Part shown: positions 1 through 64,000 of the stretch, in pieces
Layout of the letters: each line of letters begins with the position of its first letter
How positions within the stretch are numbered: position 1 is the stretch's first letter
From: Fibrobacterota bacterium
GTDB taxonomy: Bacteria; Fibrobacterota; Fibrobacteria; UBA11236
DNA: 64,000 bases
Assembly: GCA_028287505.1 (NCBI GenBank)
Contig: JAQBPN010000060.1
Span: 32,001 to 96,000 of the forward strand
Direction: 5' to 3'
Made by a program: the position numbers and the translations under genes
Notes under the pieces: model-generated
The model's database searches: none
Seen by the model: only the letters and a program-made list of their open reading frames with translations
What the model was told of the DNA's origin: nothing

Positions 1-1
1 A

Positions 2-85
2 AGGGCAACCGCCGGGGCTTCCCTGAAGGCCCAGGAAGGTTCCGGGCGGCGCCTGGATCTGTCCTCCGAGCATTCTTCCGCCTGA
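2..85 (+). CDS. C-terminal tail of an upstream gene (partial)
   Basis: Frame 2 is open from the window edge to a TGA at 83-85 and encodes about 27 residues ending in LDLSSEHSSA. The other two forward frames give no better candidate, and the region after the stop looks like a promoter. No domain can be recognised in so short a piece, so this is only a plausible end of a gene lying to the left. Confidence 0.3.
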   Translation, partial: RATAGASLKAQEGSGRRLDLSSEHSSA

Positions 86-114
86 GATTTCCATTCCCCG
101 ATTCTCCCCTTAAA

Positions 115-143
115 TTGACCCGGGTCCGCGCGATTAATTTTAT
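115..143 (+). promoter_or_regulatory. Putative promoter of the VWA-domain gene
   Basis: TTGACC at 115-120 and TTTTAT at 138-143 are separated by 17 bases. TTGACC recurs as a -35-like box elsewhere in the window (14766). The downstream leader would be about 165 nt long, up to the ATG at 314. Confidence 0.4.
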
Positions 144-313
144 TTTCTCCGCCAGGTTCGCGAACATTTGAACGGGAACGCATCGTAAGTTGTAATTCGC
201 GTCCCGATTGGTGCGGAATGGCCTCCGGAACCTACGGTTCCGCTTCCGGCCCCAAGGGTGCGAAAAGGCCCGGGAACGGGGCATATAAGTTATGGGAAAG
301 CATTAGGAGCATC

Positions 314-3070
314 ATGTCCAACCCCGCATTTCCAAGCATTTCCCTTTCGGGCATCGCCATCGCTCTGTCCTTCGTGTTCGGGTCCGCATTGGAAGCCACC
401 GCCCAGGGCGGGGAACAGGGGCGTATTTGCGAGGTGAAGCCGGCCATGCGCTGTCTGGACAAGGCCAAAATCGAGGGAACCACCCTGCGGGTCCCCATCG
501 ACGCCGCGGCCATCCAGAAAGACGGATTCCTGATCTGCGACAGTTCCTTCAACTACACCACCGCGCCGGACATCGTGCTCATCATGGACAACACGGGGTC
601 CATGGACAGCGCGCAGGTTTTGAACGGCATCCCAAGGTGGTGCGAATTTCCGGACAAGGAAGTGGGCGACCCCGGATGCATCAGCGGCGATCCACATCGC
701 CTGCGCGGTCCCGCCCTGCAGGCCTTTCTGGATAGCGCCCTGGTCAAGGGCGGCAAGGGCATAAACGTGGGAGTGGTGACCTTCTCCCAGACCGCGGAGG
801 CCAAGTCCGACAGGCTGGTACCGCTTACGGCGGCCACCAAGGATTCCATCAAGGCGACCATCGTGATGGAAGAACGCGGCCAGACCAATTATACCGCCGC
901 GTTCCGCGCGGCCATGGAATTGCTCAAGAGCTCCCACAAGCCCAAACAGGAACAGTTCATCATCTTCGTTTCGGACGGCAGGCCCAACTATCCCTCGCGT
1001 CCGGACGGCGACCCTTACACCTACAAGTCATTCTGGGACAGCCTGCCCACCGTGCATTCCATTTTCCTGGGAGACAACAAGGACAATTACAAGGACATGC
1101 AGGATGTTTCCGATACCACGGGCGGCTATTTCTTCAACATCACGGACGTCAGCCAGTTGGCCAAGATCCTGACCGACGATTTGGCCAAGGTCCTGTTCCG
1201 CCGCGCCGCGCCCACCCTGACCACCGTGCGCAATCTCACCGTGCCCGTCACGTTCCAGGTCGATGCCGCCCACCATGTAGCGGCCAAGGATTCCGGCGCG
1301 TACGTGCTGTCGATGCCCGGTCCGATGGAACTGAGCAAGGGCCCGAACGATATCGTGATCAAAACCGAATACGGCTACGGGGGCACCACGCAGGATGTCC
1401 ATTTCCAGATCGAGCGTTCCGCCACCGGGCCCTATTTCACGGGCCTGGAGCAGAATTGCCGCAACCTCCCCGAATTGATCCTCTACAATGCCAAAAACGA
1501 GGCTCTGAATCTGCTGGGGCTTCCGTTCACCATCAACGACTCCGCGGCGAAATACACCCTGACCACGGCCGCGGACCTGGACTCCTTCGACGTCATCATC
1601 CGGACCAAGAGCACCGTGACATCCCAGCAGGACCTGGAAGCCGTGCCCAACAACGCGTCCAATCACAAGGATTCCACCTGGACCGGCGCCGAAGCGTTCC
1701 AGCACCAGATGGTGCAAAAGACCCCGGGGGACAACCGCGTGCAGGCCGATCACGGCGAAACCATCATCGTCTCCTACCATAATCCCTTCATCCGGGAAGA
1801 CAGCGCCCAGGTGAAGGTGAAGATGAAATACGGGCCGGAATTCGACAAGGCCGCCTACCGGGATTTGAACAATGACGGCCGCATCGAAACGGTTACCATC
1901 CATTTCCAGGAGGCCCTCGGGGCCCTTCCGGACAAGCTGTTGTTCAAGATCACGGACGCGACGGGGGCCTCCTCGGAACGCACGGCCCTGTCGTCCGCCG
2001 GGGAAATCCAGTTCCCGGCGGACGGGTCCGGTTCCGCGGACTACTCCAGCCTGGTGGTCACGCTTGCCAATCCGTTTCCCTTCGGCGTGACCTCGGTGGC
2101 CAATCCGGATTCATCCGGCCATACTTTCAGGCAGTTGAACATTCCCATGGTGGACGCCGACTTCCGCGTGGATGATTCCGTCCCTCCCGTCATCGTCAGG
2201 GCGGAGGTGAGCACCGATAAATCCGACGGGCATATGAAAGTGCTGGTGACCTATTCCGAACCCATCACCCTGGCGGAACCGTTCCTGGAGCCGCTGGTGT
2301 TCAAACGGGATACCGTCGTCTTCACCGCCAAGGATATTCCCGTCAAGAGCATCGAAAAGGTCAACGCCACGCAATACGCGTTCAACCTGACGCCGGAAGC
2401 GACTTTCAAGCCGGTGGGCGGGGATTCCGTGTCCATCAACAACAACGGCGAGACCCGGGATCTCAGCGGCATCGCGCCCAAATCCCTGGTGTTCACCCCC
2501 ATGGGCGGATCGGCTCCCAGCCAGGGCGTCTCGGACTTCTTCGTCACTTTCGCGAACGGGTCCAAGTCGGATGCCAAAGGCGCGGCGGAGCCGCAGGATA
2601 AGAACATCCGCTTCATTCCCGTGGACGCTTCGGGGTATCCCGTCCCCGGCGACAACAACGGAAAATGCGGCGGGTGCGCCTCGCCCTTGCAGGGGGATGT
2701 CTTCACGGGCTCCGTGATCTACATCGTCACCAAACAGCCGGTGACCTACGATTTCACCATCTTCTCCAACCTGGGGCAGTTGGTCACGCGCGGTTCGGGA
2801 ACCGTGGAAGAGGCCGACCTCCATTTGCTGGACAAGGTGGAGGATCCCGGCAAGGATCCCAATCAGACCCAGTACGTGCAGCGCATCGTATGGACGGGCC
2901 AGACCGAATCCGGACAGATGGTGGGGACGGGCGCCTACGTGCTCAAGGCCGTTTTCCACTACGACCGGAATTTCAAGACCGGGGCACGCGCTTCTTCCAG
3001 CACCAAGATCACCAAGTTCGGATTCCTCCGGACCTGCTGCGCCGGCTACAATAACCGATGGTACTACTGA
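314..3070 (+). CDS. Secreted VWA-domain protein with FlgD-like C-terminal region
   Basis: A 918-residue exported protein. I start it at ATG 314 because AGGAG sits at 304-308 and the first 30 residues then form a signal peptide ending near EATAQ; a start at 218 would add 32 residues without export character. Residues about 86-290 are a von Willebrand factor A domain with a MIDAS-like metal site, DNTGS at 92-96 (the classical form is DxSxS, so the second position is Thr). The middle holds Ig-like beta domains typical of bacterial surface proteins, and the last ~120 residues (TYDFTIFSNLGQLV... GTGAYVLKAVF) resemble the FlgD/type IX sorting fold of Fibrobacterota secreted proteins. The next gene overlaps its end by 13 bases, so the two are probably co-expressed. 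A role in surface adhesion is inferred. Confidence 0.75.
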   Translation: MSNPAFPSISLSGIAIALSFVFGSALEATAQGGEQGRICEVKPAMRCLDKAKIEGTTLRVPIDAAAIQKDGFLICDSSFNYTTAPDIVLIMDNTGSMDSAQVLNGIPRWCEFPDKEVGDPGCISGDPHRLRGPALQAFLDSALVKGGKGINVGVVTFSQTAEAKSDRLVPLTAATKDSIKATIVMEERGQTNYTAAFRAAMELLKSSHKPKQEQFIIFVSDGRPNYPSRPDGDPYTYKSFWDSLPTVHSIFLGDNKDNYKDMQDVSDTTGGYFFNITDVSQLAKILTDDLAKVLFRRAAPTLTTVRNLTVPVTFQVDAAHHVAAKDSGAYVLSMPGPMELSKGPNDIVIKTEYGYGGTTQDVHFQIERSATGPYFTGLEQNCRNLPELILYNAKNEALNLLGLPFTINDSAAKYTLTTAADLDSFDVIIRTKSTVTSQQDLEAVPNNASNHKDSTWTGAEAFQHQMVQKTPGDNRVQADHGETIIVSYHNPFIREDSAQVKVKMKYGPEFDKAAYRDLNNDGRIETVTIHFQEALGALPDKLLFKITDATGASSERTALSSAGEIQFPADGSGSADYSSLVVTLANPFPFGVTSVANPDSSGHTFRQLNIPMVDADFRVDDSVPPVIVRAEVSTDKSDGHMKVLVTYSEPITLAEPFLEPLVFKRDTVVFTAKDIPVKSIEKVNATQYAFNLTPEATFKPVGGDSVSINNNGETRDLSGIAPKSLVFTPMGGSAPSQGVSDFFVTFANGSKSDAKGAAEPQDKNIRFIPVDASGYPVPGDNNGKCGGCASPLQGDVFTGSVIYIVTKQPVTYDFTIFSNLGQLVTRGSGTVEEADLHLLDKVEDPGKDPNQTQYVQRIVWTGQTESGQMVGTGAYVLKAVFHYDRNFKTGARASSSTKITKFGFLRTCCAGYNNRWYY

Positions 3071-3576
3071 AACCCCGGGGCGGTTTCCGCCCGCGGGCCG
3101 CTTCCGTGGTCCGGTTGCTATCGGCATTGGCGGCGGTTTCCGCCCTATCCTGCGTGACCGGGAATGCCGCATCGGACGGGGAGGCAAGCTGCGCCGAACT
3201 CGGTTCCGGCATCTTCCGGGATTCCGCCGAGCTGGGCCACTACCGCGTGGTCTCGCCCAACGGCAGGGAATCCTTCCGGGTGGGGGATACCATGAAGGTG
3301 GTGGTGGCGAGCGGCATCAACGATTCCGAAGCCTTGATCGAACTGGCCGTCACCGTGAACGGCGCCATCAAGCACGTCGTACTGCCCGGGCTTCCGCCCA
3401 AAAGCGTCGACACCCATTCGAAATGCCGTATCGCCTTCCAGATTCCCGATTCCCTGGGTTCCGGGTTCGACAGCCGGTTTTCCCTGGTTTCCGATTCGGT
3501 GAGGATCAAGATTTCATGGTACAACCACGATACCTACCGGGACTACTCGGACGGGTACTTCCGGATCACGCAGTAA
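3058..3576 (+). CDS. Small exported protein of unknown function
   Basis: 172 residues, starting inside the end of the VWA gene (13-base overlap in another frame), which implies translational coupling. The N-terminus is basic and then hydrophobic (VRLLSALAAVSALSC), fitting a signal peptide, perhaps a lipoprotein signal with the Cys of ALSC. The remaining ~135 residues are beta-rich (YRVVSPNGRESFRVGDTMKVVV) and read like a single Ig-like or carbohydrate-binding-type sandwich; the phrase VSPNGRESFRVGD resembles the edge of repeated surface modules. No family is recognised. It most likely works together with the VWA protein. The gene ends 8 bases before the convergent kinase gene. Confidence 0.6.
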   Translation: MVLLKPRGGFRPRAASVVRLLSALAAVSALSCVTGNAASDGEASCAELGSGIFRDSAELGHYRVVSPNGRESFRVGDTMKVVVASGINDSEALIELAVTVNGAIKHVVLPGLPPKSVDTHSKCRIAFQIPDSLGSGFDSRFSLVSDSVRIKISWYNHDTYRDYSDGYFRITQ

Positions 3577-3584
3577 CAGACAAG

Positions 3585-6467
3585 TTACCTGACGCCCTGG
3601 CCGGATAACGGGAGCTCCGGCTTCCGGTCCATCGCCTCCCGCACCTTCCTCGCCAGTTCCGTGGGGCTGAACGGCTTCTGCAGGAAGGGTTCGCCCGCAT
3701 TGATCAATCCCCGGTGGACCACCGAGTTTTCCGTATATCCGGAAATGAAAAGGATGGGCAAGGCCGGCCTCAAGGTCTTCACGCGCTCCGACAAGGCCTG
3801 TCCGCCCACGTCCGGCATGACCACGTCCGTGACGATGAGTTGGATGGGGGTATCGCTCTTCTCCAGCACGTCGAGCGCTTCGCGGCCGTTGCAGGCGGTG
3901 AAGACCCGGTAACCCTGGGATTCCAGGACCTGTACGGCGAAGCGCCGCACCGATTCCTCGTCCTCCACCAGCAATAGGGACTCCCGGCCCCGCAGGTTTT
4001 CCGGATTCGCCGCGCGCGGCGAATCGACCGGCGCGGCGTCGTTTTGCACCGCCCTGGGAAAGTACACGCGGAAGGTGGAGCCCATTCCCGCCTCGCTGTA
4101 GACGTTGATGCTCCCGCCGCTCTGCTTGACGATGCCGTACACGCTGGAAAGGCCCAGGCCCGTGCCTCTTCCGGCCTCCTTGGTGGTGAAGAAAGGCTCG
4201 AAGAGTTTGCGCTTGACATCCTCGGTCATGCCCGTGCCCGTATCGCTCACGGCCAGCATCACATAGCTCCCCGGCGTGGAATCCAGATGGGTGGCCACAT
4301 AGGAATCGTCCAGATCGATATTCGCCGTTTCCAGCGTCAGCTTTCCGCCCTGCGGCATCGCATCCCTTGCGTTGAGGACCAGGTTCAGGATGATTTGCTC
4401 GACTTGACCGCGATCCACCTTTCCCCAGCAGGCCTCATTGCAGGGCTTCACCGCCATGTCGATGTCCTCGCCGATGATCCGGCGCAACATGCCTTCCATT
4501 CCCAGGAGGATTTCGTTGAGGTCCCATAGCTTGGGCGCCAGATTCTGCTTGCGGCTATAGGCCAGCAATTGTTTGGTGAGCCCGGCGGCGCGCTCCCCGG
4601 ACTTGAGGATCTCCTGGAGGAATTCCTTGATCTGGCCTTCCGGATGCAGGGCGTCCAGGGCCATTGAACTATACCCGTTGATGGAGGTGAGCAGGTTGTT
4701 GAAGTCATGGGCGATGCCGCCCGCCAGGCGCCCCACCGCTTCCATCTTCTGTCCCTGACGCAACCGATCTTCGGCGAACTCCTTCTCCTGGGTGGCCTTT
4801 TTCTTTTCCGTGACGTCCCGGTAGTTGGCGAGGATGCCGCCCACCAGGGGATCGCCGGTGAGGTTGACGACGCTGCCTTCCACCCAGCGCCAGGAGCCGT
4901 CCTTATGCCGGATGCGAAACTCCACTTCCAGGCGGTTCCCCGATTTGGCGAGGATCGATCGCAGGTTCCTTTTCACGAGGGGCAGGTCTTCCGGGTGGAT
5001 GAGGGAGAATCGATGCATCCCCATGAACTCCTTGTCGGTATACCCGAGCACCTTTTCCGTGGAGGCGCTGGCATAGCTGATTAATCCGTCACCGGTATAG
5101 ATGGCGATGGCGTCGGTGCTGTTTTCGATCAAAGCCCGGAAGCGGCGTTCGCTGCGCATCATTTCTTCCCGGACGCGCTTGCTTTCGTCGATGTCCACGC
5201 AGGCGCCGATGTATCCGATGAACTCGCCCTCGGCCGTATAGCGGGGGATGCCATGGCCCAGGAACCAGCGGTATCCGCCCATGGCGTCGCGCATCCGGAA
5301 CTCCACGCGGAACGGGCGCTGGGCATCCATGTCGGTGAGGAAGATGCCTTGCAAGGCCGCGTAGTCCTCCGGATGGATGGACGCTTCCCATCCGCCGGAG
5401 AGGGCTTTTTCCATCGGCAGGCCCGTGAACTCCACCCATGGGCGGTTCACGTAGACGCACCTTCCCCGGACATCCGTGATCCAAATCAGCACGGGAGCGT
5501 TGTTGGCCAGGACCCGGAAACGCTCCTCGCTTTCCTTCAGGGCCTCTTCGCTGATTCTGCGCGCCAGGAAAAAGCCTATCTGGTTGGCGATGGAAGAGAT
5601 GGCTTCCATCATGGCGGTATCCGGATCGGGCGTGTGCCTGCCGAAGAACTCGAAGACGCCATGCACTTCGCCTCCCAGCAGCACGGGGAAAGCGTAGGCC
5701 GAGCGCAAATCGTCCTGCTCCGCCTCCGGGGATCGCGCGAATCCGCGGCCCTGGACATGCATGATCCACTGGGAATGTTTCAGTTCCCAGATCCATCCCG
5801 GAAAGCCTTCGCCTTTGCGGAACCGGGACCGCAGGGTCCGTTCGCGGAAGTCGCCGATGCGGGCGCCGGGCACCGCGCAAGCGTGGGAGCAGATCAGGAT
5901 GTCCCCGGCCCGGCGCCAGAAAGCCCCGAATCTCCAAGGCTCCAGGTTGCAAATGGTTTCCAGGATGTCCGCTCCCGCGGCCTCCAGGGAAGGGGATTCC
6001 GTGAGGATGCGCAGAATGGCATTCTGGACTTCCAGCCTTTGCTGCGCCCGCTTCGGCTCCGCAAGGTCGCGCAGATAGGCGATGAAGATCCAGGTGCCGC
6101 CGCGCCGGACGGGAGTGACGGCAAGCTCGATGGGGATTTCCTGCCCGTCACGGTGCATGGCGCCCATTTCCAGGCGTCGGCCGAGGATGGGGCCTTCGCC
6201 GGTACGGAGGAAGTGCTCGAAACCCCGGCGGTGGTGCTCGCGATAGCGATCGGGAACCAGGAATTCGGCCATGACCCGGCCGACGGTTTCCTTTCGGGTC
6301 CACCCGAAGAGGGCCTCCGCCCGGCCGTTCCAGTCCATCACCCGCCCGTGGTCATCAATGGTGACCACGGCGTCCAGGGATGCGGTGAGAATCAGGCGAT
6401 AAAGATCCCCTTGGTCGTTATCCGAATGGGCGGGAAACGGCTTGGGACCGGGACCGGGATCCGACAT
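3585..6467 (-). CDS. Multi-sensor hybrid histidine kinase (PAS-GAF-PAS-PAS-HisKA-HATPase-REC)
   Basis: 960 residues without membrane segments, so a cytoplasmic sensor. Domains in order: PAS (about 20-140), GAF (about 150-305), PAS (310-435), PAS with PAC (440-560), HisKA (575-645) with phospho-acceptor His587 in GIAHDFNNLL, HATPase_c (685-805) with the N-box NLVLNARDAM and G-boxes DTGTGM and GTGLGL, and a receiver domain (828-945) with acceptor Asp881 in VTDVVMPD. All catalytic residues are present. This is the soluble hybrid-kinase type; its output partner is not encoded next to it. The start ATG has no Shine-Dalgarno; TTTTAT lies just 5 bases upstream, so the message may be leaderless. It is transcribed toward the VWA gene pair and away from tRNA-Ser. 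Confidence 0.9.
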   Translation of the reverse strand: MSDPGPGPKPFPAHSDNDQGDLYRLILTASLDAVVTIDDHGRVMDWNGRAEALFGWTRKETVGRVMAEFLVPDRYREHHRRGFEHFLRTGEGPILGRRLEMGAMHRDGQEIPIELAVTPVRRGGTWIFIAYLRDLAEPKRAQQRLEVQNAILRILTESPSLEAAGADILETICNLEPWRFGAFWRRAGDILICSHACAVPGARIGDFRERTLRSRFRKGEGFPGWIWELKHSQWIMHVQGRGFARSPEAEQDDLRSAYAFPVLLGGEVHGVFEFFGRHTPDPDTAMMEAISSIANQIGFFLARRISEEALKESEERFRVLANNAPVLIWITDVRGRCVYVNRPWVEFTGLPMEKALSGGWEASIHPEDYAALQGIFLTDMDAQRPFRVEFRMRDAMGGYRWFLGHGIPRYTAEGEFIGYIGACVDIDESKRVREEMMRSERRFRALIENSTDAIAIYTGDGLISYASASTEKVLGYTDKEFMGMHRFSLIHPEDLPLVKRNLRSILAKSGNRLEVEFRIRHKDGSWRWVEGSVVNLTGDPLVGGILANYRDVTEKKKATQEKEFAEDRLRQGQKMEAVGRLAGGIAHDFNNLLTSINGYSSMALDALHPEGQIKEFLQEILKSGERAAGLTKQLLAYSRKQNLAPKLWDLNEILLGMEGMLRRIIGEDIDMAVKPCNEACWGKVDRGQVEQIILNLVLNARDAMPQGGKLTLETANIDLDDSYVATHLDSTPGSYVMLAVSDTGTGMTEDVKRKLFEPFFTTKEAGRGTGLGLSSVYGIVKQSGGSINVYSEAGMGSTFRVYFPRAVQNDAAPVDSPRAANPENLRGRESLLLVEDEESVRRFAVQVLESQGYRVFTACNGREALDVLEKSDTPIQLIVTDVVMPDVGGQALSERVKTLRPALPILFISGYTENSVVHRGLINAGEPFLQKPFSPTELARKVREAMDRKPELPLSGQGVR

Positions 6468-6551
6468 TACCCATAAAATCCATTTTTCACGGAAAGGGGG
6501 CGATTAATCGACGGGGAGGGGGAATAACCCTACGACGGGGGATGATAAATA

Positions 6552-6638
6552 CGGAGATGGAGGGAGTCGAACCCCCGGACCGCTTTCACGGACTTCTGAT
6601 TTCGAATCAGACGCAATAGACCACTCTGCCACATCTCC
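6552..6638 (-). tRNA. tRNA-Ser (anticodon CGA)
   Basis: Read on the minus strand, the 7-bp acceptor stem GGAGATG/CATCTCC closes a class II tRNA with a long variable arm, an anticodon stem TCTGA/TCAGA with loop TTCGAAA (anticodon CGA, for UCG codons) and the T-arm motif GGTTCGACTCC. The discriminator is G, as in serine tRNAs. The 3' CCA is not encoded. Confidence 0.95.
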
Positions 6639-6705
6639 ATCCATAATCTTAAAAAATTTTCCCGCGGATTCAGCCCCGGATCGGCCGGTTTTTGACGCGA
6701 TTTTC

Positions 6706-6734
6706 TTGGAGCCCGGGGGCCTCGCGTGTATCTT
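6706..6734 (+). promoter_or_regulatory. Putative promoter of glgX
   Basis: TTGGAG (6706-6711), a 17-base spacer and TATCTT (6729-6734). The same TATCTT hexamer with a 17-base spacer is found at 14766-14794, which supports it as a local -10 form. The start codon follows at 6756 with a GAAGGAA ribosome site. Confidence 0.5.
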
Positions 6735-6755
6735 CCCGCTATCGAAGGAACGATT

Positions 6756-9086
6756 ATGACCCGAAAAAAGCCCACCGAGATCCGCACCCAATCCAAGGAC
6801 GGGGCCTATGCCACCGTCGAATCCTACCGCAATAAGCGCAAGGGGGCGGCGGCCGGCCGGAAGGCCCCTCGCTTCCGCCAACCGGAAGAAAGGGTGGTGC
6901 AGCGGCATACCCGCACCGTACGCGAAGGCTATGCCCGGCTCCTGGGCGCCACCGTCCATGAGGATGGGATCAATTTCGCGGTCTATTCGCGCCATGCCCG
7001 GGATATCTTTCTGGTCCTTTTCGACGCCGCCGACGCCCCCCCTACCGATGTCATAAGGCTGCCCGTCAAGACCGGGAACGTGCACCATGGTTTCGTGGAA
7101 GGCCTGCGCGCCGGCCAGCTTTACGGCCTGCGCGCCCGCGGGGAGTTCAATCCGGCCAAGGGCCTGCGCTTCAACGAAAACAAGCTCCTCATCGACCCTT
7201 ACGCGCGGGCATTCGCGGGCCGGTTCCGCCATGACGGGAACGTCCTGCTTCCCTATGATGCCGACAATCCCCTCAAGGATCATACCCTGGACGAGCGGGA
7301 CAGTTGCGATGCCGTTCCCAAATGCATCGCATACGACAAAACTTTCGATTGGGAAGGGGACGCCCCGCCCCGCATCCCCATGGCCGAATCCATTCTCTAC
7401 GAGGCCCACCTGAAGGGCTTCACGGCCCATGAAAGTTCCGGCGTCAAGCACCCGGGCACCTACCTGGGGTTCGTGGAGAAAATCCCGTATCTCAAGGAAC
7501 TGGGCGTCAACGTGGTGGAATTGCTTCCCATCCACGCCAAGTTCCCGGCCGAACACGAAGGCGAAAACGGCAAGGGAAGTTATTGGGGCTATAACACTTT
7601 CGGATTCTTCGCCCCCGAAGCGACCTATGCGAGCAGCCAGGCGCCGGGCGCGGCCGTGGAGGAATTCAAAACCCTGGTCAAGGCCCTCCACAAGGCGGGA
7701 ATGGAAGTGATCCTGGACGTGGTCTACAACCATTCCGCGGAAGGCAACGAGCTGGGGCCGCTCATCGGCTTCAAGGGGCTGGACAACCCGGACTACTACG
7801 CCCTGACGGGCGGCGGAACCGAGCATGCGCGCTATTATTTCAATTACAGCGGCACCGGCAACACCATGGATTTCGGGAGTCCGCCCATGGTGCGGCTGAC
7901 CCTCGACAGCCTGCGGTATTGGGTGGAGGAATTCCACGTGGACGGCTTCCGCTTCGATCTGGCCACCGTGCACGGGCGGGGCTTCTGGTCCGGCTTCGAG
8001 GCGCGCGCCCCGTTCTTCCAGGCCCTGGCCCAGGATCCGATCCTTTCCGGGGTCAAGATGATCGCGGAACCCTGGGATTGCGAAGGATACGAACAAGGCA
8101 ACTTTCCCGTGGGGTGGGCGGAATGGAATTCGAAATTCCGAGACAACGCCCGGAGGTTCATCAAGGGGGACGGGGGACAGGTGAACGAGCTGGGTTGGCG
8201 GCTCACCGGATCCGCGGATTTGTTCGGCGACGACGGGCGCGGTCCGGAGGCCAGCATCAATTTCGTCACCTGCCATGACGGATTCACCCTGCATGACCTG
8301 GTGAGTTATAACGAAAAACACAACGCAGCCAACGGTGAAGACAACCGGGACGGATACAACGACAACCTTTCCTGGAACTGCGGCGCGGAGGGTGATACCG
8401 GGGACGAGGCGGTCTTGAACCTGAGGCGGCGCCAGGTCCGCAACTTCGCCTGCCTGATGCTTTTCGCCCAGGGCACGCCCATGTTGAGCCACGGGGACGA
8501 AGCGTTGCGCACCCAGCGCGGAAACAATAACGTCTATTGCCAGGACAATCCCCTGGCCTGGATGGATTGGGGAGCGTTGGAGCGCAATGGCGGCATGCTC
8601 GAGTTCGTCAAAAAGGCCATCGACCTGCGCAAGAGGATCCCCCTCTTGATGGGGAAGAAGTTTCTGGAAGGCAAGGACGGGCCCGCGGGAATTCCCGACA
8701 TCGCATGGTTCAGCCCATCCGGCAAAGAGGTAGATTGGAACAATCCCGAATGCCGTTGTCTCGCCTTCCAATTGGACGGCAACGAGTGGACCCTGGACGA
8801 AGAAATCGAGGCGCAGGCAAGGCAGGGGATCGAGGGGCCGCTTGTCGACAAACCGGAACGGAAACCGACCCGCAAGGATCGTCGCTACTTTTTCATCTTC
8901 AATATGGAACCGGAAGAACGCGAGTTCACCCTGCCCATCCTTCCCGAAGGAAGAACCTGGCGGCGGGTGGCGGACACGAGCCTCCCCTCAGGCGAGGATT
9001 TCCGCCCTCAGGGCAGGGAAGAAAAACTGGTCCATCCCAGGTCCTATCTGGCCATGGGACGTAGTACGGTGATACTAAAGGAATAA
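6756..9086 (+). CDS. glgX: Glycogen debranching enzyme GlgX (isoamylase type, GH13)
   Basis: 776 residues; it hydrolyses alpha-1,6 branch points of glycogen in the cytoplasm, releasing short maltodextrins. ATG 6756 is chosen because GAAGGAA at 6744-6750 is well spaced. After a basic N-terminal extension of ~45 residues comes the CBM48 domain (TRPGYARLLGATV to about 180) and then the GH13 barrel. The catalytic triad is visible: Asp401 in DGFRFDL, Glu438 in IAEPWD and Asp508 in CHDGFTL. The typical GlgX stretches YWGYNTFGFFAPE and NNVYCQDNPLAWMDW are present. Length is slightly above the usual ~700 residues because of the N-terminal extension. No other glycogen gene is adjacent. Confidence 0.95.
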   Translation: MTRKKPTEIRTQSKDGAYATVESYRNKRKGAAAGRKAPRFRQPEERVVQRHTRTVREGYARLLGATVHEDGINFAVYSRHARDIFLVLFDAADAPPTDVIRLPVKTGNVHHGFVEGLRAGQLYGLRARGEFNPAKGLRFNENKLLIDPYARAFAGRFRHDGNVLLPYDADNPLKDHTLDERDSCDAVPKCIAYDKTFDWEGDAPPRIPMAESILYEAHLKGFTAHESSGVKHPGTYLGFVEKIPYLKELGVNVVELLPIHAKFPAEHEGENGKGSYWGYNTFGFFAPEATYASSQAPGAAVEEFKTLVKALHKAGMEVILDVVYNHSAEGNELGPLIGFKGLDNPDYYALTGGGTEHARYYFNYSGTGNTMDFGSPPMVRLTLDSLRYWVEEFHVDGFRFDLATVHGRGFWSGFEARAPFFQALAQDPILSGVKMIAEPWDCEGYEQGNFPVGWAEWNSKFRDNARRFIKGDGGQVNELGWRLTGSADLFGDDGRGPEASINFVTCHDGFTLHDLVSYNEKHNAANGEDNRDGYNDNLSWNCGAEGDTGDEAVLNLRRRQVRNFACLMLFAQGTPMLSHGDEALRTQRGNNNVYCQDNPLAWMDWGALERNGGMLEFVKKAIDLRKRIPLLMGKKFLEGKDGPAGIPDIAWFSPSGKEVDWNNPECRCLAFQLDGNEWTLDEEIEAQARQGIEGPLVDKPERKPTRKDRRYFFIFNMEPEEREFTLPILPEGRTWRRVADTSLPSGEDFRPQGREEKLVHPRSYLAMGRSTVILKE

Positions 9087-9242
9087 GCGCCATTCCTCCC
9101 CGGGAACCGATCCCGCCCCCATTCCGCGAAATAGGCGCATTGGAGGCGGTTTGCTCCGATTGACCCCTGCCTTTGCTATATTTTTGGCCCAGAAAAGGGG
9201 ATACTTGCAACGGATCGGTTCGATTTGTTTTCCTGATTTTCC

Positions 9243-11285
9243 ATGCCGGAAACCCCTCGTTTAAATCCGTTCCAAAGACTTAAGGTCCTCATTCTCGGGA
9301 ATGCGCTCAATCCCGCCGATCGGAACTCCTTTCACAGCATCAGCCTCATCGCCTTTTTCGCCTGGGTCGGCCTGGGCGCGGACGGCCTTTCCTCTTCCAG
9401 CTACGGTCCGGAAAACGCGTTCCTCGCTCTGAAGGAACATCCGCACCTGGGGATTTTCGTGGCCTTGGCCACCATCCTCACCATCTTCGTCATCAGCGCC
9501 AGTTACTCCCAGATCATCGAACTCTTTCCCACGGGCGGCGGCGGATACCTGGTGGCCAGCAAGCTGCTCAATCCCACCATGGGGATGATTTGCGGTTGCG
9601 CCCTCCTCATCGATTATATCCTCACGCTCACCATTTCCGTGGCCGCCGGCGCCGATGCCATCCTGAGCTTTCTGCCCGCGGACTGGTACCGGTACAAATT
9701 GGAAGCGACCCTGCTCGGCATCGTCCTGCTCTCCGTGCTGAATCTGCGCGGCGCCAAGGAATCGATCATGGTGTTGCTGCCGGTGTTCATCGTTTTCCTG
9801 ATTACGCACGCCTTCATCATCATGTACGCGCTGCTCATGCATGCCGGGGACATTCCCGCCCTGATCCAGTCCACCGCCCAGGACACGCACCAATCCATGT
9901 CGGAACTGGGCTGGGTGGGGATGTTCCTCCTGATCATGCGGTCCTACAGCATGGGCGGCTCCACCTATACCGGCATCGAAGCGGTCAGCAACGGCCTGCC
10001 CATCCTGCGGGAGCCCAAGGTCCAGACCGGCAAACGGACCATGATCTACATGTCCACCTCCCTGGCCTTCACGGTGTTCGGCCTGATGGTGGCTTACCTG
10101 CTCTACGATGTCAGCCCCGAAGCGGGCAAGACCTTGAACGCGGTCCTGTTCGAAAAGGCCACCGCCGCCTGGGGCCCCAAGATGGGAACCCTCTTCGTGC
10201 AAATCTCCCTCTTCTCGGAAGCGGCCATCCTGTTCGCCGCGGCCCAGGCGGGTTTCATGGGCGGTCCGCGCGTGCTGGCCAACATGTCCCTGGATCACTG
10301 GTACCCCACCAAGTTCACTTTGCTCAGCGATCGCCTGGTGAGCCAGAACGGCATCATCCTGATGGGCGCCGCGGCCGTGGTCATGGTGGCCCTGAGCGGC
10401 GGCTCGGTGGAGTTCCTGTCCGTTCTCTACGTCATCACCGTGTTCATCACCTTCGTGCTCTCGCAGCTGGGCATGGTGCGCCATTGGGCCACCACGCGGC
10501 GCAGGGAGGACAAATGGAAGCGCAAGCTGGCCGTGAACGGGCTGGGCCTGGGAATGTGCATTTTCATCCTGGCCGCGGTCACCTTCCTCAAGTTCAACGA
10601 GGGCGGTTGGCTGGCCCTGGTCCTGACGGGCGTCCTGGTGGCCATCGCCATGTTCGTCAAGCGCCATTACAGCAACACCGCCAAGATGCTCAAGCGCATG
10701 GACAACCTGGTCCAGGCGGCCCAGAGCTCGCATACCGGGGCGATATCCAAGATCGTCAAAGGGGACGGCCATGCCCACCGGGCGGATGACCCCATTCCCG
10801 AACCCAAGTTCGACCCCAAGGCCCGCACGGCCGTGATGCTGGTGAGCGGATTCAATGGACTGGGGCTGCACACCCTGTTCAGCATCATCCGCCTGTTCGG
10901 CGGCATCTACAAGAATTTCGTCTTCGTGGAAATCGGCCTCATCGACGCGGGTTTGTACAAGGGTTCGGACGAGGTGGACAACCTCCAGGCCCACGTCAAG
11001 AAACAGCTGGACGGCTACGTGGAGTTCATCCGCCGGCACGGCTACTACGGCGAGGGCGTTTCCGCGCTTTCCCATGACGTGGTGGAGGGCAGCGCCAATC
11101 TCGCGCCCAAGATCATGGAGCGCTTCCCCCAATCGGTTTTCTTCATGGGCCAGCTGGTTTTCCCGGAAGAATCCTTCCTGTCCCGGCTCTTCCACAACAA
11201 CGTGGTTTTCGCCGTGCAGCGGCGGCTCTACCATCTGGGCATCCCCTTTATCATCATGCCGGTGCGCGTGAAGATGCGGGTGTGA
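9243..11285 (+). CDS. APC-superfamily amino acid permease with C-terminal cytoplasmic domain
   Basis: 680 residues. About 12 hydrophobic segments fill residues ~30-490, with the APC-type glycine-rich helix 1 region (FAWVGLGADGLSSSSYGPENAF) and FPTGGGGYLVASKLL in the second to third helices. The last ~150 residues are soluble and lie after KRHYSNTAKMLKRMDNLVQAAQ; they have an alpha/beta character (KARTAVMLVSGFNGLGLHTLF) like a universal-stress-type regulatory domain. Transport of an amino acid or related cation is inferred from the family; the substrate cannot be read. Upstream, TATATT at 9177-9182 may be the -10 box. The stop is 4 bases before the methylase start. Confidence 0.85.
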   Translation: MPETPRLNPFQRLKVLILGNALNPADRNSFHSISLIAFFAWVGLGADGLSSSSYGPENAFLALKEHPHLGIFVALATILTIFVISASYSQIIELFPTGGGGYLVASKLLNPTMGMICGCALLIDYILTLTISVAAGADAILSFLPADWYRYKLEATLLGIVLLSVLNLRGAKESIMVLLPVFIVFLITHAFIIMYALLMHAGDIPALIQSTAQDTHQSMSELGWVGMFLLIMRSYSMGGSTYTGIEAVSNGLPILREPKVQTGKRTMIYMSTSLAFTVFGLMVAYLLYDVSPEAGKTLNAVLFEKATAAWGPKMGTLFVQISLFSEAAILFAAAQAGFMGGPRVLANMSLDHWYPTKFTLLSDRLVSQNGIILMGAAAVVMVALSGGSVEFLSVLYVITVFITFVLSQLGMVRHWATTRRREDKWKRKLAVNGLGLGMCIFILAAVTFLKFNEGGWLALVLTGVLVAIAMFVKRHYSNTAKMLKRMDNLVQAAQSSHTGAISKIVKGDGHAHRADDPIPEPKFDPKARTAVMLVSGFNGLGLHTLFSIIRLFGGIYKNFVFVEIGLIDAGLYKGSDEVDNLQAHVKKQLDGYVEFIRRHGYYGEGVSALSHDVVEGSANLAPKIMERFPQSVFFMGQLVFPEESFLSRLFHNNVVFAVQRRLYHLGIPFIIMPVRVKMRV

Positions 11286-11289
11286 ACGG

Positions 11290-12216
11290 ATGGTCGCGCG
11301 GCCATTCCTGAAGTGGGCGGGCGGCAAGGGCCAGCTCCTGGAGCGCCTCTCAGCCTATTTCCCCAAAGCCCTTGCGGACGGCACCGTCCAGAACTACTTC
11401 GAACCCTTCCTGGGCGGCGGGGCGATGTTCTTCCACGTGATGCAGAAGTATCCGGTCCGGTCCGCGTACCTGATGGACGCCAATGAAGAATTGGTCCTGT
11501 TGTACAAAACCGTCCAGCGCGACGCGGAGCCGCTGATCGCCGTTCTGGCGCAGATGGAAAAGGAATACCTGAAGCTGACGGAAGCCAAGCGCCTGGCCCG
11601 CTTCCTGAAGGTGCGCCAGACGCTCAACGCGGCGCGGTCCGGGATGAACTTCCGCACCTACTCGGCGGCCTGGGTGGAGCGCGCCTCCCAGATCCTTTTC
11701 CTGAACAAGACCTGTTATAACGGACTGTTCCGCGTAAACCGGGATGGCGGATTCAACGTCCCCTTCGGGAAGTACGTGCGTCCTTCCATCGTGGATCCGG
11801 AAAACCTGCGCGGGGCCTCCAAGCTGCTCGCCAAGGCGAAGATACGCCTGGGCGATTTCGGCGACCTCGCCAAGATGGATGCGCTGCTCAAGCCCGGTTC
11901 CTTCATCTACTATGACCCGCCCTACCGGCCCCTGAGCCGCACCGCCAGTTTCACCTCCTACAGCAAGTTCGCGTTCGGCGACGGAGAGCAGGAGCGCTTG
12001 GCCGCAATGTTCAAGGCTCTGGACAAGCGGGGGATCTACCAGATGCTCAGCAATTCCGATCCCAAGAACTCCGATCCCAAGGATGATTTCTTCGAGGATC
12101 GCTACCCGGGGTACCGGGATACTTTCTACCGCATTCCCGCATCCCGGTCCATCAATTCCAATCCCGCCCTCCGCGGCCGCATCAACGAAATCGTCATCAC
12201 CAACTATAAGGCCTGA
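11290..12216 (+). CDS. dam: D12-class (Dam-type) DNA adenine N6-methyltransferase
   Basis: 308 residues. It transfers a methyl group from S-adenosylmethionine to adenine N6. The SAM-binding motif FLKWAGGKGQLL is at residues ~5-16 and the catalytic motif DPPY at 209-212, in the order of the alpha class (Dam, M.DpnIIA, M.MboIA), whose usual target is GATC. The region FLNKTCYNGLFRVNRDGGFNVPFGKY is also characteristic of Dam-type enzymes. Its stop overlaps the start of the nuclease gene (TGATG), so the two form a modification-restriction pair. The start lies only 4 bases after the permease stop and has no clear Shine-Dalgarno, which suggests translational coupling to the permease. The actual recognition sequence is not known. 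Confidence 0.92.
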   Translation: MVARPFLKWAGGKGQLLERLSAYFPKALADGTVQNYFEPFLGGGAMFFHVMQKYPVRSAYLMDANEELVLLYKTVQRDAEPLIAVLAQMEKEYLKLTEAKRLARFLKVRQTLNAARSGMNFRTYSAAWVERASQILFLNKTCYNGLFRVNRDGGFNVPFGKYVRPSIVDPENLRGASKLLAKAKIRLGDFGDLAKMDALLKPGSFIYYDPPYRPLSRTASFTSYSKFAFGDGEQERLAAMFKALDKRGIYQMLSNSDPKNSDPKDDFFEDRYPGYRDTFYRIPASRSINSNPALRGRINEIVITNYKA

Positions 12217-13496
12217 TGGAACGCGACGAAGCCTGGAAGCGGGTTTTCGAAAAGCTGCCGGTCCTGGACACGATCGCCCGGGATGGAATATTCCGCGTGA
12301 GCGCGGATGAACTTAAAGCCCACGGCGGCCGCGAGCCGCGCCTGATGGCCAAGATAGACACTCTGGCGGAGCGCCCGGCGATATTGGCGGAGCACGGTCT
12401 GGCCTTGTTCCCGGTCCGCAACGGGCACTATGCCCTGTTTCCCGATCCCGACCGGAAAAGCTTTTTCAGCTTCGGGGGGGAGGAAACCCCGCCGGTACGG
12501 GTATTCCGATCCGCCGTCGACTTGAATCTCTTCGATACCTTTCCCCGCGGCCAGGAGTCGAGCGAATCCCAGGCCCTGGACTTCGCTTTCCTTTCCTCCA
12601 TGCTGCCCGCGTTCTGCGGCGCCCAGGACATGCGCCTCACTTTGCGGGGCCGCTTGTTTTCCGGGGGCTTTTCTTTCCGCACGCCCGCGGGCGGCCTGTC
12701 CGTGGACGTCTCGCGGGTGCAGATCGAAGTGGACGCCGGGTACGAAAGCTCCGATGCCATCTTCCTCATCGAAGCCAAGCGCGGCCGACGGGACGATTTC
12801 CACATCCGACAGCTTTGGTACCCCTACCTGCACTGGTCGACGCTTACGCGCAAGCGCGTGGCGCCGATTTTCTTCACCTACAGCAATGGCCAGTACTTCC
12901 TCACCGAGTTCGCGTTCGGCGACGCGTTCGGGGACCTCAGGGCGGTGCGCAGCAAGGCGTATTGCCTCGAAGAACCCCAAGCGGATCTGGATTTCCCGGC
13001 CTTGCTGGCGGCCACGCAGGCGGGTCCGGAGCCGGAAGGCACTTTTCCACAGGCCAACGACCTGGACAAAGTGGTCGATTCCATCCAGGCGGCCGGAAAC
13101 GGAGATGTTACCAAAGCGGGGATCGCGGCGCTTTTCGGTTTCGACGAGCGCCAGGGGGATTACTATGCGAATGCCGCGTGTTACCTGGGGCTGCTGAAGC
13201 GCGCAGGGACGGCCTTCGGGATCACGGAAGCGGGGACGGCATTCAACGCCCTGCGATCCAGGTCGGAACGGACCGGAGCCCTGGTGCGGCGGATGCTGGA
13301 AATCCCCAGCCTGCGCGAGGCGGTGCGATTGCTGGTGGAGCGGGGCTTCCGGGCGGAAAAAATCGCCCAGGCCGAGTTGGCGGACGTGATCCGGGTGCAT
13401 ACGGGGCTGGGAGCTTCGACGCCGGAGCGGCGGGCCGGCACGGTGCGGGCCTGGCTGGGATGGATCATGGGAAACGTCAAAATCCGGATGAAATGA
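12216..13496 (+). CDS. Probable type II restriction endonuclease (PD-(D/E)XK fold) partnered with the Dam-type methylase
   Basis: 426 residues, starting within the methylase stop codon (TGATG overlap). Residues ~165-190 hold EVDAGYESSDAIFLIEAK, which fits a PD-(D/E)XK active site: acidic residue Asp173 or Asp180, then Glu186-x-Lys188. The N-terminal ~110 residues look like a helical DNA-binding region, and the C-terminal ~120 residues (from about 290) resemble a winged-helix unit like those of restriction enzymes from the DUF6996/DUF6997 type. The gene order and overlap make this the restriction partner of the adenine methylase. The nuclease assignment rests on the motif and context; the cleavage site is inferred to equal the methylase target. 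Confidence 0.75.
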   Translation: MERDEAWKRVFEKLPVLDTIARDGIFRVSADELKAHGGREPRLMAKIDTLAERPAILAEHGLALFPVRNGHYALFPDPDRKSFFSFGGEETPPVRVFRSAVDLNLFDTFPRGQESSESQALDFAFLSSMLPAFCGAQDMRLTLRGRLFSGGFSFRTPAGGLSVDVSRVQIEVDAGYESSDAIFLIEAKRGRRDDFHIRQLWYPYLHWSTLTRKRVAPIFFTYSNGQYFLTEFAFGDAFGDLRAVRSKAYCLEEPQADLDFPALLAATQAGPEPEGTFPQANDLDKVVDSIQAAGNGDVTKAGIAALFGFDERQGDYYANAACYLGLLKRAGTAFGITEAGTAFNALRSRSERTGALVRRMLEIPSLREAVRLLVERGFRAEKIAQAELADVIRVHTGLGASTPERRAGTVRAWLGWIMGNVKIRMK

Positions 13497-13526
13497 TCCG
13501 CTATTTCGCCCACCCTGATCCGTTCG

Positions 13527-14603
13527 TCAATGCGTAGCGTCTCGGCCGTAGCGGATGAGCGTGCCGTAAGGCGCAGGAAATATTCGCCCTTGCAAATCGG
13601 TCATATCCACGGTGAGGGTCGCGGGTGCCAAGATGGATTTCGATGCGGCCTTTGCCGGTAAGGCGGTAGGGTTCGGCCGTGCGTTGTAAATCGCGTTGAG
13701 CAAGGATGTCGATGCCGATTTCGTATCCAGGGACGATTCCCAGAACATGATGCCGCCGCCGCTGTCCGCGGCAAGCTTGGTTTTTTTCTGCATGGTGGGG
13801 ATGCCGTTGTAGTAAAAGCCGTTGTATTCGTCCCGGTTCGCGGCGGTCGGGTCGGCGGCTATGATAGCACTGTAATTCATGTCCCCGTAAGCGGCGTTGC
13901 GGCCGTAAAACGGCACCCCGAGGATGATTTTGTCTTTGGGCAAGCCGCGTTTTTTCCAGAAATTCAAATCGATAAGCGATTTGTCATAACCCGAGTGGGG
14001 GGCGGCGGCATGATCATAGGCCATGATATTGAGGAAATCCACGATATCGAATACCGCGGTTTCAATCGCATACCCGAACGTGCCGACGCTGCCGCCTACC
14101 ACGGCGGCGGTGACCAGCTTGCTTTTCGCGTGCATTTTCGCGGCGAGCTCGGTCATCATCGTCGTGAAATTCTTGCTGTCAGGGTCAGGTGCTTCTTTCG
14201 GATATTCCCAATCGATATCGATGCCGTCGAGGTTGTACTTCACCAGCATGGCATCGCAGTTGTTGATGAACGTCGCGCGGTAGCCGGCATTGGCGGAGAT
14301 GGCACGGAAATACGTATCGTTATTGCCGCCGCCGCCGCCGATTGAGACAAGCACTTTGACGCCTTTTGCATGCGCGGCCGCGACAAGGTTGCGCAAGAGG
14401 CCGTCATTGGGATTGTTAAGGCCCCCGGTACCGCTTCCTACTGTGACAAAGGCATAATTCACATGCGTCAACTGGCTGAAATTAAGGGAGGCGCTTTGAT
14501 CGCCTGACCAGTCCACGACATAGCCGATTATCTTGAACTCCGCCGAAGCGGAAGCAAACATGGCGAGACCGAGGATCAGCATGCATTGACTGAATGATTT
14601 CAT
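13527..14603 (-). CDS. Secreted GH18 chitinase-like glycosidase
   Basis: 358 residues. The first 21 form a signal peptide (MLILGLAMFASASA). The GH18 hallmarks are present: the SIGG strand motif (here extended to five glycines) at ~87-93 and DGIDIDWEY at 126-134, with Glu133 as the catalytic acid and Asp131 as its helper; MAYD and the tryptophan of MFWE close the barrel. It should hydrolyse chitin or a related beta-1,4-GlcNAc polymer outside the cytoplasm. The last ~40 residues (LPAKAASKSILAPATLTVDMTDLQGRIF) look like a short remnant of the sorting-domain fold. The start ATG has no Shine-Dalgarno of its own and directly follows the TAG of a 15-codon ORF with a strong one (separate entry). It is divergent from the DAHP synthase unit. 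Confidence 0.9.
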   Translation of the reverse strand: MKSFSQCMLILGLAMFASASAEFKIIGYVVDWSGDQSASLNFSQLTHVNYAFVTVGSGTGGLNNPNDGLLRNLVAAAHAKGVKVLVSIGGGGGNNDTYFRAISANAGYRATFINNCDAMLVKYNLDGIDIDWEYPKEAPDPDSKNFTTMMTELAAKMHAKSKLVTAAVVGGSVGTFGYAIETAVFDIVDFLNIMAYDHAAAPHSGYDKSLIDLNFWKKRGLPKDKIILGVPFYGRNAAYGDMNYSAIIAADPTAANRDEYNGFYYNGIPTMQKKTKLAADSGGGIMFWESSLDTKSASTSLLNAIYNARPNPTALPAKAASKSILAPATLTVDMTDLQGRIFPAPYGTLIRYGRDATH

Positions 14604-14651
14604 CTATGCCGACAATAACGCCTGATTGGATGATTCGCATATCAAGTCCAT
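14604..14651 (-). CDS. 15-codon leader ORF directly abutting the chitinase start
   Basis: On the minus strand AAGGAGG (14657-14663) lies 5 bases before ATG 14651, the best ribosome site in this part of the window. The ORF encodes MDLICESSNQALLSA and ends in TAG at 14606-14604, immediately followed in the same frame by the chitinase ATG at 14603. A ribosome finishing the small ORF would sit on the chitinase start, so reinitiation is likely the way the chitinase is translated. No similarity to a known peptide is seen. The alternative is a sequencing or real point mutation that split one ORF, but a 16-residue extension before a signal peptide would be unusual. Confidence 0.6.
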   Translation of the reverse strand: MDLICESSNQALLSA

Positions 14652-14765
14652 GGCTGCCTCCTTTTTTAATTCACAGTCGTGAACACAATCCTGGGCGGAA
14701 TAGGCGAAAATCAGCCGCAAAGGGCCCCCTGGGCGCCCCGGGGAGCCGATATTTCCGGATACCGG

Positions 14766-14794
14766 TTGACCGGAAGTCCGCGGAGCGATATCTT
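14766..14794 (+). promoter_or_regulatory. Promoter of the DAHP synthase leader
   Basis: TTGACC (14766-14771), exactly 17 bases, then TATCTT (14789-14794). A start site near 14801 would place the leader-peptide ATG (14805) only a few bases from the 5' end, so the leader would be nearly leaderless. It is the best-formed promoter between the chitinase and DAHP synthase genes. Confidence 0.6.
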
Positions 14795-14804
14795 TACCCA
14801 TAGA

Positions 14805-14867
14805 ATGCGTCACGTCTCCAGCAACTCGTATTTCTTCTACTTCTGGCGGGAAACCACCGGGGGATAG
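14805..14867 (+). CDS. Aromatic-rich leader peptide of the DAHP synthase attenuator
   Basis: A 20-residue ORF whose codons 9-14 read Tyr-Phe-Phe-Tyr-Phe-Trp (14829-14846): six consecutive aromatic residues. The end products of the pathway controlled by the downstream gene are exactly Phe, Tyr and Trp. The ORF ends in TAG at 14865-14867. The bases coding for its Thr-Gly-Gly end (14857-14863) can pair with the left arm of the terminator. This is the classical arrangement of a ribosome-mediated transcription attenuator such as those of trp and pheA. No Shine-Dalgarno is visible; with the promoter at 14766-14794 the transcript would begin about 4 bases before the ATG. The peptide itself needs no function. 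Confidence 0.85.
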   Translation: MRHVSSNSYFFYFWRETTGG

Positions 14868-14906
14868 GGAATTCGAGCGTCTTGAGGCCGAACCACCAAC
14901 CCCCGG
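14857..14906 (+). promoter_or_regulatory. Antiterminator of the DAHP synthase attenuator
   Basis: CCGGGGG (14857-14863), inside the end of the leader ORF, is perfectly complementary to CCCCCGG (14900-14906), the left arm of the terminator: seven G-C pairs with a 36-nt loop. The two hairpins are mutually exclusive. A ribosome stalled on the aromatic codons leaves 14857-14863 free and favours antitermination; a ribosome at the TAG (14865) covers it and releases the terminator arm. A short GNRA-capped pairing (GG-GAAA-CC at 14848-14855) may serve as the pause hairpin. Confidence 0.75.
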
Positions 14907-14926
14907 GAATCCCCGGGGGTTTTTTT
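14899..14926 (+). terminator. Intrinsic terminator (attenuator) upstream of the DAHP synthase gene
   Basis: Perfect 9-bp stem ACCCCCGGG/CCCGGGGGT (14899-14907 with 14912-14920), loop AATC, and a run of seven T (14920-14926). It lies between the leader peptide and the DAHP synthase start at 14997, where a plain terminator would make no sense unless it is conditional. Confidence 0.9.
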
Positions 14927-14996
14927 ATTACTCCCGGGGCCGGGGCGCGTCCGCACGAAACGTGGGACCGTCCGGGCCGGATTGAAAGAGGAAGCC

Positions 14997-16055
14997 ATGC
15001 CGACTACAGAAAACCTCAATATACGGGAGATCGTACCCTTGATAGCTCCGGGAGAATTGAAACGGATACTGCCGATGGACGATGCCGCCATCGCCACCGT
15101 GGTCGAAAGCCGCAAGATAGTGCAGGCGATCCTGGCGGGGGAGGATCCGCGCATCCTGGCCATCGTGGGGCCCTGTTCCATCCATGACACGGATGCGGCG
15201 CTGGAATACGCAAGGCGCTTCAAGGCCCTGCGCGACAAGGTGGGGGACAAACTCTTCTTGCTCATGCGCGTCTACTTCGAAAAGCCCCGCACCACGGTGG
15301 GATGGAAAGGTTTCATCAACGATCCCTTCCTGGACGATTCCTGCGATATATCCACGGGGGTGCGCGAGGCGCGCCGGCTGCTGCTGCAGATCAATGCCAT
15401 GGGCATTCCCGCCGCCACGGAATTCCTGGATCCGATCGTGCCGCAGTACATCGCGGACCTGATTACCTGGGCCGCCATCGGGGCGCGCACCACCGAATCC
15501 CAGACCCATCGGCAGATGGCCAGCGGCCTGTCCATGCCCGTGGGCTTCAAGAACGGTACCGACGGGAACATCCAGGTGGCAGTGGATGCGTTGCAGTCCG
15601 CGCGTTTCGCCCACAATTTCCTGGGACTGGATTCGGATGGCCGCACCGCCATCGTCAAGACGCGCGGGAACCCGTGGGGCCACGTGGTGTTGCGCGGCGG
15701 GCGCACCAAGCCCAACTACGACCCGGAGAGCATCGCGGAGGCTTCGGAACAATTGAAGAAGGCCGGCCTGGAGGCCCGCCTGGTGGTGGACTGCAGCCAT
15801 GGCAACACCCAGAAGCGCCACGAGCTGCAGGAAGTGGTGTGGCACAGCATCGTCGAGCAGAAGATGGCCGGGAACACGGCCCTGGTGGGGGCGATGGTGG
15901 AAAGCAACCTTTTCGAAGGCAGCCAGAAGATACCGGGCGACAGGTCACAGCTGCGTTACGGGGTTTCCGTTACCGACCAATGCGTGGGATGGGAAACCAC
16001 GGAGCGCATGGTTCTGAAGGCCCATGAGACCATGCAGGGAGCCGCGGCGGGCTGA
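14997..16055 (+). CDS. aroG: 3-deoxy-D-arabino-heptulosonate 7-phosphate (DAHP) synthase, class I
   Basis: 352 residues. It condenses phosphoenolpyruvate and erythrose 4-phosphate, the first step of the shikimate pathway to Phe, Tyr and Trp. The start is ATG 14997 with AGAGGA at 14987-14992. Class I AroF/G/H signatures are clear: VGPCSIHD near residue 58, MRVYFEKPRTTVGWKGFINDP, GARTTESQTHR, KNGTDGNIQVA and DCSHGNTQKRH. The isozyme letter cannot be decided; the mixed Tyr/Phe/Trp leader suggests control by all three products and perhaps the only such enzyme in the cell. The gene stands alone behind the attenuator. Confidence 0.95.
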   Translation: MPTTENLNIREIVPLIAPGELKRILPMDDAAIATVVESRKIVQAILAGEDPRILAIVGPCSIHDTDAALEYARRFKALRDKVGDKLFLLMRVYFEKPRTTVGWKGFINDPFLDDSCDISTGVREARRLLLQINAMGIPAATEFLDPIVPQYIADLITWAAIGARTTESQTHRQMASGLSMPVGFKNGTDGNIQVAVDALQSARFAHNFLGLDSDGRTAIVKTRGNPWGHVVLRGGRTKPNYDPESIAEASEQLKKAGLEARLVVDCSHGNTQKRHELQEVVWHSIVEQKMAGNTALVGAMVESNLFEGSQKIPGDRSQLRYGVSVTDQCVGWETTERMVLKAHETMQGAAAG

Positions 16056-16064
16056 GGGACGGAG

Positions 16065-16085
16065 GATCCGGCGCGCGGCCGGATC
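16065..16085 (+). terminator. Hairpin after the DAHP synthase gene
   Basis: GATCCGGC (16065-16072) pairs with GCCGGATC (16078-16085) around a GCGCG loop. There is no T run, so termination is only likely. It lies between two convergent genes and overlaps the stop codon of the next one. Confidence 0.4.
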
Positions 16086-16443
16086 AATCCCGTTGTTTGC
16101 CGGGGGAAGTCCCGGCTTCGCCGGAAGCCGTCGGGTTTTCCCCGGATTCTGGATCTGGGGATCCCGCGGGATCGGGAGATCCCGGCTTCAGAAAGGTGAA
16201 GCCGACGATGGGAAAGGTGGCCAGCAGAAGCACCGCCTTGAGGAACAGGTCCGTGAAGGTTCCGAAGTGGAAGTTGTCGAACAGGTATTTCTCCCCGAGC
16301 AGAATCGCGGGCAAAAGCACAAACACCCCAATTACGGATTTGCCGATCTGGTTCTCAAGTCTTATGGATCGGGCCCTTTCCCGGAGCCAGAAAAAGCCCG
16401 CGAAAAGGCATATCAACGTCACGATTTTATCGACAATGGCCAT
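16084..16443 (-). CDS. Small membrane protein of unknown function
   Basis: 119 residues with three hydrophobic segments: residues ~5-20, ~34-50 and ~66-86. The remaining C-terminal ~30 residues are a Pro/Gly/Ser/Asp-rich tail with two near copies of GSPDP. No family is recognised; the layout resembles small CvpA- or YkvA-like membrane proteins but no defining motif is seen. TATTTT lies 6 bases before the ATG on its strand and there is no Shine-Dalgarno, so a leaderless message is possible. It is convergent with the DAHP synthase gene and divergent from the next gene. Confidence 0.6.
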   Translation of the reverse strand: MAIVDKIVTLICLFAGFFWLRERARSIRLENQIGKSVIGVFVLLPAILLGEKYLFDNFHFGTFTDLFLKAVLLLATFPIVGFTFLKPGSPDPAGSPDPESGENPTASGEAGTSPGKQRD

Positions 16444-16524
16444 GCCTGGAAAATAGGAATTAAGTTCCCGTCCAACCCGTGATTTGCTTGGAAAGATCCG
16501 GCATCCCCCCGTAAAATTGGCTCA

Positions 16525-17832
16525 GTGAGATTGGTTGTTTTTGCGATCCTATGTCTGTGCGCCCAAGCCTCGGCCAAGACGGACTTTTCCGCCTGGAAAG
16601 ACTCCGCGCGCGTGTATTTCAACACGACCTCGACGGGCGCTCCCATTACTTCGCCGGTCAGGAACTTTCCCCTCCTGATCCGGCTGGATTCGGCCAATCT
16701 GAAACTGATCCACGCGGCTCCCGGCGGCGGCGATTTCCGCTTCACCGATCCGGACGGGGTGGAATTGCCCTGCCACGTGGAAAGATGGGATACCGGTTTC
16801 TACCGCAGCGCGGAAGTCTGGGTCAACGTCCCGCAGGTGGATGCGGGGAGCGCGTCGGATTTCGTGGTCGTGTATTGGGGCAATCCTTCGGCTACCATGA
16901 CGGGCGCGGTGAAAGTCCGGCAAGGCGGCGGCGATGTGTATCTGGGAGGCGACAACGCGGTGGGTTCCCGGGTGGTTTTCGATACGGCCTTCGGCTTTGC
17001 CGGAGTGTGGCATCTGGACGAAGACGCGGCCAAGGCCGGAGCCGCGGCCATATCCTCCGCCGAGGAATCGCCGGTGCAAGTGGTGCTGGAACCGGTGGCC
17101 GCGCCTGGGAACGCGCTCGGGAATGGAGTGGGTTCGCTTTCCTCCCTGCGCCTGGGCGCGGCCCGTTTCGCCGTGGATGGCATAGGAGTGGAAGCTGAAG
17201 CCATGCCGCCCGCCGCCGCGGATGGGCCCTCCCTGGCTTCCGTGCGGTCCGGACGCGGATGGAAAACGGATCTTTTGGGTTATCGGCCCGACGCCGAGTT
17301 CACATGGAAGCTCGCCTGGTCCGCGCACGCGGGCGCGGGTTCCGCTCTGGCCCGCCTGCGCGTGGCTTCCTTGCGGCTTCCCGAAGGCATGACCCTGTGG
17401 GCGATCTCGCCATTGCGCAAAGTGGCGGAACCGGCCATGGTGGGCGCGGAACTCGAAGTGATGGGCGATGCATCCGATACCTTGATCTTCTGGGCCGCTC
17501 CCAAGGGCCGCGCCTTCCGGGAGCTGCCGCAGGGATTCGGTCCCAGGCCTGAAGTCCGATCCGCCGCCTGGGTGGCGGGTCCCTCGGGCGGGAAGCTGCG
17601 ATTGGCCTTGCCCGCGTCCACGGGATTGCGCGCGGAATGCCGGGACGCTTCCGGAAGGCGACTGGCCTCTCTGCGGCGCGCTGGCCTGGCGCCGGGCTAT
17701 TATGAGTTTTCCGTCGCGGACGCCTGGGAATCCGGAACCGGCGCCATCGCGCCCGGTCTGATGATCGTCACGGTGGAGTTCCTGGATGGAGCGGATCCCG
17801 GACGGATGGTGTTCAAGTCCATCCGCCCCTGA
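16525..17832 (+). CDS. Secreted DUF2341-domain protein
   Basis: 435 residues with a signal peptide (VVFAILCLCAQASA) from a GTG start at 16525. TAAAAT at 16512-16517 is only 7 bases upstream and no Shine-Dalgarno is present, which suggests a leaderless message. Residues ~45-125 form a DUF2341 beta domain (NFPLLIRLDSANLKL... GGDFRFTDPDG... LPCHVERWD... VWVNVPQVDAGSASDFVVVYWGN), found in exported bacterial proteins and often close to LamG-type carbohydrate-binding folds. The stretch FAGVWHLDEDAA after it is the usual beginning of such a LamG domain, but the rest of it seems to be missing or diverged. The C-terminal ~75 residues (AECRDASGRRLASLRRAGLAPGYYEFSVADAW) resemble the sorting-domain fold. 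Confidence 0.7.
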   Translation: MRLVVFAILCLCAQASAKTDFSAWKDSARVYFNTTSTGAPITSPVRNFPLLIRLDSANLKLIHAAPGGGDFRFTDPDGVELPCHVERWDTGFYRSAEVWVNVPQVDAGSASDFVVVYWGNPSATMTGAVKVRQGGGDVYLGGDNAVGSRVVFDTAFGFAGVWHLDEDAAKAGAAAISSAEESPVQVVLEPVAAPGNALGNGVGSLSSLRLGAARFAVDGIGVEAEAMPPAAADGPSLASVRSGRGWKTDLLGYRPDAEFTWKLAWSAHAGAGSALARLRVASLRLPEGMTLWAISPLRKVAEPAMVGAELEVMGDASDTLIFWAAPKGRAFRELPQGFGPRPEVRSAAWVAGPSGGKLRLALPASTGLRAECRDASGRRLASLRRAGLAPGYYEFSVADAWESGTGAIAPGLMIVTVEFLDGADPGRMVFKSIRP

Positions 17833-17950
17833 TTCCTGATCCCTGATCCCGGAGCCCGGCGCCAGGGAAAGTCCTTATGCCCTCCGTCCCCCGCAATTAA
17901 TATATTCCCTTGGACAAGTAGTCGTGAATTCCTTTCGGGAGGTTTTGCCT

Positions 17951-18454
17951 ATGGGACGAGTCTTTTCACTCTCCGCTTTATCCGACCTTTGTACGCCTGC
18001 CAGGCTCGGCGCCGTCGCCGCGATGTTGCTGCTGCTCGCGCCTTCGCGGGGCCATGCCAAACAAGGGGGGGATTTCGGCTTGGGAGTGGTCGCGGGCGCG
18101 CCCTCCGGACTTTCCGGAAAGCTTTGGACCGGGCCCAACAATGCCTTCGACTTCATCGCCGGTTTCAGCATCGTGGGCCACCATGACTGGATAGCCCTGA
18201 ACGCCGATTATGTCTGGCACGATTGGGACCTGATCCCGGTCAAAGTCGGACAATTGCCCTTGTACTATGGAATGGGCGTGTGGACCCGGATTGAGGATAC
18301 TCCCGTTATCGGCGCCCGGGGCATCGTGGGGCTTGAATACATGTTTCCAAGCGCCCCGCTCGATGTGTTCTTTGAAATCGGCCCCGGCATTTCCATTCTG
18401 CCGTCCACGGATTTCGATCCCTCGGCCGGACTGGGAATGCGCTACTTCTTCTAA
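17951..18454 (+). CDS. Outer-membrane beta-barrel protein
   Basis: 167 residues. ATG 17951 is chosen for its GGGAGG ribosome site at 17937-17942; the upstream in-frame GTG has none. The N-terminus is a signal peptide (LGAVAAMLLLLAPSRGHA). The mature part consists of alternating strands with Gly turns (FGLGVVAGAPSGLSGKLW, YGMGVWTRIEDTPVIGARGIVGLEYMF) and ends in MRYFF, a typical C-terminal beta signal with a terminal Phe. A small 8-stranded barrel is inferred. TATATT at 17901-17906 may be its -10 box. It is convergent with the large lipoprotein gene. Confidence 0.75.
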   Translation: MGRVFSLSALSDLCTPARLGAVAAMLLLLAPSRGHAKQGGDFGLGVVAGAPSGLSGKLWTGPNNAFDFIAGFSIVGHHDWIALNADYVWHDWDLIPVKVGQLPLYYGMGVWTRIEDTPVIGARGIVGLEYMFPSAPLDVFFEIGPGISILPSTDFDPSAGLGMRYFF

Positions 18455-18457
18455 TCC

Positions 18458-18478
18458 CCGCGCCGTTCGCCGGCGCGG
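18458..18478. terminator. GC-rich hairpin between convergent genes
   Basis: CCGCGCCG (18458-18465) pairs perfectly with CGGCGCGG (18471-18478) around TTCGC. It lies in the 49-base gap between the barrel gene and the convergent lipoprotein gene and could stop transcription from both sides, although neither flank has a long T run. Confidence 0.45.
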
Positions 18479-18503
18479 AATTCCATCGACCGTTGTCTTG
18501 AAT

Positions 18504-21500
18504 CTATTGGGCCAGCGCCGCGGGCAGGCCGTTCACCAGTTTGGGTGTGCCGGCTTTCGCCTGTACTCCCAGGAGAACGTATCCCAGGGAAGGGTCTTCG
18601 ATATCCGCGGCCATGGCGGCCCGGGATTCGGGATCGATGCGCAAGGTGGCGGGGTTGATCGTCTTGACCGCGGTCGCGGTCGAGCCGTCCTTTACCACCG
18701 TGATCTTGTTGGCGGCCGTGTTCAGGGCCGTCCTCAGCGCTTCCAGATCCCCGCGGAAATATTCGTATCCGGAGGGCAGTGCAGGCAGGCCCGCGTCCAA
18801 CGGAAAGGGCGGAGGCAGGATGCCGCCGTCCAGGCATTTTCCGCCCAGGAATGCAGCCGGATCCACGAAGCGGGATTCGATCAGGAATACGCTGGTGCGG
18901 ACGAATCCGAGCGCGTCCCTGGCCTTGGCCAGTTTGGCGGGGGTTCCCGGCAGCAGGTCGTCCTCGATGGCCAGCACGGAGTATTTGGCGGAGGTCGCCA
19001 GGATGGAATCCCGGACGAAGTCGCTTCTTTCCTGGGCCGTGGCGCCGTCCAGCAGGGGAATGGGCGTGGGCAGGATTTGGACATTGCCGCAATATGGGAA
19101 GGCTCCGTCCCGGATATGCAGGCTGTCGTTGACGGAGCGCATCACGCGGCCGCGCATGGACAGATAGAACGCGTCTCCGGGACCGATGCCGGCCTGGTCC
19201 AGGAACAGGCCGAACTTGGCCGCGGTGCCGGCGTACGGTTTGGCAAAGGACTCGGGGGGAATCGGCTCGTTGTTGACCGTGCCGCCGGGGGTGGAGGTTC
19301 CGCCGGTTGCCGCGGGGGTACTGCCGTCGGAAAGGCCGGTGCCGAATTTATCCTGTTGCAGCCATCCCGCGAAATCCCCTGCGATACCGTTCGCGAAGAC
19401 TTTCACGGAGGCATCATTCGCAGCCACCTTGACGGAGAACTGGCCGGGCACGTCGCGGTATAGCCGATCGGTGCATTTGGCGGGAATGATCGCATCGAAC
19501 TTCTTGCAGGAATCCAGGCTCTCGATCAGGCTGCCGTCCAGCACCCAGATATCCGTGAGGGAATCCTTGCCCCGTCCCAGGCGGGCGTTGACTTCGAAGC
19601 GGCGGGTGTATTGCTTGACCGCATCGGTCTTGGCGATGCGGGAGCTGATGTCGAAGCTGCCGTCGTCCTGCTTATAGGAATGGGTGGAGTCCAGCACGGC
19701 CACCTCGTCGCCGAACTCGTCATTCAAAGTGAGGATGAACAGTTTGCTTCCGGATTGGCGCAGGCTGAAGCGGGCATTGCCCAGACCGGAGGGCGGTTTG
19801 CGATAGGACATGACGACGATCGGCGAAGGCGTGGCGGTGGCGCCCGTGACGGGCTGGGCCACGGTGGGCGCCGTGGTTCCCGCGGGAGCGGCCTTCTGGA
19901 TGTCCAGGTAGCTGGAAACGTCTTCGCCGCGGCCGCTGGCGGCATATTGTCCCACGAAGGGACCTCCCGCAAAGGCGGTGCTCATTCTGGCCACGGAGGA
20001 GATGCGGTTGGCCACTCCCTGAAGGAAGGCGCGGTTCTTGTCGTAGGTGCCCCGCAAGAGCAGGCTCTTGCCGGAATCCGGCCCATTGTCCGGCAGGCGG
20101 ACGGGGAAGAGGAATTCGCCCATGGACTCGTTCAGGCTGGCGGCCACGGTATCCGTCAGCGTGTCCTTCAGATAGGCGGAGTAGGAGACCAGCAAGGTGT
20201 CCTGCTGGGAGCGGACCTTGAATTTGATCGTGTAAGCGTTGTCTCCGAGCTTGATGAGGCCGGAATACACGCCCGAAGGGGCGGAAACGCGCGCGCGGGT
20301 GGCGGGCCTGCTGGCCGCGTCGTTGGGATTGTATCCGAGCAGTTTTTCGATGTCGTCCGGAAAGCCGTCCCCGTCCGTATCGATCCACTTCACTCCCTGG
20401 CCGATCAGGGCCTTGAAGAATTCCTTTTTCTCCGCGTCGCCGGCTTCGCGTTCGATGCCGCTGGGGTCGATCATCTGCTCCAGGAAGTCGGCGATGCCGT
20501 CCAAATCGGTGTCGACCAGGAAGTTGGGGAAGCTGCCCTTGTCGTTGGGATTGGTCTTGTAGTTGCTTTCCATGTAATCCGGGAATCCGTCCAGATCCCG
20601 GTCGGTAAAGCTTTGCTGGGCGTTGGTTTGCGAGACCGAAGGCGCGGCCTGCTGATCCAGTGTTTTGAAGTCCAACGCGTTGGGATAGCCTTTGACCGCG
20701 AAGGATCCGCGCGCGGCGCCGAAATCGGATTCGCCGTAATAGCGATCCGGAATGAATCCGTTGGCCAGGAATTGCGCCGCGGAAGTGTCGCGCACGGCGA
20801 TGACCTTCCATTGGTAGACGCCGGCCAGGCCCTTTTCCGCATTGAACAGTTCCGTCAGCGGGAATTTGAAATTGACCCGTTCCCAGCCGGGCAATTGCAG
20901 CGCCTGCACGTCCCGGAGGATGGAGGTGCCTCCGGAAACCACCTGGGCCGATGCGTCGAGGATCAACTTGTGCTCGGAGCCTTTGCCCTGGGTGCGCATG
21001 AAATACAACGCGCCGAACAGGGGCCGCCCGCCCGTGAACTTGGGATCTTCCGCCAGTCCCACCAGGTAGCCGCCCACACTGTCGAAGTCCAGGCCGCGGA
21101 AATGCAGGAGGATCCTGCCGGTGGCGTCCCCGGCGCCGTCGATGCCGCCCACCGGTCCCAGCAGGTTGATGGGCTTGATCTCGCGCACCTTGAAATCTCC
21201 GGCCGCCACGTTCTGGGTGAACTCGGTCTTGCCCAGGGAGCCGCTGATCGCGGCATGGTTAATGATCCACTTGGTTCCGGTGTAGCCCAGGATGAACTTG
21301 ACGATGCGGAAGGTGGTGTCGCGCGCGGGGGAGTCCGCGCAGCCCAGGCCCGGATCCCAATCGGCGCGGCCATGGGACGCAAAGGTGGTGTGCTTTACGG
21401 CCACCTTGGCTTCGGTCTCGGTCACGGTTATGCCGCCATCGATGGTGAACTCGTCCTTGATCACGTCCTTGACGGGCTGCAGCACCACGCTGGTGGACTG

Positions 21501-23282
21501 CCGCAACTGCTCGCCCAGAAAGCGCGCATCGCCTCCGGAATTGCCCACGCCGGCCGAGGGGGGCAGATCGAAGACATAGTCCTTGCCCGCCAGGGTGAAG
21601 CGGTTGTCGATCTTGGACCAGGAGAGGCCGCTGGTGATTTCGTTCGCGCCGCGGAACACGCGGGGCAGGAAACCGGTGGCGGTACGCGCCTGCACCCAGA
21701 GCGTGTCCTTGCCGTCCATAGAGGCCACCTTGCGCAGCCATACCCTGGTGGAGCAGGAGACCGCGTCCATCCGGTAGACCGGAGCCAGGAAGCCGGCGTT
21801 CAGCAGGTTCTTGGCGGAAACGTCGCGCCGCACGAAATCCAGGAATTGCTGCGTGGAAAGGAATTGCGACTCCTCTTCCATGCGGAAAGCCGGATCCAGG
21901 AAGCTCCCGATCCTGCCGATGTCGCCTTGCAGGAAGGCGCTGAAAAAGTCCTCCATCAGCAAGGCCAAGGCCTGATCGCGGCCCTTCTTGTCCTTGGCGG
22001 CGCCGTCATAGTCCTTGACCGTGAATTTGAAACGGAACACCTTGTCCAGCTTCTTGCCGCCCAGGTCCGTAAGCGTGTCCGGAACCGCCACGGTATAGGT
22101 CGCTCCCACCAGGAAGGGCTCTTTGTGCACGAAAGTGAGTTTTGACCCGGTAACTTCCCAGTAACCCTCGACCTTCGGGTCCATCACGATGGAATTCAAG
22201 GCGGAGAACACCTGGGGCGGGCGGGAGAAGTTGATGAGGGGATTCTGGGTGGGCTTCAGGGTTTCCTGATCGACGGGAAACGTGGAGCCCACCGTGAAAG
22301 GTTGATCGGAGACCTGGGATTCGGCCACGGCCTGGAATACCGCGCGGTATTCCTTCTCCAACGGATTCTTGGCCAGATCCTTGAGCGAGGTGGGAATGAT
22401 GATCCCATAGCGCGAGTCCGATTCCAGGCGGCCCAGGGACAGAGTGAGCTGTTTGCTGTCGCCGCTCCAACTGAAGGAGCTCGGCGGGATGGCCAGCGTA
22501 TCCTTCAAGAGCACGGACCCGTTGCTGTTCTTCTCATCCACCTTGCCCACCACCAGGCCCTTGTAGCTTTCGCGCTGGATGGGTTCCGAGAAAGCGATGT
22601 TGATCCTGGCGTTGGCGGAAGGAATGGCGCCCACCAGGAAGACACCGTCCGCATCGGGCGAAGTGGCGTCGTAGACGCTCGTAACGGTAGGGCTGGTCAC
22701 GTCCTCGATGGCGATGGCCGTATCCAACCTGACGATTGTGTCCTTCTTGGGATTGATGAAAGGAATGGAGGCGGTCACCAGGCGGAAAGTCGCCAGGTCC
22801 AAGTGCACGGCGAAACCGTAGTAGCTGCCTGCCTTGAGCACTGCGGCGTAGTTGCCGTTCTTGTCGGTGGTAAGGCTGGTTTCGGCCGCGGTGGTGGGAT
22901 GCAGGGCGTCGAAGATGAGAATGGTGGCGCCGGACAAGGGGACGGGGGCGGTGGCGAGATAGCGGCGTTCGCCGGCGGCGTTGGCTCCGGTCTTGAGCAG
23001 GCCCTTGACCACGTCCTTGCCCTCGCCCTGCAAGGCTCCGGTGATGACGCCTTTGCCCGCGGCCTTGGCCGCCTTGATCAGGGAGTCCTGGCCCGCTATT
23101 CCATTGCTGGAAGTGGTGGGCGTGCTGGTCTTGTCCTTTTCGCAAGCGCAGGCGGTCTTCTTGGAGGACGTGGGGCTGGAGCATCCCATCCAGGCCGCGG
23201 CGGCGAGAGCGCACGATGACGCGAGCAGGAGGCGGCGCCACCCTGTCGCTTCGGTTGCTGTTTTCGATTTCCGTGCGCGCAT
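18504..23282 (-). CDS. Very large lipoprotein with Ig-like domains and Asp-rich calcium-binding repeats
   Basis: 1592 residues. I place the start at ATG 23282, preceded by AGGA; a start at 23321 would overlap a TACAAT -10 box (23323-23328). The N-terminus is a lipoprotein signal with lipobox AAWMGC (Cys near residue 34), so it is exported and lipid-anchored. Two Big_5-type Ig domains follow (~180-300 and ~310-420, each with the phrase type 'NARINIAFSEPI'). A helical stretch after it (DFFSAFLQGDIGRIGSFLDP) is SnoaL-like. Around residues 900-1010 there are three thrombospondin type 3-like acidic repeats (DRDLDGFPD, DTDLDGIAD, DTDGDGFPD) that should bind calcium. The C-terminal 550 residues are beta-rich and unassigned. 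It follows the giant surface-protein gene on the same strand. Confidence 0.75.
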   Translation of the reverse strand: MRARKSKTATEATGWRRLLLASSCALAAAAWMGCSSPTSSKKTACACEKDKTSTPTTSSNGIAGQDSLIKAAKAAGKGVITGALQGEGKDVVKGLLKTGANAAGERRYLATAPVPLSGATILIFDALHPTTAAETSLTTDKNGNYAAVLKAGSYYGFAVHLDLATFRLVTASIPFINPKKDTIVRLDTAIAIEDVTSPTVTSVYDATSPDADGVFLVGAIPSANARINIAFSEPIQRESYKGLVVGKVDEKNSNGSVLLKDTLAIPPSSFSWSGDSKQLTLSLGRLESDSRYGIIIPTSLKDLAKNPLEKEYRAVFQAVAESQVSDQPFTVGSTFPVDQETLKPTQNPLINFSRPPQVFSALNSIVMDPKVEGYWEVTGSKLTFVHKEPFLVGATYTVAVPDTLTDLGGKKLDKVFRFKFTVKDYDGAAKDKKGRDQALALLMEDFFSAFLQGDIGRIGSFLDPAFRMEEESQFLSTQQFLDFVRRDVSAKNLLNAGFLAPVYRMDAVSCSTRVWLRKVASMDGKDTLWVQARTATGFLPRVFRGANEITSGLSWSKIDNRFTLAGKDYVFDLPPSAGVGNSGGDARFLGEQLRQSTSVVLQPVKDVIKDEFTIDGGITVTETEAKVAVKHTTFASHGRADWDPGLGCADSPARDTTFRIVKFILGYTGTKWIINHAAISGSLGKTEFTQNVAAGDFKVREIKPINLLGPVGGIDGAGDATGRILLHFRGLDFDSVGGYLVGLAEDPKFTGGRPLFGALYFMRTQGKGSEHKLILDASAQVVSGGTSILRDVQALQLPGWERVNFKFPLTELFNAEKGLAGVYQWKVIAVRDTSAAQFLANGFIPDRYYGESDFGAARGSFAVKGYPNALDFKTLDQQAAPSVSQTNAQQSFTDRDLDGFPDYMESNYKTNPNDKGSFPNFLVDTDLDGIADFLEQMIDPSGIEREAGDAEKKEFFKALIGQGVKWIDTDGDGFPDDIEKLLGYNPNDAASRPATRARVSAPSGVYSGLIKLGDNAYTIKFKVRSQQDTLLVSYSAYLKDTLTDTVAASLNESMGEFLFPVRLPDNGPDSGKSLLLRGTYDKNRAFLQGVANRISSVARMSTAFAGGPFVGQYAASGRGEDVSSYLDIQKAAPAGTTAPTVAQPVTGATATPSPIVVMSYRKPPSGLGNARFSLRQSGSKLFILTLNDEFGDEVAVLDSTHSYKQDDGSFDISSRIAKTDAVKQYTRRFEVNARLGRGKDSLTDIWVLDGSLIESLDSCKKFDAIIPAKCTDRLYRDVPGQFSVKVAANDASVKVFANGIAGDFAGWLQQDKFGTGLSDGSTPAATGGTSTPGGTVNNEPIPPESFAKPYAGTAAKFGLFLDQAGIGPGDAFYLSMRGRVMRSVNDSLHIRDGAFPYCGNVQILPTPIPLLDGATAQERSDFVRDSILATSAKYSVLAIEDDLLPGTPAKLAKARDALGFVRTSVFLIESRFVDPAAFLGGKCLDGGILPPPFPLDAGLPALPSGYEYFRGDLEALRTALNTAANKITVVKDGSTATAVKTINPATLRIDPESRAAMAADIEDPSLGYVLLGVQAKAGTPKLVNGLPAALAQ

Positions 23283-23389
23283 ATTCAGCGGGTCCTGTTT
23301 GAGTATCGGACGTGCCAGCATGATTGTATATGTTGGCGGTCACACTTGGGAAGTTTTCGGAGGCCCGATCCGCGGGCGGAGTTAAAGCG

Positions 23390-26300
23390 TTACTTGACGA
23401 GCATCTTCAGGCTTTTGGCGAATCCGGGGATTTCCAACCGGTACACGTAGGCGCCCTTGGCGAGGCTCCCGCCGCCCTTGGCCTGGGGCTTCCAGATCAG
23501 GGTATGCGAACCGGGTTTGAACCCGGCGTCCGCGACCCGGGCCGCCAGGCGGCCGGAAAAGTCGTAGACATTGAGCCGGAGCCGATAGGTCTTCGCTTCC
23601 CGCTTGCCTTGGGCGTCCCAGGTTTGCGGGAGGAAGAAACGGAAGGCCGTTTGCGAGGTCACCGGATTGGGGAAGTTTTGGGAGATGGAGAAACTCCCAT
23701 GCAGCCGCTCGGCGAAATCCGGGTGGGGCGTGACCACCAGGGCATAGTGGGTGGACGCCTCATCCATGGGCAGCACGGCGGGCCCCTCGGCGGAAACCGG
23801 CATGACTTCGCCTTTGCGGACCAGGAATGCGTGCAGACCGGCGGCCTCCAAGGCCTGCAGGCCGGGCACAGTGAGGTTGGCTTTGTCCAGGCCCGATCCG
23901 GAATTCTCCACGGAGAAATCCCACCATTCCTCGTCTTCGCCGAGACAGTCGCGGAAATCGTCCGAGTAGCCGTGGGTTAGGCTGTCCCCGGCGCTCTCGC
24001 CCGGCTTTTCGAAATGCAGGGCGATATAATCGCCGAATTTGGGAGCGTCGGAAACCAGGCCGGAGGAGGATGCGCCGGATCCGGCGGTATCGTCCACCCG
24101 GGCGGAAGCGGCCCCGGTAACATTGCGGATACCCAGGAAATTCGCCCGATCCTGGTAGGGTCCCGCCTGCAGGGCCATCTGCAAGGTCCAGTCGCCCGCA
24201 TGGCGGAACTCGGGCGCGGGCGCCGAAGCCCCCTTGGCCAGGGGAGCGGCCGCGTTCGGGAAATAGGGTTCGTCCTTGACCGTGAGGGACGTATCCCTGG
24301 CCACCTGCACCCAATAAGCGCCCCAGGGTTTCAGGATGCCGCGGGCATTCACCAAATCGCGGCCGGCCGCGTCCCATTCCCAGAACTGAAGACCCGAGAC
24401 GGACAGATCCACGAAATAGGGGAAGGGATTTCCCACTTGGTTCCAACCCTGTTTGCTGTGGGTGAGTTTCAGGACGAAGGGACGGTCGAGCAGTTCCGCC
24501 AGACCCGCTTTCACGGTGACCGGTTTGGGAACGCGTACCCAGTAGCCTTTGCCGCGCACCAGGGAATCCGCGGAATGTCCCGAAGCATAACGCCCCAACG
24601 GAGCGCCGTCTTCGGAGGATTCGTCCCAGGAGGTGATGCCGGCGCCTGCGCCGAGTGAGCCCGCCGCCAGGGCCCGGCCGGGATATCCGATCATGTTCCA
24701 GCGCGCGCTGTCGAGAGCCAGCACGGTGGCGCCCGAGATGTTCAGGGTCGACAAGGTATAGCCGGATTGCCTGAGTCCGCCTTCGTCCTCCGCGGCCACC
24801 GCGAGCCGGTAGTCCCCGTCCGCCAGCGGATGCAGGTCGAGCACCGTGGTGGCGCAGATACCGCGGCGCACCGTGTCCCCGGCGGGACCTATCAGGCGGT
24901 AGTGGAAACGCGTCGAGGCCGCGCCGCCGTCCTGATCCACCACATCGAAGGCTATCCGGGCCGCGCCGGCCTGGGTTTGCCGGCTCTTGACCACGGCGGT
25001 GGGCGTGTCGTTCACGGATGCCACCTTGGCCGCCAAGGGAAGTTCGCTGAAGGCTCCGACCGCATCCTGGAAACGCAACTTGAAGGAATAGCTGCCGGTA
25101 TCCTTCTGGGCGGGCGTCGCGGCGAATTTGAAAAAGCGGTTGAACGCGTTTTCCGGGTCGACGGAAACGCTATAGGTGAGCCATGCGGGCAAGGAGGTGG
25201 CAAGCACGATCGGATCCCCCGGATCCATATCCACCACCACCACGGAGAAGGACTCCGCCACGTCTTCCTTCCAATGGGCGGGGGATTGCCAATTCGCCGA
25301 AGGGAAGGCCACGGGAGCATCGTTGACGTTGGCGACGGTGACCGTGAAATCCAGCGTGTCCAGCGACTTGCCATCGCTGACGGTGAGGCGGATGGGCGCG
25401 GGTCCGACGTCGCGGCTGCCCGGCCTGAAGACCAGGGTGGAATCCAGGATGGACGCCCAGGCGGGGGCTTGCAGGAAGGCAAAGGCATGGGAATCCTTGC
25501 TGTCTGCATCCGCATACCTGGGCGTGAAGCGGGAGGTGCTGTCCTCGTTGATGGTCATGGAATCCTGGCCCGAGGCGAAGACGGGCGCATCGTTCACATC
25601 AATAACTGTGAAGGTCTTGCTGAATATGACGGTCTTTCCCCCCAGATCGCGCGCCTGCACGGTAAGGGTGCCTGTGCCGACGTCCGCCTGCCCAGGCGTT
25701 CCCGTCAGGGTGTAGATCCGGTGGGCGCCGTAGCCCCCCTGGGCCGAGTCCGCCCTTTCCGATACGGACAGCCAGGCAGGTATCGTTGTTGTTACCGTCA
25801 GCACCGAATCGTCCGCGTCCGGATCGCCGATGTCCAGGGTCCATGCCACGGAAGCGTTCTGGAGCGCGCTGTCGGCGATGGTGGAGACGGCGGCCACGGG
25901 AGCCCGGTTTTCCAGGTAATTCACGTGTACGGACAAGGGCGCGGAAACATTGCCGATCCGGTCCCGGGCGATGGCGGTGAAGACATAGGAACCGTTCGCC
26001 ATCGCCGAAGCGGGCATCGGCACGCTGAAGGTGCTGTCGGCGCGGATCCTGGCGGTGTCGGATACCGTGGTCCAGCCCGATCCGTTGAAATAGGCCCCGT
26101 CCGAATCGCGCCTGCGCACCACGAAAACCGTGTCGGTGCCGGCGATGGCATCCAGGGACCGGCCCGTGACCGCGCCCGGCCAATTGCGCCAGCTTTGGTC
26201 CGGCATCAGGGACAGGGTCGTCACCGGGCCCGTCCGGTCGAGCTGGGTCGTATCGCGGTACCATGGCGAGCGGGTGCCGAAGGTGTTCTTGAATTGCGCA

Positions 26301-29300
26301 AGCGCGATGCGCATGCCGTCGGGACCCGGGGCCATATTGAGGGAGTCGAGGCCGTGGGTCGCCGTCCAAGCGGACGAGGCGGTATCGGCCGCCAGGGAGA
26401 AGCGCATGCTATCGGCGCCGGAGTAGGTGAAAGCCAGGGCGGGATCGGAATCCCGGGTGCGTCCGGATGCATCGTTGATGGCGATGGATCCCGTAATCGC
26501 GGCCTGGTTGAGGGACGTATCCCTTGCGGACGACGAGGCGGCGCAATAGTTGCCGGAGGAATCGCGCACGAAGGCCGCGAACCAGTAGATCCTGCCGGCC
26601 GTGAGGCCTGTGGCGGTATCGGCGCTGCGCTGGCTGGAAACCTTTTTGAACAGGGTGCCGTCGGCGGTGTCGGCCGGATAGGCCCCATCGCTGCGGACGC
26701 GGATCATCACGGTATCCGCATCCAGGCTGGCGGAACCGGTCCAGCCGAGGGCGGTGCTGGTGGGGCTCAGGGCCGTGGCCGTGAATGCCGACATGTTGGC
26801 GGGCGGGGTCACGTCCGTGGTACGCGCGGTGTCGCGGGCCCCGGCCGCGGCCAGGGCGTAATTCCCGGAAGAGTCCTTGGCGAACGCGGCGAAATTGAAG
26901 ACGGTCTTATCGGCCAGGCCGGTCGCCGTATCGGTCGTCCGGGATTTGGGAACGCTGCGCCACAAGGTTCCGTCGGCGGGGCCGCTTGGATAGACGCCGT
27001 CGGTGCGATAGCGGATCACCACCGAATCCGCGTCCGAGGCAATGGAGGCGGTCCAGGAGACCTGCGCGGAATGGCCGCCCAAAGCCGTGGCCGCCAATCC
27101 CGTTACGTTTTCGGGAACGGATGAATCCGTGAACGTCCAGGCCAGATTGTTGCCGTTGTCGAGGCAGTCGAAGCAGGAACCGGGTTTGTTGGTGGCACTG
27201 GAGAAGGCCAGAGACACGTAGCTGCCGGTCAAGGTTCCCGCCACCGCGAGGGACCATGTGGAAGCGGGGCTGATGACAAGCCGGTTCGCCGCCGAGGTGC
27301 CGTTCAGGACGGCATTGTGCGCGACCGTGATGGTGCGGCCGGCCACGTTGGCCAGGGAAGCCGCGCCTCCGTTGGAGATGCTGAAATCTCCGGCCCCGGA
27401 AATGGAAACGTTCCTGCCGTTGAAATCCAGGACGCCGGCGGTCTGGGTGAAACCCGCTGCGGTAAGATTGTTGGTCGTAATCTGGAGCGTGTCCGCCGCA
27501 TTATGGAAGATGGCCGGATGCAGGACATCTCCGGGTTTCGGGACGAACAGCTGCTTTCCCGAAGGCGCGTCGAAATACAAGGCTCCCGTGCCCGGCGTCA
27601 GGGTTACCAGGTTGCCCAGGTCCACCATCCCGGTCACGTGGACCTGGCTGCTGCCGAAGTCCAGGCTTCCGTAGGGTCCGCCGCCCAGGGTAATCGCGGC
27701 GAAGGTATGCGTTAGCCCGGTGCCCAGGTGGAACATGCCGCCAAGCGGGGACAGGGTCTGCGCGACAAGGTTTCCGCCGATGACGGTCGTGCCGCCGATT
27801 CCCGTTTGCGTGATGCTGGGATGCGGGACTCCGGCCTTGGGTGTGAACGTCTGCGCGGAGCCGCCGGAGAATTTGAGCGTTCCCGTTCCGGCCGCCAGGG
27901 AATCCAACCCGGAAAGATTCAGGTTCGCCGCGGAAAAATCCAAAGTGGACGATCCGAAATCCAGACCGCCTCCCGTCGCCGTGAATCCGGAAATGGCATG
28001 CTGCCTGGAGACGCCCAGGTGAAGGATCCCCGAGGCGATGCCCACCGTCGTCACGGTAAGGTTCGCATTCAGCGTGGTGCCCCCGATCCCGTTTTGCTTG
28101 AGGAAAGGATGAGAGGCGCCGTTCTTGGGCGTGAAGGATTGGGCGCCGGTTCCGGTGAATTCCAGCGTTCCTGAACCTGCCGTTACCCCGCTCAGGGATG
28201 AAAAATCCAGGCCCGTGCCGTCGAATCTCAGGGTGCTGGTCGCGAAATTGAGCGTGCCGCCGGAAGCGATTAGTCCTGAAATGGAATTGGTAAGCACGGA
28301 ACCGAGGCTCAGGGTCCCCGTTCCGCTCAATTGCAAAGTGTCCGCGATGAAGCCGGAGGTGGACACCGTCGTGGTTCCGGTTCCGCTTTGATGGATCCTG
28401 GGATAGATCGCACCGGCCTTGGGCCTGAAGGATTGGGCCGAACTGCCGATGAATTTCAAAGTGCCGGTTCCGGGAGTGAAGTTGGTCACCCCGCTCATGT
28501 TCATGGTCGCGGCGCCCACCGCCAAGGTCGAACTTCCCAGGTCCAATCCGCAGCCCGGGTTGGTGGTAAAGGTTGTGGTAACCGTAACGGTCCTTCCGGA
28601 TCCCAGGTTGAATACGCCGGCAGCCAGGGCGAGGGTTGGGATGGTGGCGTCGGCCCCGGATACCGTGGTGATGCCGGCTCCGCTTTTGGTAATGTTCAAA
28701 TCGCTCGATGAGGCGTCGGGGATGTAGGTCTGCGCCGAGGGGCCGTTGAATGTCAGGGTCTTGCCGGAACCGATGACGGTGATCCCGGTCATATCCACGT
28801 TGCCGGGGACGGTCAGATCCGAGCCGTTGAAATTCAGCGTGACCGGATTGACGGGCGCGGACACGGATGCCACCGTGTGTGTGAACCCGGTTCCCAGATT
28901 CACGGTTCCTGTGTTGATGGTGAGGGCGCCGGCCGTCAACGCGCCACCCGCCAGGGTCAAGGTTCCGTTTCCGTCCTTCCGGATTTGCGGGAAGGTCGAT
29001 CCGGATTTGGGGTAGAAGGTCTGCGCCGTAGCCCCGGTCAGGGCCAAGGTGCCGGTGCCCGCGGTGATGGTTCCCGTGCTCCGGAAATCCGCGTTTCCGG
29101 TCACTTCGAGGGTGTTGGTGGAAAAATTGAAGTTGCTGGAATAGCCGGACATAAGCGTGATGGAGTGGATGGTGGGGGATACGTTCAATACGACGCTGGA
29201 TGCGCCGGCTCCGAAGACCACGTCATCGCTCGTGCCCGGCAATGCATCGGTTCCCCAGTTGGCGGCCGTGCCCCAATTGTTGTCCCCGCCGCCGCCGTCC

Positions 29301-32300
29301 CAGGAAATGCCGAAGGTCCAATTGGTATTGCCGCCGCCGTCGGTGCAATCGGCGCAGCGTCCCGTATTGGGGGAGGCGTTGGAATTCGCCAGCGTCGCCT
29401 TGGTGGCGGTCAAATCGCCGGTCACGGTCACGGTCCAGACGGTACCGGAATTCAGGTTTATCCGGTTGGCGGAGGAGGCGCCGCTGAAAGATGCATTGCC
29501 GGCCACGGTCAGGGTTTGGCCGCCGAGGTTGGCGAAGGAGGACGGCGTCCCGTTGGAAACCGTGAAATCGCCGGCGTTGGTGACGGTGATATTCCTGCCG
29601 TTCAAGTCCAGGGCTCCCGCGGATTGGGCGAAGCCTTGGCAGGAGAGATCGAAGTTGGCCAATTGCAGGGTTCCCGCGGCGCCATGAATGATGGCCGGAA
29701 GGTCGTATCCGGATTTTGGGATCAGGATCTGGGTAACGGAGGCGGCGTCGAAGGACAAGGTTCCCGTGGCCGGAGTCACCGCCGCCATGCCCGCGAAGTT
29801 CGCATCTCCGGTCAGAACATGCAGAACGCTGGAGTTGAAAACCAGGGTGCCTCCCGAAGAGGCGATGGATGAGACCGAATGGGAATGGGACGCGCCCAGG
29901 TTCAGGGTTCCCCCGTTCAGGACCAGTCCCGCGGCCGAAACATCCCCAGCCAGGGTGGTGGTACCGCTGGTCTGCTTCAAAGCGGGGTGGGCCGCGGAAG
30001 CCTTGGGCGTGAAGGTCATGGTGGAAGCGGCGGCGAATTCCAGGGTTCCGGTGCCGGGAGTCAAGGTGGAGAGCAGGTGGAAGTCCACCGCGGCCGCGCC
30101 CACGGTCAGTGTCGCGGAGCCGAAATCAAGTCCGCCGCCGGTGATGGAAACGGTGTTGGCAACGCTATGGCTGCCGGAAACCAGACCCAGGATTCCGGAG
30201 GCGATGGTCAGCGAGGGGGTGCTCATATCGTATGAGCTAATCGCCGTGCCGCCAATCCCGTTCTGCTTGATGCCGGGACAGTTGTTGCCGCTCTTGGGCG
30301 TAAAGGCTTGCGATGATGTTCCCGTGAACTCCAGCTTACCCGTACCCGGGTTCAAGGTACCCACCCCGTTCAGATTCAGGGACGAGCCGGCGAACTGCAA
30401 GGTGGAGGATCCGAAATCCAAGGTCGGCGCGCTGGCAAAGGTAAGCGTGGATCCCACCACGTTGGTGAGGGAAGCGCCCAGGTTCAAGCTTCCGTAGGCA
30501 AGCGACAGGTTCGCGGTGTTGAATCCGTTGCCGGTCGCGGTCCAGGCGCCGCCGCTTCCGGTTATGGAAAGGGCGTTCAGATGGGAGGCGATGTTGATGC
30601 TCTTGCCCGTCGTGCCGCCGTTCAAAGTGACCGTGCCGGCCGCGGGAGTGAAGGTGCCGCCCGTCTGGACGAAGTTTCCCGTAACCGTAAAAGTCTTTCC
30701 CGTGGTCGGCGCGGAAAGGAATCCGGATGTCATGCTGAAGTCGGAACTGACGGCTATGTTCCCGTTCGTGGCCGTCAGCGTTCCCCCGTTGACCGTCAAT
30801 GCGTCCGTGGAGAGGCTGACGCCGTAGGAGTCGATGTCCAGGGTGCCGTTGGAAATCGTTGTGGTACTTGCAACCGTGAGGTTCTGGTGGACGGTCCAGG
30901 TTCCGCCGTTTCCGTTGACAACCAAGTCGGACATGGGTCCGGTGAAATCGAGGTGCTTTCCCGCCACCGTTCCATTCAGGATCACGGTTCCGATATTGCC
31001 GCTCAGGGTGGCGCCTCCTCCGATGGTCATGCTTCCCGCCAGAGTGAGGGATGCTCCGGGCGCGGGCAGGCTGACGGTTCCCCCGGGAATATTGATGTTT
31101 CCCGAAACATGCATGGACCCGGAGTTGGCATTCAAGAAGCCGTTGGTCATGCCCACATTCCCTGTGACGGTAAGGGTGGAGGAATAATTGTGGATGTCGA
31201 ATGTGCCATCCGTAATGTTCAGATCATTCGTGGTGACATCGGCGGTCAGGTAGGTGATTCCCGCTCCGCTCTGGAGGATGCCGGGGTGGGTTGCGCCGGA
31301 CTTGGGAGTGAAATTCACGGTGGAGATATTGGTGAATTCCAGGGTTCCGGTACCCGCGATCAAGTTCGCCAGGGAACTGAAATCCACGGTAGGCAACTCG
31401 ACCCGCAAGGTGGAAGACCCGAAATCCAAAGTGCCGCCCGAAAGGGTCAAGGTTGAAGCAACGCTATGGGTCAAGCCGGTACCCAGATTCAAAGTGCCCG
31501 CGGAAAGCGTGAGATCGATCAGGCTCAGGGAATTGGAGCCGGAGAAGGTCCAGGTGCCGGCGCCCAGCTTGGTCAGAATGCCGCCGCCCAAGGTGCTCGC
31601 GAAAAAGCCGCCTTGGGCTCCGCCCAGGGTCAGTGCATAGGCGCCCGTGATGTTGCCGCCATAGCTGATATTGATGGTTCCCGATTGCCCGACGATGCTG
31701 CTGGCGCTTCCCAGGGTGATCATGCCCGCGAAGACCGCTCCGGTGGCATTGCTGTTGACGAGGGCGCCGGCGGAGGAAACGCCCGTCCCATTCAGGGTCA
31801 GCGCTTCAGCGCCGGAATAATTGATGCCGTTCAGATCCAGGGCCGCCCCCGAAGCGATCACGGTCCCCGAACCGGTGCCGCCCAGGGCGGAAGTCGAACC
31901 GAGCTTCAAGGTTCCCGCGCTGATGGTGGTCTGGCCGCCATAGTTGTTGTTGCCGGAGAGAGTGAAGATTCCCGTTCCCGTTTTGGTAAGGGCGACGGTG
32001 GCGGCGGCATTCTGGATCACTCCCGAAAAGGTGGTCGTCCCATTGTTTCCGCCGCTCGTCAGGGTAAAGGTGCCCGAGCCGGAGTTGTTCCCCACGGTCC
32101 CCGATCCCGCCAGGGAACCGATGGTTTCGCTGAAGCCGTTCATGTCCAGGTTGCCGTTTACGGTGACGGCGCCCGCGTCGGGAAGCGCGCCTGCCGCGCC
32201 CAGTCTCAAGGTTCCCGCGCTCACCGTGGTCGGGCCCGAGTAGGTGTTGGCGCCGGAAAGAGTCTGGACGCCGGCGCCTACCTTGGTCAGGGCGATGGTC

Positions 32301-34621
32301 TGGGAGGTATTCTGGATGATGCCGGAAAAGGAACTGTTGGCATCGTTGACGCCCGTGGTCAGGGTGAAGGTTCCCGAACCGGCGTTGTTGTCGATGATTC
32401 CCGATCCAGAGATCGACCCGACGGTTTCGTTGAAGCCGTTCAGGTCCAGGTTGCCGTTGACCACCAAGGCGCTCGAATCCGGGATGGCCCCCGCCGCGCC
32501 CAGTTTCAGGATGCCGGCATTGATCACGGTCGAGCCCCAATAGAAATTGTTGGTGCCGAGGGTCAGCGTGTTGCCGCCGTTCTTGACCACGCTTCCGGTG
32601 GCGTCGGATCCGGAAATCTGGCCGCTGAAGGTGATATTGTCCGAGCGGTTGAAAATGAGGCTTCCATTGCCTCCGCCTACGATGGCCACCGTCCCCACGA
32701 TAGAGCCGGTGACGCCTCCGTTTCCGATTTCCAGCGCGCCGCCGGTAATCATGGTGGAGCCGGTGTAGGTATTGGCGCCGGTCAGGGTCTCGATGCCGGC
32801 GTTGACCTTCATCACCTGGCCGGCTCCGCTGATGACGCCGGAATAGGTCTGGTTATCGTTCCTGGCGAACCGCACGGCCGCGCCGGAGGCGACCACGCAA
32901 TTGCCCGGCAGAACGCCCGAGGCGGCGTTGTTGCCGATGGACAGGACGCCGCCGTTCACCGTGGTCAGGCCGGAGTAGGTATTGTTGCCGGTCAAAAGGA
33001 AATAGGCATTTCCCATCTTGGTCAATGCCAGCGGCTGCGCCGTATTCCTGATGACGCCGGTGAAGAAGGTCTGGATGTTGATCCCCCCGGTCGTCAAGGT
33101 GGAAGCCGTGGTTCCCGAATTGTTGTCGACGAATCCGCCGCCGGCCAAGGTGCCCATGGTCTCGTCGAAGCCGTTCATTTCCAGGGTTCCGTCCACCGTC
33201 ACCGCGCAGCCATCGGGAATCACGCCGGCATTGCCGAGTTTCAACACGCCGGAGGTTATCGTCAGAGTGCCGCCGAAGGTATTCGTCCCCGACAGGGTGA
33301 GGGTTCCTGCCCCGCCTTTGAAGACGGAAACGGTTCCGGAAGTGTTCTGGATGATCCCCGAGAAGGTGCTGTTCGAGTTGTCCCCTCCCAAGGTCAGGGT
33401 ATAGCTTCCCGCTCCGGCGGAATTATCGACGGTTCCCGATCCCACCAGGGATCCGATGGTCTCGTTGAAGCCGTTCAGGTCCAGGGTTCCATTCGCGGTG
33501 ACGGCGCACAAATCGGAGATCACCCCGGATGCGCCGAGCTTCAGGGTTCCCGCGCTGATGATCACGCCGGCATTCGAAGTGTTCGCTCCCGAAAGGGTCC
33601 AGGCTCCCGAATTCACCTTGGTCAGGGTGCCCGTACCTCCCCAGATACTGGCCAGGGTTCCGCCGGCCGATCCGCCCAAGGTCAGGCCGTTGGCGGCGCC
33701 GGAAATGTTTCCCGTATTCGCGAGAGTGATGGAACCGGATTGACCGATGATGCTGGAGGCGCTTCCCAGGGTGAGGCTGCCCGCCCATACGGCAGTCGTC
33801 GCGCTGCTGTTGACGAGGGCGCCGGTGCTTCCCGGGCCCGCGCCGTTGATGGTGAGCGCTTCGGAGGCGGAATAGTTCAACCCGTTCAAATCCATGGCCG
33901 CCCCGGTGGAGACGGTGGTTCCCGCGGCCGTGGTGCCCAAGGCCGAGGGGTTGCCCAAGCCCAGGATTCCGGCGCTTACGGACACCGCGCCCGAAAAAGT
34001 GTTGCTTCCGTTGAGGAACAGGACGCCGTTTCCCGACTTGGTGATGCTTCCGGTTCCGCTGATCACCCCGTTCAACTGGGTGTTTCCCGCGCTGTTCACC
34101 GTAAGGGCCAAACTGCCGGGCGAAATCGTCCCGCCCAAGGTCAGCGCTCCGCCGACCACCGTATTGATGTTGGGCGGCGAGGTGATGAAGGTGATCGGCA
34201 GGCCGATCGACATGGTGCCGCTGGTCACGTTGCAGTTGATGGCCTCGGCGCCGCCGCTCAGGTTGATGGCATTTCCCGAGATCGAGAATGGGCCCGCGCT
34301 CCCGGTGAAGGTTATCGCCGCGAAGTTCGATCCTGGGGTGAGATCATTGACGGGAGTCAACCGGGTAAAGCCCGTGAATACCAGGGTGTCGGTCGATATC
34401 GGGCCGGTGCCGCCCCAATTCCCGGGCGAGGACCAAAGATCGTTCGGGCCCCCGCCGGTCCAGGTTCTGGCGCCGCCGGAAGCCAATCCGGCCAGCAGTA
34501 ACGTCAATGTTACCATGGGCGGGAGCAGGCCGGGAAACGAACGGAATCCCCGCGCCAGGCGGGCCGTCCCGCGCCCGTGGGGCGAGGCTCGGGATTCCGA
34601 TTTCCAGTTCGATTCCATCAT
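23390..34621 (-). CDS. Giant surface protein: autotransporter-type beta repeats, FN3/Ig domains and a type IX-like sorting domain
   Basis: 3743 residues from ATG 34621, chosen for TTTAGGA five bases upstream (the next codon is also ATG). A long signal peptide ends near residue 51. Residues ~60-1040 contain many autotransporter-associated beta-strand repeats (GANTYSGPTTVSAGTLRLG, VNGNLDLNGFNETVGSLSG). Residues ~1040-2440 hold a second repeat type (GTGTLEFTG..QSFTPKSG..HPGIKQ and GGTLDFGSSTL). Two modules with paired cysteines (CADC, CFDC) followed by NxWTF punctuate them. Then come two FN3 domains (~2500-2740) with DTATGL and KDSSGNY, Ig and cadherin-like domains (VNDAPV motifs) to ~3210, and a C-terminal ~95-residue FlgD-like sorting domain (FSISQNFPNPVTSQTAFRF... 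GAYVYRLEIPG). There is no C-terminal type V barrel. An adhesin or biofilm role is inferred. Confidence 0.88.
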   Translation of the reverse strand: MMESNWKSESRASPHGRGTARLARGFRSFPGLLPPMVTLTLLLAGLASGGARTWTGGGPNDLWSSPGNWGGTGPISTDTLVFTGFTRLTPVNDLTPGSNFAAITFTGSAGPFSISGNAINLSGGAEAINCNVTSGTMSIGLPITFITSPPNINTVVGGALTLGGTISPGSLALTVNSAGNTQLNGVISGTGSITKSGNGVLFLNGSNTFSGAVSVSAGILGLGNPSALGTTAAGTTVSTGAAMDLNGLNYSASEALTINGAGPGSTGALVNSSATTAVWAGSLTLGSASSIIGQSGSITLANTGNISGAANGLTLGGSAGGTLASIWGGTGTLTKVNSGAWTLSGANTSNAGVIISAGTLKLGASGVISDLCAVTANGTLDLNGFNETIGSLVGSGTVDNSAGAGSYTLTLGGDNSNSTFSGIIQNTSGTVSVFKGGAGTLTLSGTNTFGGTLTITSGVLKLGNAGVIPDGCAVTVDGTLEMNGFDETMGTLAGGGFVDNNSGTTASTLTTGGINIQTFFTGVIRNTAQPLALTKMGNAYFLLTGNNTYSGLTTVNGGVLSIGNNAASGVLPGNCVVASGAAVRFARNDNQTYSGVISGAGQVMKVNAGIETLTGANTYTGSTMITGGALEIGNGGVTGSIVGTVAIVGGGNGSLIFNRSDNITFSGQISGSDATGSVVKNGGNTLTLGTNNFYWGSTVINAGILKLGAAGAIPDSSALVVNGNLDLNGFNETVGSISGSGIIDNNAGSGTFTLTTGVNDANSSFSGIIQNTSQTIALTKVGAGVQTLSGANTYSGPTTVSAGTLRLGAAGALPDAGAVTVNGNLDMNGFSETIGSLAGSGTVGNNSGSGTFTLTSGGNNGTTTFSGVIQNAAATVALTKTGTGIFTLSGNNNYGGQTTISAGTLKLGSTSALGGTGSGTVIASGAALDLNGINYSGAEALTLNGTGVSSAGALVNSNATGAVFAGMITLGSASSIVGQSGTINISYGGNITGAYALTLGGAQGGFFASTLGGGILTKLGAGTWTFSGSNSLSLIDLTLSAGTLNLGTGLTHSVASTLTLSGGTLDFGSSTLRVELPTVDFSSLANLIAGTGTLEFTNISTVNFTPKSGATHPGILQSGAGITYLTADVTTNDLNITDGTFDIHNYSSTLTVTGNVGMTNGFLNANSGSMHVSGNINIPGGTVSLPAPGASLTLAGSMTIGGGATLSGNIGTVILNGTVAGKHLDFTGPMSDLVVNGNGGTWTVHQNLTVASTTTISNGTLDIDSYGVSLSTDALTVNGGTLTATNGNIAVSSDFSMTSGFLSAPTTGKTFTVTGNFVQTGGTFTPAAGTVTLNGGTTGKSINIASHLNALSITGSGGAWTATGNGFNTANLSLAYGSLNLGASLTNVVGSTLTFASAPTLDFGSSTLQFAGSSLNLNGVGTLNPGTGKLEFTGTSSQAFTPKSGNNCPGIKQNGIGGTAISSYDMSTPSLTIASGILGLVSGSHSVANTVSITGGGLDFGSATLTVGAAAVDFHLLSTLTPGTGTLEFAAASTMTFTPKASAAHPALKQTSGTTTLAGDVSAAGLVLNGGTLNLGASHSHSVSSIASSGGTLVFNSSVLHVLTGDANFAGMAAVTPATGTLSFDAASVTQILIPKSGYDLPAIIHGAAGTLQLANFDLSCQGFAQSAGALDLNGRNITVTNAGDFTVSNGTPSSFANLGGQTLTVAGNASFSGASSANRINLNSGTVWTVTVTGDLTATKATLANSNASPNTGRCADCTDGGGNTNWTFGISWDGGGGDNNWGTAANWGTDALPGTSDDVVFGAGASSVVLNVSPTIHSITLMSGYSSNFNFSTNTLEVTGNADFRSTGTITAGTGTLALTGATAQTFYPKSGSTFPQIRKDGNGTLTLAGGALTAGALTINTGTVNLGTGFTHTVASVSAPVNPVTLNFNGSDLTVPGNVDMTGITVIGSGKTLTFNGPSAQTYIPDASSSDLNITKSGAGITTVSGADATIPTLALAAGVFNLGSGRTVTVTTTFTTNPGCGLDLGSSTLAVGAATMNMSGVTNFTPGTGTLKFIGSSAQSFRPKAGAIYPRIHQSGTGTTTVSTSGFIADTLQLSGTGTLSLGSVLTNSISGLIASGGTLNFATSTLRFDGTGLDFSSLSGVTAGSGTLEFTGTGAQSFTPKNGASHPFLKQNGIGGTTLNANLTVTTVGIASGILHLGVSRQHAISGFTATGGGLDFGSSTLDFSAANLNLSGLDSLAAGTGTLKFSGGSAQTFTPKAGVPHPSITQTGIGGTTVIGGNLVAQTLSPLGGMFHLGTGLTHTFAAITLGGGPYGSLDFGSSQVHVTGMVDLGNLVTLTPGTGALYFDAPSGKQLFVPKPGDVLHPAIFHNAADTLQITTNNLTAAGFTQTAGVLDFNGRNVSISGAGDFSISNGGAASLANVAGRTITVAHNAVLNGTSAANRLVISPASTWSLAVAGTLTGSYVSLAFSSATNKPGSCFDCLDNGNNLAWTFTDSSVPENVTGLAATALGGHSAQVSWTASIASDADSVVIRYRTDGVYPSGPADGTLWRSVPKSRTTDTATGLADKTVFNFAAFAKDSSGNYALAAAGARDTARTTDVTPPANMSAFTATALSPTSTALGWTGSASLDADTVMIRVRSDGAYPADTADGTLFKKVSSQRSADTATGLTAGRIYWFAAFVRDSSGNYCAASSSARDTSLNQAAITGSIAINDASGRTRDSDPALAFTYSGADSMRFSLAADTASSAWTATHGLDSLNMAPGPDGMRIALAQFKNTFGTRSPWYRDTTQLDRTGPVTTLSLMPDQSWRNWPGAVTGRSLDAIAGTDTVFVVRRRDSDGAYFNGSGWTTVSDTARIRADSTFSVPMPASAMANGSYVFTAIARDRIGNVSAPLSVHVNYLENRAPVAAVSTIADSALQNASVAWTLDIGDPDADDSVLTVTTTIPAWLSVSERADSAQGGYGAHRIYTLTGTPGQADVGTGTLTVQARDLGGKTVIFSKTFTVIDVNDAPVFASGQDSMTINEDSTSRFTPRYADADSKDSHAFAFLQAPAWASILDSTLVFRPGSRDVGPAPIRLTVSDGKSLDTLDFTVTVANVNDAPVAFPSANWQSPAHWKEDVAESFSVVVVDMDPGDPIVLATSLPAWLTYSVSVDPENAFNRFFKFAATPAQKDTGSYSFKLRFQDAVGAFSELPLAAKVASVNDTPTAVVKSRQTQAGAARIAFDVVDQDGGAASTRFHYRLIGPAGDTVRRGICATTVLDLHPLADGDYRLAVAAEDEGGLRQSGYTLSTLNISGATVLALDSARWNMIGYPGRALAAGSLGAGAGITSWDESSEDGAPLGRYASGHSADSLVRGKGYWVRVPKPVTVKAGLAELLDRPFVLKLTHSKQGWNQVGNPFPYFVDLSVSGLQFWEWDAAGRDLVNARGILKPWGAYWVQVARDTSLTVKDEPYFPNAAAPLAKGASAPAPEFRHAGDWTLQMALQAGPYQDRANFLGIRNVTGAASARVDDTAGSGASSSGLVSDAPKFGDYIALHFEKPGESAGDSLTHGYSDDFRDCLGEDEEWWDFSVENSGSGLDKANLTVPGLQALEAAGLHAFLVRKGEVMPVSAEGPAVLPMDEASTHYALVVTPHPDFAERLHGSFSISQNFPNPVTSQTAFRFFLPQTWDAQGKREAKTYRLRLNVYDFSGRLAARVADAGFKPGSHTLIWKPQAKGGGSLAKGAYVYRLEIPGFAKSLKMLVK
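27300..31480 (-). repeat. Second repeat family inside the giant protein gene
   Basis: The DNA encodes roughly a dozen and a half degenerate copies of a ~75-95-residue unit. Each contains GTGTLEFTG or GTGTLKFSG, then FTPKSG or YPKSG, HP.IKQ or P.I.Q, and LDFGSSTL. Copies vary in length and order. The boundaries are approximate. Confidence 0.7.
31500..34330 (-). repeat. Autotransporter-associated beta-strand repeats in the giant protein gene
   Basis: At least ten copies of a ~70-90-residue unit with the pattern SGxNTYxGxTTIxxGxLxLG, then a variable piece and DLNGFNETIGSLxGSGxVDNxxG. Some pairs of copies remain nearly identical at the DNA level, for example the copies around 32040-32230 and 32300-32520, which suggests recent duplication or gene conversion. 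Confidence 0.75.
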
Positions 34622-34679
34622 CCATTTCCTAAAAAAACCGCCGGGGCCAAACGGCTCGGACGCATTTGCGGGCCTGTCC

Positions 34680-34709
34680 ATTGTATCGGTAGGCGGCGGG
34701 AATCCCCAA
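34680..34709 (-). promoter_or_regulatory. Putative promoter of the giant surface-protein gene
   Basis: On the minus strand TTGGGG (34704-34709), 18 bases, then TACAAT (34680-34685). This gives a leader of about 50 nt before ATG 34621. The perfect 10-bp palindrome CAAAGCTTTG (34707-34716) overlaps the -35 box and could be an operator. Confidence 0.5.
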
Positions 34710-34914
34710 AGCTTTGAAACGGGCCGGCCGCGGATTGGGCATCGGCGTGTGACGGGACGCACGTGAAAAAACTGGACAAGTCCCGACGCCGCTCCGTACG
34801 ATTGCCGTTGAGCCCCTTTGGACGGGGGGACCGCCTCCGGATTGGACTTGGACGATCACCGTTTTCAACGCGGAATCAACATTAATTTCCCCGCCATCTT
34901 CCCAACGGACCCAT

Positions 34915-34945
34915 TTGGGGGGAGGGGGGGCTAAAATTATATCTT
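34915..34945 (+). promoter_or_regulatory. Putative promoter of the glycosidase-like gene
   Basis: TTGGGG (34915-34920) with TATATC/TATCTT starting at 34938-34940. It is divergent from the promoter of the giant protein gene. The same TATCTTCCC string is found before glgX at 6729. Confidence 0.4.
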
Positions 34946-35035
34946 CCCCTTAGCGACGCTCCCGGAGAGGGGACGCGGATTCGCCTGCGTGCGGGGAGGT
35001 TCAAGATTTTCAAATGGCTGCCTTGGAAGTATATC

Positions 35036-37312
35036 GTGCGCCGGGTGGCGCGTCACAACGGATTCCTGGATCCCATCCTCGTCATGTCCCGGCTTGGCAA
35101 TTTCGCGCAGCCTTCCGAGGTCGGAGAGCCCATCGAGCTCCTCCGCGCCGGCCTGGTGTTCCACGCCCGCGGACTGATGAACACCCGGGCCATCCAGAAC
35201 AACCTGGATTGGATCTGGCCCTACTGGGTGGAACGGCAGTTCAACCCGCGCGATTCCTCCTTCATCCCGCGGGCATTTTCCATCAGCCATATCAACCTGT
35301 CCCACCGCAACTGGACCGCCGTGGGCGTTCCCGACTCACCCTTCCTTCCCATCGTCGATCCCAGCGGCCTGGTCACGCCTTATTACGACGGCTGGTCCCT
35401 GGACGCTTGGATCGTCCGCCCGGACGGCGCCAATCTGCTGCCTTCCAAATCCAAGGCCGTAGCGCAATCCCTCGATCTGGAGTCCGCGGGCGTAGCGGTG
35501 GAAACCACCCTGGGGGACGACGGCATCCGCCTGCATTCCCGCGTGGAGGCTTTTCCGGAAGGCGATGCCGGCTCCTGTCGTATCAGTCTGAGCGCCCAAT
35601 CGGACCTTCCCGGGTGGCTGGTGGTCTCCCTGCGCCCATACAATCCCGAAGGCGTGAGTTTCATCCATGATATCCGCCTGGAACCCGATCGTTCCCGCTG
35701 GGTCATCGACGGGTTTCCGGCCGTGCGCTTCTCCCAGCCGGTGGCGAAGCATTTCTCTTCCGAGTACCTCCTGGGCGACGTCTTCCACAAACTGGCCGGC
35801 GGGGAAAGCGCGGAAGATTCCGGATCCCATTGCAAGGTAGGGCTGGCCACGGCAGCGGCCATGTTTCCCCTGGAACCGGGAACGGTCCGGGATCTGGTGC
35901 TCACCGTCGATTTGGCGGGAGACAAGGAAACCCCCAAGCAATTCCCGGTGCGGCATCCCATCAAGCTCTGGGGACCTGCCCTGGAGGGACTGGCGGGTCT
36001 GCAGGTCCCGGACGCGCATTTCGATTTCCTTTATCGCGCCGCCATCCGCACCCTGTTGCTGCATTCGCCCGGTGAAGTTTTTCCCGGGCCTTATACCTAT
36101 AAACGCTTCTGGTTCCGGGACGCCGCATTCATCCTCAACGCCATGCTCGCGGCGGGAATGGTGGAGCGCACGGAACGCACCCTGGACATCTTCCCGTCCC
36201 GCCAGACCATGGGCGGATATTTCCTGTCCCAGGAAGGCGAGTGGGATTCCAACGGGGAAGCGCTCTGGATCCTCAGGCGCTACTGCGAAATGACGGGGCG
36301 CAAACCCAAGCCGGCCTGGATCCCTTCCATCGTCAAAGCGGCGGACTGGATTGTGCGCAAGCGCATCAAACACCATAAGGAACCCAGGGTCGTGGGACTC
36401 CTGCCGGCCGGATTCAGCGCCGAGCACCTGGGTCCCAACGATTATTATCTCTGGGACGACTACTGGGGCGCGGCGGGCCTGCAAGCGGCGGCCTGGCTGC
36501 TGGAAGGCACCGGCCACGACAAAACCGTGCGCATTGCCAAGGATCAAGCGACGGATCTCCTGTCCGCCATCGACCGGAGCCTGGAGGCCGCCCAAGCCCA
36601 TCAGAAACTGGGCGGAGCCCTGCCGGCCTCTCCATTGCGCCGCATGGATTCGGGCGCCATCGGATCCATCGTGGCCAGCTATCCGCTTTCCCTTCTGCCC
36701 GGGGACGATCCGCGCATCAAGGCCACCCTGGAATTCCTCCTCGCCAAGTGCATGATCAAAGGAACCTTTTTCCAGGATATGATCCATTCGGGCATGAACG
36801 CCTACCTCACCTTGCACATGGCCCAATGCCTGCTCCGCGCCGACGATCCCCGCTTCTTCAAGCTCGTCCGCGACACGGCCGCCGTGGCTTCGCCCACGGG
36901 CCAATGGCCCGAGGCCATCCATCCGCACACCTTGGGCGGCTGCATGGGAGACGGCCAGCATGTCTGGGCCGCCGCGGAGTGGGTCCTGATGATGCGGAAC
37001 ATGTTCGTGCGCGAAGAGGACCGGGTGCTGGTGCTGTGTTCCGGGATACCGGAAGAATGGCTACGCTCCGGAAAGGAGATGGGCTTCGGGCCGGGACCCA
37101 CCCATTTCGGCGTCCTCACCGTTTCCATCCGCCCGTCGGCGCAAGGCGTTCGCGTATCCTGGACCGGGGAATGGCATAGCAAGCCGGCGTGCATCGTCAT
37201 CCGCCTGCCGGGCCGGAAAACCGTCACCGTGACCGAAGTGGGGGATGGTTCCGTGGAAATCCCGGAGGTTTCCGGGCGCCAACCGCAAGCCGCCGATTTC
37301 GTCCAGATATAG
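35036..37312 (+). CDS. Six-hairpin glycosidase-like protein
   Basis: 758 residues from GTG 35036, which has GGAAG six bases upstream. No signal peptide is seen, so it is probably cytoplasmic. The N-terminal half (to ~300) is a beta-sandwich (FNPRDSSFIPRAFSISHINLSHRNWTAVG). The second half (~310-700) is helical with phrases typical of (alpha/alpha)6 barrels of glucoamylase/GH63/amylo-glucosidase type: YTYKRFWFRDAAFILNAML, GEWDSNGEALWILRRYCE, YLWDDYWGAAGLQAAA and a late WPEAIHP. Carboxylates in FRDA, EWDSNGE and WPEA could act in catalysis. Substrate unknown. The reading frame continues upstream with a protein-like sequence (FKIFKWLPWKYI), so the true start may be an ATT at 35006 behind GGGGAGG (see findings). 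Confidence 0.75.
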   Translation: MRRVARHNGFLDPILVMSRLGNFAQPSEVGEPIELLRAGLVFHARGLMNTRAIQNNLDWIWPYWVERQFNPRDSSFIPRAFSISHINLSHRNWTAVGVPDSPFLPIVDPSGLVTPYYDGWSLDAWIVRPDGANLLPSKSKAVAQSLDLESAGVAVETTLGDDGIRLHSRVEAFPEGDAGSCRISLSAQSDLPGWLVVSLRPYNPEGVSFIHDIRLEPDRSRWVIDGFPAVRFSQPVAKHFSSEYLLGDVFHKLAGGESAEDSGSHCKVGLATAAAMFPLEPGTVRDLVLTVDLAGDKETPKQFPVRHPIKLWGPALEGLAGLQVPDAHFDFLYRAAIRTLLLHSPGEVFPGPYTYKRFWFRDAAFILNAMLAAGMVERTERTLDIFPSRQTMGGYFLSQEGEWDSNGEALWILRRYCEMTGRKPKPAWIPSIVKAADWIVRKRIKHHKEPRVVGLLPAGFSAEHLGPNDYYLWDDYWGAAGLQAAAWLLEGTGHDKTVRIAKDQATDLLSAIDRSLEAAQAHQKLGGALPASPLRRMDSGAIGSIVASYPLSLLPGDDPRIKATLEFLLAKCMIKGTFFQDMIHSGMNAYLTLHMAQCLLRADDPRFFKLVRDTAAVASPTGQWPEAIHPHTLGGCMGDGQHVWAAAEWVLMMRNMFVREEDRVLVLCSGIPEEWLRSGKEMGFGPGPTHFGVLTVSIRPSAQGVRVSWTGEWHSKPACIVIRLPGRKTVTVTEVGDGSVEIPEVSGRQPQAADFVQI

Positions 37313-37313
37313 C

Positions 37314-37342
37314 AACCGGCTCGCCTTGGGGGCGAGCCGGTT
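37314..37342 (+). terminator. Hairpin after the glycosidase-like gene
   Basis: A perfect 12-bp stem, AACCGGCTCGCC/GGCGAGCCGGTT, with a TTGGG loop, begins 2 bases after the stop codon. No T run follows (AAGAAGG), so it may act with Rho or mainly protect the 3' end. Confidence 0.55.
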
Positions 37343-37661
37343 AAGAAGGAGACGGACGAAGAATATGGGTTTTGGGGACCCTGTCTCCACTCATCAGTCT
37401 ATCATTTTACCTTTCCAAAAGCAATTTTTCCCGCCTCCGGCCCCTGAATTCGTCCAAAAACGCGGGTTTTCCGCTCCCGAATACCGGGTTCACCGGCGGA
37501 AGGCCCAAGCCCCCCACGGCGAGGCGCCGGACCGGGTTGAAAGCCCGCCCGTCCTCAAAGGCCCTTAATCACCATAAAATTTGGTGCAGTTCAAGGGGTC
37601 AAGGGTGCAAAAAAACCTCCTACTTTTCCTGGAACCGGATTTTATATGAAGGAGCTTCTGA
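37343..37661 (+). other. Intergenic region with no recognised gene
   Basis: About 320 bases. A short reading frame from 37364 has a poorly spaced ribosome site and a shuffled composition, so I do not call it. TAAAAT at 37575-37580 is a possible -10 box for the following lipoprotein gene. Composition shifts toward A+T near 37570. Confidence 0.4.
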
Positions 37662-38012
37662 ATGAACAAATTGAGATTGCTCGGCATGCTTTCAGTTCTA
37701 TTGTTCATTGCCGGTTGTGAAAAGGATTGTCTCTGCTCGGGGGCTCTCATCATGAATTTTTGCCTAACATCCAACGGAAGTCGGGATCTACCTGACTCCC
37801 TCACATACGTCAGGGAAACGGAATCAAATCCGAATACGTTCGACACTTTGAATGTCGCCCGTTATGGCAATTGTTTTGTCCAAGCCCCCGGAAAACATCG
37901 GGTGCTGGTGTATTCGGGGGATGGCCTCGTATATCGGACGGACTGGGTTCAGGTCGACGCCAAGGATTGCTGCAATACTACGGAAGACAAAATTATCGAT
38001 CTGCCCCTTTAA
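37662..38012 (+). CDS. Small lipoprotein of unknown function
   Basis: 116 residues with an excellent ribosome site (GAAGGAG about 8 bases before ATG). The N-terminus is a lipoprotein signal, LLFIAGC, with the lipidated Cys at residue 19. The mature part has seven further cysteines, including CLC and DCCNTT, which could form disulfides outside the cytoplasm. It is beta-rich (GKHRVLVYSGDGLVYRTDWVQVDA), like a small Ig or transthyretin-type fold. The gene is less GC-rich than its left neighbours. No family is recognised. Confidence 0.7.
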   Translation: MNKLRLLGMLSVLLFIAGCEKDCLCSGALIMNFCLTSNGSRDLPDSLTYVRETESNPNTFDTLNVARYGNCFVQAPGKHRVLVYSGDGLVYRTDWVQVDAKDCCNTTEDKIIDLPL

Positions 38013-38275
38013 CAGTCCCATGCCTCCACTTGGGCAAAATGGCCGGCTCCGCTCATCATCCGCCGATTCACATATGTGAATAAATGAAATTCCTTCCGAG
38101 GATGGTTTTCCGCGCAGGATGACCGCAAAGGCCTAATTTTCCGCGCTTTCAATCTGCAACCGCTTTCTGGACATGTCGGCGCGGGACCCGGGCCCTACAA
38201 CGCCCTCCAAAGTACTATACCCTCAAGCCAAAGCCGACCTTAGGGGACGCGGGCTTTTTCGGTGGGGGGTAATGA

Positions 38276-39199
38276 TTGCATCGGTTTTACGGATGGATTT
38301 TCATCTTCGCCTTCTGCTTGTGCGGCAGGTTCGCGCCTCGGGCCCATGGCGCCGGCGTCGAGGCCTTTGAAGCGCGTTCGTGGAAGATAAACGCTTCGAA
38401 GTCGATCCCGTACCGTCTCTTCATCCCCAAAAACCGGGTGGCGGGACGAAAGTATCCGGTGATGTTGGCGTTGCACGGCGCCGGGGAGAAGGGGACCAAC
38501 AATACCTCTCCATTGAATCAAGCCTTCCTCAATATGTGGGCGGACGATTCCATCCAGAAGGATAATCCCTGCTTCGTGGTGGTGCCGCAATGTCCGCTCA
38601 ACGGGCAGTGGGTCACCAGCCCGCCCCCCTGGAACAATTACGACTTCGCCAAGACCCCCGTTACGGACAACCTGAAGGCCGTGATGGACATCCTGGACAG
38701 CCTGGAACGGGAATTCCCCATCGACCTGGATCGGGAATACGTGGCGGGAATGTCCATGGGCGGGGCGGGCACATGGTATTGCATCATGATGCGCCCGGAT
38801 CGCTTCGCGGCGGCGGTTCCGGTGTGCGGCGAAAACGATCCCAATCAGGCCAAGGTGTTGGACGGGGTGAACATCTGGACCTTCCACGAGGTGGATGATC
38901 CAACCGTGTCCGTGAACAACACCCGGGAAATGGTGAAAGCCATCCGCGCCGTAGGCGGCTCGCGCCTCAAGTACACGGAATACCCGGCCAACATGGGCTA
39001 TGGCCACGAGTCCTGGAAGCCCGCCGGAAAGGATCCCGAACTCCATCGCTGGGTGTTCAGCAAGGTGCGCGCGCAGGCTACCGCGATAAGACCGTTATAT
39101 CCCCGCCGATATCCGGGTTCATTGCCTGCGTTGAGCGTGGATGGGTTGGGCCGATTGCGCTTGCATGGGGATGCCCCCGTGCCGCGCTTCCTCCGCTGA
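38276..39199 (+). CDS. Secreted alpha/beta-hydrolase esterase
   Basis: 307 residues from a TTG start at 38276 with GGTGGGGGG just upstream; the first 25 residues form a signal peptide (FYGWIFIFAFCLCGRFAPRAHG). The fold is that of the esterase D/PHB-depolymerase group (LpqC/Dienelactone hydrolase type): oxyanion stretch MLALHGAGEKG at ~63-73, nucleophile Ser150 in AGMSMGGAGTW, acid near Asp207 in EVDDPTVSV, and base His244 in GYGHESW. The triad is complete. Such enzymes in polysaccharide degraders often remove acetyl or feruloyl groups from hemicellulose; the substrate here is an inference. The last ~45 residues are Arg/Pro-rich and end with a short motif (ALSVDGLGRLRLHGD) like the start of a sorting domain. 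Confidence 0.8.
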   Translation: MHRFYGWIFIFAFCLCGRFAPRAHGAGVEAFEARSWKINASKSIPYRLFIPKNRVAGRKYPVMLALHGAGEKGTNNTSPLNQAFLNMWADDSIQKDNPCFVVVPQCPLNGQWVTSPPPWNNYDFAKTPVTDNLKAVMDILDSLEREFPIDLDREYVAGMSMGGAGTWYCIMMRPDRFAAAVPVCGENDPNQAKVLDGVNIWTFHEVDDPTVSVNNTREMVKAIRAVGGSRLKYTEYPANMGYGHESWKPAGKDPELHRWVFSKVRAQATAIRPLYPRRYPGSLPALSVDGLGRLRLHGDAPVPRFLR

Positions 39200-39287
39200 C
39201 GCGTCCGGAATCGTCCCCAAACAATAGGTCGGCTGGAATGGCAAATGCGTGCGGCCCTGCGGCCCCGGTAATAGGAGAGAGGTTGAG

Positions 39288-40844
39288 ATGAAAATCGGTA
39301 TTGTAATATTGGTAACCCTTGTTTTTAGAATGGCTTCGGCGGCGCCCTATCCGGGTTGCGCCAATCCCACCGATGCGGATTTCCGCATGGTCACCTTGAC
39401 CACGCGGCCTGCCTCGGGCCTGAACGAACCTCTCAAGATGTCCTTCGACATGACGGATGCCGGCAAGGTCGACATCTATTTCATCGAAAAGGGCGGCAAC
39501 CTCAGGAAATTCGACGGCGCGACCCAGGCTGTCTCCACCCTGGGTAAGATCAACGTCCACGTCCAGGATGAATATGGGCTGATGGGCATCGTCCTGGATC
39601 CGAAGTTCAAGAGCAACAAGCACCTGTATGTGCTTTATATGCCCAACCAGGCCAATATCGAATTGCGCATCTCGCGCTTCACCCTCGCCGGGAACACTTT
39701 GGACCTGGCTTCCGAAAAAATCATGATCCATTTCACGGCGGCCACGAGCTGGCATGGCGGCGGGGGCATGGCCTTCGACCCGGCCGGAAACCTCTGGGTC
39801 GGCATCGGGGATACCCGCGTGGGGGAGGGGGCGGCCCCCAATACCAACGACCTGCGCGGCAAGATCCTGCGTTTCCATCCTGAGCCGGATGGTTCCTACA
39901 CCATCCCGGCCGGGAACCTCTTCCCTCCGGGCACGGACAAGACCAAGCCCGAGATCTACATCATGGGCAACCGCGAACCGTATACCCTGGCTATCGATCC
40001 GAAGACAAGCTGGATGGTCTGGGGGGAAGTGGGACCCGACGGAGTCGGAATCACGGAAGAATATGATTTGGCCACCAAGCCCTACAATGCCGGATTCCCT
40101 TACTTCGCCGGGAACAACAAGCTCCTGACCCACGGGGACGGCATCCACACCACTCCCTCCAACGAGGATCCCGCCCATCCCACCAATACCAGTCCGGACA
40201 ACACCGGCCTGAGGGATCTCCCTCCCGCGGTGCCTGGCACGTACAGCTATCCGCAAGCCTGCGGCGTCACCGGTCCCGTGTATCGCTATGACTATGTCCC
40301 GAACTCGCCGGTCAAGTTCCCTCCCCAATTCGATGGCACTTGGTTCGTGGGCGACATCAACAAGAACGAGCTCGACACTATGGCCTTGGATGGGACGGGC
40401 AAGCCCGGGCCTTTGGGCCGCCTGTTCCCGCAGATGCGCGTCTACAAACCCACGGACTTCAAGCTGGGTCCGGACGGGGCCTTGTATATCATGAACTACG
40501 CCGGAAGTTACGGCCCCAGCGATCAATCCAGCATCGTCCGCATCGAATACACGGGAACATGCCGACCTGCGATCAACCCGGTTTCCATGACGGTTGGCCC
40601 CGATCGATTGCCGTTGAAAAAAGCCTTCTCCCTGAGCGGCTCCCGCATCCAGGTCGATCTTCCGGGCGAAGCGCAATTGCGTATCCGCGACGCCGCCGGG
40701 AGGCTCATCCTGTCGCGGCCTGTCCGCTTCGGAGACAGGTTCGATCTCGCCGATGCGATGCGCAATCAGCCCGGCGTATATGCCGTGACGCTGTCCGCGG
40801 ACGGAGCGGCCTCCGCACCGGAACTGATGTTGTTGGCGCCCTGA
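39288..40844 (+). CDS. Secreted glucose/sorbosone dehydrogenase-type six-bladed propeller
   Basis: 518 residues from ATG 39288 (GAGAGG a few bases upstream); an upstream in-frame start would add residues without signal character. Signal peptide MKIGIVILVTLVFRMASA. Residues ~45-430 match the PQQ-dependent GSDH family: YFIEKGGNLRKF, EYGLMGIVLDPKF, LYVLYMP, GGGMAFDPAGNLWVGIGDT, GKILRFHPE, NREPYTLAIDP, VGPDG and GPDGALYIMNYAG. It probably oxidises a sugar in the periplasm or outside. The C-terminal ~85 residues (GSRIQVDLPGEAQLRIRDAAGRLILSRPV) fold like a FlgD/type IX sorting domain. The ThuA-like gene follows after 34 bases, so the two form an operon. Confidence 0.82.
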   Translation: MKIGIVILVTLVFRMASAAPYPGCANPTDADFRMVTLTTRPASGLNEPLKMSFDMTDAGKVDIYFIEKGGNLRKFDGATQAVSTLGKINVHVQDEYGLMGIVLDPKFKSNKHLYVLYMPNQANIELRISRFTLAGNTLDLASEKIMIHFTAATSWHGGGGMAFDPAGNLWVGIGDTRVGEGAAPNTNDLRGKILRFHPEPDGSYTIPAGNLFPPGTDKTKPEIYIMGNREPYTLAIDPKTSWMVWGEVGPDGVGITEEYDLATKPYNAGFPYFAGNNKLLTHGDGIHTTPSNEDPAHPTNTSPDNTGLRDLPPAVPGTYSYPQACGVTGPVYRYDYVPNSPVKFPPQFDGTWFVGDINKNELDTMALDGTGKPGPLGRLFPQMRVYKPTDFKLGPDGALYIMNYAGSYGPSDQSSIVRIEYTGTCRPAINPVSMTVGPDRLPLKKAFSLSGSRIQVDLPGEAQLRIRDAAGRLILSRPVRFGDRFDLADAMRNQPGVYAVTLSADGAASAPELMLLAP

Positions 40845-40878
40845 GGATGTATGGGAAAAGGGGAAGAGGAGAAAAGGC

Positions 40879-41820
40879 ATGAAGTTGAAACGGAAAAACT
40901 GGAACGGGAATGTCTTGCTGGCGACAGTCATCGGAATGACCGCTCTCTGCCCATCGGGAAGGCCATGCGCCCAAGGGCCAATGAAAGTACTCGGGCTATA
41001 TGACGCGGCCGATGCCGGCCACAGTCCGATGAGCGTGGCCGGAAAGCCGGGATTGGAAAAGATGGCATCCAATCTGAATTTCACCCTCGACTACACGTCG
41101 GACAAGACCGTCCTGAACGATGCCAACCTCGCCAAATACGATCTGCTGCTGGTGATCAACCAATTCCCATTCAACCTGTCCGTCTCCCAGCATGCGGCCA
41201 TCCAGAAGTTCGTCGAAAGCGGAAAGGGATGGATAGCCGTGCATTCGTCAGGATGCGAAAACGGCACGTGGCCCTGGTTCGGCAAGCAAATCCTCGGGGG
41301 CGTCACCTGGCAAGGGCATCACAACCTCAGGCAAGGCACCCTCCTTTTCGAGGATCGCACCCATGCCATCACCAAGAACCTGCCGGCCTCCACCAGCATC
41401 AAGGAGGAATGGTACAACTTCAACGGAAACCCGCGGGCCAATGTGCGCGTGCTCGCCAAGGCCGGTCCCACGGGAGACGCCGACTATGACAAAACCGATC
41501 ATCCCCTGGTCTGGTGCAGCCTGGCTTTTCCGAAAGCGGTCTACATAAGCCCCGGCCACGACGCCTCGGATTGGAGCAATCCCGACTATGTCGCCCTCAT
41601 TCATGATGCCATCCTGTTCGCGTTGCCGGGTTCGACGCAGATCAAACTCAGGCAAGCCCATCTGGGGACGCCTCTTGACGGCCGGGCCTGGATTCGCGAG
41701 GGCGTCTTGCATGTGGGGACGGATCTCCAAGGATGGAAGCCGGTCGGGCGCATCCAGTTTGCGGACGTGCAAGGGCGGCAGTCGACCTTGGTGAGTTCCG
41801 AAACATCTCCGGTATATTAA
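40879..41820 (+). CDS. Secreted ThuA-like domain protein
   Basis: 313 residues; AGAGGAG lies upstream of the ATG. A signal peptide ends near PCAQG. Residues ~35-250 are a ThuA-like class I glutamine-amidotransferase fold (KVLGLYDAADAGHSPM, YDLLLVINQFPF, GKGWIAVHSSG, HAITKNLP, HPLVWCSLAFPKAVYISPGHD). ThuA was linked to trehalose metabolism in rhizobia, and in many bacteria this domain is fused or adjacent to GSDH-type sugar dehydrogenases, which fits the gene before it. The catalytic Cys of true amidotransferases is not evident. The C-terminal ~55 residues (GRAWIREGVLHVGTDLQGWKPVGRIQFADVQGR) look like a truncated sorting domain. Confidence 0.8.
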   Translation: MKLKRKNWNGNVLLATVIGMTALCPSGRPCAQGPMKVLGLYDAADAGHSPMSVAGKPGLEKMASNLNFTLDYTSDKTVLNDANLAKYDLLLVINQFPFNLSVSQHAAIQKFVESGKGWIAVHSSGCENGTWPWFGKQILGGVTWQGHHNLRQGTLLFEDRTHAITKNLPASTSIKEEWYNFNGNPRANVRVLAKAGPTGDADYDKTDHPLVWCSLAFPKAVYISPGHDASDWSNPDYVALIHDAILFALPGSTQIKLRQAHLGTPLDGRAWIREGVLHVGTDLQGWKPVGRIQFADVQGRQSTLVSSETSPVY

Positions 41821-42065
41821 AGTGGAACTTTTCCTGTTTCGTTTGTGCAATTGCGGAGTTATTGAAAAGCCCTCAGACTTGTATGCCTTTATTGTTGTCC
41901 ATCTATTTGGAATAACAGTTTCCTGAGAACATTCAGGATATGCAGATATGATGCAAATGACATTTAGGGTGAAGAATTTCTGATGAATCGTTGGATATAT
42001 CTGAAAAAAATCTAATATGGCTCCTTCTCGCAGGTTCTTCGAAATCATGGGAAGGAGTCCTCTTC

Positions 42066-42725
42066 ATGGATCATCAGTCTGTATCGAAATTATTGATTTT
42101 GATTTCTCTCTTTTCCGCTCTTGCGGAATCGAAAACTCCACTTAGTTTCACAATTCTACACCATAGCGGAGACAATAATGGGAAGCGGGAGCCACGTCCA
42201 CCGGCAATGATGGAGCCTCCCAATCAAATTTGTGATAAAATAGAAGACAAGTATGTTTGTTCTGAAATCAGTAAACATCCGTTAGAAATTCAAAACAAAT
42301 ACCTGGAGAGCAAAAACGAGGAACTCACTACTCAACTTAGCGAATTGCAAAAAGAATCCGACGAGAATCGTAAGCTTTGGATATCTGAAAGCGTGAACCT
42401 AGATCTCTTCGTTCGGGATGAGAGGACAAATGAAGTCAAAGCTGGGTTATCCCCTGGTCTTGGCTACGGCATACGCTACTGCCCGACTTGGTGGAAAAAC
42501 TTGGGAAAGACCAAATCCTTTATTGATCTCGATTTCTATGCCCAAGCTGTAATGGTGAATATAAATGGAGGTAATAAATTCGTTGATGTGAATTTTTTAC
42601 CTGCGGTAACATTTGTTGATTGGATTAGCATTGGAATCGGTTGGCGGGGATTGTATGCAACTGAAAATGGTGATAAAGACCTTCATTCAGTGCTTACATC
42701 TTTCGGAATTCGCAAGCCCTTGTAA
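42066..42725 (+). CDS. Exported protein with coiled coil and barrel-like C-terminus
   Basis: 219 residues. ATG 42066 is chosen for GAAGGAG at 42051-42057. The signal peptide is LLILISLFSALA. A short Pro-rich piece (EPRPPAMMEPP) and a coiled coil (~residues 70-100, NKYLESKNEELTTQLSELQKESDENRKLW) precede alternating strands of a beta-barrel type (NLDLFVRDERTNEVKAGLSPGLGYGIRY, SIGIGWRGLYA). It is markedly more A+T-rich than the left neighbours and marks the beginning of the accessory region. Family not recognised; similar coiled-coil-plus-barrel proteins appear in phage-derived and mobile regions. Confidence 0.65.
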   Translation: MDHQSVSKLLILISLFSALAESKTPLSFTILHHSGDNNGKREPRPPAMMEPPNQICDKIEDKYVCSEISKHPLEIQNKYLESKNEELTTQLSELQKESDENRKLWISESVNLDLFVRDERTNEVKAGLSPGLGYGIRYCPTWWKNLGKTKSFIDLDFYAQAVMVNINGGNKFVDVNFLPAVTFVDWISIGIGWRGLYATENGDKDLHSVLTSFGIRKPL

Positions 42726-42871
42726 TTATGGATCGATATTCCAGAGCCACTGAAACTAGCTCGATCGTATTTTGGTGGCTCCGTAATCGTCTCCTCCTTT
42801 GATGCCGTCATTGCATAAGGAGAGTACAAGGTTTTTGAAGCTGCTCATACGCATAATGAGAGGACGATCCA

Positions 42872-42994
42872 ATGGCAATTCGATTGTTGGACGGTAAGCG
42901 GCTTGCGGAACACGTTGGGACGGACCATTGGAAGATGTCGGACGATGGGGGAAATATTTTTTTGAGCAATGCAAATGGGGAGCTTGAGAAGTGA
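42872..42994 (+). CDS. Possible small ORF (40 residues)
   Basis: ATG 42872 is preceded by GAGAGGA at spacing 7 and encodes MAIRLLDGKRLAEHVGTDHW and 20 more residues to TGA 42992-42994. The sequence is hydrophilic without a recognisable domain. In the 500-base gap between the barrel-like gene and the FRG gene it is the only frame with a good ribosome site; the rest (42726-42871, 42995-43227) shows nothing clear. Confidence 0.3.
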   Translation: MAIRLLDGKRLAEHVGTDHWKMSDDGGNIFLSNANGELEK

Positions 42995-43227
42995 TTCCAG
43001 ACACATCCACCGCGCCCAGGGGCGTTTGTTTTCTTTCAACGGAAAATCTACGGAATATTTTTTGGAACGTTGTTCTAGATCGGGTTTATGCAAGCGGACG
43101 ATGAGGGCGGGATTCTAGAAATCCTTGAAGGGGTCTATTCAAATTTGGTCGGATACCCAACAATTCATTTCGAGTTGTTCGAATGCTTGGTTTTCAAATA
43201 TGATCGAAACCTGGATGTGATTGATGT

Positions 43228-44055
43228 TTAGTTTCGCGGCTTTAAGAATTCATTGAACGCCATTGTTTCGCATAGACTTTCTTCGGAGTCAAAAAGCGAA
43301 TACGCATTTAAGTTGTATCGGTTAAGGTAAGTCAGGACTTTGATTTTTTCTGACACCGGAAGATTTAGCTTCCATAAGGCATCTTGGCTATTGTCACCAT
43401 TTGAAAAAACTTGCTGATGACTTACGTAGTAGCTGTCCTCTTTTTGGTCATTTGGCTGTAACATGCAACAAATTGTGTAGTGGCTTTGTTGTTGATAATG
43501 TCTTCTAGGGCCGATAATTGCGTATGGGTCAAGACAGTTAATTAAGGGTGTTCCGCTCATTCCCGATTTAGTTCCTTTTGGGTATTCCTGATATACATAG
43601 ACTGAAACATCATTTGCCCTGGCGTTCCTATATGCAAAAAAGGCGGCGACATATGGTGACTCGGTCCAATCTAAAAGTGGGCTTGGAAAACCAAAATGCC
43701 TTAGGTAAATCAAATATTCAATTCCGAACTTCTCGTAAAAGTTGTTTGCGATATCAAAATGATTATCGAAATTTATGCTATCGCCTCTCGATTTTATCAT
43801 CCACTCTTCGAAATCGTTTGGATGAATAAGGTTCCATTTTTTATCCGTATAGCTTTCGATTTTAAATTTTGTAAGGAAAGCTTTGATGTAGTATTCTTGG
43901 ATCGTTACCCTTTTCTTATTTACGAATCGCTCAAGGGTTGTATCCAATTCCCAACTGGAATCTGACTGCCCACGGAAAAGAAATCTTCCATCGGTTGCGT
44001 TGGCGTTGATCCATTCAACAAAGGTGTCGAAATCTTTTAGCTTCAACTCTTCCAT
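43228..44055 (-). CDS. FRG-domain protein
   Basis: 275 residues, with GAGGAAA before the ATG. The N-terminal part has the family-naming Phe-Arg-Gly motif in DGRFLFRGQSDSSWELDTTLER (about residues 22-45), followed by helices and the typical LRHFGFPSPLLDWTESPYVAAFFA (about 117-142). FRG proteins occur in mobile elements and near defence genes; the activity of the domain is unknown, though ADP-ribosyl-transferase-like folds have been suggested. The gene is A+T-rich. It lies 21 bases after the broken HTH gene on the same strand, so the two were probably one transcription unit. Confidence 0.85.
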   Translation of the reverse strand: MEELKLKDFDTFVEWINANATDGRFLFRGQSDSSWELDTTLERFVNKKRVTIQEYYIKAFLTKFKIESYTDKKWNLIHPNDFEEWMIKSRGDSINFDNHFDIANNFYEKFGIEYLIYLRHFGFPSPLLDWTESPYVAAFFAYRNARANDVSVYVYQEYPKGTKSGMSGTPLINCLDPYAIIGPRRHYQQQSHYTICCMLQPNDQKEDSYYVSHQQVFSNGDNSQDALWKLNLPVSEKIKVLTYLNRYNLNAYSLFDSEESLCETMAFNEFLKPRN

Positions 44056-44076
44056 GTATTTTCCTCGTAATCGATT

Positions 44077-44379
44077 TTAGGTCAGATTTGCCAATCGAGC
44101 CTTGATCCCGGCAATATTGATTTCAGTCTTCCGAATAAGTCCAGGGATTCCCTTTAGTCCTTTGATCTTCAAATCCTTGGTTCCTTTGACCGCTTTATCC
44201 TTCAGTCCAGGTTTGGAGCCAGTTCTGTTTATTCAACGCTTTAGGGCGATGTAGGACACCCCGAACTTTTCTTTGGCCCTGGACATTCCGCCGCGCCCTT
44301 GGGATTTCACGAAGGCTAGAATCTTTGCCCTCTGCGCTTCCGTGTACCTACGTGCGGTCGATCCTTTTTTCGCCGCCAT
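44077..44379 (-). pseudogene. Small HTH protein interrupted by an in-frame TGA
   Basis: From ATG 44379 the frame encodes MAAKKGSTARRYTEAQRAKI and an HTH region up to KFGVSYIALKR, then TGA (44235-44233), and continues open in the same frame for 51 further codons, rich in Lys and Gly (KDKAVKGTKDLKIKGLKG), to TAA at 44079-44077. In related small HTH proteins from Verrucomicrobia and Planctomycetes, KR is commonly followed by Trp, so a TGG-to-TGA change is likely. The C-terminal part looks like the usual linker and short helix. A real 48-residue truncated protein or UGA read-through cannot be ruled out. It is immediately upstream of the FRG gene. Confidence 0.55.
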
Positions 44380-44880
44380 GGTCCGATAGCCCCTTTCGCG
44401 TTGGCGTAGATCGAAATCTAGAAGATACGCGACCGCATCCACCTGGAACGGTCGTGTAGGTTGCACATGAACAAGTCCAAGTTGTTGATCGACAAGTTTA
44501 TGTTGAAAAGTTCAACTTTTCCGCCACCTGAAAGCGGTCTTGGTTATTTCAAAAGTCTCGGTGGCCACTATATCTTGTGGTCTCCCCGAAAAAATACCCT
44601 GGATCTAGTTGCTAACGTATTATAAAAACACTACACTTATCTCAGGTTGTCCATCGATAAGCCATTGATTTGAATGGCGTAAGTTGGATTCCAGGAAGCA
44701 AAAAACCCCGGCAGCTTGGGGCCGCCGGGGTTCAAAGTTTCCGGTTCCTTTCCGGCGGGTTGCCGGGTCGGGAACGGTACTTTATCCTTGGTCAGATTAA
44801 GATACCGCTTTCACCCCCGATCTTGCAAGCCCTCCAGCACGGGATTTTCGCCAAATCCACCCCAAAAAAAGGAATCTCTA
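44380..44880. other. Intergenic region with palindromes, no gene seen
   Basis: About 500 bases without a supported gene. It contains GAAAAGTT-C-AACTTTTC (44505-44521), an 8-bp-arm palindrome of operator type, and a strong terminator hairpin at 44704-44732. The end carries the ribosome site of the gene at 44881. Confidence 0.5.
44704..44732 (-). terminator. Orphan intrinsic terminator, minus-strand direction
   Basis: AACCCCGGC (44704-44712) pairs with GCCGGGGTT (44724-44732). Read on the minus strand, the hairpin runs directly into TTTTTTG, a proper intrinsic terminator. No minus-strand gene lies in front of it, since the neighbour at 44881 reads the other way. Confidence 0.75.
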
Positions 44881-45171
44881 ATGATTCTGCAAGTCGATTA
44901 CGATCTAAATAAGCTTAAGGATTATCCAGCGCTCTATAGCGTCCTCAAAACCGCCCCCGGGTGGCTAAGGGCGATGGACTCGCTATGGTTTCTCTTTGTG
45001 CGTTCTCCCGGCACTGTCGGAGAGTGGCAGAGAAAGATCCAATCGGTCATGGATGCTGACGATCAGTTTTGCATTCACAATATCACTCTGCCTGTGAGGA
45101 CCGGCGAATATGGCGGTACTCTCGACAAGGCTTCCTGGGATTGGTTGAATAATCACAAGAACCTGTCTTGA
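44881..45171 (+). CDS. SinR-/Cas2-fold small protein
   Basis: 96 residues from ATG 44881 with AAGGAA six bases upstream. The pattern VDYDLNKLKDYPALYSVLKTAPGW (~5-28), then AMDSLWFLFV and SPGTVGEWQRKIQSVMDADDQFCIHNIT, matches the small SinR-family/Cas2-like ferredoxin fold: a first strand ending in Asp (YDL), a helix, a strand with W.S.W, and a helix before DxxD. In Cas2 the acidic residue after strand 1 coordinates metal for nuclease activity; here Asp7 or Asp9 could do so. There are no other cas genes and no CRISPR array nearby, so it is a stand-alone member, as is common for SinR- and VapD-like proteins. Confidence 0.65.
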   Translation: MILQVDYDLNKLKDYPALYSVLKTAPGWLRAMDSLWFLFVRSPGTVGEWQRKIQSVMDADDQFCIHNITLPVRTGEYGGTLDKASWDWLNNHKNLS

Positions 45172-45325
45172 TTTGTCTCGCGGGAGGTATCTTCGGATGC
45201 CTCCCTTTTTCTTTGTCAGTAGCATCCCCAAAATGTCCCCAACTATGAGCATTAAGTTATGCAAATAAAAATCTGTTGACGCGCATTTCCCTGCTGAATA
45301 TCCTTCATTATCAGGGAGCATAAAT

Positions 45326-46123
45326 ATGCAAAACCGATTCAAGGGAAAAAGCTGTTACTACTGTGGTGAGCCTGCAATAAGTGACGAACACATTCCCCCC
45401 AAGCAAATTTTCGATGGCTTCGACTGCGATAAGATTGTGGTTCCTTCCTGTATGTATCACAACGTAGGCAAAAGCTTTTACGATGCCTGTATTCTTATGG
45501 GGATGCTCAAGTCCCTTGACGAATTTATCATATCTGGGTTGGCTAATGACCTTACCCCAAACATTCTCAAGTCTATCGAACTTGTTCAAGACAAGTTTCC
45601 ACATGTCAAAAAGGGAATGCGAATTATCGAAATTTTCCAGGAAGGTCAACCTGGATCCGAAAAGAAAATGAAGTCGGCCTTTGTCGATGCCGACATTGAT
45701 CATTACAAATGGGCTAGGCTGTTGACGGCAGGATTAATTTGGGATGCTACCGAGGAATACCAGGAAGAGCTTGATTGGAATGAAGAAAGCGGAGTCTTAG
45801 ACAACTATTTCCGTGAGTCAACCGAAAAAGGTTTGACTGCTACGGACCTTATTGAATCCGACAGAGAGAAGCAAAAGCACATGACAGCTTATGGTGCGGC
45901 TACATGGATTGAAGGTTGGTCCGCAATTTCAAAGCCGTATCCAAGGGACTTGTACAATTTCCGATTTGTGTATGGAAGTCTAGGGCATCTTCATTTCGAG
46001 CATACATTTTTCCTCAAATACAAAATATGGGTACACGTAAAAGCTTCTCCGGAGTTGGCCGAGAAGGTCAAAATAAAAGCCCTTGTTAGGTCTTTGAAGG
46101 AAGACGGTTGCCGGAAGGTATGA
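45326..46123 (+). CDS. Putative HNH-type nuclease
   Basis: 265 residues with GGGAG before the ATG. The N-terminal 50 residues have CYYCGEP (Cys10 and Cys13), then SDEHIPPKQIF (His22) and VVPSCMYHN, which together make an HNH/zinc-finger arrangement of the C-x2-C...DEHI...C-x3-HN type seen in restriction-like and mobile HNH enzymes. The rest is helical and acidic, with no second domain recognised. If active it cuts or nicks DNA in a metal-dependent way. It is A+T-rich and lies 154 bases after the Cas2-like gene, in the same direction. Confidence 0.6.
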   Translation: MQNRFKGKSCYYCGEPAISDEHIPPKQIFDGFDCDKIVVPSCMYHNVGKSFYDACILMGMLKSLDEFIISGLANDLTPNILKSIELVQDKFPHVKKGMRIIEIFQEGQPGSEKKMKSAFVDADIDHYKWARLLTAGLIWDATEEYQEELDWNEESGVLDNYFRESTEKGLTATDLIESDREKQKHMTAYGAATWIEGWSAISKPYPRDLYNFRFVYGSLGHLHFEHTFFLKYKIWVHVKASPELAEKVKIKALVRSLKEDGCRKV

Positions 46124-46221
46124 GCCTACCCGGCGGCGTCCATATTACAACGGGGATATAAAAATTGCCCAATAAACGACGGATGGTATTTTGACACATA
46201 AGCGTCCATCAAGGAATCGCA

Positions 46222-46395
46222 ATGTATCTCTCAGACCTTCAGTGGGAGATCGTGAAGCCATATCTTCCCACACCCCTCTATTTGGCCGGGCAAACGAGAC
46301 CGCCTGATCCAAGACACCCCCATGGTTCTGGAGGGTATCCTCTGGGTCTTGAAGTCGGGTGCAAGTTGGAAAGACTTGCCTCATCTATGTCCAGT
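46222..46395 (+). pseudogene. Degenerate IS5-type transposase fragment
   Basis: The frame at 46222 begins MYLSDLQWEIVKPYLPTP, the usual start of IS5/ISL-type DDE transposases. Near 46280 the similarity moves to another frame, which reads GKRDRLIQDTPMVLEGILWV and then SGASWKDLP. After 46395 nothing transposase-like remains and the convergent gene's end begins. The element is thus frameshifted and lacks the catalytic part; no terminal inverted repeats are seen. Confidence 0.8.
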
Positions 46396-46432
46396 CGATT
46401 CCTTGGCTTTGTTCACAGTCTTGATTGCCTTC

Positions 46433-47056
46433 TCACTTGTAAAATTCAACCATTTGTTCCGAAAGACTATTGTAGAGGATGCCGATCACCAAAAAAAGGG
46501 CGGCGCATAGTTCGAGTTTGTAGTTGCCCGCCATCAAAGCCTCCAGCCTTGCATAAAATCCATCGATTTTCTTTTGTATGGCTTGGCTTACTTCCTCTGC
46601 CCGTCCTACCGATTGATTAAGGTCTTCGCGCAACTTTCGGATTAATTCAAAGGATTGTTCTCTAAGCCGGTTGAGTTCCTGGTACACAAATGAGATTGCC
46701 TCACTTATTGGCATTTTTTCAATATCGGCAGTTCGATGACCCATAGCCGACATTGTAGACCCACTTGTTGAGGCCGCTCCCACGTCAACAATCCTGGGTC
46801 TAGTATTCCTTGGGAATGCCCGGAAATACGCTTGAATCGACTTGACCAACCCCGGCTTACCAAATGCTTTAAGCTTGTCATCCACCCCTATGATGACCAA
46901 GACCACGCTTGTGACCTCAAGGAACGTCCCTACGTAGGTGAAGTATGGTTTGCTAAAACCGACAAAGGGCAGGCTGGGAAAGGCGAAGAATAAGACTGGG
47001 ATGGAGATAGGCCAACTCTTGCCTGCCCAGCGAACGATTGCGATGCATTTATCCAT
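46433..47056 (-). CDS. Membrane protein with central coiled coil
   Basis: 207 residues from ATG 47056; the longer frame would begin with TTG at 47110 and has no ribosome site either. Two hydrophobic segments lie at ~14-33 and ~43-60 (IPVLFFAFPSLPFVG, TFLEVTSVVLVIIGV). A Ser/Thr-rich region follows, then a long amphipathic helix (ISEAISFVYQELNRLREQSFELIRKLREDLNQSVGRAEEVSQAI) and a last hydrophobic segment near the C-terminus (LCAALFLVIGILY). Similar layouts occur in methyl-accepting or stator-like membrane proteins, but no signature is present. The gene's 3' end meets the IS remnant and may have been altered by it. Confidence 0.5.
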   Translation of the reverse strand: MDKCIAIVRWAGKSWPISIPVLFFAFPSLPFVGFSKPYFTYVGTFLEVTSVVLVIIGVDDKLKAFGKPGLVKSIQAYFRAFPRNTRPRIVDVGAASTSGSTMSAMGHRTADIEKMPISEAISFVYQELNRLREQSFELIRKLREDLNQSVGRAEEVSQAIQKKIDGFYARLEALMAGNYKLELCAALFLVIGILYNSLSEQMVEFYK

Positions 47057-47328
47057 AGTCCGAAACCTAGATCCGTTCTGGAATATGAACGCGAGGAAAG
47101 ATCGAGACAATTGAGAGTTACTCTATTTCACTGTCCGAAAGGGTCCGGACAGGCCGATGATCTCTCACCCAATCTTTTTACACCGAATCCACACCGAATT
47201 GCCTGCAATGAATCCTACAAGAACTTCCATCGGGTTTCACTTTTGATCACAGAGTTCCCCACGCATTCTCAGGGCGTAATGAGTCGGTATATAAAGGACT
47301 TATGAAGAGTTATTTGGGGGCCAGGCAA

Positions 47329-47370
47329 GAAAAAGGCTCTTTCCGCCGGTTAAAGCGAAAAGAGCCTTTT
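47329..47370 (-). terminator. Intrinsic terminator of tRNA-Glu
   Basis: On the minus strand AAAAGGCTCTTT (47370-47359) pairs with AAAGAGCCTTTT (47342-47331), followed by a T stretch. The stem begins directly at the encoded CCA of the tRNA. Confidence 0.85.
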
Positions 47371-47445
47371 GGCGTTCCCAAGGGGATTCGAACCCCTGTC
47401 GGCGCCGTGAAAGGGCGCTGTCCTAGGCCTCTAGACGATGGGAAC
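47370..47445 (-). tRNA. tRNA-Glu (anticodon TTC)
   Basis: Acceptor stem GTTCCCA/TGGGAAC, D-arm GTCTAGAGGCCTAGGAC, anticodon stem CGCC/GGCG with loop containing TTC, T-arm AGGGGTTCGAATCCCCT, discriminator G and encoded CCA. The accessory region ends at this gene; tRNA genes are frequent integration sites, but no second copy of its 3' end is seen. Confidence 0.95.
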
Positions 47446-47510
47446 ATGTCCTGAGGGGCGAAAAGGTAATTCCAATTGCCGGTTTTTAGAAGGCCTCCGG
47501 GGCCTGGAAT

Positions 47511-49487
47511 TCAGGGGGCGGCCTGGTAGACGCGGCCTTCCACGAAAATCCGGAACAGTTCGGAATCGATTTTACCGGCTTTGACTTCGATGTTGATGAT
47601 CTCCAGGGCCTTTTCGGCGGCAATGGCCTTTTTGTAAGGGCGGTCGGAGGCGGCCAGGGCGTCGAAGATGTCGCAGACGCTCATGATTTGGGAGGGCAGG
47701 GGAATGGCGTCTCCCGTCAGTTGCCGGGGATACCCCGTGCCGTCCAGCTTTTCATGATGGGAAAAGGCGATAAGGGGAACCTGGCGCAAGTCCGAGGTCC
47801 AGGGGATCTGCGATAGGAATTTCCAGGTGTGGGAAACGTGGGAATTGATTTCGTCGCGTTCGGCCTCGCTGAGAGTGCCCTGGGGGATCATCAGCCGGGA
47901 AAGTTCCTCGGGGTTGAGGAATGCCGCCGGGGCGCCCGCAGTGTCGAGGTAGGTGCGCGGGCCCAGGGATTTGAGGTATTCCAGGGTGGCCTGATCCAAT
48001 CGGGAGGGCTCGTTCGCCTTGCGGATGGTCTCGAAGAAGACGTCCACGCCTTCCAGGTTCCGCTTCTCATCCTCTTCCAACCGGCGCAAGGCGGCTTCCG
48101 GATCCCGTTCCCGTCCGGCCCGGAGCATGGCGACCTTGGCCTTTTCCGATTCCCAATTGATGGTCCGCTTGATGAATTCCGCGCGCATGCGGATGCCTTC
48201 CATCTCTTCCGGAAAAAGTTTCTTCGACTTGGTCAGGATGTGCTCGCGCACGCCGATTTTTCCGAAGTCGTGCAGCAGGGCGGCATAGCGCATCTCGCGC
48301 ACCTGGGTATCGTTCAGGCGCACGTCGCGGTATTTCCCCGTCTGGGTCCGGCCCAGGCAGTCGGAAAGGCGGACTGTGTAGGCCGCCACGCGGTGGGAAT
48401 GGCCGGAGGTGGTGGGATCGCGGGATTCTATCGCGGTCACGCTGGCGTTGATGAAGCCTTCGAAAAGCCTTTGGATGTCGAGCTCGTACTGCGCATTCAG
48501 CAAGGCCACGGAGGCCTGGGACGCCAGCGACAGGGACAGGTTCAAATCCTCCTGCTTGTAGGGAACCACTTGATCGTCGGCGGCCTGCAGGGAGGTGATG
48601 GGCGCATTTTTGTGCCGGCATTTGTTGATGAGCTGGATGGCTCCCACCACGCGGTTGCGGTGATCCATCATGGGAAGGGTGAGCATGGACCGCGTGCGAT
48701 ACCCGGAACTGCGGTCGAATCCGCTATTGTGCCGGAACTCGGCGGATTCGGGAATGGCGTAGACGTCCGGGATGTTGAGCGGTTTGCCTTCAATCATGGT
48801 GAAACCGCTGATGGAGGACTTGGTGGGAGGCATGGTCATTTCCGCGAAGTTGAAAGCCACGGATCCGTTCCGGGTCAGTTTGAAGCGGATGCGTTTGTTG
48901 GCCCAGTACTGCCCTTCGTTTTCCTCTTCGGCATCCTTGGGTTCCACCAGGTACAGGCAGCCCGCGTCGCTTCCGGTCAGTTCCATGGCCTTTTCCAGGA
49001 TCATGTTGAGAAGGTGATCCAGGTTCTTTTCGGACATCAAGGCGATGCCCACTTGATTCAGTTGGCGGTTACGGGCTTCCGTAATGGCGTTGGTGTTGTG
49101 GAGCAGGAGGCACTGTTCTTTGAGCTCCAACAGCCTCAACATGTGGCTGCAGGCCAGGGAAAGCTCCAGATCGGACGGGTTTCGGGACAGGCGCACGTCC
49201 ACCCAGGGAGGAGATGCGGAACCGGAGGTTTCGGAGGGGTCCCAAAGCATCACGCCCACGTGCTGGAACAGGAAGTCGTAATCCTCTCCGGGTTCCAAAG
49301 AACCGGGGGTGATTACGAGTATGCTGAACGGGTAAATGTCCTTGAGCGACAAGGACTTCCGGCTTTCGAGCACGTGCCCTGAAGGGAGGCTCCTGGGAAA
49401 CTCCAAAGCGGTGAAATTATGGACCAAAACGGCGGGCATTCCGGCTACTTGACCGGGGACGTCGTTTTGACGATTGGGCGGGGCCAC
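47511..49487 (-). CDS. GAF plus HD-GYP domain protein (putative cyclic di-GMP phosphodiesterase)
   Basis: 658 residues. I place the start at GTG 49487 because a perfect TATAAT (49493-49498) lies 5 bases upstream and a start at 49493 would fall inside it. Residues ~1-115 are unassigned, ~140-330 form a GAF sensor domain (VGIALMSEKNLDHLLNMILEKAM... GCLYLV), and ~335-655 the HD-GYP domain: ESRDPTTSGHSHRVA, LLHDFGKIGV (HD at 406-407), HHEKLDGTGYP (583-587) and SVCDIFDALAASDRPYK. These enzymes hydrolyse c-di-GMP in the cytoplasm. About 175 residues separate HD from GYP, where ~60 are usual (see findings). All visible metal ligands are present. It follows tRNA-Glu on the same strand. Confidence 0.9.
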   Translation of the reverse strand: MAPPNRQNDVPGQVAGMPAVLVHNFTALEFPRSLPSGHVLESRKSLSLKDIYPFSILVITPGSLEPGEDYDFLFQHVGVMLWDPSETSGSASPPWVDVRLSRNPSDLELSLACSHMLRLLELKEQCLLLHNTNAITEARNRQLNQVGIALMSEKNLDHLLNMILEKAMELTGSDAGCLYLVEPKDAEEENEGQYWANKRIRFKLTRNGSVAFNFAEMTMPPTKSSISGFTMIEGKPLNIPDVYAIPESAEFRHNSGFDRSSGYRTRSMLTLPMMDHRNRVVGAIQLINKCRHKNAPITSLQAADDQVVPYKQEDLNLSLSLASQASVALLNAQYELDIQRLFEGFINASVTAIESRDPTTSGHSHRVAAYTVRLSDCLGRTQTGKYRDVRLNDTQVREMRYAALLHDFGKIGVREHILTKSKKLFPEEMEGIRMRAEFIKRTINWESEKAKVAMLRAGRERDPEAALRRLEEDEKRNLEGVDVFFETIRKANEPSRLDQATLEYLKSLGPRTYLDTAGAPAAFLNPEELSRLMIPQGTLSEAERDEINSHVSHTWKFLSQIPWTSDLRQVPLIAFSHHEKLDGTGYPRQLTGDAIPLPSQIMSVCDIFDALAASDRPYKKAIAAEKALEIINIEVKAGKIDSELFRIFVEGRVYQAAP

Positions 49488-49492
49488 GCCCA

Positions 49493-49521
49493 ATTATACC
49501 CATTCTCGGACTCCGCTTTCA
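49493..49521 (-). promoter_or_regulatory. Promoter of the HD-GYP gene
   Basis: TGAAAG (49516-49521), 17 bases and consensus TATAAT (49493-49498) on the minus strand. The predicted start site coincides with GTG 49487, so the message would begin at the start codon. Confidence 0.55.
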
Positions 49522-49607
49522 GCCTGAGAACGGAGTCGGGTGCAATCTTTTGACCCAGGCCGGCCGGAGGATGGGTTCTTTTAGGGACCTGCTCAAGGGC
49601 CTTTATC

Positions 49608-49635
49608 TTTGGCGAAAACTATTTTAAACTATAGT
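49608..49635 (+). promoter_or_regulatory. Promoter of the phosphoesterase gene
   Basis: TTTGGC (49608-49613), 16 bases, TATAGT (49630-49635). It is divergent from the HD-GYP promoter within a 186-base gap. The mRNA would begin near 49642 and the gene at 49674. Confidence 0.45.
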
Positions 49636-49673
49636 CTTATGAAAATCTGGCTTCTGGGAAGGGTGAACGCCAA

Positions 49674-50402
49674 GTGAAATACGGCATTTACTCGGACATT
49701 CACAGCAACCTCGAAGCCCTGGAAAAAGTCCTCGAAACCATGGAAACCATGGGCGTGGAACGGCGAATCTGCCTCGGCGACGCGGTAGGATACGGCGCCA
49801 ACCCCAACGAGTGCGTCAATCTCATCAAGAACGTCAGCGCCGTAACCCTTCTGGGCAACCATGATTCCGTGGCGCTCGGCCGTGAATCTTCCGAGAACTT
49901 CAACTTCTACGCGCGCAAGGCCATCGAGTGGACCAAGGAAAATCTCGACAAACCGTCGGTTGATTTCCTGGACAAGCTGCCCTATGTGGTGGACGAGCCT
50001 CCTCTCACCTTCGTGCACGCAAGCCCCCGTTCGCCCGTGGACTGGTATTACATCACCAGCTTCGACGATGCCATCGACGCGTTCTCCTTCTTCAGCGAGA
50101 AGATCTGCTTCGTCGGGCACACGCACATTCCCTCCATCGTCGTGATGGAGAACGAACAATCCTTCTGGGTTTCCGAAACCCTTTCCCACAAGCTGCAACC
50201 CAACCAGCGCATCCTGGTCAACGTGGGCAGCGTGGGCCAACCGCGCGATCGCATCCCCCTGGCCAGCTGGTGCCTTTGCGACACCACAGCCATGACGGTG
50301 GAAATCGTGCGCGTCAGCTACGACATTCCCAAGACCCAGGAGCGCATGCGCCGTCTGGGCTTCGCGGAATTCCTGATCAACAGACTCGCCGAAGGGCGTT
50401 AA
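49674..50402 (+). CDS. Metallophosphoesterase (YfcE/calcineurin type)
   Basis: 242 residues from GTG 49674 with GGGAAGGG upstream. The five metallophosphoesterase motifs are visible: YSDIHSN (7-13), LGDAVGYG (34-41), GNHD (61-64), FVHASP (113-118) and VGHTHIP (~145-151), so both metal ions can be bound. It hydrolyses phosphomonoesters or phosphodiesters; the substrate is not predictable. GDAVGYGANPNEC and NVGSVGQPRDR are typical of the PRTase-neighbour/YfcE-like clade found in many bacteria. A terminator-like hairpin follows at 50535-50566. Confidence 0.9.
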   Translation: MKYGIYSDIHSNLEALEKVLETMETMGVERRICLGDAVGYGANPNECVNLIKNVSAVTLLGNHDSVALGRESSENFNFYARKAIEWTKENLDKPSVDFLDKLPYVVDEPPLTFVHASPRSPVDWYYITSFDDAIDAFSFFSEKICFVGHTHIPSIVVMENEQSFWVSETLSHKLQPNQRILVNVGSVGQPRDRIPLASWCLCDTTAMTVEIVRVSYDIPKTQERMRRLGFAEFLINRLAEGR

Positions 50403-50434
50403 GACGTCAGAGGGTCTTTACCCTTGTGTCCCTC

Positions 50435-50599
50435 GTCGGGCGTCGGGCGACCGGCGCGTATCCACTAAACACCTCATTGACAATAGCTTGGCGCCCCGGA
50501 CCCTTGGTCCGCGGTGTCGGGCGCAAAGAAAAAGCCGGGAGTAAGTTCTCCCGGTTCCTCTTTTTCTTCGCGCCCGACGCCCGACGCCCGTCGCCCGAC
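50435..50599. repeat. Inverted heptamer array with a long hairpin
   Basis: Copies of GTCGGGC occur at 50435-50441, 50442-50448 and 50516-50522. Four tandem copies of the complement GCCCGAC (one with a T change) fill 50572-50599. Between them, arms 50516-50541 and 50548-50578 form a 25-bp stem (9+9+7 bp) with one mismatch and a 5-base bulge around loop TAAGTT. Confidence 0.75.
50535..50566 (+). terminator. Intrinsic terminator of the phosphoesterase gene
   Basis: CCGGGAG (50535-50541) pairs with CTCCCGG (50548-50554), loop TAAGTT, followed by TTCCTCTTTTTC. It is the tip of the longer heptamer hairpin. Confidence 0.65.
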
Positions 50600-50686
50600 G
50601 AAACGCTGCTACAATCCTCCTCCGCCTCAATTTTACTCTAACCTTTCCCTTCGCTCCCTCTCCGCTTTCTTACCTTTCCCTCGCGC

Positions 50687-52825
50687 ATGAAGCCAAGAAA
50701 TTTCCGCTCCGCCAAGACACGCGATGGCCAGGAAGGCCGCAACGGTCGGGCCTCCCAAGGCGAGGGCGCGCGCAAGCCGGGCGCGGGCAAAGGATCCAAA
50801 AGCGCCCCGCCGTCCCCGCATCTGATCCAGGCCGCCGCGCGCAAGCTAGTGGAAGGCTTGAACCAGGAACAGGCCGCCGCGGCCATCGCGCCGCTGGGAC
50901 CCGTGCTGGTGCTGGCCGGCGCCGGATCGGGAAAGACGCGGGTGTTGGTCACGCGCATCGTGCATCTCATCGCCTCCGGCGCCTCCCAGCCGGACGGCAT
51001 CGTGGCCCTCACCTTCAGCAACCGGGCCGCGCGCGAAATGGAAGCGCGCCTCAAGTCCTACGCGGGCCGCGCGGCCGATGGCGTTTCCATCAGCACCTTC
51101 CATTCGCTGGGGCTGAAACTGGTGCGCGAACACGCGGAGGCCTTGGGCCTGGCCCGCGATCCGGGCATCCTGGACATGCACTCGCGCCTGTCGATGGTGG
51201 TGGGGCAGGCGTCCAAGCACGGCGCCCGCAACAAGAAATTCGATCCCATGGACCTGGCCAACGTGCTTTCGCAACTGAAGGAAAAGGGCCATACGCCCCT
51301 CGATTGTCCCGATGACACCGAATACGGCACGCGCCTGCCCCGTATCTACAAAGGGTACGAGAAGGCCAAGCACGAAGCCAACCTAGTGGACTTCGAGGAC
51401 CTCATCCGCATGCCCATCCGCCTGATGAACTCCCGTCCGGACCTCCGCGGGAAAATCCAGGAACGCTGGCGGCATTTCCTGGTCGACGAATTCCAGGACA
51501 CCAACGGCGCCCAGCTGGAAATGCTGCGGCTGCTGGTGGGCGCGGGCGGCGTCGACGGGGCGTCGAGCGTGTTCGTGGTAGGGGACGACGACCAGAGCAT
51601 CTACGGCTGGCGCGGCGCGGAGATGCGCAACCTGCTGGACTTCGAGACCCACTTTCCGGGGGCGCAGTTGATCAAGCTCCAGCGGAATTACCGATCCAGC
51701 GGCAACATCATTTCCGCTTCCAACGCCGTTATCCACAAGAACACCTTGCGCCGGCCCAAGGAGGTCTATACCTCGCGCGGCGAAGGCGAGCCTTTGTACC
51801 ATCACGTGGCCGACGACGAGAAGGGCGAGATGGATTGGCTGGTGGCCAAGGTCAAGGAATTGAACGCGGTGGAAAAGCTGGATTGGCGCGAGATGGCCCT
51901 GCTGGTGCGCACCAACATCCAATTGCGCGAATACATGGACCAGTTCATCGTGACCGGGGTCCCCTTCATGGTGAAAGGGGCGAACAATCTCCTGGAGCGA
52001 TCGGAAGTGCAGACCGTGCTCGCCTATGCCAAGCTGATGGCGAATCCCCAGGATGAGCTTTCCCTGGCCAAGGTGCTGCAGTTCCCCAAGCGCGGCTTCC
52101 CGAAGGACCTGCTCGATCTGGTGCCCCGATCGGAAGACGTGCCGGTACAGGTTTCCATCCGGGCCCATTGCGAAACCCTGGGCACGCCCTGGACCCGTGA
52201 GTTGCTGGAGCTGCTCGACAAGGTGGACGCCTCCGCGGCGGCCGTGAAAGCGGGAGCGTTCTACGCGCCCCTCAGCGATCTGCTCGTTTACGCCAAGGTG
52301 GTGGAGGCCTTCGAGGAGGGCAGCCCCAAGCGCAACCGGGTGGAAGAATTCCTGCGCCTGTTCCAGCGGGAGGAAGTCCGCAATCCCGATGCGCGCCTGG
52401 TGGAGGTTCTCAACGCCCTGGCCCTCAACACCCAGTCCGACGACGATCACGATGAAAAGCCCGGCTTGCGCCTGATGACGGTGCATGCCGCCAAAGGGCT
52501 GGAGTTCCACACGGTCTTCATGCCGCAACTGGACGATGACGCCTTTCCGGCCAAGCCCAACCATACCGATACGGGAATCGAAGAGGAGCGGCGCTTGTTC
52601 TACGTGGCCATGACCCGCGCCAAGACCCGTCTCTTCCTGTCCTGGCCGGCCACCAAGGTCCACTATCGCGTCACCAAGGATGTGATTCCATCCCGCTTCA
52701 TCTTCGAAATCCCGCCGGACCGCTGGGACGGGCCCTTGGGCAAGAAGGACAAGGAAGAGAAAAAGGAATTCCTGGACAGCTTCTTCGCTTCCCTGCGCAC
52801 TTCCTTCAACGACGAAGCCCTATAA
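50687..52825 (+). CDS. UvrD/Rep-family ATP-dependent DNA helicase
   Basis: 712 residues, a superfamily 1A 3'-5' helicase for repair or replication restart. After a basic, low-complexity N-terminal tail of ~50 residues come LNQEQAAA, Walker A GAGSGKTRVL (77-86), TFSNRAAREM, STFHSLGLKLVRE, Walker B LVDEFQDTN, VVGDDDQSIYGWRGA, LQRNYRSS, LMTVHAAKGLEFHTVF and FYVAMTRAKTRL: all SF1 motifs are intact. Length and motif wording fit Rep more than UvrD or PcrA, but I leave the symbol open. TACAAT at 50610-50615 may be its -10 box. It heads a run of closely spaced genes ending with the kinase at 59733. Confidence 0.93.
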   Translation: MKPRNFRSAKTRDGQEGRNGRASQGEGARKPGAGKGSKSAPPSPHLIQAAARKLVEGLNQEQAAAAIAPLGPVLVLAGAGSGKTRVLVTRIVHLIASGASQPDGIVALTFSNRAAREMEARLKSYAGRAADGVSISTFHSLGLKLVREHAEALGLARDPGILDMHSRLSMVVGQASKHGARNKKFDPMDLANVLSQLKEKGHTPLDCPDDTEYGTRLPRIYKGYEKAKHEANLVDFEDLIRMPIRLMNSRPDLRGKIQERWRHFLVDEFQDTNGAQLEMLRLLVGAGGVDGASSVFVVGDDDQSIYGWRGAEMRNLLDFETHFPGAQLIKLQRNYRSSGNIISASNAVIHKNTLRRPKEVYTSRGEGEPLYHHVADDEKGEMDWLVAKVKELNAVEKLDWREMALLVRTNIQLREYMDQFIVTGVPFMVKGANNLLERSEVQTVLAYAKLMANPQDELSLAKVLQFPKRGFPKDLLDLVPRSEDVPVQVSIRAHCETLGTPWTRELLELLDKVDASAAAVKAGAFYAPLSDLLVYAKVVEAFEEGSPKRNRVEEFLRLFQREEVRNPDARLVEVLNALALNTQSDDDHDEKPGLRLMTVHAAKGLEFHTVFMPQLDDDAFPAKPNHTDTGIEEERRLFYVAMTRAKTRLFLSWPATKVHYRVTKDVIPSRFIFEIPPDRWDGPLGKKDKEEKKEFLDSFFASLRTSFNDEAL

Positions 52826-52915
52826 CCTCCAAGCCGGAAACTTTCCGGCCGGCCGCCGGCTCCCGGGACCTTTCCCTGCTTGGCCCCCTCCGCGAATATG
52901 CCTACCTTTTCCGTT

Positions 52916-53410
52916 ATGAGCACAGACCAAGCGGCCGATACGGCCTTGTTGGAGAATTTCTACGCCTGCTTCTCCAAGGGCGACTACCGGGGCATGGCAG
53001 CCTGCTACCATTCCGAGGCATCCTTCAAGGATCCGGTATTCAACCTCAAGGGAAAAGCCGTGGCCGCCATGTGGCACATGCTCTGCGAAGGCGGCAAGGA
53101 TATGCGGGTCAAGGTTTCCGGCATCCGCGCGGATGGGGGCAATGGCTTCGCCCATTGGGACGCGGCCTATACCTTCTCCGGGACCGGACGCAAAGTGCTC
53201 AACCGCATCGATTCCGAATTCAAGTTCAAGGACGGGAAGATCATCTCCGAGCGGGACGAATTCAGCTTCTGGCGCTGGTCCGGCCAGGCCCTGGGATTCA
53301 CCGGTCTCATCCTGGGATGGATGCCCAGGCTGCTCCAGACCGTCCAGGAAAAGGCCCGGGGCAACCTGGAGAAATTCATCCAGGCCCATCCGGAATACGC
53401 GGAGCAATGA
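52916..53410 (+). CDS. SnoaL/NTF2-like protein
   Basis: 164 residues. ATG 52916 is chosen since the residues before it (from 52898) have no conserved character; TACCTT lies 7 bases upstream and there is no Shine-Dalgarno. The fold is the NTF2-like cone: LLENFYACFSKGDYRGMAACYHSEASFKDPVF at 11-42, strands AHWDAAYTFSGTGRKVLNRIDSEFKFKDGKI and the closing helix. Such proteins bind small hydrophobic ligands or act as isomerases; no specific substrate is evident. Its stop overlaps the rlmH start (ATGA). Confidence 0.8.
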   Translation: MSTDQAADTALLENFYACFSKGDYRGMAACYHSEASFKDPVFNLKGKAVAAMWHMLCEGGKDMRVKVSGIRADGGNGFAHWDAAYTFSGTGRKVLNRIDSEFKFKDGKIISERDEFSFWRWSGQALGFTGLILGWMPRLLQTVQEKARGNLEKFIQAHPEYAEQ

Positions 53411-53868
53411 AAATCCGCCTCGTATGCGTCGGCAAGCTGGCCAACGCCAACCTGAAAGCCCTGGCGGACGATTACCGCAAACGGCTGGAACGGATGTGCG
53501 AAATGGAAATCATCGAGGTCAAGGACGCCCAGGATCGCGACGGAGCCTCGCGCCTGGCCAAGGAGGCGGAACGCATCCGGGCCGCCGCCGAACCGCTTGC
53601 CGAATGCGCCCTGTGGGATGAAACCGGGGAGGCCCTGGACTCGAGGGGGTTCAGCAAGTTGATCGGCAAAATGGAGAATGCCTCCGCCAAGCGGTTCACC
53701 ATGATCATCGGCTCCTCGCACGGCGTGGCGGACGCCCTCAAGTCGGAGATCCCCCGCAAGCTTCAACTCAGCCGCTTCACCTTCACCCACGAGTGGGCGC
53801 GGGTGCTGGCCCTGGAACAGATCTACCGGGCCCGTTGCATCCAGAAAAACATACCCTATCATCACTGA
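53407..53868 (+). CDS. rlmH: 23S rRNA (pseudouridine1915-N3)-methyltransferase RlmH
   Basis: 153 residues, the usual length. It methylates pseudouridine 1915 of 23S rRNA in helix 69, using SAM. The SPOUT knot is visible: MKIRLVCVGKL at the N-terminus, LDETGEALDSRGFSKLI, FTMIIGSSHGV (glycine-rich SAM loop; the usual wording is FxIGGxxG, so Ser-Ser replaces Gly-Gly) and the strongly conserved C-terminal HEWARVLALEQIYRARCIQKNIPYHH. The start ATG 53407 overlaps the upstream stop (ATGA), so translation is coupled. Placement next to repair and RNA-modification genes fits a housekeeping operon. Confidence 0.95.
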   Translation: MKIRLVCVGKLANANLKALADDYRKRLERMCEMEIIEVKDAQDRDGASRLAKEAERIRAAAEPLAECALWDETGEALDSRGFSKLIGKMENASAKRFTMIIGSSHGVADALKSEIPRKLQLSRFTFTHEWARVLALEQIYRARCIQKNIPYHH

Positions 53869-53893
53869 CGGACGGGAAACGGCGCTCAGTAAC

Positions 53894-55783
53894 ATGCAAG
53901 ATACGCAAGCATCCGGACGGCAAGGCGACCCGGCGGGCGATCCCGGCAGGGCCTATATCCTGAGGGAACTGGCTGTTCCCGCTTCGGATCCGAATCCGGA
54001 CCTGGCCGCCGCCATCGCCGGGTTCCTGCGCGTCAAGCGCGCAAAGGTGAGCGGAGTGAAAATCCTGCGCAAATCCCTGGACTCGCGCAAACGCAACCAG
54101 CCGCTTTGGCGCTACACCCTCGAATTCACCTTTGCCGGGGAAATCAAGCATCCCAAGTTGACCCCGGCGGGAAGCGAGACCGCGGGTCAGATCGGGCAAG
54201 CGCCTGGAGCCGGAAAACCGGGAGCCGGCAAGCAGCAGGGTACGGCTTCACGGAATGCGGGCGCGCAAAATACGGCCGCACCGGGTGCGGGCACCCAAGG
54301 TGGGAGCGGACAGGCCGCGGGGGCGAAAGGCGCAGGCCCGCAAGGGGAAGACTCTGTCGCGAAATACCGGCCGTCGGGAGCGCGAGTGGCCGTGATCGGC
54401 AGCGGTCCCGCGGGAATGGCGGCCGCCATGGGCCTGGCGCGCAAGGGCTACCGGGTGACCGTGTTCGAGCAGGGAAGCGAAGTGGGCAAGCGCTTCCATG
54501 ACATCCGCAAGTTCCTGAAAGGGAACGTATTCAATCCCCATTCCAACATCCTGTTCGGCGAAGGCGGAGCCGGAACGTTTTCCGACGGCAAGCTCACCTG
54601 CCGCACGCGCACGCGCTTCACGGAAACCTTCCTGAAGGAACTGGTGGCCTGCGGGGCCGAAGAAGACATCGTTTACCTGTCCCATCCCCATATCGGCACG
54701 GACAAACTGCAATTCATCGTCAAGGCATGGCGCGAGCGGTGCGCGGCCCTGGGGTGCGTCTTCCGCTTCAACACCCCGGTCGAGTCCATCCTCATGGCCG
54801 GCGGACGTATCTCCGGAGTTACGGTGGCCGGGGCGGCCGAACCCTTCGACGCCCTGGTGCTGGCCGCCGGACATTCTTCCCGCCCCTTGTATCGGCGCCT
54901 GGCCGAATTGGGCGTGGCCATGGACCGCAAGCCTTTTTCCGTGGGCGTGCGGGTGGAGCATCCCCAGGAAATGGTCAACCGCAGGCAATTGGGCGATAGG
55001 GTGGACGCGTCCCTGACCGGCGCGGCGGAATATTACCTCACCTATAACGGCGAGACCGAAGGCCACAGCGCCTACTCCTTCTGCATGTGCCCGGGAGGCG
55101 TGGTGGTTCCCTGCGCCGATGCGGACGACGGCCTTTTCACCAACGGGATGAGCTATTCCAATCGCGCGGGCGCGTTCGCCAACTCCGCCGTGGTGGTGCC
55201 CGTGGTCCCGGCGGATCTGGACGAATGGGCGGGCATGAAATCGGCGGATGCGACCTCCACCGTGCTGGCGGGGCTGGATTTCATCCGCGAGCTGGAAGTG
55301 AAGGCTTACGGCATGGGCGGCGGCGATTTCGTCTTTCCCGCCCAGACCATCCAGGCCTATCTGGACGACCGGGTCGATGAACTGCCCGCACCGCGCACAT
55401 CCTTCCCCAAGCCGGTGAAGTGGGTCAACCTCCGGCCGCTCTTCCCGCCCAAAATCGCCATGGCCCTGCAGGAATCCTTCCGGAACTTCGATCGCAAGCT
55501 CCCGGGGTTCATCGAGCATGGCTTGATCATCGGCCCGGAATCCCGGACGTCCTCCCCGGTGCGCATCCTCCGCGATTCCGCCACCCTGGAATCCCTTTCC
55601 ACTCCCGGCCTTTTCCCCCTGGGAGAAGGGGCGGGCTATTCCGGCGGCATCGTCTCCTCCGGCGCGGACGGCTTCCGCCTGGCCGAGGGCTGGGACGTCT
55701 GGGGCCCTCCCGTAGGTAGCGGAGAGGTTACCTCCTCCGCTTTGGCCGCGGGCAGCGGCGTATCCGGAGCTTCCGCCGCCTAG
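53894..55783 (+). CDS. FAD-dependent dehydrogenase of the COG2509 type
   Basis: 629 residues, 25 bases after rlmH. Residues ~20-90 form a small N-terminal domain (YILRELAVPASDPNPDL... VKRAKVSGVKILRKSLDSRKR) typical of this family, which has a ferredoxin-like ACT-type fold. A 70-residue Gly/Ala/Gln-rich linker (about 95-160) follows. The FAD-binding Rossmann motif is VAVIGSGPAGMAAA (166-179), then GEGGAGTFSDGKL and, at the C-terminus, LFPLGEGAGYSGGIVSSGADG. These are soluble oxidoreductases of unknown substrate. The linker is unusual in the family (see findings). Confidence 0.88.
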   Translation: MQDTQASGRQGDPAGDPGRAYILRELAVPASDPNPDLAAAIAGFLRVKRAKVSGVKILRKSLDSRKRNQPLWRYTLEFTFAGEIKHPKLTPAGSETAGQIGQAPGAGKPGAGKQQGTASRNAGAQNTAAPGAGTQGGSGQAAGAKGAGPQGEDSVAKYRPSGARVAVIGSGPAGMAAAMGLARKGYRVTVFEQGSEVGKRFHDIRKFLKGNVFNPHSNILFGEGGAGTFSDGKLTCRTRTRFTETFLKELVACGAEEDIVYLSHPHIGTDKLQFIVKAWRERCAALGCVFRFNTPVESILMAGGRISGVTVAGAAEPFDALVLAAGHSSRPLYRRLAELGVAMDRKPFSVGVRVEHPQEMVNRRQLGDRVDASLTGAAEYYLTYNGETEGHSAYSFCMCPGGVVVPCADADDGLFTNGMSYSNRAGAFANSAVVVPVVPADLDEWAGMKSADATSTVLAGLDFIRELEVKAYGMGGGDFVFPAQTIQAYLDDRVDELPAPRTSFPKPVKWVNLRPLFPPKIAMALQESFRNFDRKLPGFIEHGLIIGPESRTSSPVRILRDSATLESLSTPGLFPLGEGAGYSGGIVSSGADGFRLAEGWDVWGPPVGSGEVTSSALAAGSGVSGASAA

Positions 55784-55792
55784 GCCGCGCCC

Positions 55793-56878
55793 ATGCTTGT
55801 CGAACTCAAGGTCAGCCGCAACGATGCCGGGCAAAGGGCCGAGCGTTACCTGCGCCGGCGCTTGGCGGCCTTGAGCCTCGATCGCCTGCACGCCCTGTTC
55901 CGCCGCAAGGAAATCAAGCTGGCCCGCAAACCCATCAAGCGCAACCATCTTCTGGAAGAAGGCGATGTGCTCCAGGTCTTCGGACTGCGCCCGGAGGATG
56001 TCGGGACCGACGTGGCGGAAGGGCGGGCGGATGCGGCCGCCTCCCCTGATAACACCGGTCCGGCGGATCGGCCCGGGCCGGCGGCGCCGGGACATGCGGG
56101 AGCGGCCAAGAGCCGCCTGCTGGGCATCCCTATCCTCCACGAGGATGCGGATTTGCTGGTGCTGGACAAACCGGCGGGCATCGCCGTGCATTCCGGCACC
56201 GGGATCCTGGACGGGGATTCCGTCATCGAAAAGGTGCGGGCCTATCTGGCGGACGATCGCCAATGGGATGAGCTCTTCCAACCTTCCCTGGTGCACCGCT
56301 TGGACAAGGACACCTCGGGGGTTCTCGTCATCGCCAAATCCGGGGATTGCCTGAGACGGTTGACCGAAGCCTTGCGGGTGGGAGGTTTCCACAAACAATA
56401 TCTGGCCCTGGTGGAAGGAGTTCCCAATCCCCCCAGCGGTGAGATTTCCGGACTGCTGCAACGGGTGGACAGCCGCTCCGGCGGCGCCAAGGCCGAAGTC
56501 TCGCAAGATGACGGAAAATGGTCGGTTACGAGGTATAAGACCCTAAAAGATTTCGGGAATTTTAGCCTCCTGGGTGTTATTATTGAAACCGGTAGGATGC
56601 ATCAAATCAGGGCACATTTGGCAAGCCAAGGACACCCCTTGGTAGGGGATCCCCGTTACGGCTCCTTCGATCGGAATCGCGCCTATCGGAAATCCCTGGG
56701 ATTGAAACGGACCTTTCTCCACGCCGCGGACCTGGAAATCGAAATGGAACGTCCGATGGCAGGGAACCGGTCCTTCCCTGGAAAGCAGGGCGGCAAACTC
56801 GTATTCCATGCGCCCCTCCCCAAGGATCTGGCCGCCGCCCTTGAGCGCGTAGCCTCGCTTCCGGCGGTCCGCCCATGA
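55793..56878 (+). CDS. RluA-family pseudouridine synthase
   Basis: 361 residues, 9 bases after the oxidoreductase. The N-terminal ~70 residues form an S4 RNA-binding domain (RAERYLRRRLAALSLDRLHALFRRKEIKL), a ~40-residue Ala/Pro/Gly-rich linker follows, and the catalytic domain contains LLVLDKPAGIAVH, HRLDKDTSGVLVIAK with the catalytic Asp, KQYLALVEG and GRMHQIRAHLAS. It isomerises uridine in rRNA or tRNA. S4-containing members are mostly RluC/RluD types, which modify 23S rRNA; which one cannot be decided. The kinase start overlaps its stop. Confidence 0.92.
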   Translation: MLVELKVSRNDAGQRAERYLRRRLAALSLDRLHALFRRKEIKLARKPIKRNHLLEEGDVLQVFGLRPEDVGTDVAEGRADAAASPDNTGPADRPGPAAPGHAGAAKSRLLGIPILHEDADLLVLDKPAGIAVHSGTGILDGDSVIEKVRAYLADDRQWDELFQPSLVHRLDKDTSGVLVIAKSGDCLRRLTEALRVGGFHKQYLALVEGVPNPPSGEISGLLQRVDSRSGGAKAEVSQDDGKWSVTRYKTLKDFGNFSLLGVIIETGRMHQIRAHLASQGHPLVGDPRYGSFDRNRAYRKSLGLKRTFLHAADLEIEMERPMAGNRSFPGKQGGKLVFHAPLPKDLAAALERVASLPAVRP

Positions 56879-59733
56879 ATGCCCAGGCTCCCCAGCCCCC
56901 GCCCATCAACCCCAAATCCAATCCGCCCTCGGGATCCGTTCCCGCGGCAGGATCCGTTCCCCAATCGGGAACCAATCCCCTTACCGGCACCAATGCTTTG
57001 AATCATGCGACCGCGAGCTCGCTTTTGCAGGTCCAGGTGGGCGGCCGCCTGGGCAAATACGTCATCCTGTCCGAGCTGGGCCGGGGCGGCATGGCGGTGG
57101 TGTTCAAGGCCCATCAGCCCGATCTCGATCGCCTGGTGGCGATCAAGGTGCTGTTCGGAACGGTGCTGCAACAGCGCTTCGTGGAGCGTTTCCAGGCGGA
57201 AGCCCGGTCCGTTGCCAAGATGAACCACCCGAACGTGATCCGCATTTTCGAGGTGGGCGAGCAGAACGGCGTCCATTACCTGGTGATGGAATACATCCAG
57301 GGAATGGATTTGCTGGCCTTCTTGCACGAAAAGAAGCCGAGCTTCAACGAAGTGGTGGAGATCGTCAACCAGATTTCGGAAGCGCTGGCCTATTGCCATC
57401 GCCAGGGCATCATCCACCGCGATCTGAAGCCGACCAACATCCTGATGCGCGGTACCACTCCCATCGTCATCGACTTCGGATTGGCCAAGGCGGTGGATCC
57501 CAACCTGAACGTGACCCTGACCCTTTCCGGCGAAGTGGTCGGCTCTCCCGCCTACATGTCTCCGGAGCAGGCCATGGGCCATTCGGTAGGCACCCATTCG
57601 GATATCTGCGCGGTGGGCATCATCATGTACGAGCTCATCTCGTTCAAGAACCCCTATCTCGATCCGCGTTCCCTCCACCAAACCGCGCTCAACGCCATCA
57701 AGGCCGAGCCGGTGCCTCTGCGCTACCTGTCGCCCTGGCTGGATTCGGATTTCGCCGCCATCGTCACCACCAGCATGGCCAAGGACGTCAAGGACCGCTA
57801 CCAGAGCATCGAGCTGCTGCTCAAGGATCTGTATTCCTACCGCAACGGCCTGCCCATCATGGCCAAGCCGCCCAGCGCCCTCAACCTGGCCTGGCGCTTC
57901 GTCAAGGCCAACCCCATCTTGTACCTGGGCGCGGGATTCCTGCTGGTGATGACCGCCATCGTGTTCGGCTTCCTCAGCGTCCAGGAGGAGAGCAAGAAGG
58001 CGCCGTGGGGCCTGGTGCAGGAAGAGCTCTTCAACAAGACGGATTCCTCCCTAAAGTTCCTTTCCTTCGATCGGATGAACGGGGCCTGGGTGCCGTCCGA
58101 GTCCTGGAAGGTGGCGCGCGGACGCCTGGAGGCTTTTTCCTCCGGTCAATCCTTCGCGGTGGCCAACCAGGAGTTCTTCGGCGATCTCAAGATCGAGTTC
58201 ACCGTCAAGGGTCTCAACGGCAGTAATAACGATTTCAACGCCTTCCTGTTCGGTGCCACTCCGGACGACGCGTTCCGCTTCTCCCTGGGGGAATGGGGAA
58301 CCTCCGTGGCCAACATCGAGTACGGCAAGACAGCGCGCTATTCCTTCAACACGGCCCCCGTCAAGCTGAACGGCGGCATCGTCTACAAGGTGACCATCGA
58401 AAAGGAGGACAACGTCCTCCAGCTCTTCCTGAACGACGTGCTGTTGGTGCGCAAGTATTACACCCTCCCTGTCAAGGTGGAACGCAGCAGCAAATTCGGA
58501 TTCTATACCTGGAACTCCAGCCTGGCCATCGACGATCTCCGCATCTACAAAAAGGCCGTCGCCCTCTCCGCCAAGCCCACCGTGGTGGCGGACGCCTACC
58601 TGGAGGAGGGTTTCATCACCAACAGCATTCCCGCCTACAAGCACGTGATCGAAGCCTATCCCAACAAGAGCATCAGTTTCGAGGCCCGCATGAAGATGGG
58701 GGAGAGCTTCATGGTCCTCAAGAATTACCAGGGAGCCATCCAGAACCTGACCCTGGCCGCCAGCAATTCCAAGGATCCGAAGATCATACCGGAAGCGCTT
58801 TTCCAATTGGCCCAATGCTATTTCGATCTGGGCAAGGCCAGCTCCGGTTACGATAAGCTGAAGCTGCTTCCCGCCAACTACCCGGAATCGGATTTCAACA
58901 ACATGGTGGTCCAGTCGCGCATCGAGGCCGTCTACCAATGCCTCAACTCGGGCGAGAACATCGATCTCTGTTCCACCCGCATGATCGACGAATTCCGCTT
59001 CCTGATCCAGTTCGAGGACGCCCGCCGCAACAGCTTCGGCAAGTTCTACACGGACATGTCCGAGATTTTCCGGCGCCTGGGCCAGCCCGCGCCCATGCAG
59101 AACGCCCAGCACCTGCTGACGTACTTCCAGGAAAGCGACGAGATCATCTGCGCCTTGCGCCTCATGCTGGCGCGCTATTACCTGGGCGTCCGCGATCCCG
59201 CGCGGGCCAATTTCATGGTGCAGGCCGCCCCCCAGGGCGACAACGTGGGCCGGGAGCTCAAGGCGGAGAAGGATTTCCTCACCGCCCAGATGGCCTTCCT
59301 GGAAGGCAAGAACGCGCAGTCCGCCGAGCTGTACGACCGCACCTATCGCCAGTTCAATTCCGTGAACGGCATGGCCTTCAAATGCATTCTCCATTCCCTG
59401 GTCATCAAGTCCATCGCCGACATCCCCGTCCTTCCCGTGGATCGCAAGCTGTACCTCAACGAGGCGGCCTCGCGGAAAGAGCGCATGCAGATGGCCTACC
59501 TGGCCGACAAGATTCCCGAGGACTACTTCCGCCGCGGCGTGCCCGCCGGTTTCGGCCCCCCCGAATCCCTGGAAGACATGCTGGTGTACTTCCTGAAAGT
59601 GGATTCCACCGATGGCCCCGCCAAGGCCGCCGCCTATCTTGAAGCCGGCCTGGCCCGCTTCCCGTCCAACACCTTCGAATACCACTACCTGGAGTTCCTG
59701 CTCAAGCGGTACAAGGAAGAGAAGCGCGTGTGA
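56875..59733 (+). CDS. Membrane Ser/Thr protein kinase with LamG-like and TPR extracellular region
   Basis: 952 residues; ATGA overlap with the pseudouridine synthase. After a Pro-rich tail (1-50) the Hanks-type kinase domain spans ~60-320: GRGGMAVVFK glycine loop, Lys91 in VAIKVL, HRDLKPTN (181-188, catalytic Asp183), DFG at 200-202, GSPAYMSPEQ. All catalytic residues are present. One transmembrane helix lies at ~346-368 (ILYLGAGFLLVMTAIVFGFLSV). Outside follow a concanavalin/LamG-like beta-sandwich (~385-560) and a long helical TPR-like region (~570-950). Such receptor-type kinases phosphorylate cytoplasmic proteins in response to an external ligand; the LamG-like part suggests a glycan signal, which is inference. 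Confidence 0.9.
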   Translation: MNAQAPQPPPINPKSNPPSGSVPAAGSVPQSGTNPLTGTNALNHATASSLLQVQVGGRLGKYVILSELGRGGMAVVFKAHQPDLDRLVAIKVLFGTVLQQRFVERFQAEARSVAKMNHPNVIRIFEVGEQNGVHYLVMEYIQGMDLLAFLHEKKPSFNEVVEIVNQISEALAYCHRQGIIHRDLKPTNILMRGTTPIVIDFGLAKAVDPNLNVTLTLSGEVVGSPAYMSPEQAMGHSVGTHSDICAVGIIMYELISFKNPYLDPRSLHQTALNAIKAEPVPLRYLSPWLDSDFAAIVTTSMAKDVKDRYQSIELLLKDLYSYRNGLPIMAKPPSALNLAWRFVKANPILYLGAGFLLVMTAIVFGFLSVQEESKKAPWGLVQEELFNKTDSSLKFLSFDRMNGAWVPSESWKVARGRLEAFSSGQSFAVANQEFFGDLKIEFTVKGLNGSNNDFNAFLFGATPDDAFRFSLGEWGTSVANIEYGKTARYSFNTAPVKLNGGIVYKVTIEKEDNVLQLFLNDVLLVRKYYTLPVKVERSSKFGFYTWNSSLAIDDLRIYKKAVALSAKPTVVADAYLEEGFITNSIPAYKHVIEAYPNKSISFEARMKMGESFMVLKNYQGAIQNLTLAASNSKDPKIIPEALFQLAQCYFDLGKASSGYDKLKLLPANYPESDFNNMVVQSRIEAVYQCLNSGENIDLCSTRMIDEFRFLIQFEDARRNSFGKFYTDMSEIFRRLGQPAPMQNAQHLLTYFQESDEIICALRLMLARYYLGVRDPARANFMVQAAPQGDNVGRELKAEKDFLTAQMAFLEGKNAQSAELYDRTYRQFNSVNGMAFKCILHSLVIKSIADIPVLPVDRKLYLNEAASRKERMQMAYLADKIPEDYFRRGVPAGFGPPESLEDMLVYFLKVDSTDGPAKAAAYLEAGLARFPSNTFEYHYLEFLLKRYKEEKRV

Positions 59734-59771
59734 CCGCGGTTTCCGCGGCGCCTGTTCTTCGAGAAAAGAAT

Positions 59772-59910
59772 TTTGCAAATTGAAGATTGAAAACTGCAAT
59801 CTGCAAATTGGAATACAAATTCAAATAAGAAACCCCAGGTCCAATTTGCTTAAGAGCCCCTCCTTCCTTACGATTTTGAATTTTCAATTTCCAACTTTCG
59901 ATTTGCAAAG
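59772..59910. repeat. A+T-rich imperfect inverted repeat
   Basis: TTTGCAAATTGAAG (from 59772, continuing to 59793) is nearly complementary in reverse to 59881-59910 (TTTTCAATTTCC... GATTTGCAAAG). Together they could form a large hairpin around a ~85-base loop. The block 59760-59920 is far more A+T-rich than both flanking genes and has no reading frame worth calling. Confidence 0.6.
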
Positions 59911-59923
59911 TCTGGTTGTTTAA

Positions 59924-60769
59924 GTGCGGCACCCATTCCTTCTGGCCTCCCTCGCCACTTTGTCCTCTCTCCTCCTCTCCTCCTGCGAATTCCGGTCCCA
60001 CCGCGCCGTCTGGCATTTCGAACCCGGGGTAACCTACAAGGTACAGTATTCCGCCGAGGTCAAGGCCAAGGCCGACGGGAGCTGGGGGGCCGCTCCCTAT
60101 GTGTCCGCGGCCCAGGCCGGATTCTCCGCCCAGGCGGCTTTGGATACCTCCAAGGGCCAAATCGAGCTTTCCCTGGCGGTGGACACCCTGCAATACCGCA
60201 GCTCCGAGCGCGGACCGGAAGAAGATCATTACATGACCGGCCGCCTGCGGAAGTACAAGGCCAAACTGTCCCTGTCCCGCACGGGCCAAGTGCTCTCCCT
60301 GGAGGAGGAGCCGGGAATGCCCCCCGTGGGATTCTCTCCCTTGAACTTCGGCCGCTTTCTGGCCTATGTGCTGCCGGCCTTCCCGGACGCCCCCATCAAA
60401 AAGGGGACCCGGTGGGAAATCGTCCAGCCCCTGCTGGACAAGTTCCACCCGGAATCCCGGGCGGTCAAAAGGTTCACCTTATCGGCGGTGCGGGAAACCC
60501 CGGAAGGGGAGTTGGCCACCTGCCTGGTGGAAATGGATGCTTATTTGGATGAAGATCTGGGCGACGGGGAAGCGGCGGGCAAGCCCTCCCTGTCCGGAAG
60601 CGGTCAGATGGTTTTCAATCTCACCCAGGGACGCCCGGTTTCGGCGGAATTGGAGCTTGAGGGACGCTTCGTAAGCGGGCCGCTCGGCCAAAAGACGGGA
60701 GATTCCACCCAACCCGAGGCATTGCCCTTGCGTTTGCAGGAAAAACTGAGCGTCCGCTTTTCCGATTGA
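59924..60769 (+). CDS. Lipoprotein of unknown function
   Basis: 281 residues from GTG 59924; no Shine-Dalgarno is seen and no ATG is available. The signal is a lipoprotein type, LASLATLSSLLLSSC, with Cys21. The mature part is beta-rich throughout (VTYKVQYSAEVKAKADGSW, AALDTSKGQIELSLAVDTLQY, GRLRKYKAKLSLSRTGQVLSLEEEPGMPPV, GSGQMVFNLTQGRPVSAELELEGRF), resembling DUF6263-type or LolA-like periplasmic proteins that bind hydrophobic ligands. That comparison is by fold impression only. It follows the kinase after the A+T-rich inverted repeat. Confidence 0.65.
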   Translation: MRHPFLLASLATLSSLLLSSCEFRSHRAVWHFEPGVTYKVQYSAEVKAKADGSWGAAPYVSAAQAGFSAQAALDTSKGQIELSLAVDTLQYRSSERGPEEDHYMTGRLRKYKAKLSLSRTGQVLSLEEEPGMPPVGFSPLNFGRFLAYVLPAFPDAPIKKGTRWEIVQPLLDKFHPESRAVKRFTLSAVRETPEGELATCLVEMDAYLDEDLGDGEAAGKPSLSGSGQMVFNLTQGRPVSAELELEGRFVSGPLGQKTGDSTQPEALPLRLQEKLSVRFSD

Positions 60770-60888
60770 AGGGGTTTTTGAGCCTTCCCCGGCCAGACTG
60801 TCCGGGCCCGATTCTTTCCCGCTTCCACCTCCCAGTGGTCCTTACCTCCGGCTCGCGCTCGTTTATCGAGCGCTCGCCCCCTAGTTCC

Positions 60889-60917
60889 TGGACCGGGAAG
60901 CGATTATCCACTATATT
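60889..60917 (+). promoter_or_regulatory. Putative promoter of the DUF3348-like gene
   Basis: TGGACC (60889-60894), 17 bases and TATATT (60912-60917). It argues against starting the gene at 60766 and for a start shortly after 60922. Confidence 0.45.
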
Positions 60918-60927
60918 TGAACACCTC

Positions 60928-61896
60928 TTGAACCACCGATTGAACCAGAGTTATAAGGCTTTTACCTCCAAGGATTGGCCTTCCGCGCCTGCGCCCGCCG
61001 CCTCCGGACGGCCCGCGACCGCCTCCGCTCCCGATGCCCGCAATGTGCTGGGTTTCGTGACCGGTCTGGCGGATCCCAACCACAGCATTCTCATCCGCGC
61101 CCTGCTCGATCGCGAATCCCTTCCGGTTTCCGATTCCGCCTCGGATTTTTCCGGATTGTCCGCCGGACCTTCCGCCTATGCCATGGTCCAGGATCGCATA
61201 GAGCGCATTCGCGAGGAATCCGCCTTGAAGTTCCTGGAGTTCCGGGACAAATGGCGCAAGCGCCTGGCCTTCGTCCAATTGCATCCCTTCCTGCAACGCA
61301 ATCAATGGTTCCAGAATGATCTGACCGGGTTCTCCCTTGTGGGAAAAGGCACCCGCAAGGAAGCCAAGATGCTGTACCTGCAGTCCCTCCACGATATGGC
61401 CTCGGACGGGGAGCGCCAGGTTTCCGCTTTGAGCGGCCACATGTTCCGCCTGCAAGGGGAACTCGCCGCCGTCTGGCACCGGGAATCCATCCGGGACGAT
61501 CGGTCCAAACTTTTGCCCGCCCTGGAGGCGGCCCTGCGCAACGGGGAAGCTGAACTGTTCAAGCGCGTGCGCCTGTCCCTGGGGGATCTGGCCCTGGAAA
61601 CCTTCACCGAGCGCGTGGCCCGCTGGGACAAGCGGATTTACGGCAGCGAAGAGGAAATGTTCCGCGGCATCGCATGGCCCTGGCAGAATGCCAGGTATCA
61701 CAGCGGTTTCGAGGGATTCATGGAAACCTTCGCGGATCTCGCCGAGGCCATCTGCGCCGCCATGCTCGGACATTACGAAGGGAAATGGGATCTTTTCCTG
61801 CGGGGACTGACCCCGCCGCAACAATCGATGTTTCCGCGCCAGGCTTCCGGCCAGCATGCCCTGCCTTCGCGCCCATCCACGACTCCGGCGAGCTAG
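60928..61896 (+). CDS. Helical protein resembling DUF3348
   Basis: About 322 residues if it starts at TTG 60928, directly after the TATATT promoter box; another TTG at 60940 is equally possible, and the frame is open back to 60766. No signal peptide or membrane segment. It is almost all helix: AMVQDRIERIREESALKFLEFRDKWRKRLAFVQLHPFLQ, EAKMLYLQSLHDMASDGERQVSALSGHMFRLQGELAAVWH, ERVARWDKRIYGSEEEM. This matches the character and position of the first gene of the Burkholderia/Xanthomonas-type DUF3348-DUF2894-DUF802-OmpA operons; similarity is inferred from layout, not proved. The next two genes fit the same comparison. Confidence 0.6.
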   Translation: MNHRLNQSYKAFTSKDWPSAPAPAASGRPATASAPDARNVLGFVTGLADPNHSILIRALLDRESLPVSDSASDFSGLSAGPSAYAMVQDRIERIREESALKFLEFRDKWRKRLAFVQLHPFLQRNQWFQNDLTGFSLVGKGTRKEAKMLYLQSLHDMASDGERQVSALSGHMFRLQGELAAVWHRESIRDDRSKLLPALEAALRNGEAELFKRVRLSLGDLALETFTERVARWDKRIYGSEEEMFRGIAWPWQNARYHSGFEGFMETFADLAEAICAAMLGHYEGKWDLFLRGLTPPQQSMFPRQASGQHALPSRPSTTPAS

Positions 61897-61942
61897 CCGC
61901 CGCCACGCACTTTCGCATTTTCGCCATCGGGAGATACCATCC

Positions 61943-63565
61943 ATGTCAAAGAGAAGAAATTACGGCCGAATCCTCATGTTCGCCGCCATCTTGCTTGGGG
62001 CCGGCATGCTTTTCGGGTCCTACAGCTGGATGCACGACAAGACCAACATGATCCTGGGCATTTTCGTATTCATCATTTACGGAATCGGCCAATGGATGAC
62101 CATTCTGTACTGGCAAAACATCCAAGCCGATTGGGAATCCACCGGGGAAGTACTGGCGCGCCTGCAGCAGGCCGTGAGCGACATTCCCGCGGCCCTGGAT
62201 ACCAACCTCAAGTCCATCGCCACCCGCCTTAGCGAAGGACAAGCGAATGCCCTTTCCAAACTGCAAAGCGAAGTAAGCTCGGGCGCCAGGGAAACCCTGG
62301 AAAAGGGCTCCGCCATGATCGGGGACAGTCTGGCCAAGAATCTGGCCGCGCCCCTCGACTCCATGAAGGCCTTGCTCACTTCCTTCGCGGAGAAATCCGC
62401 GGAGCAGACGGCCCAATTGCAATCGCTCACGGAAAGCGCGCGCGAGGATTCGCGCCAGTCGCTGGCCAAGGGTGCGAGCCTGATTGCGGATAGCCTGGAC
62501 AAGAACCTGCGGGGCCCCTTGGCCTCCCTGGAGACCACCATGGGCGGCTGGCAGCAACAGTCCAACGCCCAGACGGAGGCTTCCCGCGCATTCGGCGAGG
62601 AATTGCGCAAGGCCCAGCGCGAGTGGTCGGAGAAGGCCAAGCAGATGGCGGACGGCCTTTCCGCCGAGTTCAAATCCCTGGCCGCCGCCGGCGCGAAATC
62701 CGGCGAGGCCGCGCAAGCCGCCTGGGCCGAACGCGCCGCTGAAGTGCAGACCGCCTGGGAAGACCGCGTGCAATCGCTCCAGAGCCGCCTATTGGAGGAC
62801 GTGGTCTCCCGCGTCGAAGGCTTGCAACTGTCCCAGAGCGAAACCCAGAACAAAATCCTGGAACGCGCGCTCACCGGCATGGAAAGCCAGGCCAAGCTGG
62901 CGCAGGATGCCTCCGCCGGCCAGACCAAGGCCTTGCAGGAAGCCTCCGCCATCCAGAACAAGTCCATGAAGGACGCCGCCGTCGCATTCGAAGACGGCCT
63001 GCAGCGCGTGCGCGAGGCGTCCCTGCAGCTGGTGCGGGACGTTGAGGCCAAGGCCTCCGCGGGACAGGCCGCCGTGGTGGACGCGATTTCCGCGGGCCAG
63101 GCCCGCTTGGTGGAAGAGATTTCCGGATTGCAGCGCCAGACCCTGGGCGACGCCGCCAAGTCCCTGGAAGCCCAAGGCCAGTTGGGCCTGGAAGTGGCCG
63201 GCAAGGTTTCCGACCTTGCGGAGCAACTGCGCCAGGGTTCCAAGGACATGGCCGAGTTGGCGCATGTATCCACCATCAACCAGACCGAGATGCAGGCCAG
63301 CGTGGCCATGCTCAATACCGGATTGTCCTCCATCCTAGACAGGCTGGAAAAGCAGGCGGATGCCGGAGACGGCTACCAGTCCCTGCTGGCCGAGCTGGGA
63401 AAAACGCTTTCCTCCTTCCAGGAACGCGCCGGCGAAGTGCTGGTCGAAAACGCCATGAAGACCCAGGAAATCCTGATGGAGGTCCTGAACCAACAGGAAG
63501 GCCGCGCAGCGCGAGCATCCGCCCAAGGCGAGGCTTCCGAACAAGCCCTGGCCTCGGTGCCCTAA
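61943..63565 (+). CDS. Membrane-anchored coiled-coil protein resembling DUF802
   Basis: 540 residues from ATG 61943 (GGGAG at 61929-61933). Two transmembrane segments at ~9-26 and ~34-53 (ILMFAAILLGAGMLFG, MILGIFVFIIYGIGQWM) form a hairpin, and the remaining ~480 residues are Ala/Gln/Ser-rich coiled coil with repeated phrases such as KGSAMIGDSLAKNLAAPLDSM and KGASLIADSLDKNLRGPLASL, ~65 residues apart. Similar proteins (DUF802) pair with OmpA-like proteins and are thought to span the envelope like MotA/TolQ-type channels. Unlike classical DUF802, the channel-like part is short. Start of an envelope complex is inferred. Confidence 0.6.
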   Translation: MSKRRNYGRILMFAAILLGAGMLFGSYSWMHDKTNMILGIFVFIIYGIGQWMTILYWQNIQADWESTGEVLARLQQAVSDIPAALDTNLKSIATRLSEGQANALSKLQSEVSSGARETLEKGSAMIGDSLAKNLAAPLDSMKALLTSFAEKSAEQTAQLQSLTESAREDSRQSLAKGASLIADSLDKNLRGPLASLETTMGGWQQQSNAQTEASRAFGEELRKAQREWSEKAKQMADGLSAEFKSLAAAGAKSGEAAQAAWAERAAEVQTAWEDRVQSLQSRLLEDVVSRVEGLQLSQSETQNKILERALTGMESQAKLAQDASAGQTKALQEASAIQNKSMKDAAVAFEDGLQRVREASLQLVRDVEAKASAGQAAVVDAISAGQARLVEEISGLQRQTLGDAAKSLEAQGQLGLEVAGKVSDLAEQLRQGSKDMAELAHVSTINQTEMQASVAMLNTGLSSILDRLEKQADAGDGYQSLLAELGKTLSSFQERAGEVLVENAMKTQEILMEVLNQQEGRAARASAQGEASEQALASVP

Positions 63566-63571
63566 GGCAAA

Positions 63572-64000
63572 ATGTCCGGAGAAGACGGCATGCGGGAAGA
63601 CACCGGCGGGCTCAGCCCTGGCGGGCAAGGCACGGGCGCACAAGATGCGGGCGCACAAGATGCGAACGCGAAAAGCGCGGAAGCCGATGCGCTGGCTGGG
63701 AAACTTGCGGGTTACCCTGGACCGGCCTATCGCAAAGCCTATCTGGCCAATCTACTTCAGAGCGGCATCCGTTTCGAGGAGGCCGGAAACCTCCGCGGCG
63801 CCCGGTATTGCTTCTCCAAGGTGGCCGAAGGACTGGAAGAGTTCCCGGCCGAAACACCCGAGTCCCATCCGGATCCGGAATCGCCGGAGGCCGCATCCGC
63901 TCAGGATTCGGCGCCAACGGAGCGCAAGCCCCGGGCCCCCCGCGCCAAGCCCAAGGAAAAACCGGTTTCCCCCACGGAGCGGTTCCGCAGGCAATGGCGC
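63572..64000 (+). CDS. Partial gene, DUF2894-like position (cut by the window end)
   Basis: ATG 63572 opens 143 codons without a stop to the window end, six bases after the previous stop. The N-terminus has a tandem 15-base repeat, giving GAQDAGAQDANAKS. A conserved-looking segment is YPGPAYRKAYLANLLQSGI, then RGARYCFSKVAEGLEE, followed by a Pro/Lys-rich piece ending in SPTERFRRQWR. The last motif (ERFRRQW) resembles the C-terminal region of DUF2894 proteins of DUF802 operons. The assignment is tentative. Confidence 0.5.
   Translation, partial: MSGEDGMREDTGGLSPGGQGTGAQDAGAQDANAKSAEADALAGKLAGYPGPAYRKAYLANLLQSGIRFEEAGNLRGARYCFSKVAEGLEEFPAETPESHPDPESPEAASAQDSAPTERKPRAPRAKPKEKPVSPTERFRRQWR

What the first reader, a model, noticed from the sequence alone, without database searches (positions are those of the whole stretch)
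14766..15005. Complete ribosome-mediated attenuator with a Tyr-Phe-Phe-Tyr-Phe-Trp leader on a DAHP synthase gene
Promoter, 20-residue leader ORF with six consecutive aromatic codons, a 7-bp all-GC antiterminator (14857-14863 with 14900-14906), a 9-bp terminator with seven T and the DAHP synthase gene follow each other within 240 bases. The aromatic run mixes all three end products, so one leader could sense Phe, Tyr and Trp together. Leader-peptide control is textbook for trp and pheA; for DAHP synthase it has been described, as far as I recall, only in Corynebacterium (aroR-aroF). In this lineage it may be undescribed.
Basis: partly seen in the sequence, partly recalled or inferred. Interest (0 to 1): 0.8.

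Follow-up and report, generated by a model that had tools for sequence, protein, structure and literature searches.

The report
Aromatic-sensing attenuator before DAHP synthase gene
A short leader peptide packed with tyrosine, phenylalanine and tryptophan codons, followed by switchable RNA hairpins, very probably turns on the first gene of aromatic amino acid synthesis when any of these amino acids runs short; similar switches stand before the same gene in several other bacterial phyla.

Summary
Promoter, 20-codon leader (MRHVSSNSYFFYFWRETTGG*), antiterminator, terminator and a class I DAHP synthase gene (TIGR00034 aroFGH) lie where stated. Dinucleotide shuffles do not reproduce leader plus terminator (0 of 3000). 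All six available genomes of the genus carry the element; five keep six aromatic codons with Tyr, Phe and Trp, one keeps only three. Three competing hairpins (1:2 pause, 2:3 antiterminator, 3:4 terminator) fold in all six. With a modelled ribosome footprint, the antiterminator can form while the A site is on the aromatic codons and is blocked within one or two codons after the last one. The leader ATG lies only 7-13 nt (once 22) behind the -10 box, so it is probably read without a Shine-Dalgarno site. Prior art: Corynebacterium aroR-aroF, an Acholeplasma aroF uORF, hypothesised E. coli/Shewanella aroF attenuators. A new, widely distributed member of a known kind. No expression data were available.

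The parts
14766..14794 (+). sigma-70-type promoter TTGACC-17-TATCTT
   Evidence: scan; TTGACC-N17-TATCTT identical in all six genus members
14805..14867 (+). leader peptide ORF, 20 codons, MRHVSSNSYFFYFWRETTGG*; ATG 10 nt after the -10 hexamer, no Shine-Dalgarno site
14829..14846 (+). regulatory codons TAT TTC TTC TAC TTC TGG (Tyr-Phe-Phe-Tyr-Phe-Trp); also the 5' arm of the 1:2 hairpin
14832..14871 (+). pause/anti-antiterminator hairpin 1:2 (aromatic codons with CCGGGGGATAGGGAA)
   Evidence: MFE folds of all six genus members; full transcript fold
14857..14906 (+). antiterminator hairpin 2:3; base CCGGGGG (14857-14863) with CCCCCGG (14900-14906), extended by inner pairs (GG/CC and TTCG/CGAA)
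   Evidence: formation depends on ribosome position
14898..14926 (+). intrinsic terminator 3:4, stem 14898-14921, T7 at 14920-14926
   Evidence: folds in all six genomes
14987..14994 (+). Shine-Dalgarno AGAGGAAG of the DAHP synthase gene
   Evidence: sequence
14997..16055 (+). class I DAHP synthase (aroFGH type), 352 aa
   Evidence: TIGR00034 477.5 bits and NF009395 514.2 bits; PF00793

Best explanation
A trp-type, ribosome-mediated transcription attenuator. Transcription starts a few bases before the leader ATG, and a ribosome begins the leader with little or no 5' leader RNA. If charged tRNA for Tyr, Phe or Trp is short, the ribosome waits in the aromatic run. Its body keeps the 5' arm of hairpin 1:2 from pairing but leaves region 2 free, so 2:3 forms before region 4 is made, the terminator cannot form, and DAHP synthase is transcribed. 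If all three are plentiful, the ribosome moves on to the stop codon, covers region 2, and 3:4 terminates transcription. Without translation, 1:2 plus 3:4 is the equilibrium state. Because a stall at any of the six codons should suffice, the leader acts as an OR sensor for the three end products. Shown here: anatomy, conservation, competing folds and position of the switch point in silico. Inferred: leader translation, tRNA-charging control and in vivo termination.
For: Anatomy. Chance 0 of 3000. Six genus members conserve promoter, leader frame, the C-terminal GG and stop, and terminator, although flanking sequence differs. Two relatives gained a codon and lost one aromatic residue yet keep six aromatics (SYFFYFW, YSFYFFW, YFPYFFW). 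Three alternative hairpins in all six. Footprint model: before region 4 is made, P(2:3) is about 1 with the A site on the aromatic codons and drops to 0 within one or two codons after the Trp codon, with three footprint sizes; with the largest footprint the Trp codon itself gives about 0.6 (0.12 in G005). At equilibrium the same window of antitermination appears in four of six genomes. Other phyla: 46 clear leaders, all Phe+Tyr, 22 with Trp; region 2 complementary to the terminator 5' arm at p<=0.05 in 21 of 47, against 2-3 expected.
Against: No expression data. Pair counts do not show covariation beyond shuffles within the genus, since the sequences are too alike. In the window genome itself the 2:3 helix is weakened (GGGGGA instead of GGGGGTT), so at equilibrium the terminator wins at every ribosome position and the switch must rely on co-transcriptional order. 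In one search the ribosome-free truncated transcript also favours 2:3 in most genomes, so default termination without translation is not certain. One genus member (G001) has only three of the aromatic codons.
Confidence: 0.92

Rival explanations
1. The leader senses mainly one amino acid (for example Phe or Tyr); the other aromatic codons are neutral by position or tRNA supply, as in Corynebacterium aroR, where Phe but not Tyr matters.
For: Review PMC11802643 reports that Tyr availability does not affect aroF despite a Tyr codon in AroR. The Trp codon is a single, last codon at the edge of the switch window, and G001 lacks it.
Against: Five of six genus members keep Trp as the last aromatic codon although codons before it changed; 22 of 46 leaders elsewhere also include Trp; the model lets a stall at Tyr, Phe or (two of three footprints) Trp codons switch.
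Confidence: 0.35
2. The terminator is constitutive or belongs to an unrelated small transcript, and the leader ORF is a chance or non-regulatory peptide.
For: In the window genome the terminator is the equilibrium state at all ribosome positions.
Against: Shuffles, conservation of reading frame and alternative arms, and the same arrangement before the same enzyme in other phyla.
Confidence: 0.04
3. A riboswitch, T-box or RNA-binding protein controls the terminator and the leader peptide is secondary.
For: The post-stop sequence GGGAATTCG is almost invariant in the genus, which might suggest a binding site.
Against: No Rfam family matches; the invariant bases are explained by pairing in both 1:2 (GGGAA with TTCTT) and 2:3 (TTCG with CGAA).
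Confidence: 0.04

Closest known systems
Corynebacterium glutamicum aroR-aroF attenuator (Neshat 2014, as cited in PMC11802643; PMC4046766)
   Same: Leader peptide with aromatic codons and attenuator directly before a DAHP synthase gene; a leader peptide without ribosome binding site is also reported in that species (ilvBNC leader, cited in PMC4046766)
   Different: There Phe-Tyr-Phe only and responsive to Phe, not Tyr; here six codons including Trp, in an unrelated lineage; homology of the leaders not tested
E. coli trp (trpL) and pheA (pheL) leaders
   Same: Regulatory codons in the 5' arm of hairpin 1:2, competing 2:3 and 3:4 hairpins, terminator before the structural gene
   Different: Controls the first enzyme of the common pathway, mixes three amino acids, leader ORF near-leaderless
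uORFC-13-1 motif upstream of aroF in Acholeplasma (PMC8632094)
   Same: uORF with Phe codon(s) and terminator before a DAHP synthase gene
   Different: Different organism and consensus, only Phe noted, confined to Acholeplasma and environmental sequences
Hypothesised aroF attenuators in E. coli and Shewanella (Camakaris 1980, as cited in PMC2659441)
   Same: Attenuation before a DAHP synthase gene
   Different: Proposed for Tyr; no comparable six-codon mixed run described in the passages read

Membership tests
ribosome-mediated (trp-type) transcription attenuator | short leader ORF with a run of codons for the pathway's product(s) | tested here: met
ribosome-mediated (trp-type) transcription attenuator | intrinsic terminator between leader and structural gene | tested here: met
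ribosome-mediated (trp-type) transcription attenuator | antiterminator exclusive with the terminator, with region 2 covered by a ribosome at the leader stop and free when it waits at regulatory codons | tested here: met
   (in silico)
ribosome-mediated (trp-type) transcription attenuator | 1:2 hairpin that includes the regulatory codons | tested here: met
   (in silico)
ribosome-mediated (trp-type) transcription attenuator | compensatory changes in the pairing arms | tested here: inconclusive
   pairing kept but covariation not above shuffles with six similar sequences
ribosome-mediated (trp-type) transcription attenuator | read-through depends on charged tRNA and leader translation | not testable with these tools
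   needs RNA-seq or reporter fusions
aroR-aroF type (DAHP synthase leader) | downstream gene encodes DAHP synthase | tested here: met
aroR-aroF type (DAHP synthase leader) | homology of the leader/gene pair to that of Corynebacterium | not tested
   no Corynebacterium locus was aligned; working alike is claimed, not common descent
T-box or riboswitch | match to a known Rfam aptamer or T-box | tested here: not met

The most novel reading that the evidence does not exclude
A DAHP synthase together with its own mixed-aromatic attenuator forms an old module found in several phyla (Desulfatitalea order, Latescibacterota, Chloroflexota, this genus), partly spread by gene transfer; in this genus it was acquired as a ready-regulated enzyme beside an unattenuated beta-type DAHP synthase, and integrates Phe, Tyr and Trp supply by OR logic in a near-leaderless leader.
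Probability: 0.45. Interest if true: 0.6.

Novelty: new member of a known kind. Interest (0 to 1): 0.45.

Why it matters
Control of the entry step of aromatic amino acid synthesis is taught through the repressors TyrR and TrpR and through allostery. A mixed Phe/Tyr/Trp leader on DAHP synthase in several phyla would show that many bacteria sense several end products at once by translation speed, in groups where no regulator of the pathway is known to me. The natural variants (codon shifts that keep six aromatics, and one member down to three) give a ready test set.

Tried and rejected
Rfam scan for a known leader or riboswitch: none. Covariation in the genus: uninformative. Search for further copies of the element in the own genome: one exact match (the window's), and other hits at three mismatches at about the rate of the reversed control pattern. 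Leaders before trpE, a second chorismate-binding gene and the prephenate dehydratase gene of the same genome: none found. Beta-type DAHP synthase of the same genome: no leader. Plasmid collection: no match. First alignment of genus upstreams was wrong because two loci were stored reversed; redone. Papers searched for prior DAHP synthase leaders; no aroF/DAHP mention in Naville 2010 or Seliverstov 2005. Lopatovskaya 2010, Vitreschak 2004, Panina 2001 and Neshat 2014 were not read; these are the likeliest places for prior art that I missed.

Full report
Observation. The promoter-like pair (14766-14794), leader ORF (14805-14867), arms CCGGGGG (14857-14863) and CCCCCGG (14900-14906), terminator (14898-14926) and the gene start at 14997 are all present as described. 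The gene product is a class I DAHP synthase: TIGR00034 aroFGH, 477.5 bits against a cut-off of 173.2; PF00793. In dinucleotide shuffles of the 350 nt upstream, 0 of 3000 gave a leader with at least 6 of 7 aromatic codons plus a terminator, and 1 of 3000 gave at least 5 of 7.

Conservation in the genus. The same DAHP synthase is found in all six available genomes of the genus (82-94% identity in the relatives; one short terminal fragment 78%) and in none of 115 other sampled relatives. All six have TTGACC-N17-TATCTT, then a leader, then a terminator. Leaders: MRHVSSNSYFFYFWRETTGG, MRNAFSSSYFFYFWRETAGG, MCNVPSNAYFFYFWRETSGG, MRNATYSTYSFYFFWRETSGG, MHKLIAAAYFPYFFWRETPGG, and MGNIQANAYFFSSRRATLGG (G001). 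Two members carry an extra codon and a replaced aromatic, but the total of six aromatics with Tyr, Phe and Trp is kept. G001 keeps only Tyr-Phe-Phe; its gene is split over two contigs, so this locus deserves a second look.

Structure. In all six, three hairpins can form: 1:2, where the aromatic codons pair with region 2 and the GGGAA behind the stop (-11.8 to -23.2 kcal/mol); 2:3, antiterminator (-25.0 to -30.0); 3:4, terminator (-18.6 to -23.7). This dual pairing explains why GGGAATTCG behind the stop codon is nearly invariant. Pair counts show 84-88% of cells paired, generally less when partners are slid (for 3:4 a slide of +1 still gives 83%), but no covariation beyond shuffles, so covariation support is inconclusive.

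Ribosome geometry. Masking a ribosome footprint and folding the transcript before region 4 is made gives P(2:3) of about 1 while the A site is on the aromatic codons, falling to 0 one or two codons after the Trp codon. The position holds within a codon for three footprint sizes; with the largest, the Trp codon itself is at the edge (about 0.6; 0.12 in G005). At equilibrium with the complete terminator, four genomes switch within the aromatic run; the window genome and G001 stay terminated, so for the window genome the mechanism depends on 2:3 forming first. In the window genome the weak point is GGGGGA instead of GGGGGTT. In the same truncated transcripts, the ribosome-free RNA also favours 2:3 in five of six genomes, so basal termination without translation is uncertain.

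Leaderless initiation. The distance from the -10 hexamer to the leader ATG is 7, 10, 10, 12, 13 and 22 nt. With a usual start 6-8 nt downstream of the -10 box (general knowledge), the leader would have about 0-6 nt of 5' RNA in five genomes, and no Shine-Dalgarno sequence. This is inference; leader peptide formation without a ribosome binding site is on record for Corynebacterium ilvBNC (title cited in PMC4046766).

Other lineages. Of the 80 nearest DAHP synthase loci from other genomes, six have the same arrangement: one Latescibacterota, four Chloroflexota and one Desulfatitalea, against about 0.05-0.15 expected from shuffles. Targeted samples then gave 27 of 30 loci in the order of the Desulfatitalea genome, all seven members of the Latescibacterota clade and a few Chloroflexota. 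One weak Chloroflexota call (L117) I do not count as clear. The 22 mainly cyanobacterial rows and the 29 Verrucomicrobiota/Chlorobiota-type rows of the tree have none, which serves as a negative control. Of 46 clear leaders (the window genus included), all mix Phe and Tyr and 22 add Trp. The segment behind the aromatic run is complementary to the terminator 5' arm at p<=0.05 in 21 of 47 loci. On a quick tree of 161 enzymes, leader presence needs 12 changes against 40.8 for shuffled labels. The nearest rows to the window genus are leader-bearing Latescibacterota enzymes, but the deep branches are open, so common origin versus repeated gain is undecided.

Context in the genome. The same genome has a second, beta-type DAHP synthase without a leader. 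No leader was seen before trpE, a second chorismate-binding gene or the prephenate dehydratase gene. The attenuator therefore appears tied to this enzyme rather than being a general habit of the aromatic genes checked; this fits, but does not prove, arrival of gene and attenuator together.

Known relatives. Corynebacterium aroR-aroF has Phe-Tyr-Phe and responds to Phe, not Tyr (PMC11802643; PMC4046766). An Acholeplasma aroF uORF motif is described in PMC8632094. An aroF attenuator for E. coli/Shewanella is listed in PMC2659441. I found no description of mixed Phe/Tyr/Trp leaders on DAHP synthase in the lineages seen here, but several comparative papers could not be read.

Noticed in passing
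L123-L152 (order of the Desulfatitalea genome), upstream of DAHP synthase: Leaders with long, nearly unbroken aromatic runs (e.g. ALYYYFYYYYYYSALPGVR*, RNFYFWYYFFTTHLPGVR*), many ending in a similar LPGVR or LPxVR tail.
   Followed up: partly
L128, L131, L134, L140, L147, L148, L152: The strongest hairpin before a T run lies further downstream and its 5' arm pairs 61-101 nt behind the aromatic run, as if two hairpins stood in tandem.
   Followed up: no
L007 (G001), leader at about 1358-1420: Genus member whose leader keeps only Tyr-Phe-Phe while the 1:2 hairpin is strengthened by U to C changes; the gene is split over two contigs.
   Followed up: partly
G000:C17:23041-23748 (L089): Second DAHP synthase of the beta (Bacillus) type in the same genome, without an upstream leader.
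   Followed up: yes
window 13527-14603 (-): Divergent neighbour resembling a chitinase (ChiD_Serratia model, far below its cut-off).
   Followed up: no
window 6552-6638 and 47373-47445 (-): Two tRNA genes (Rfam RF00005).
   Followed up: no
window 3585-6467 (-): Large hybrid histidine kinase with PAS domains, nearest to CckA-like models but below their cut-offs.
   Followed up: no
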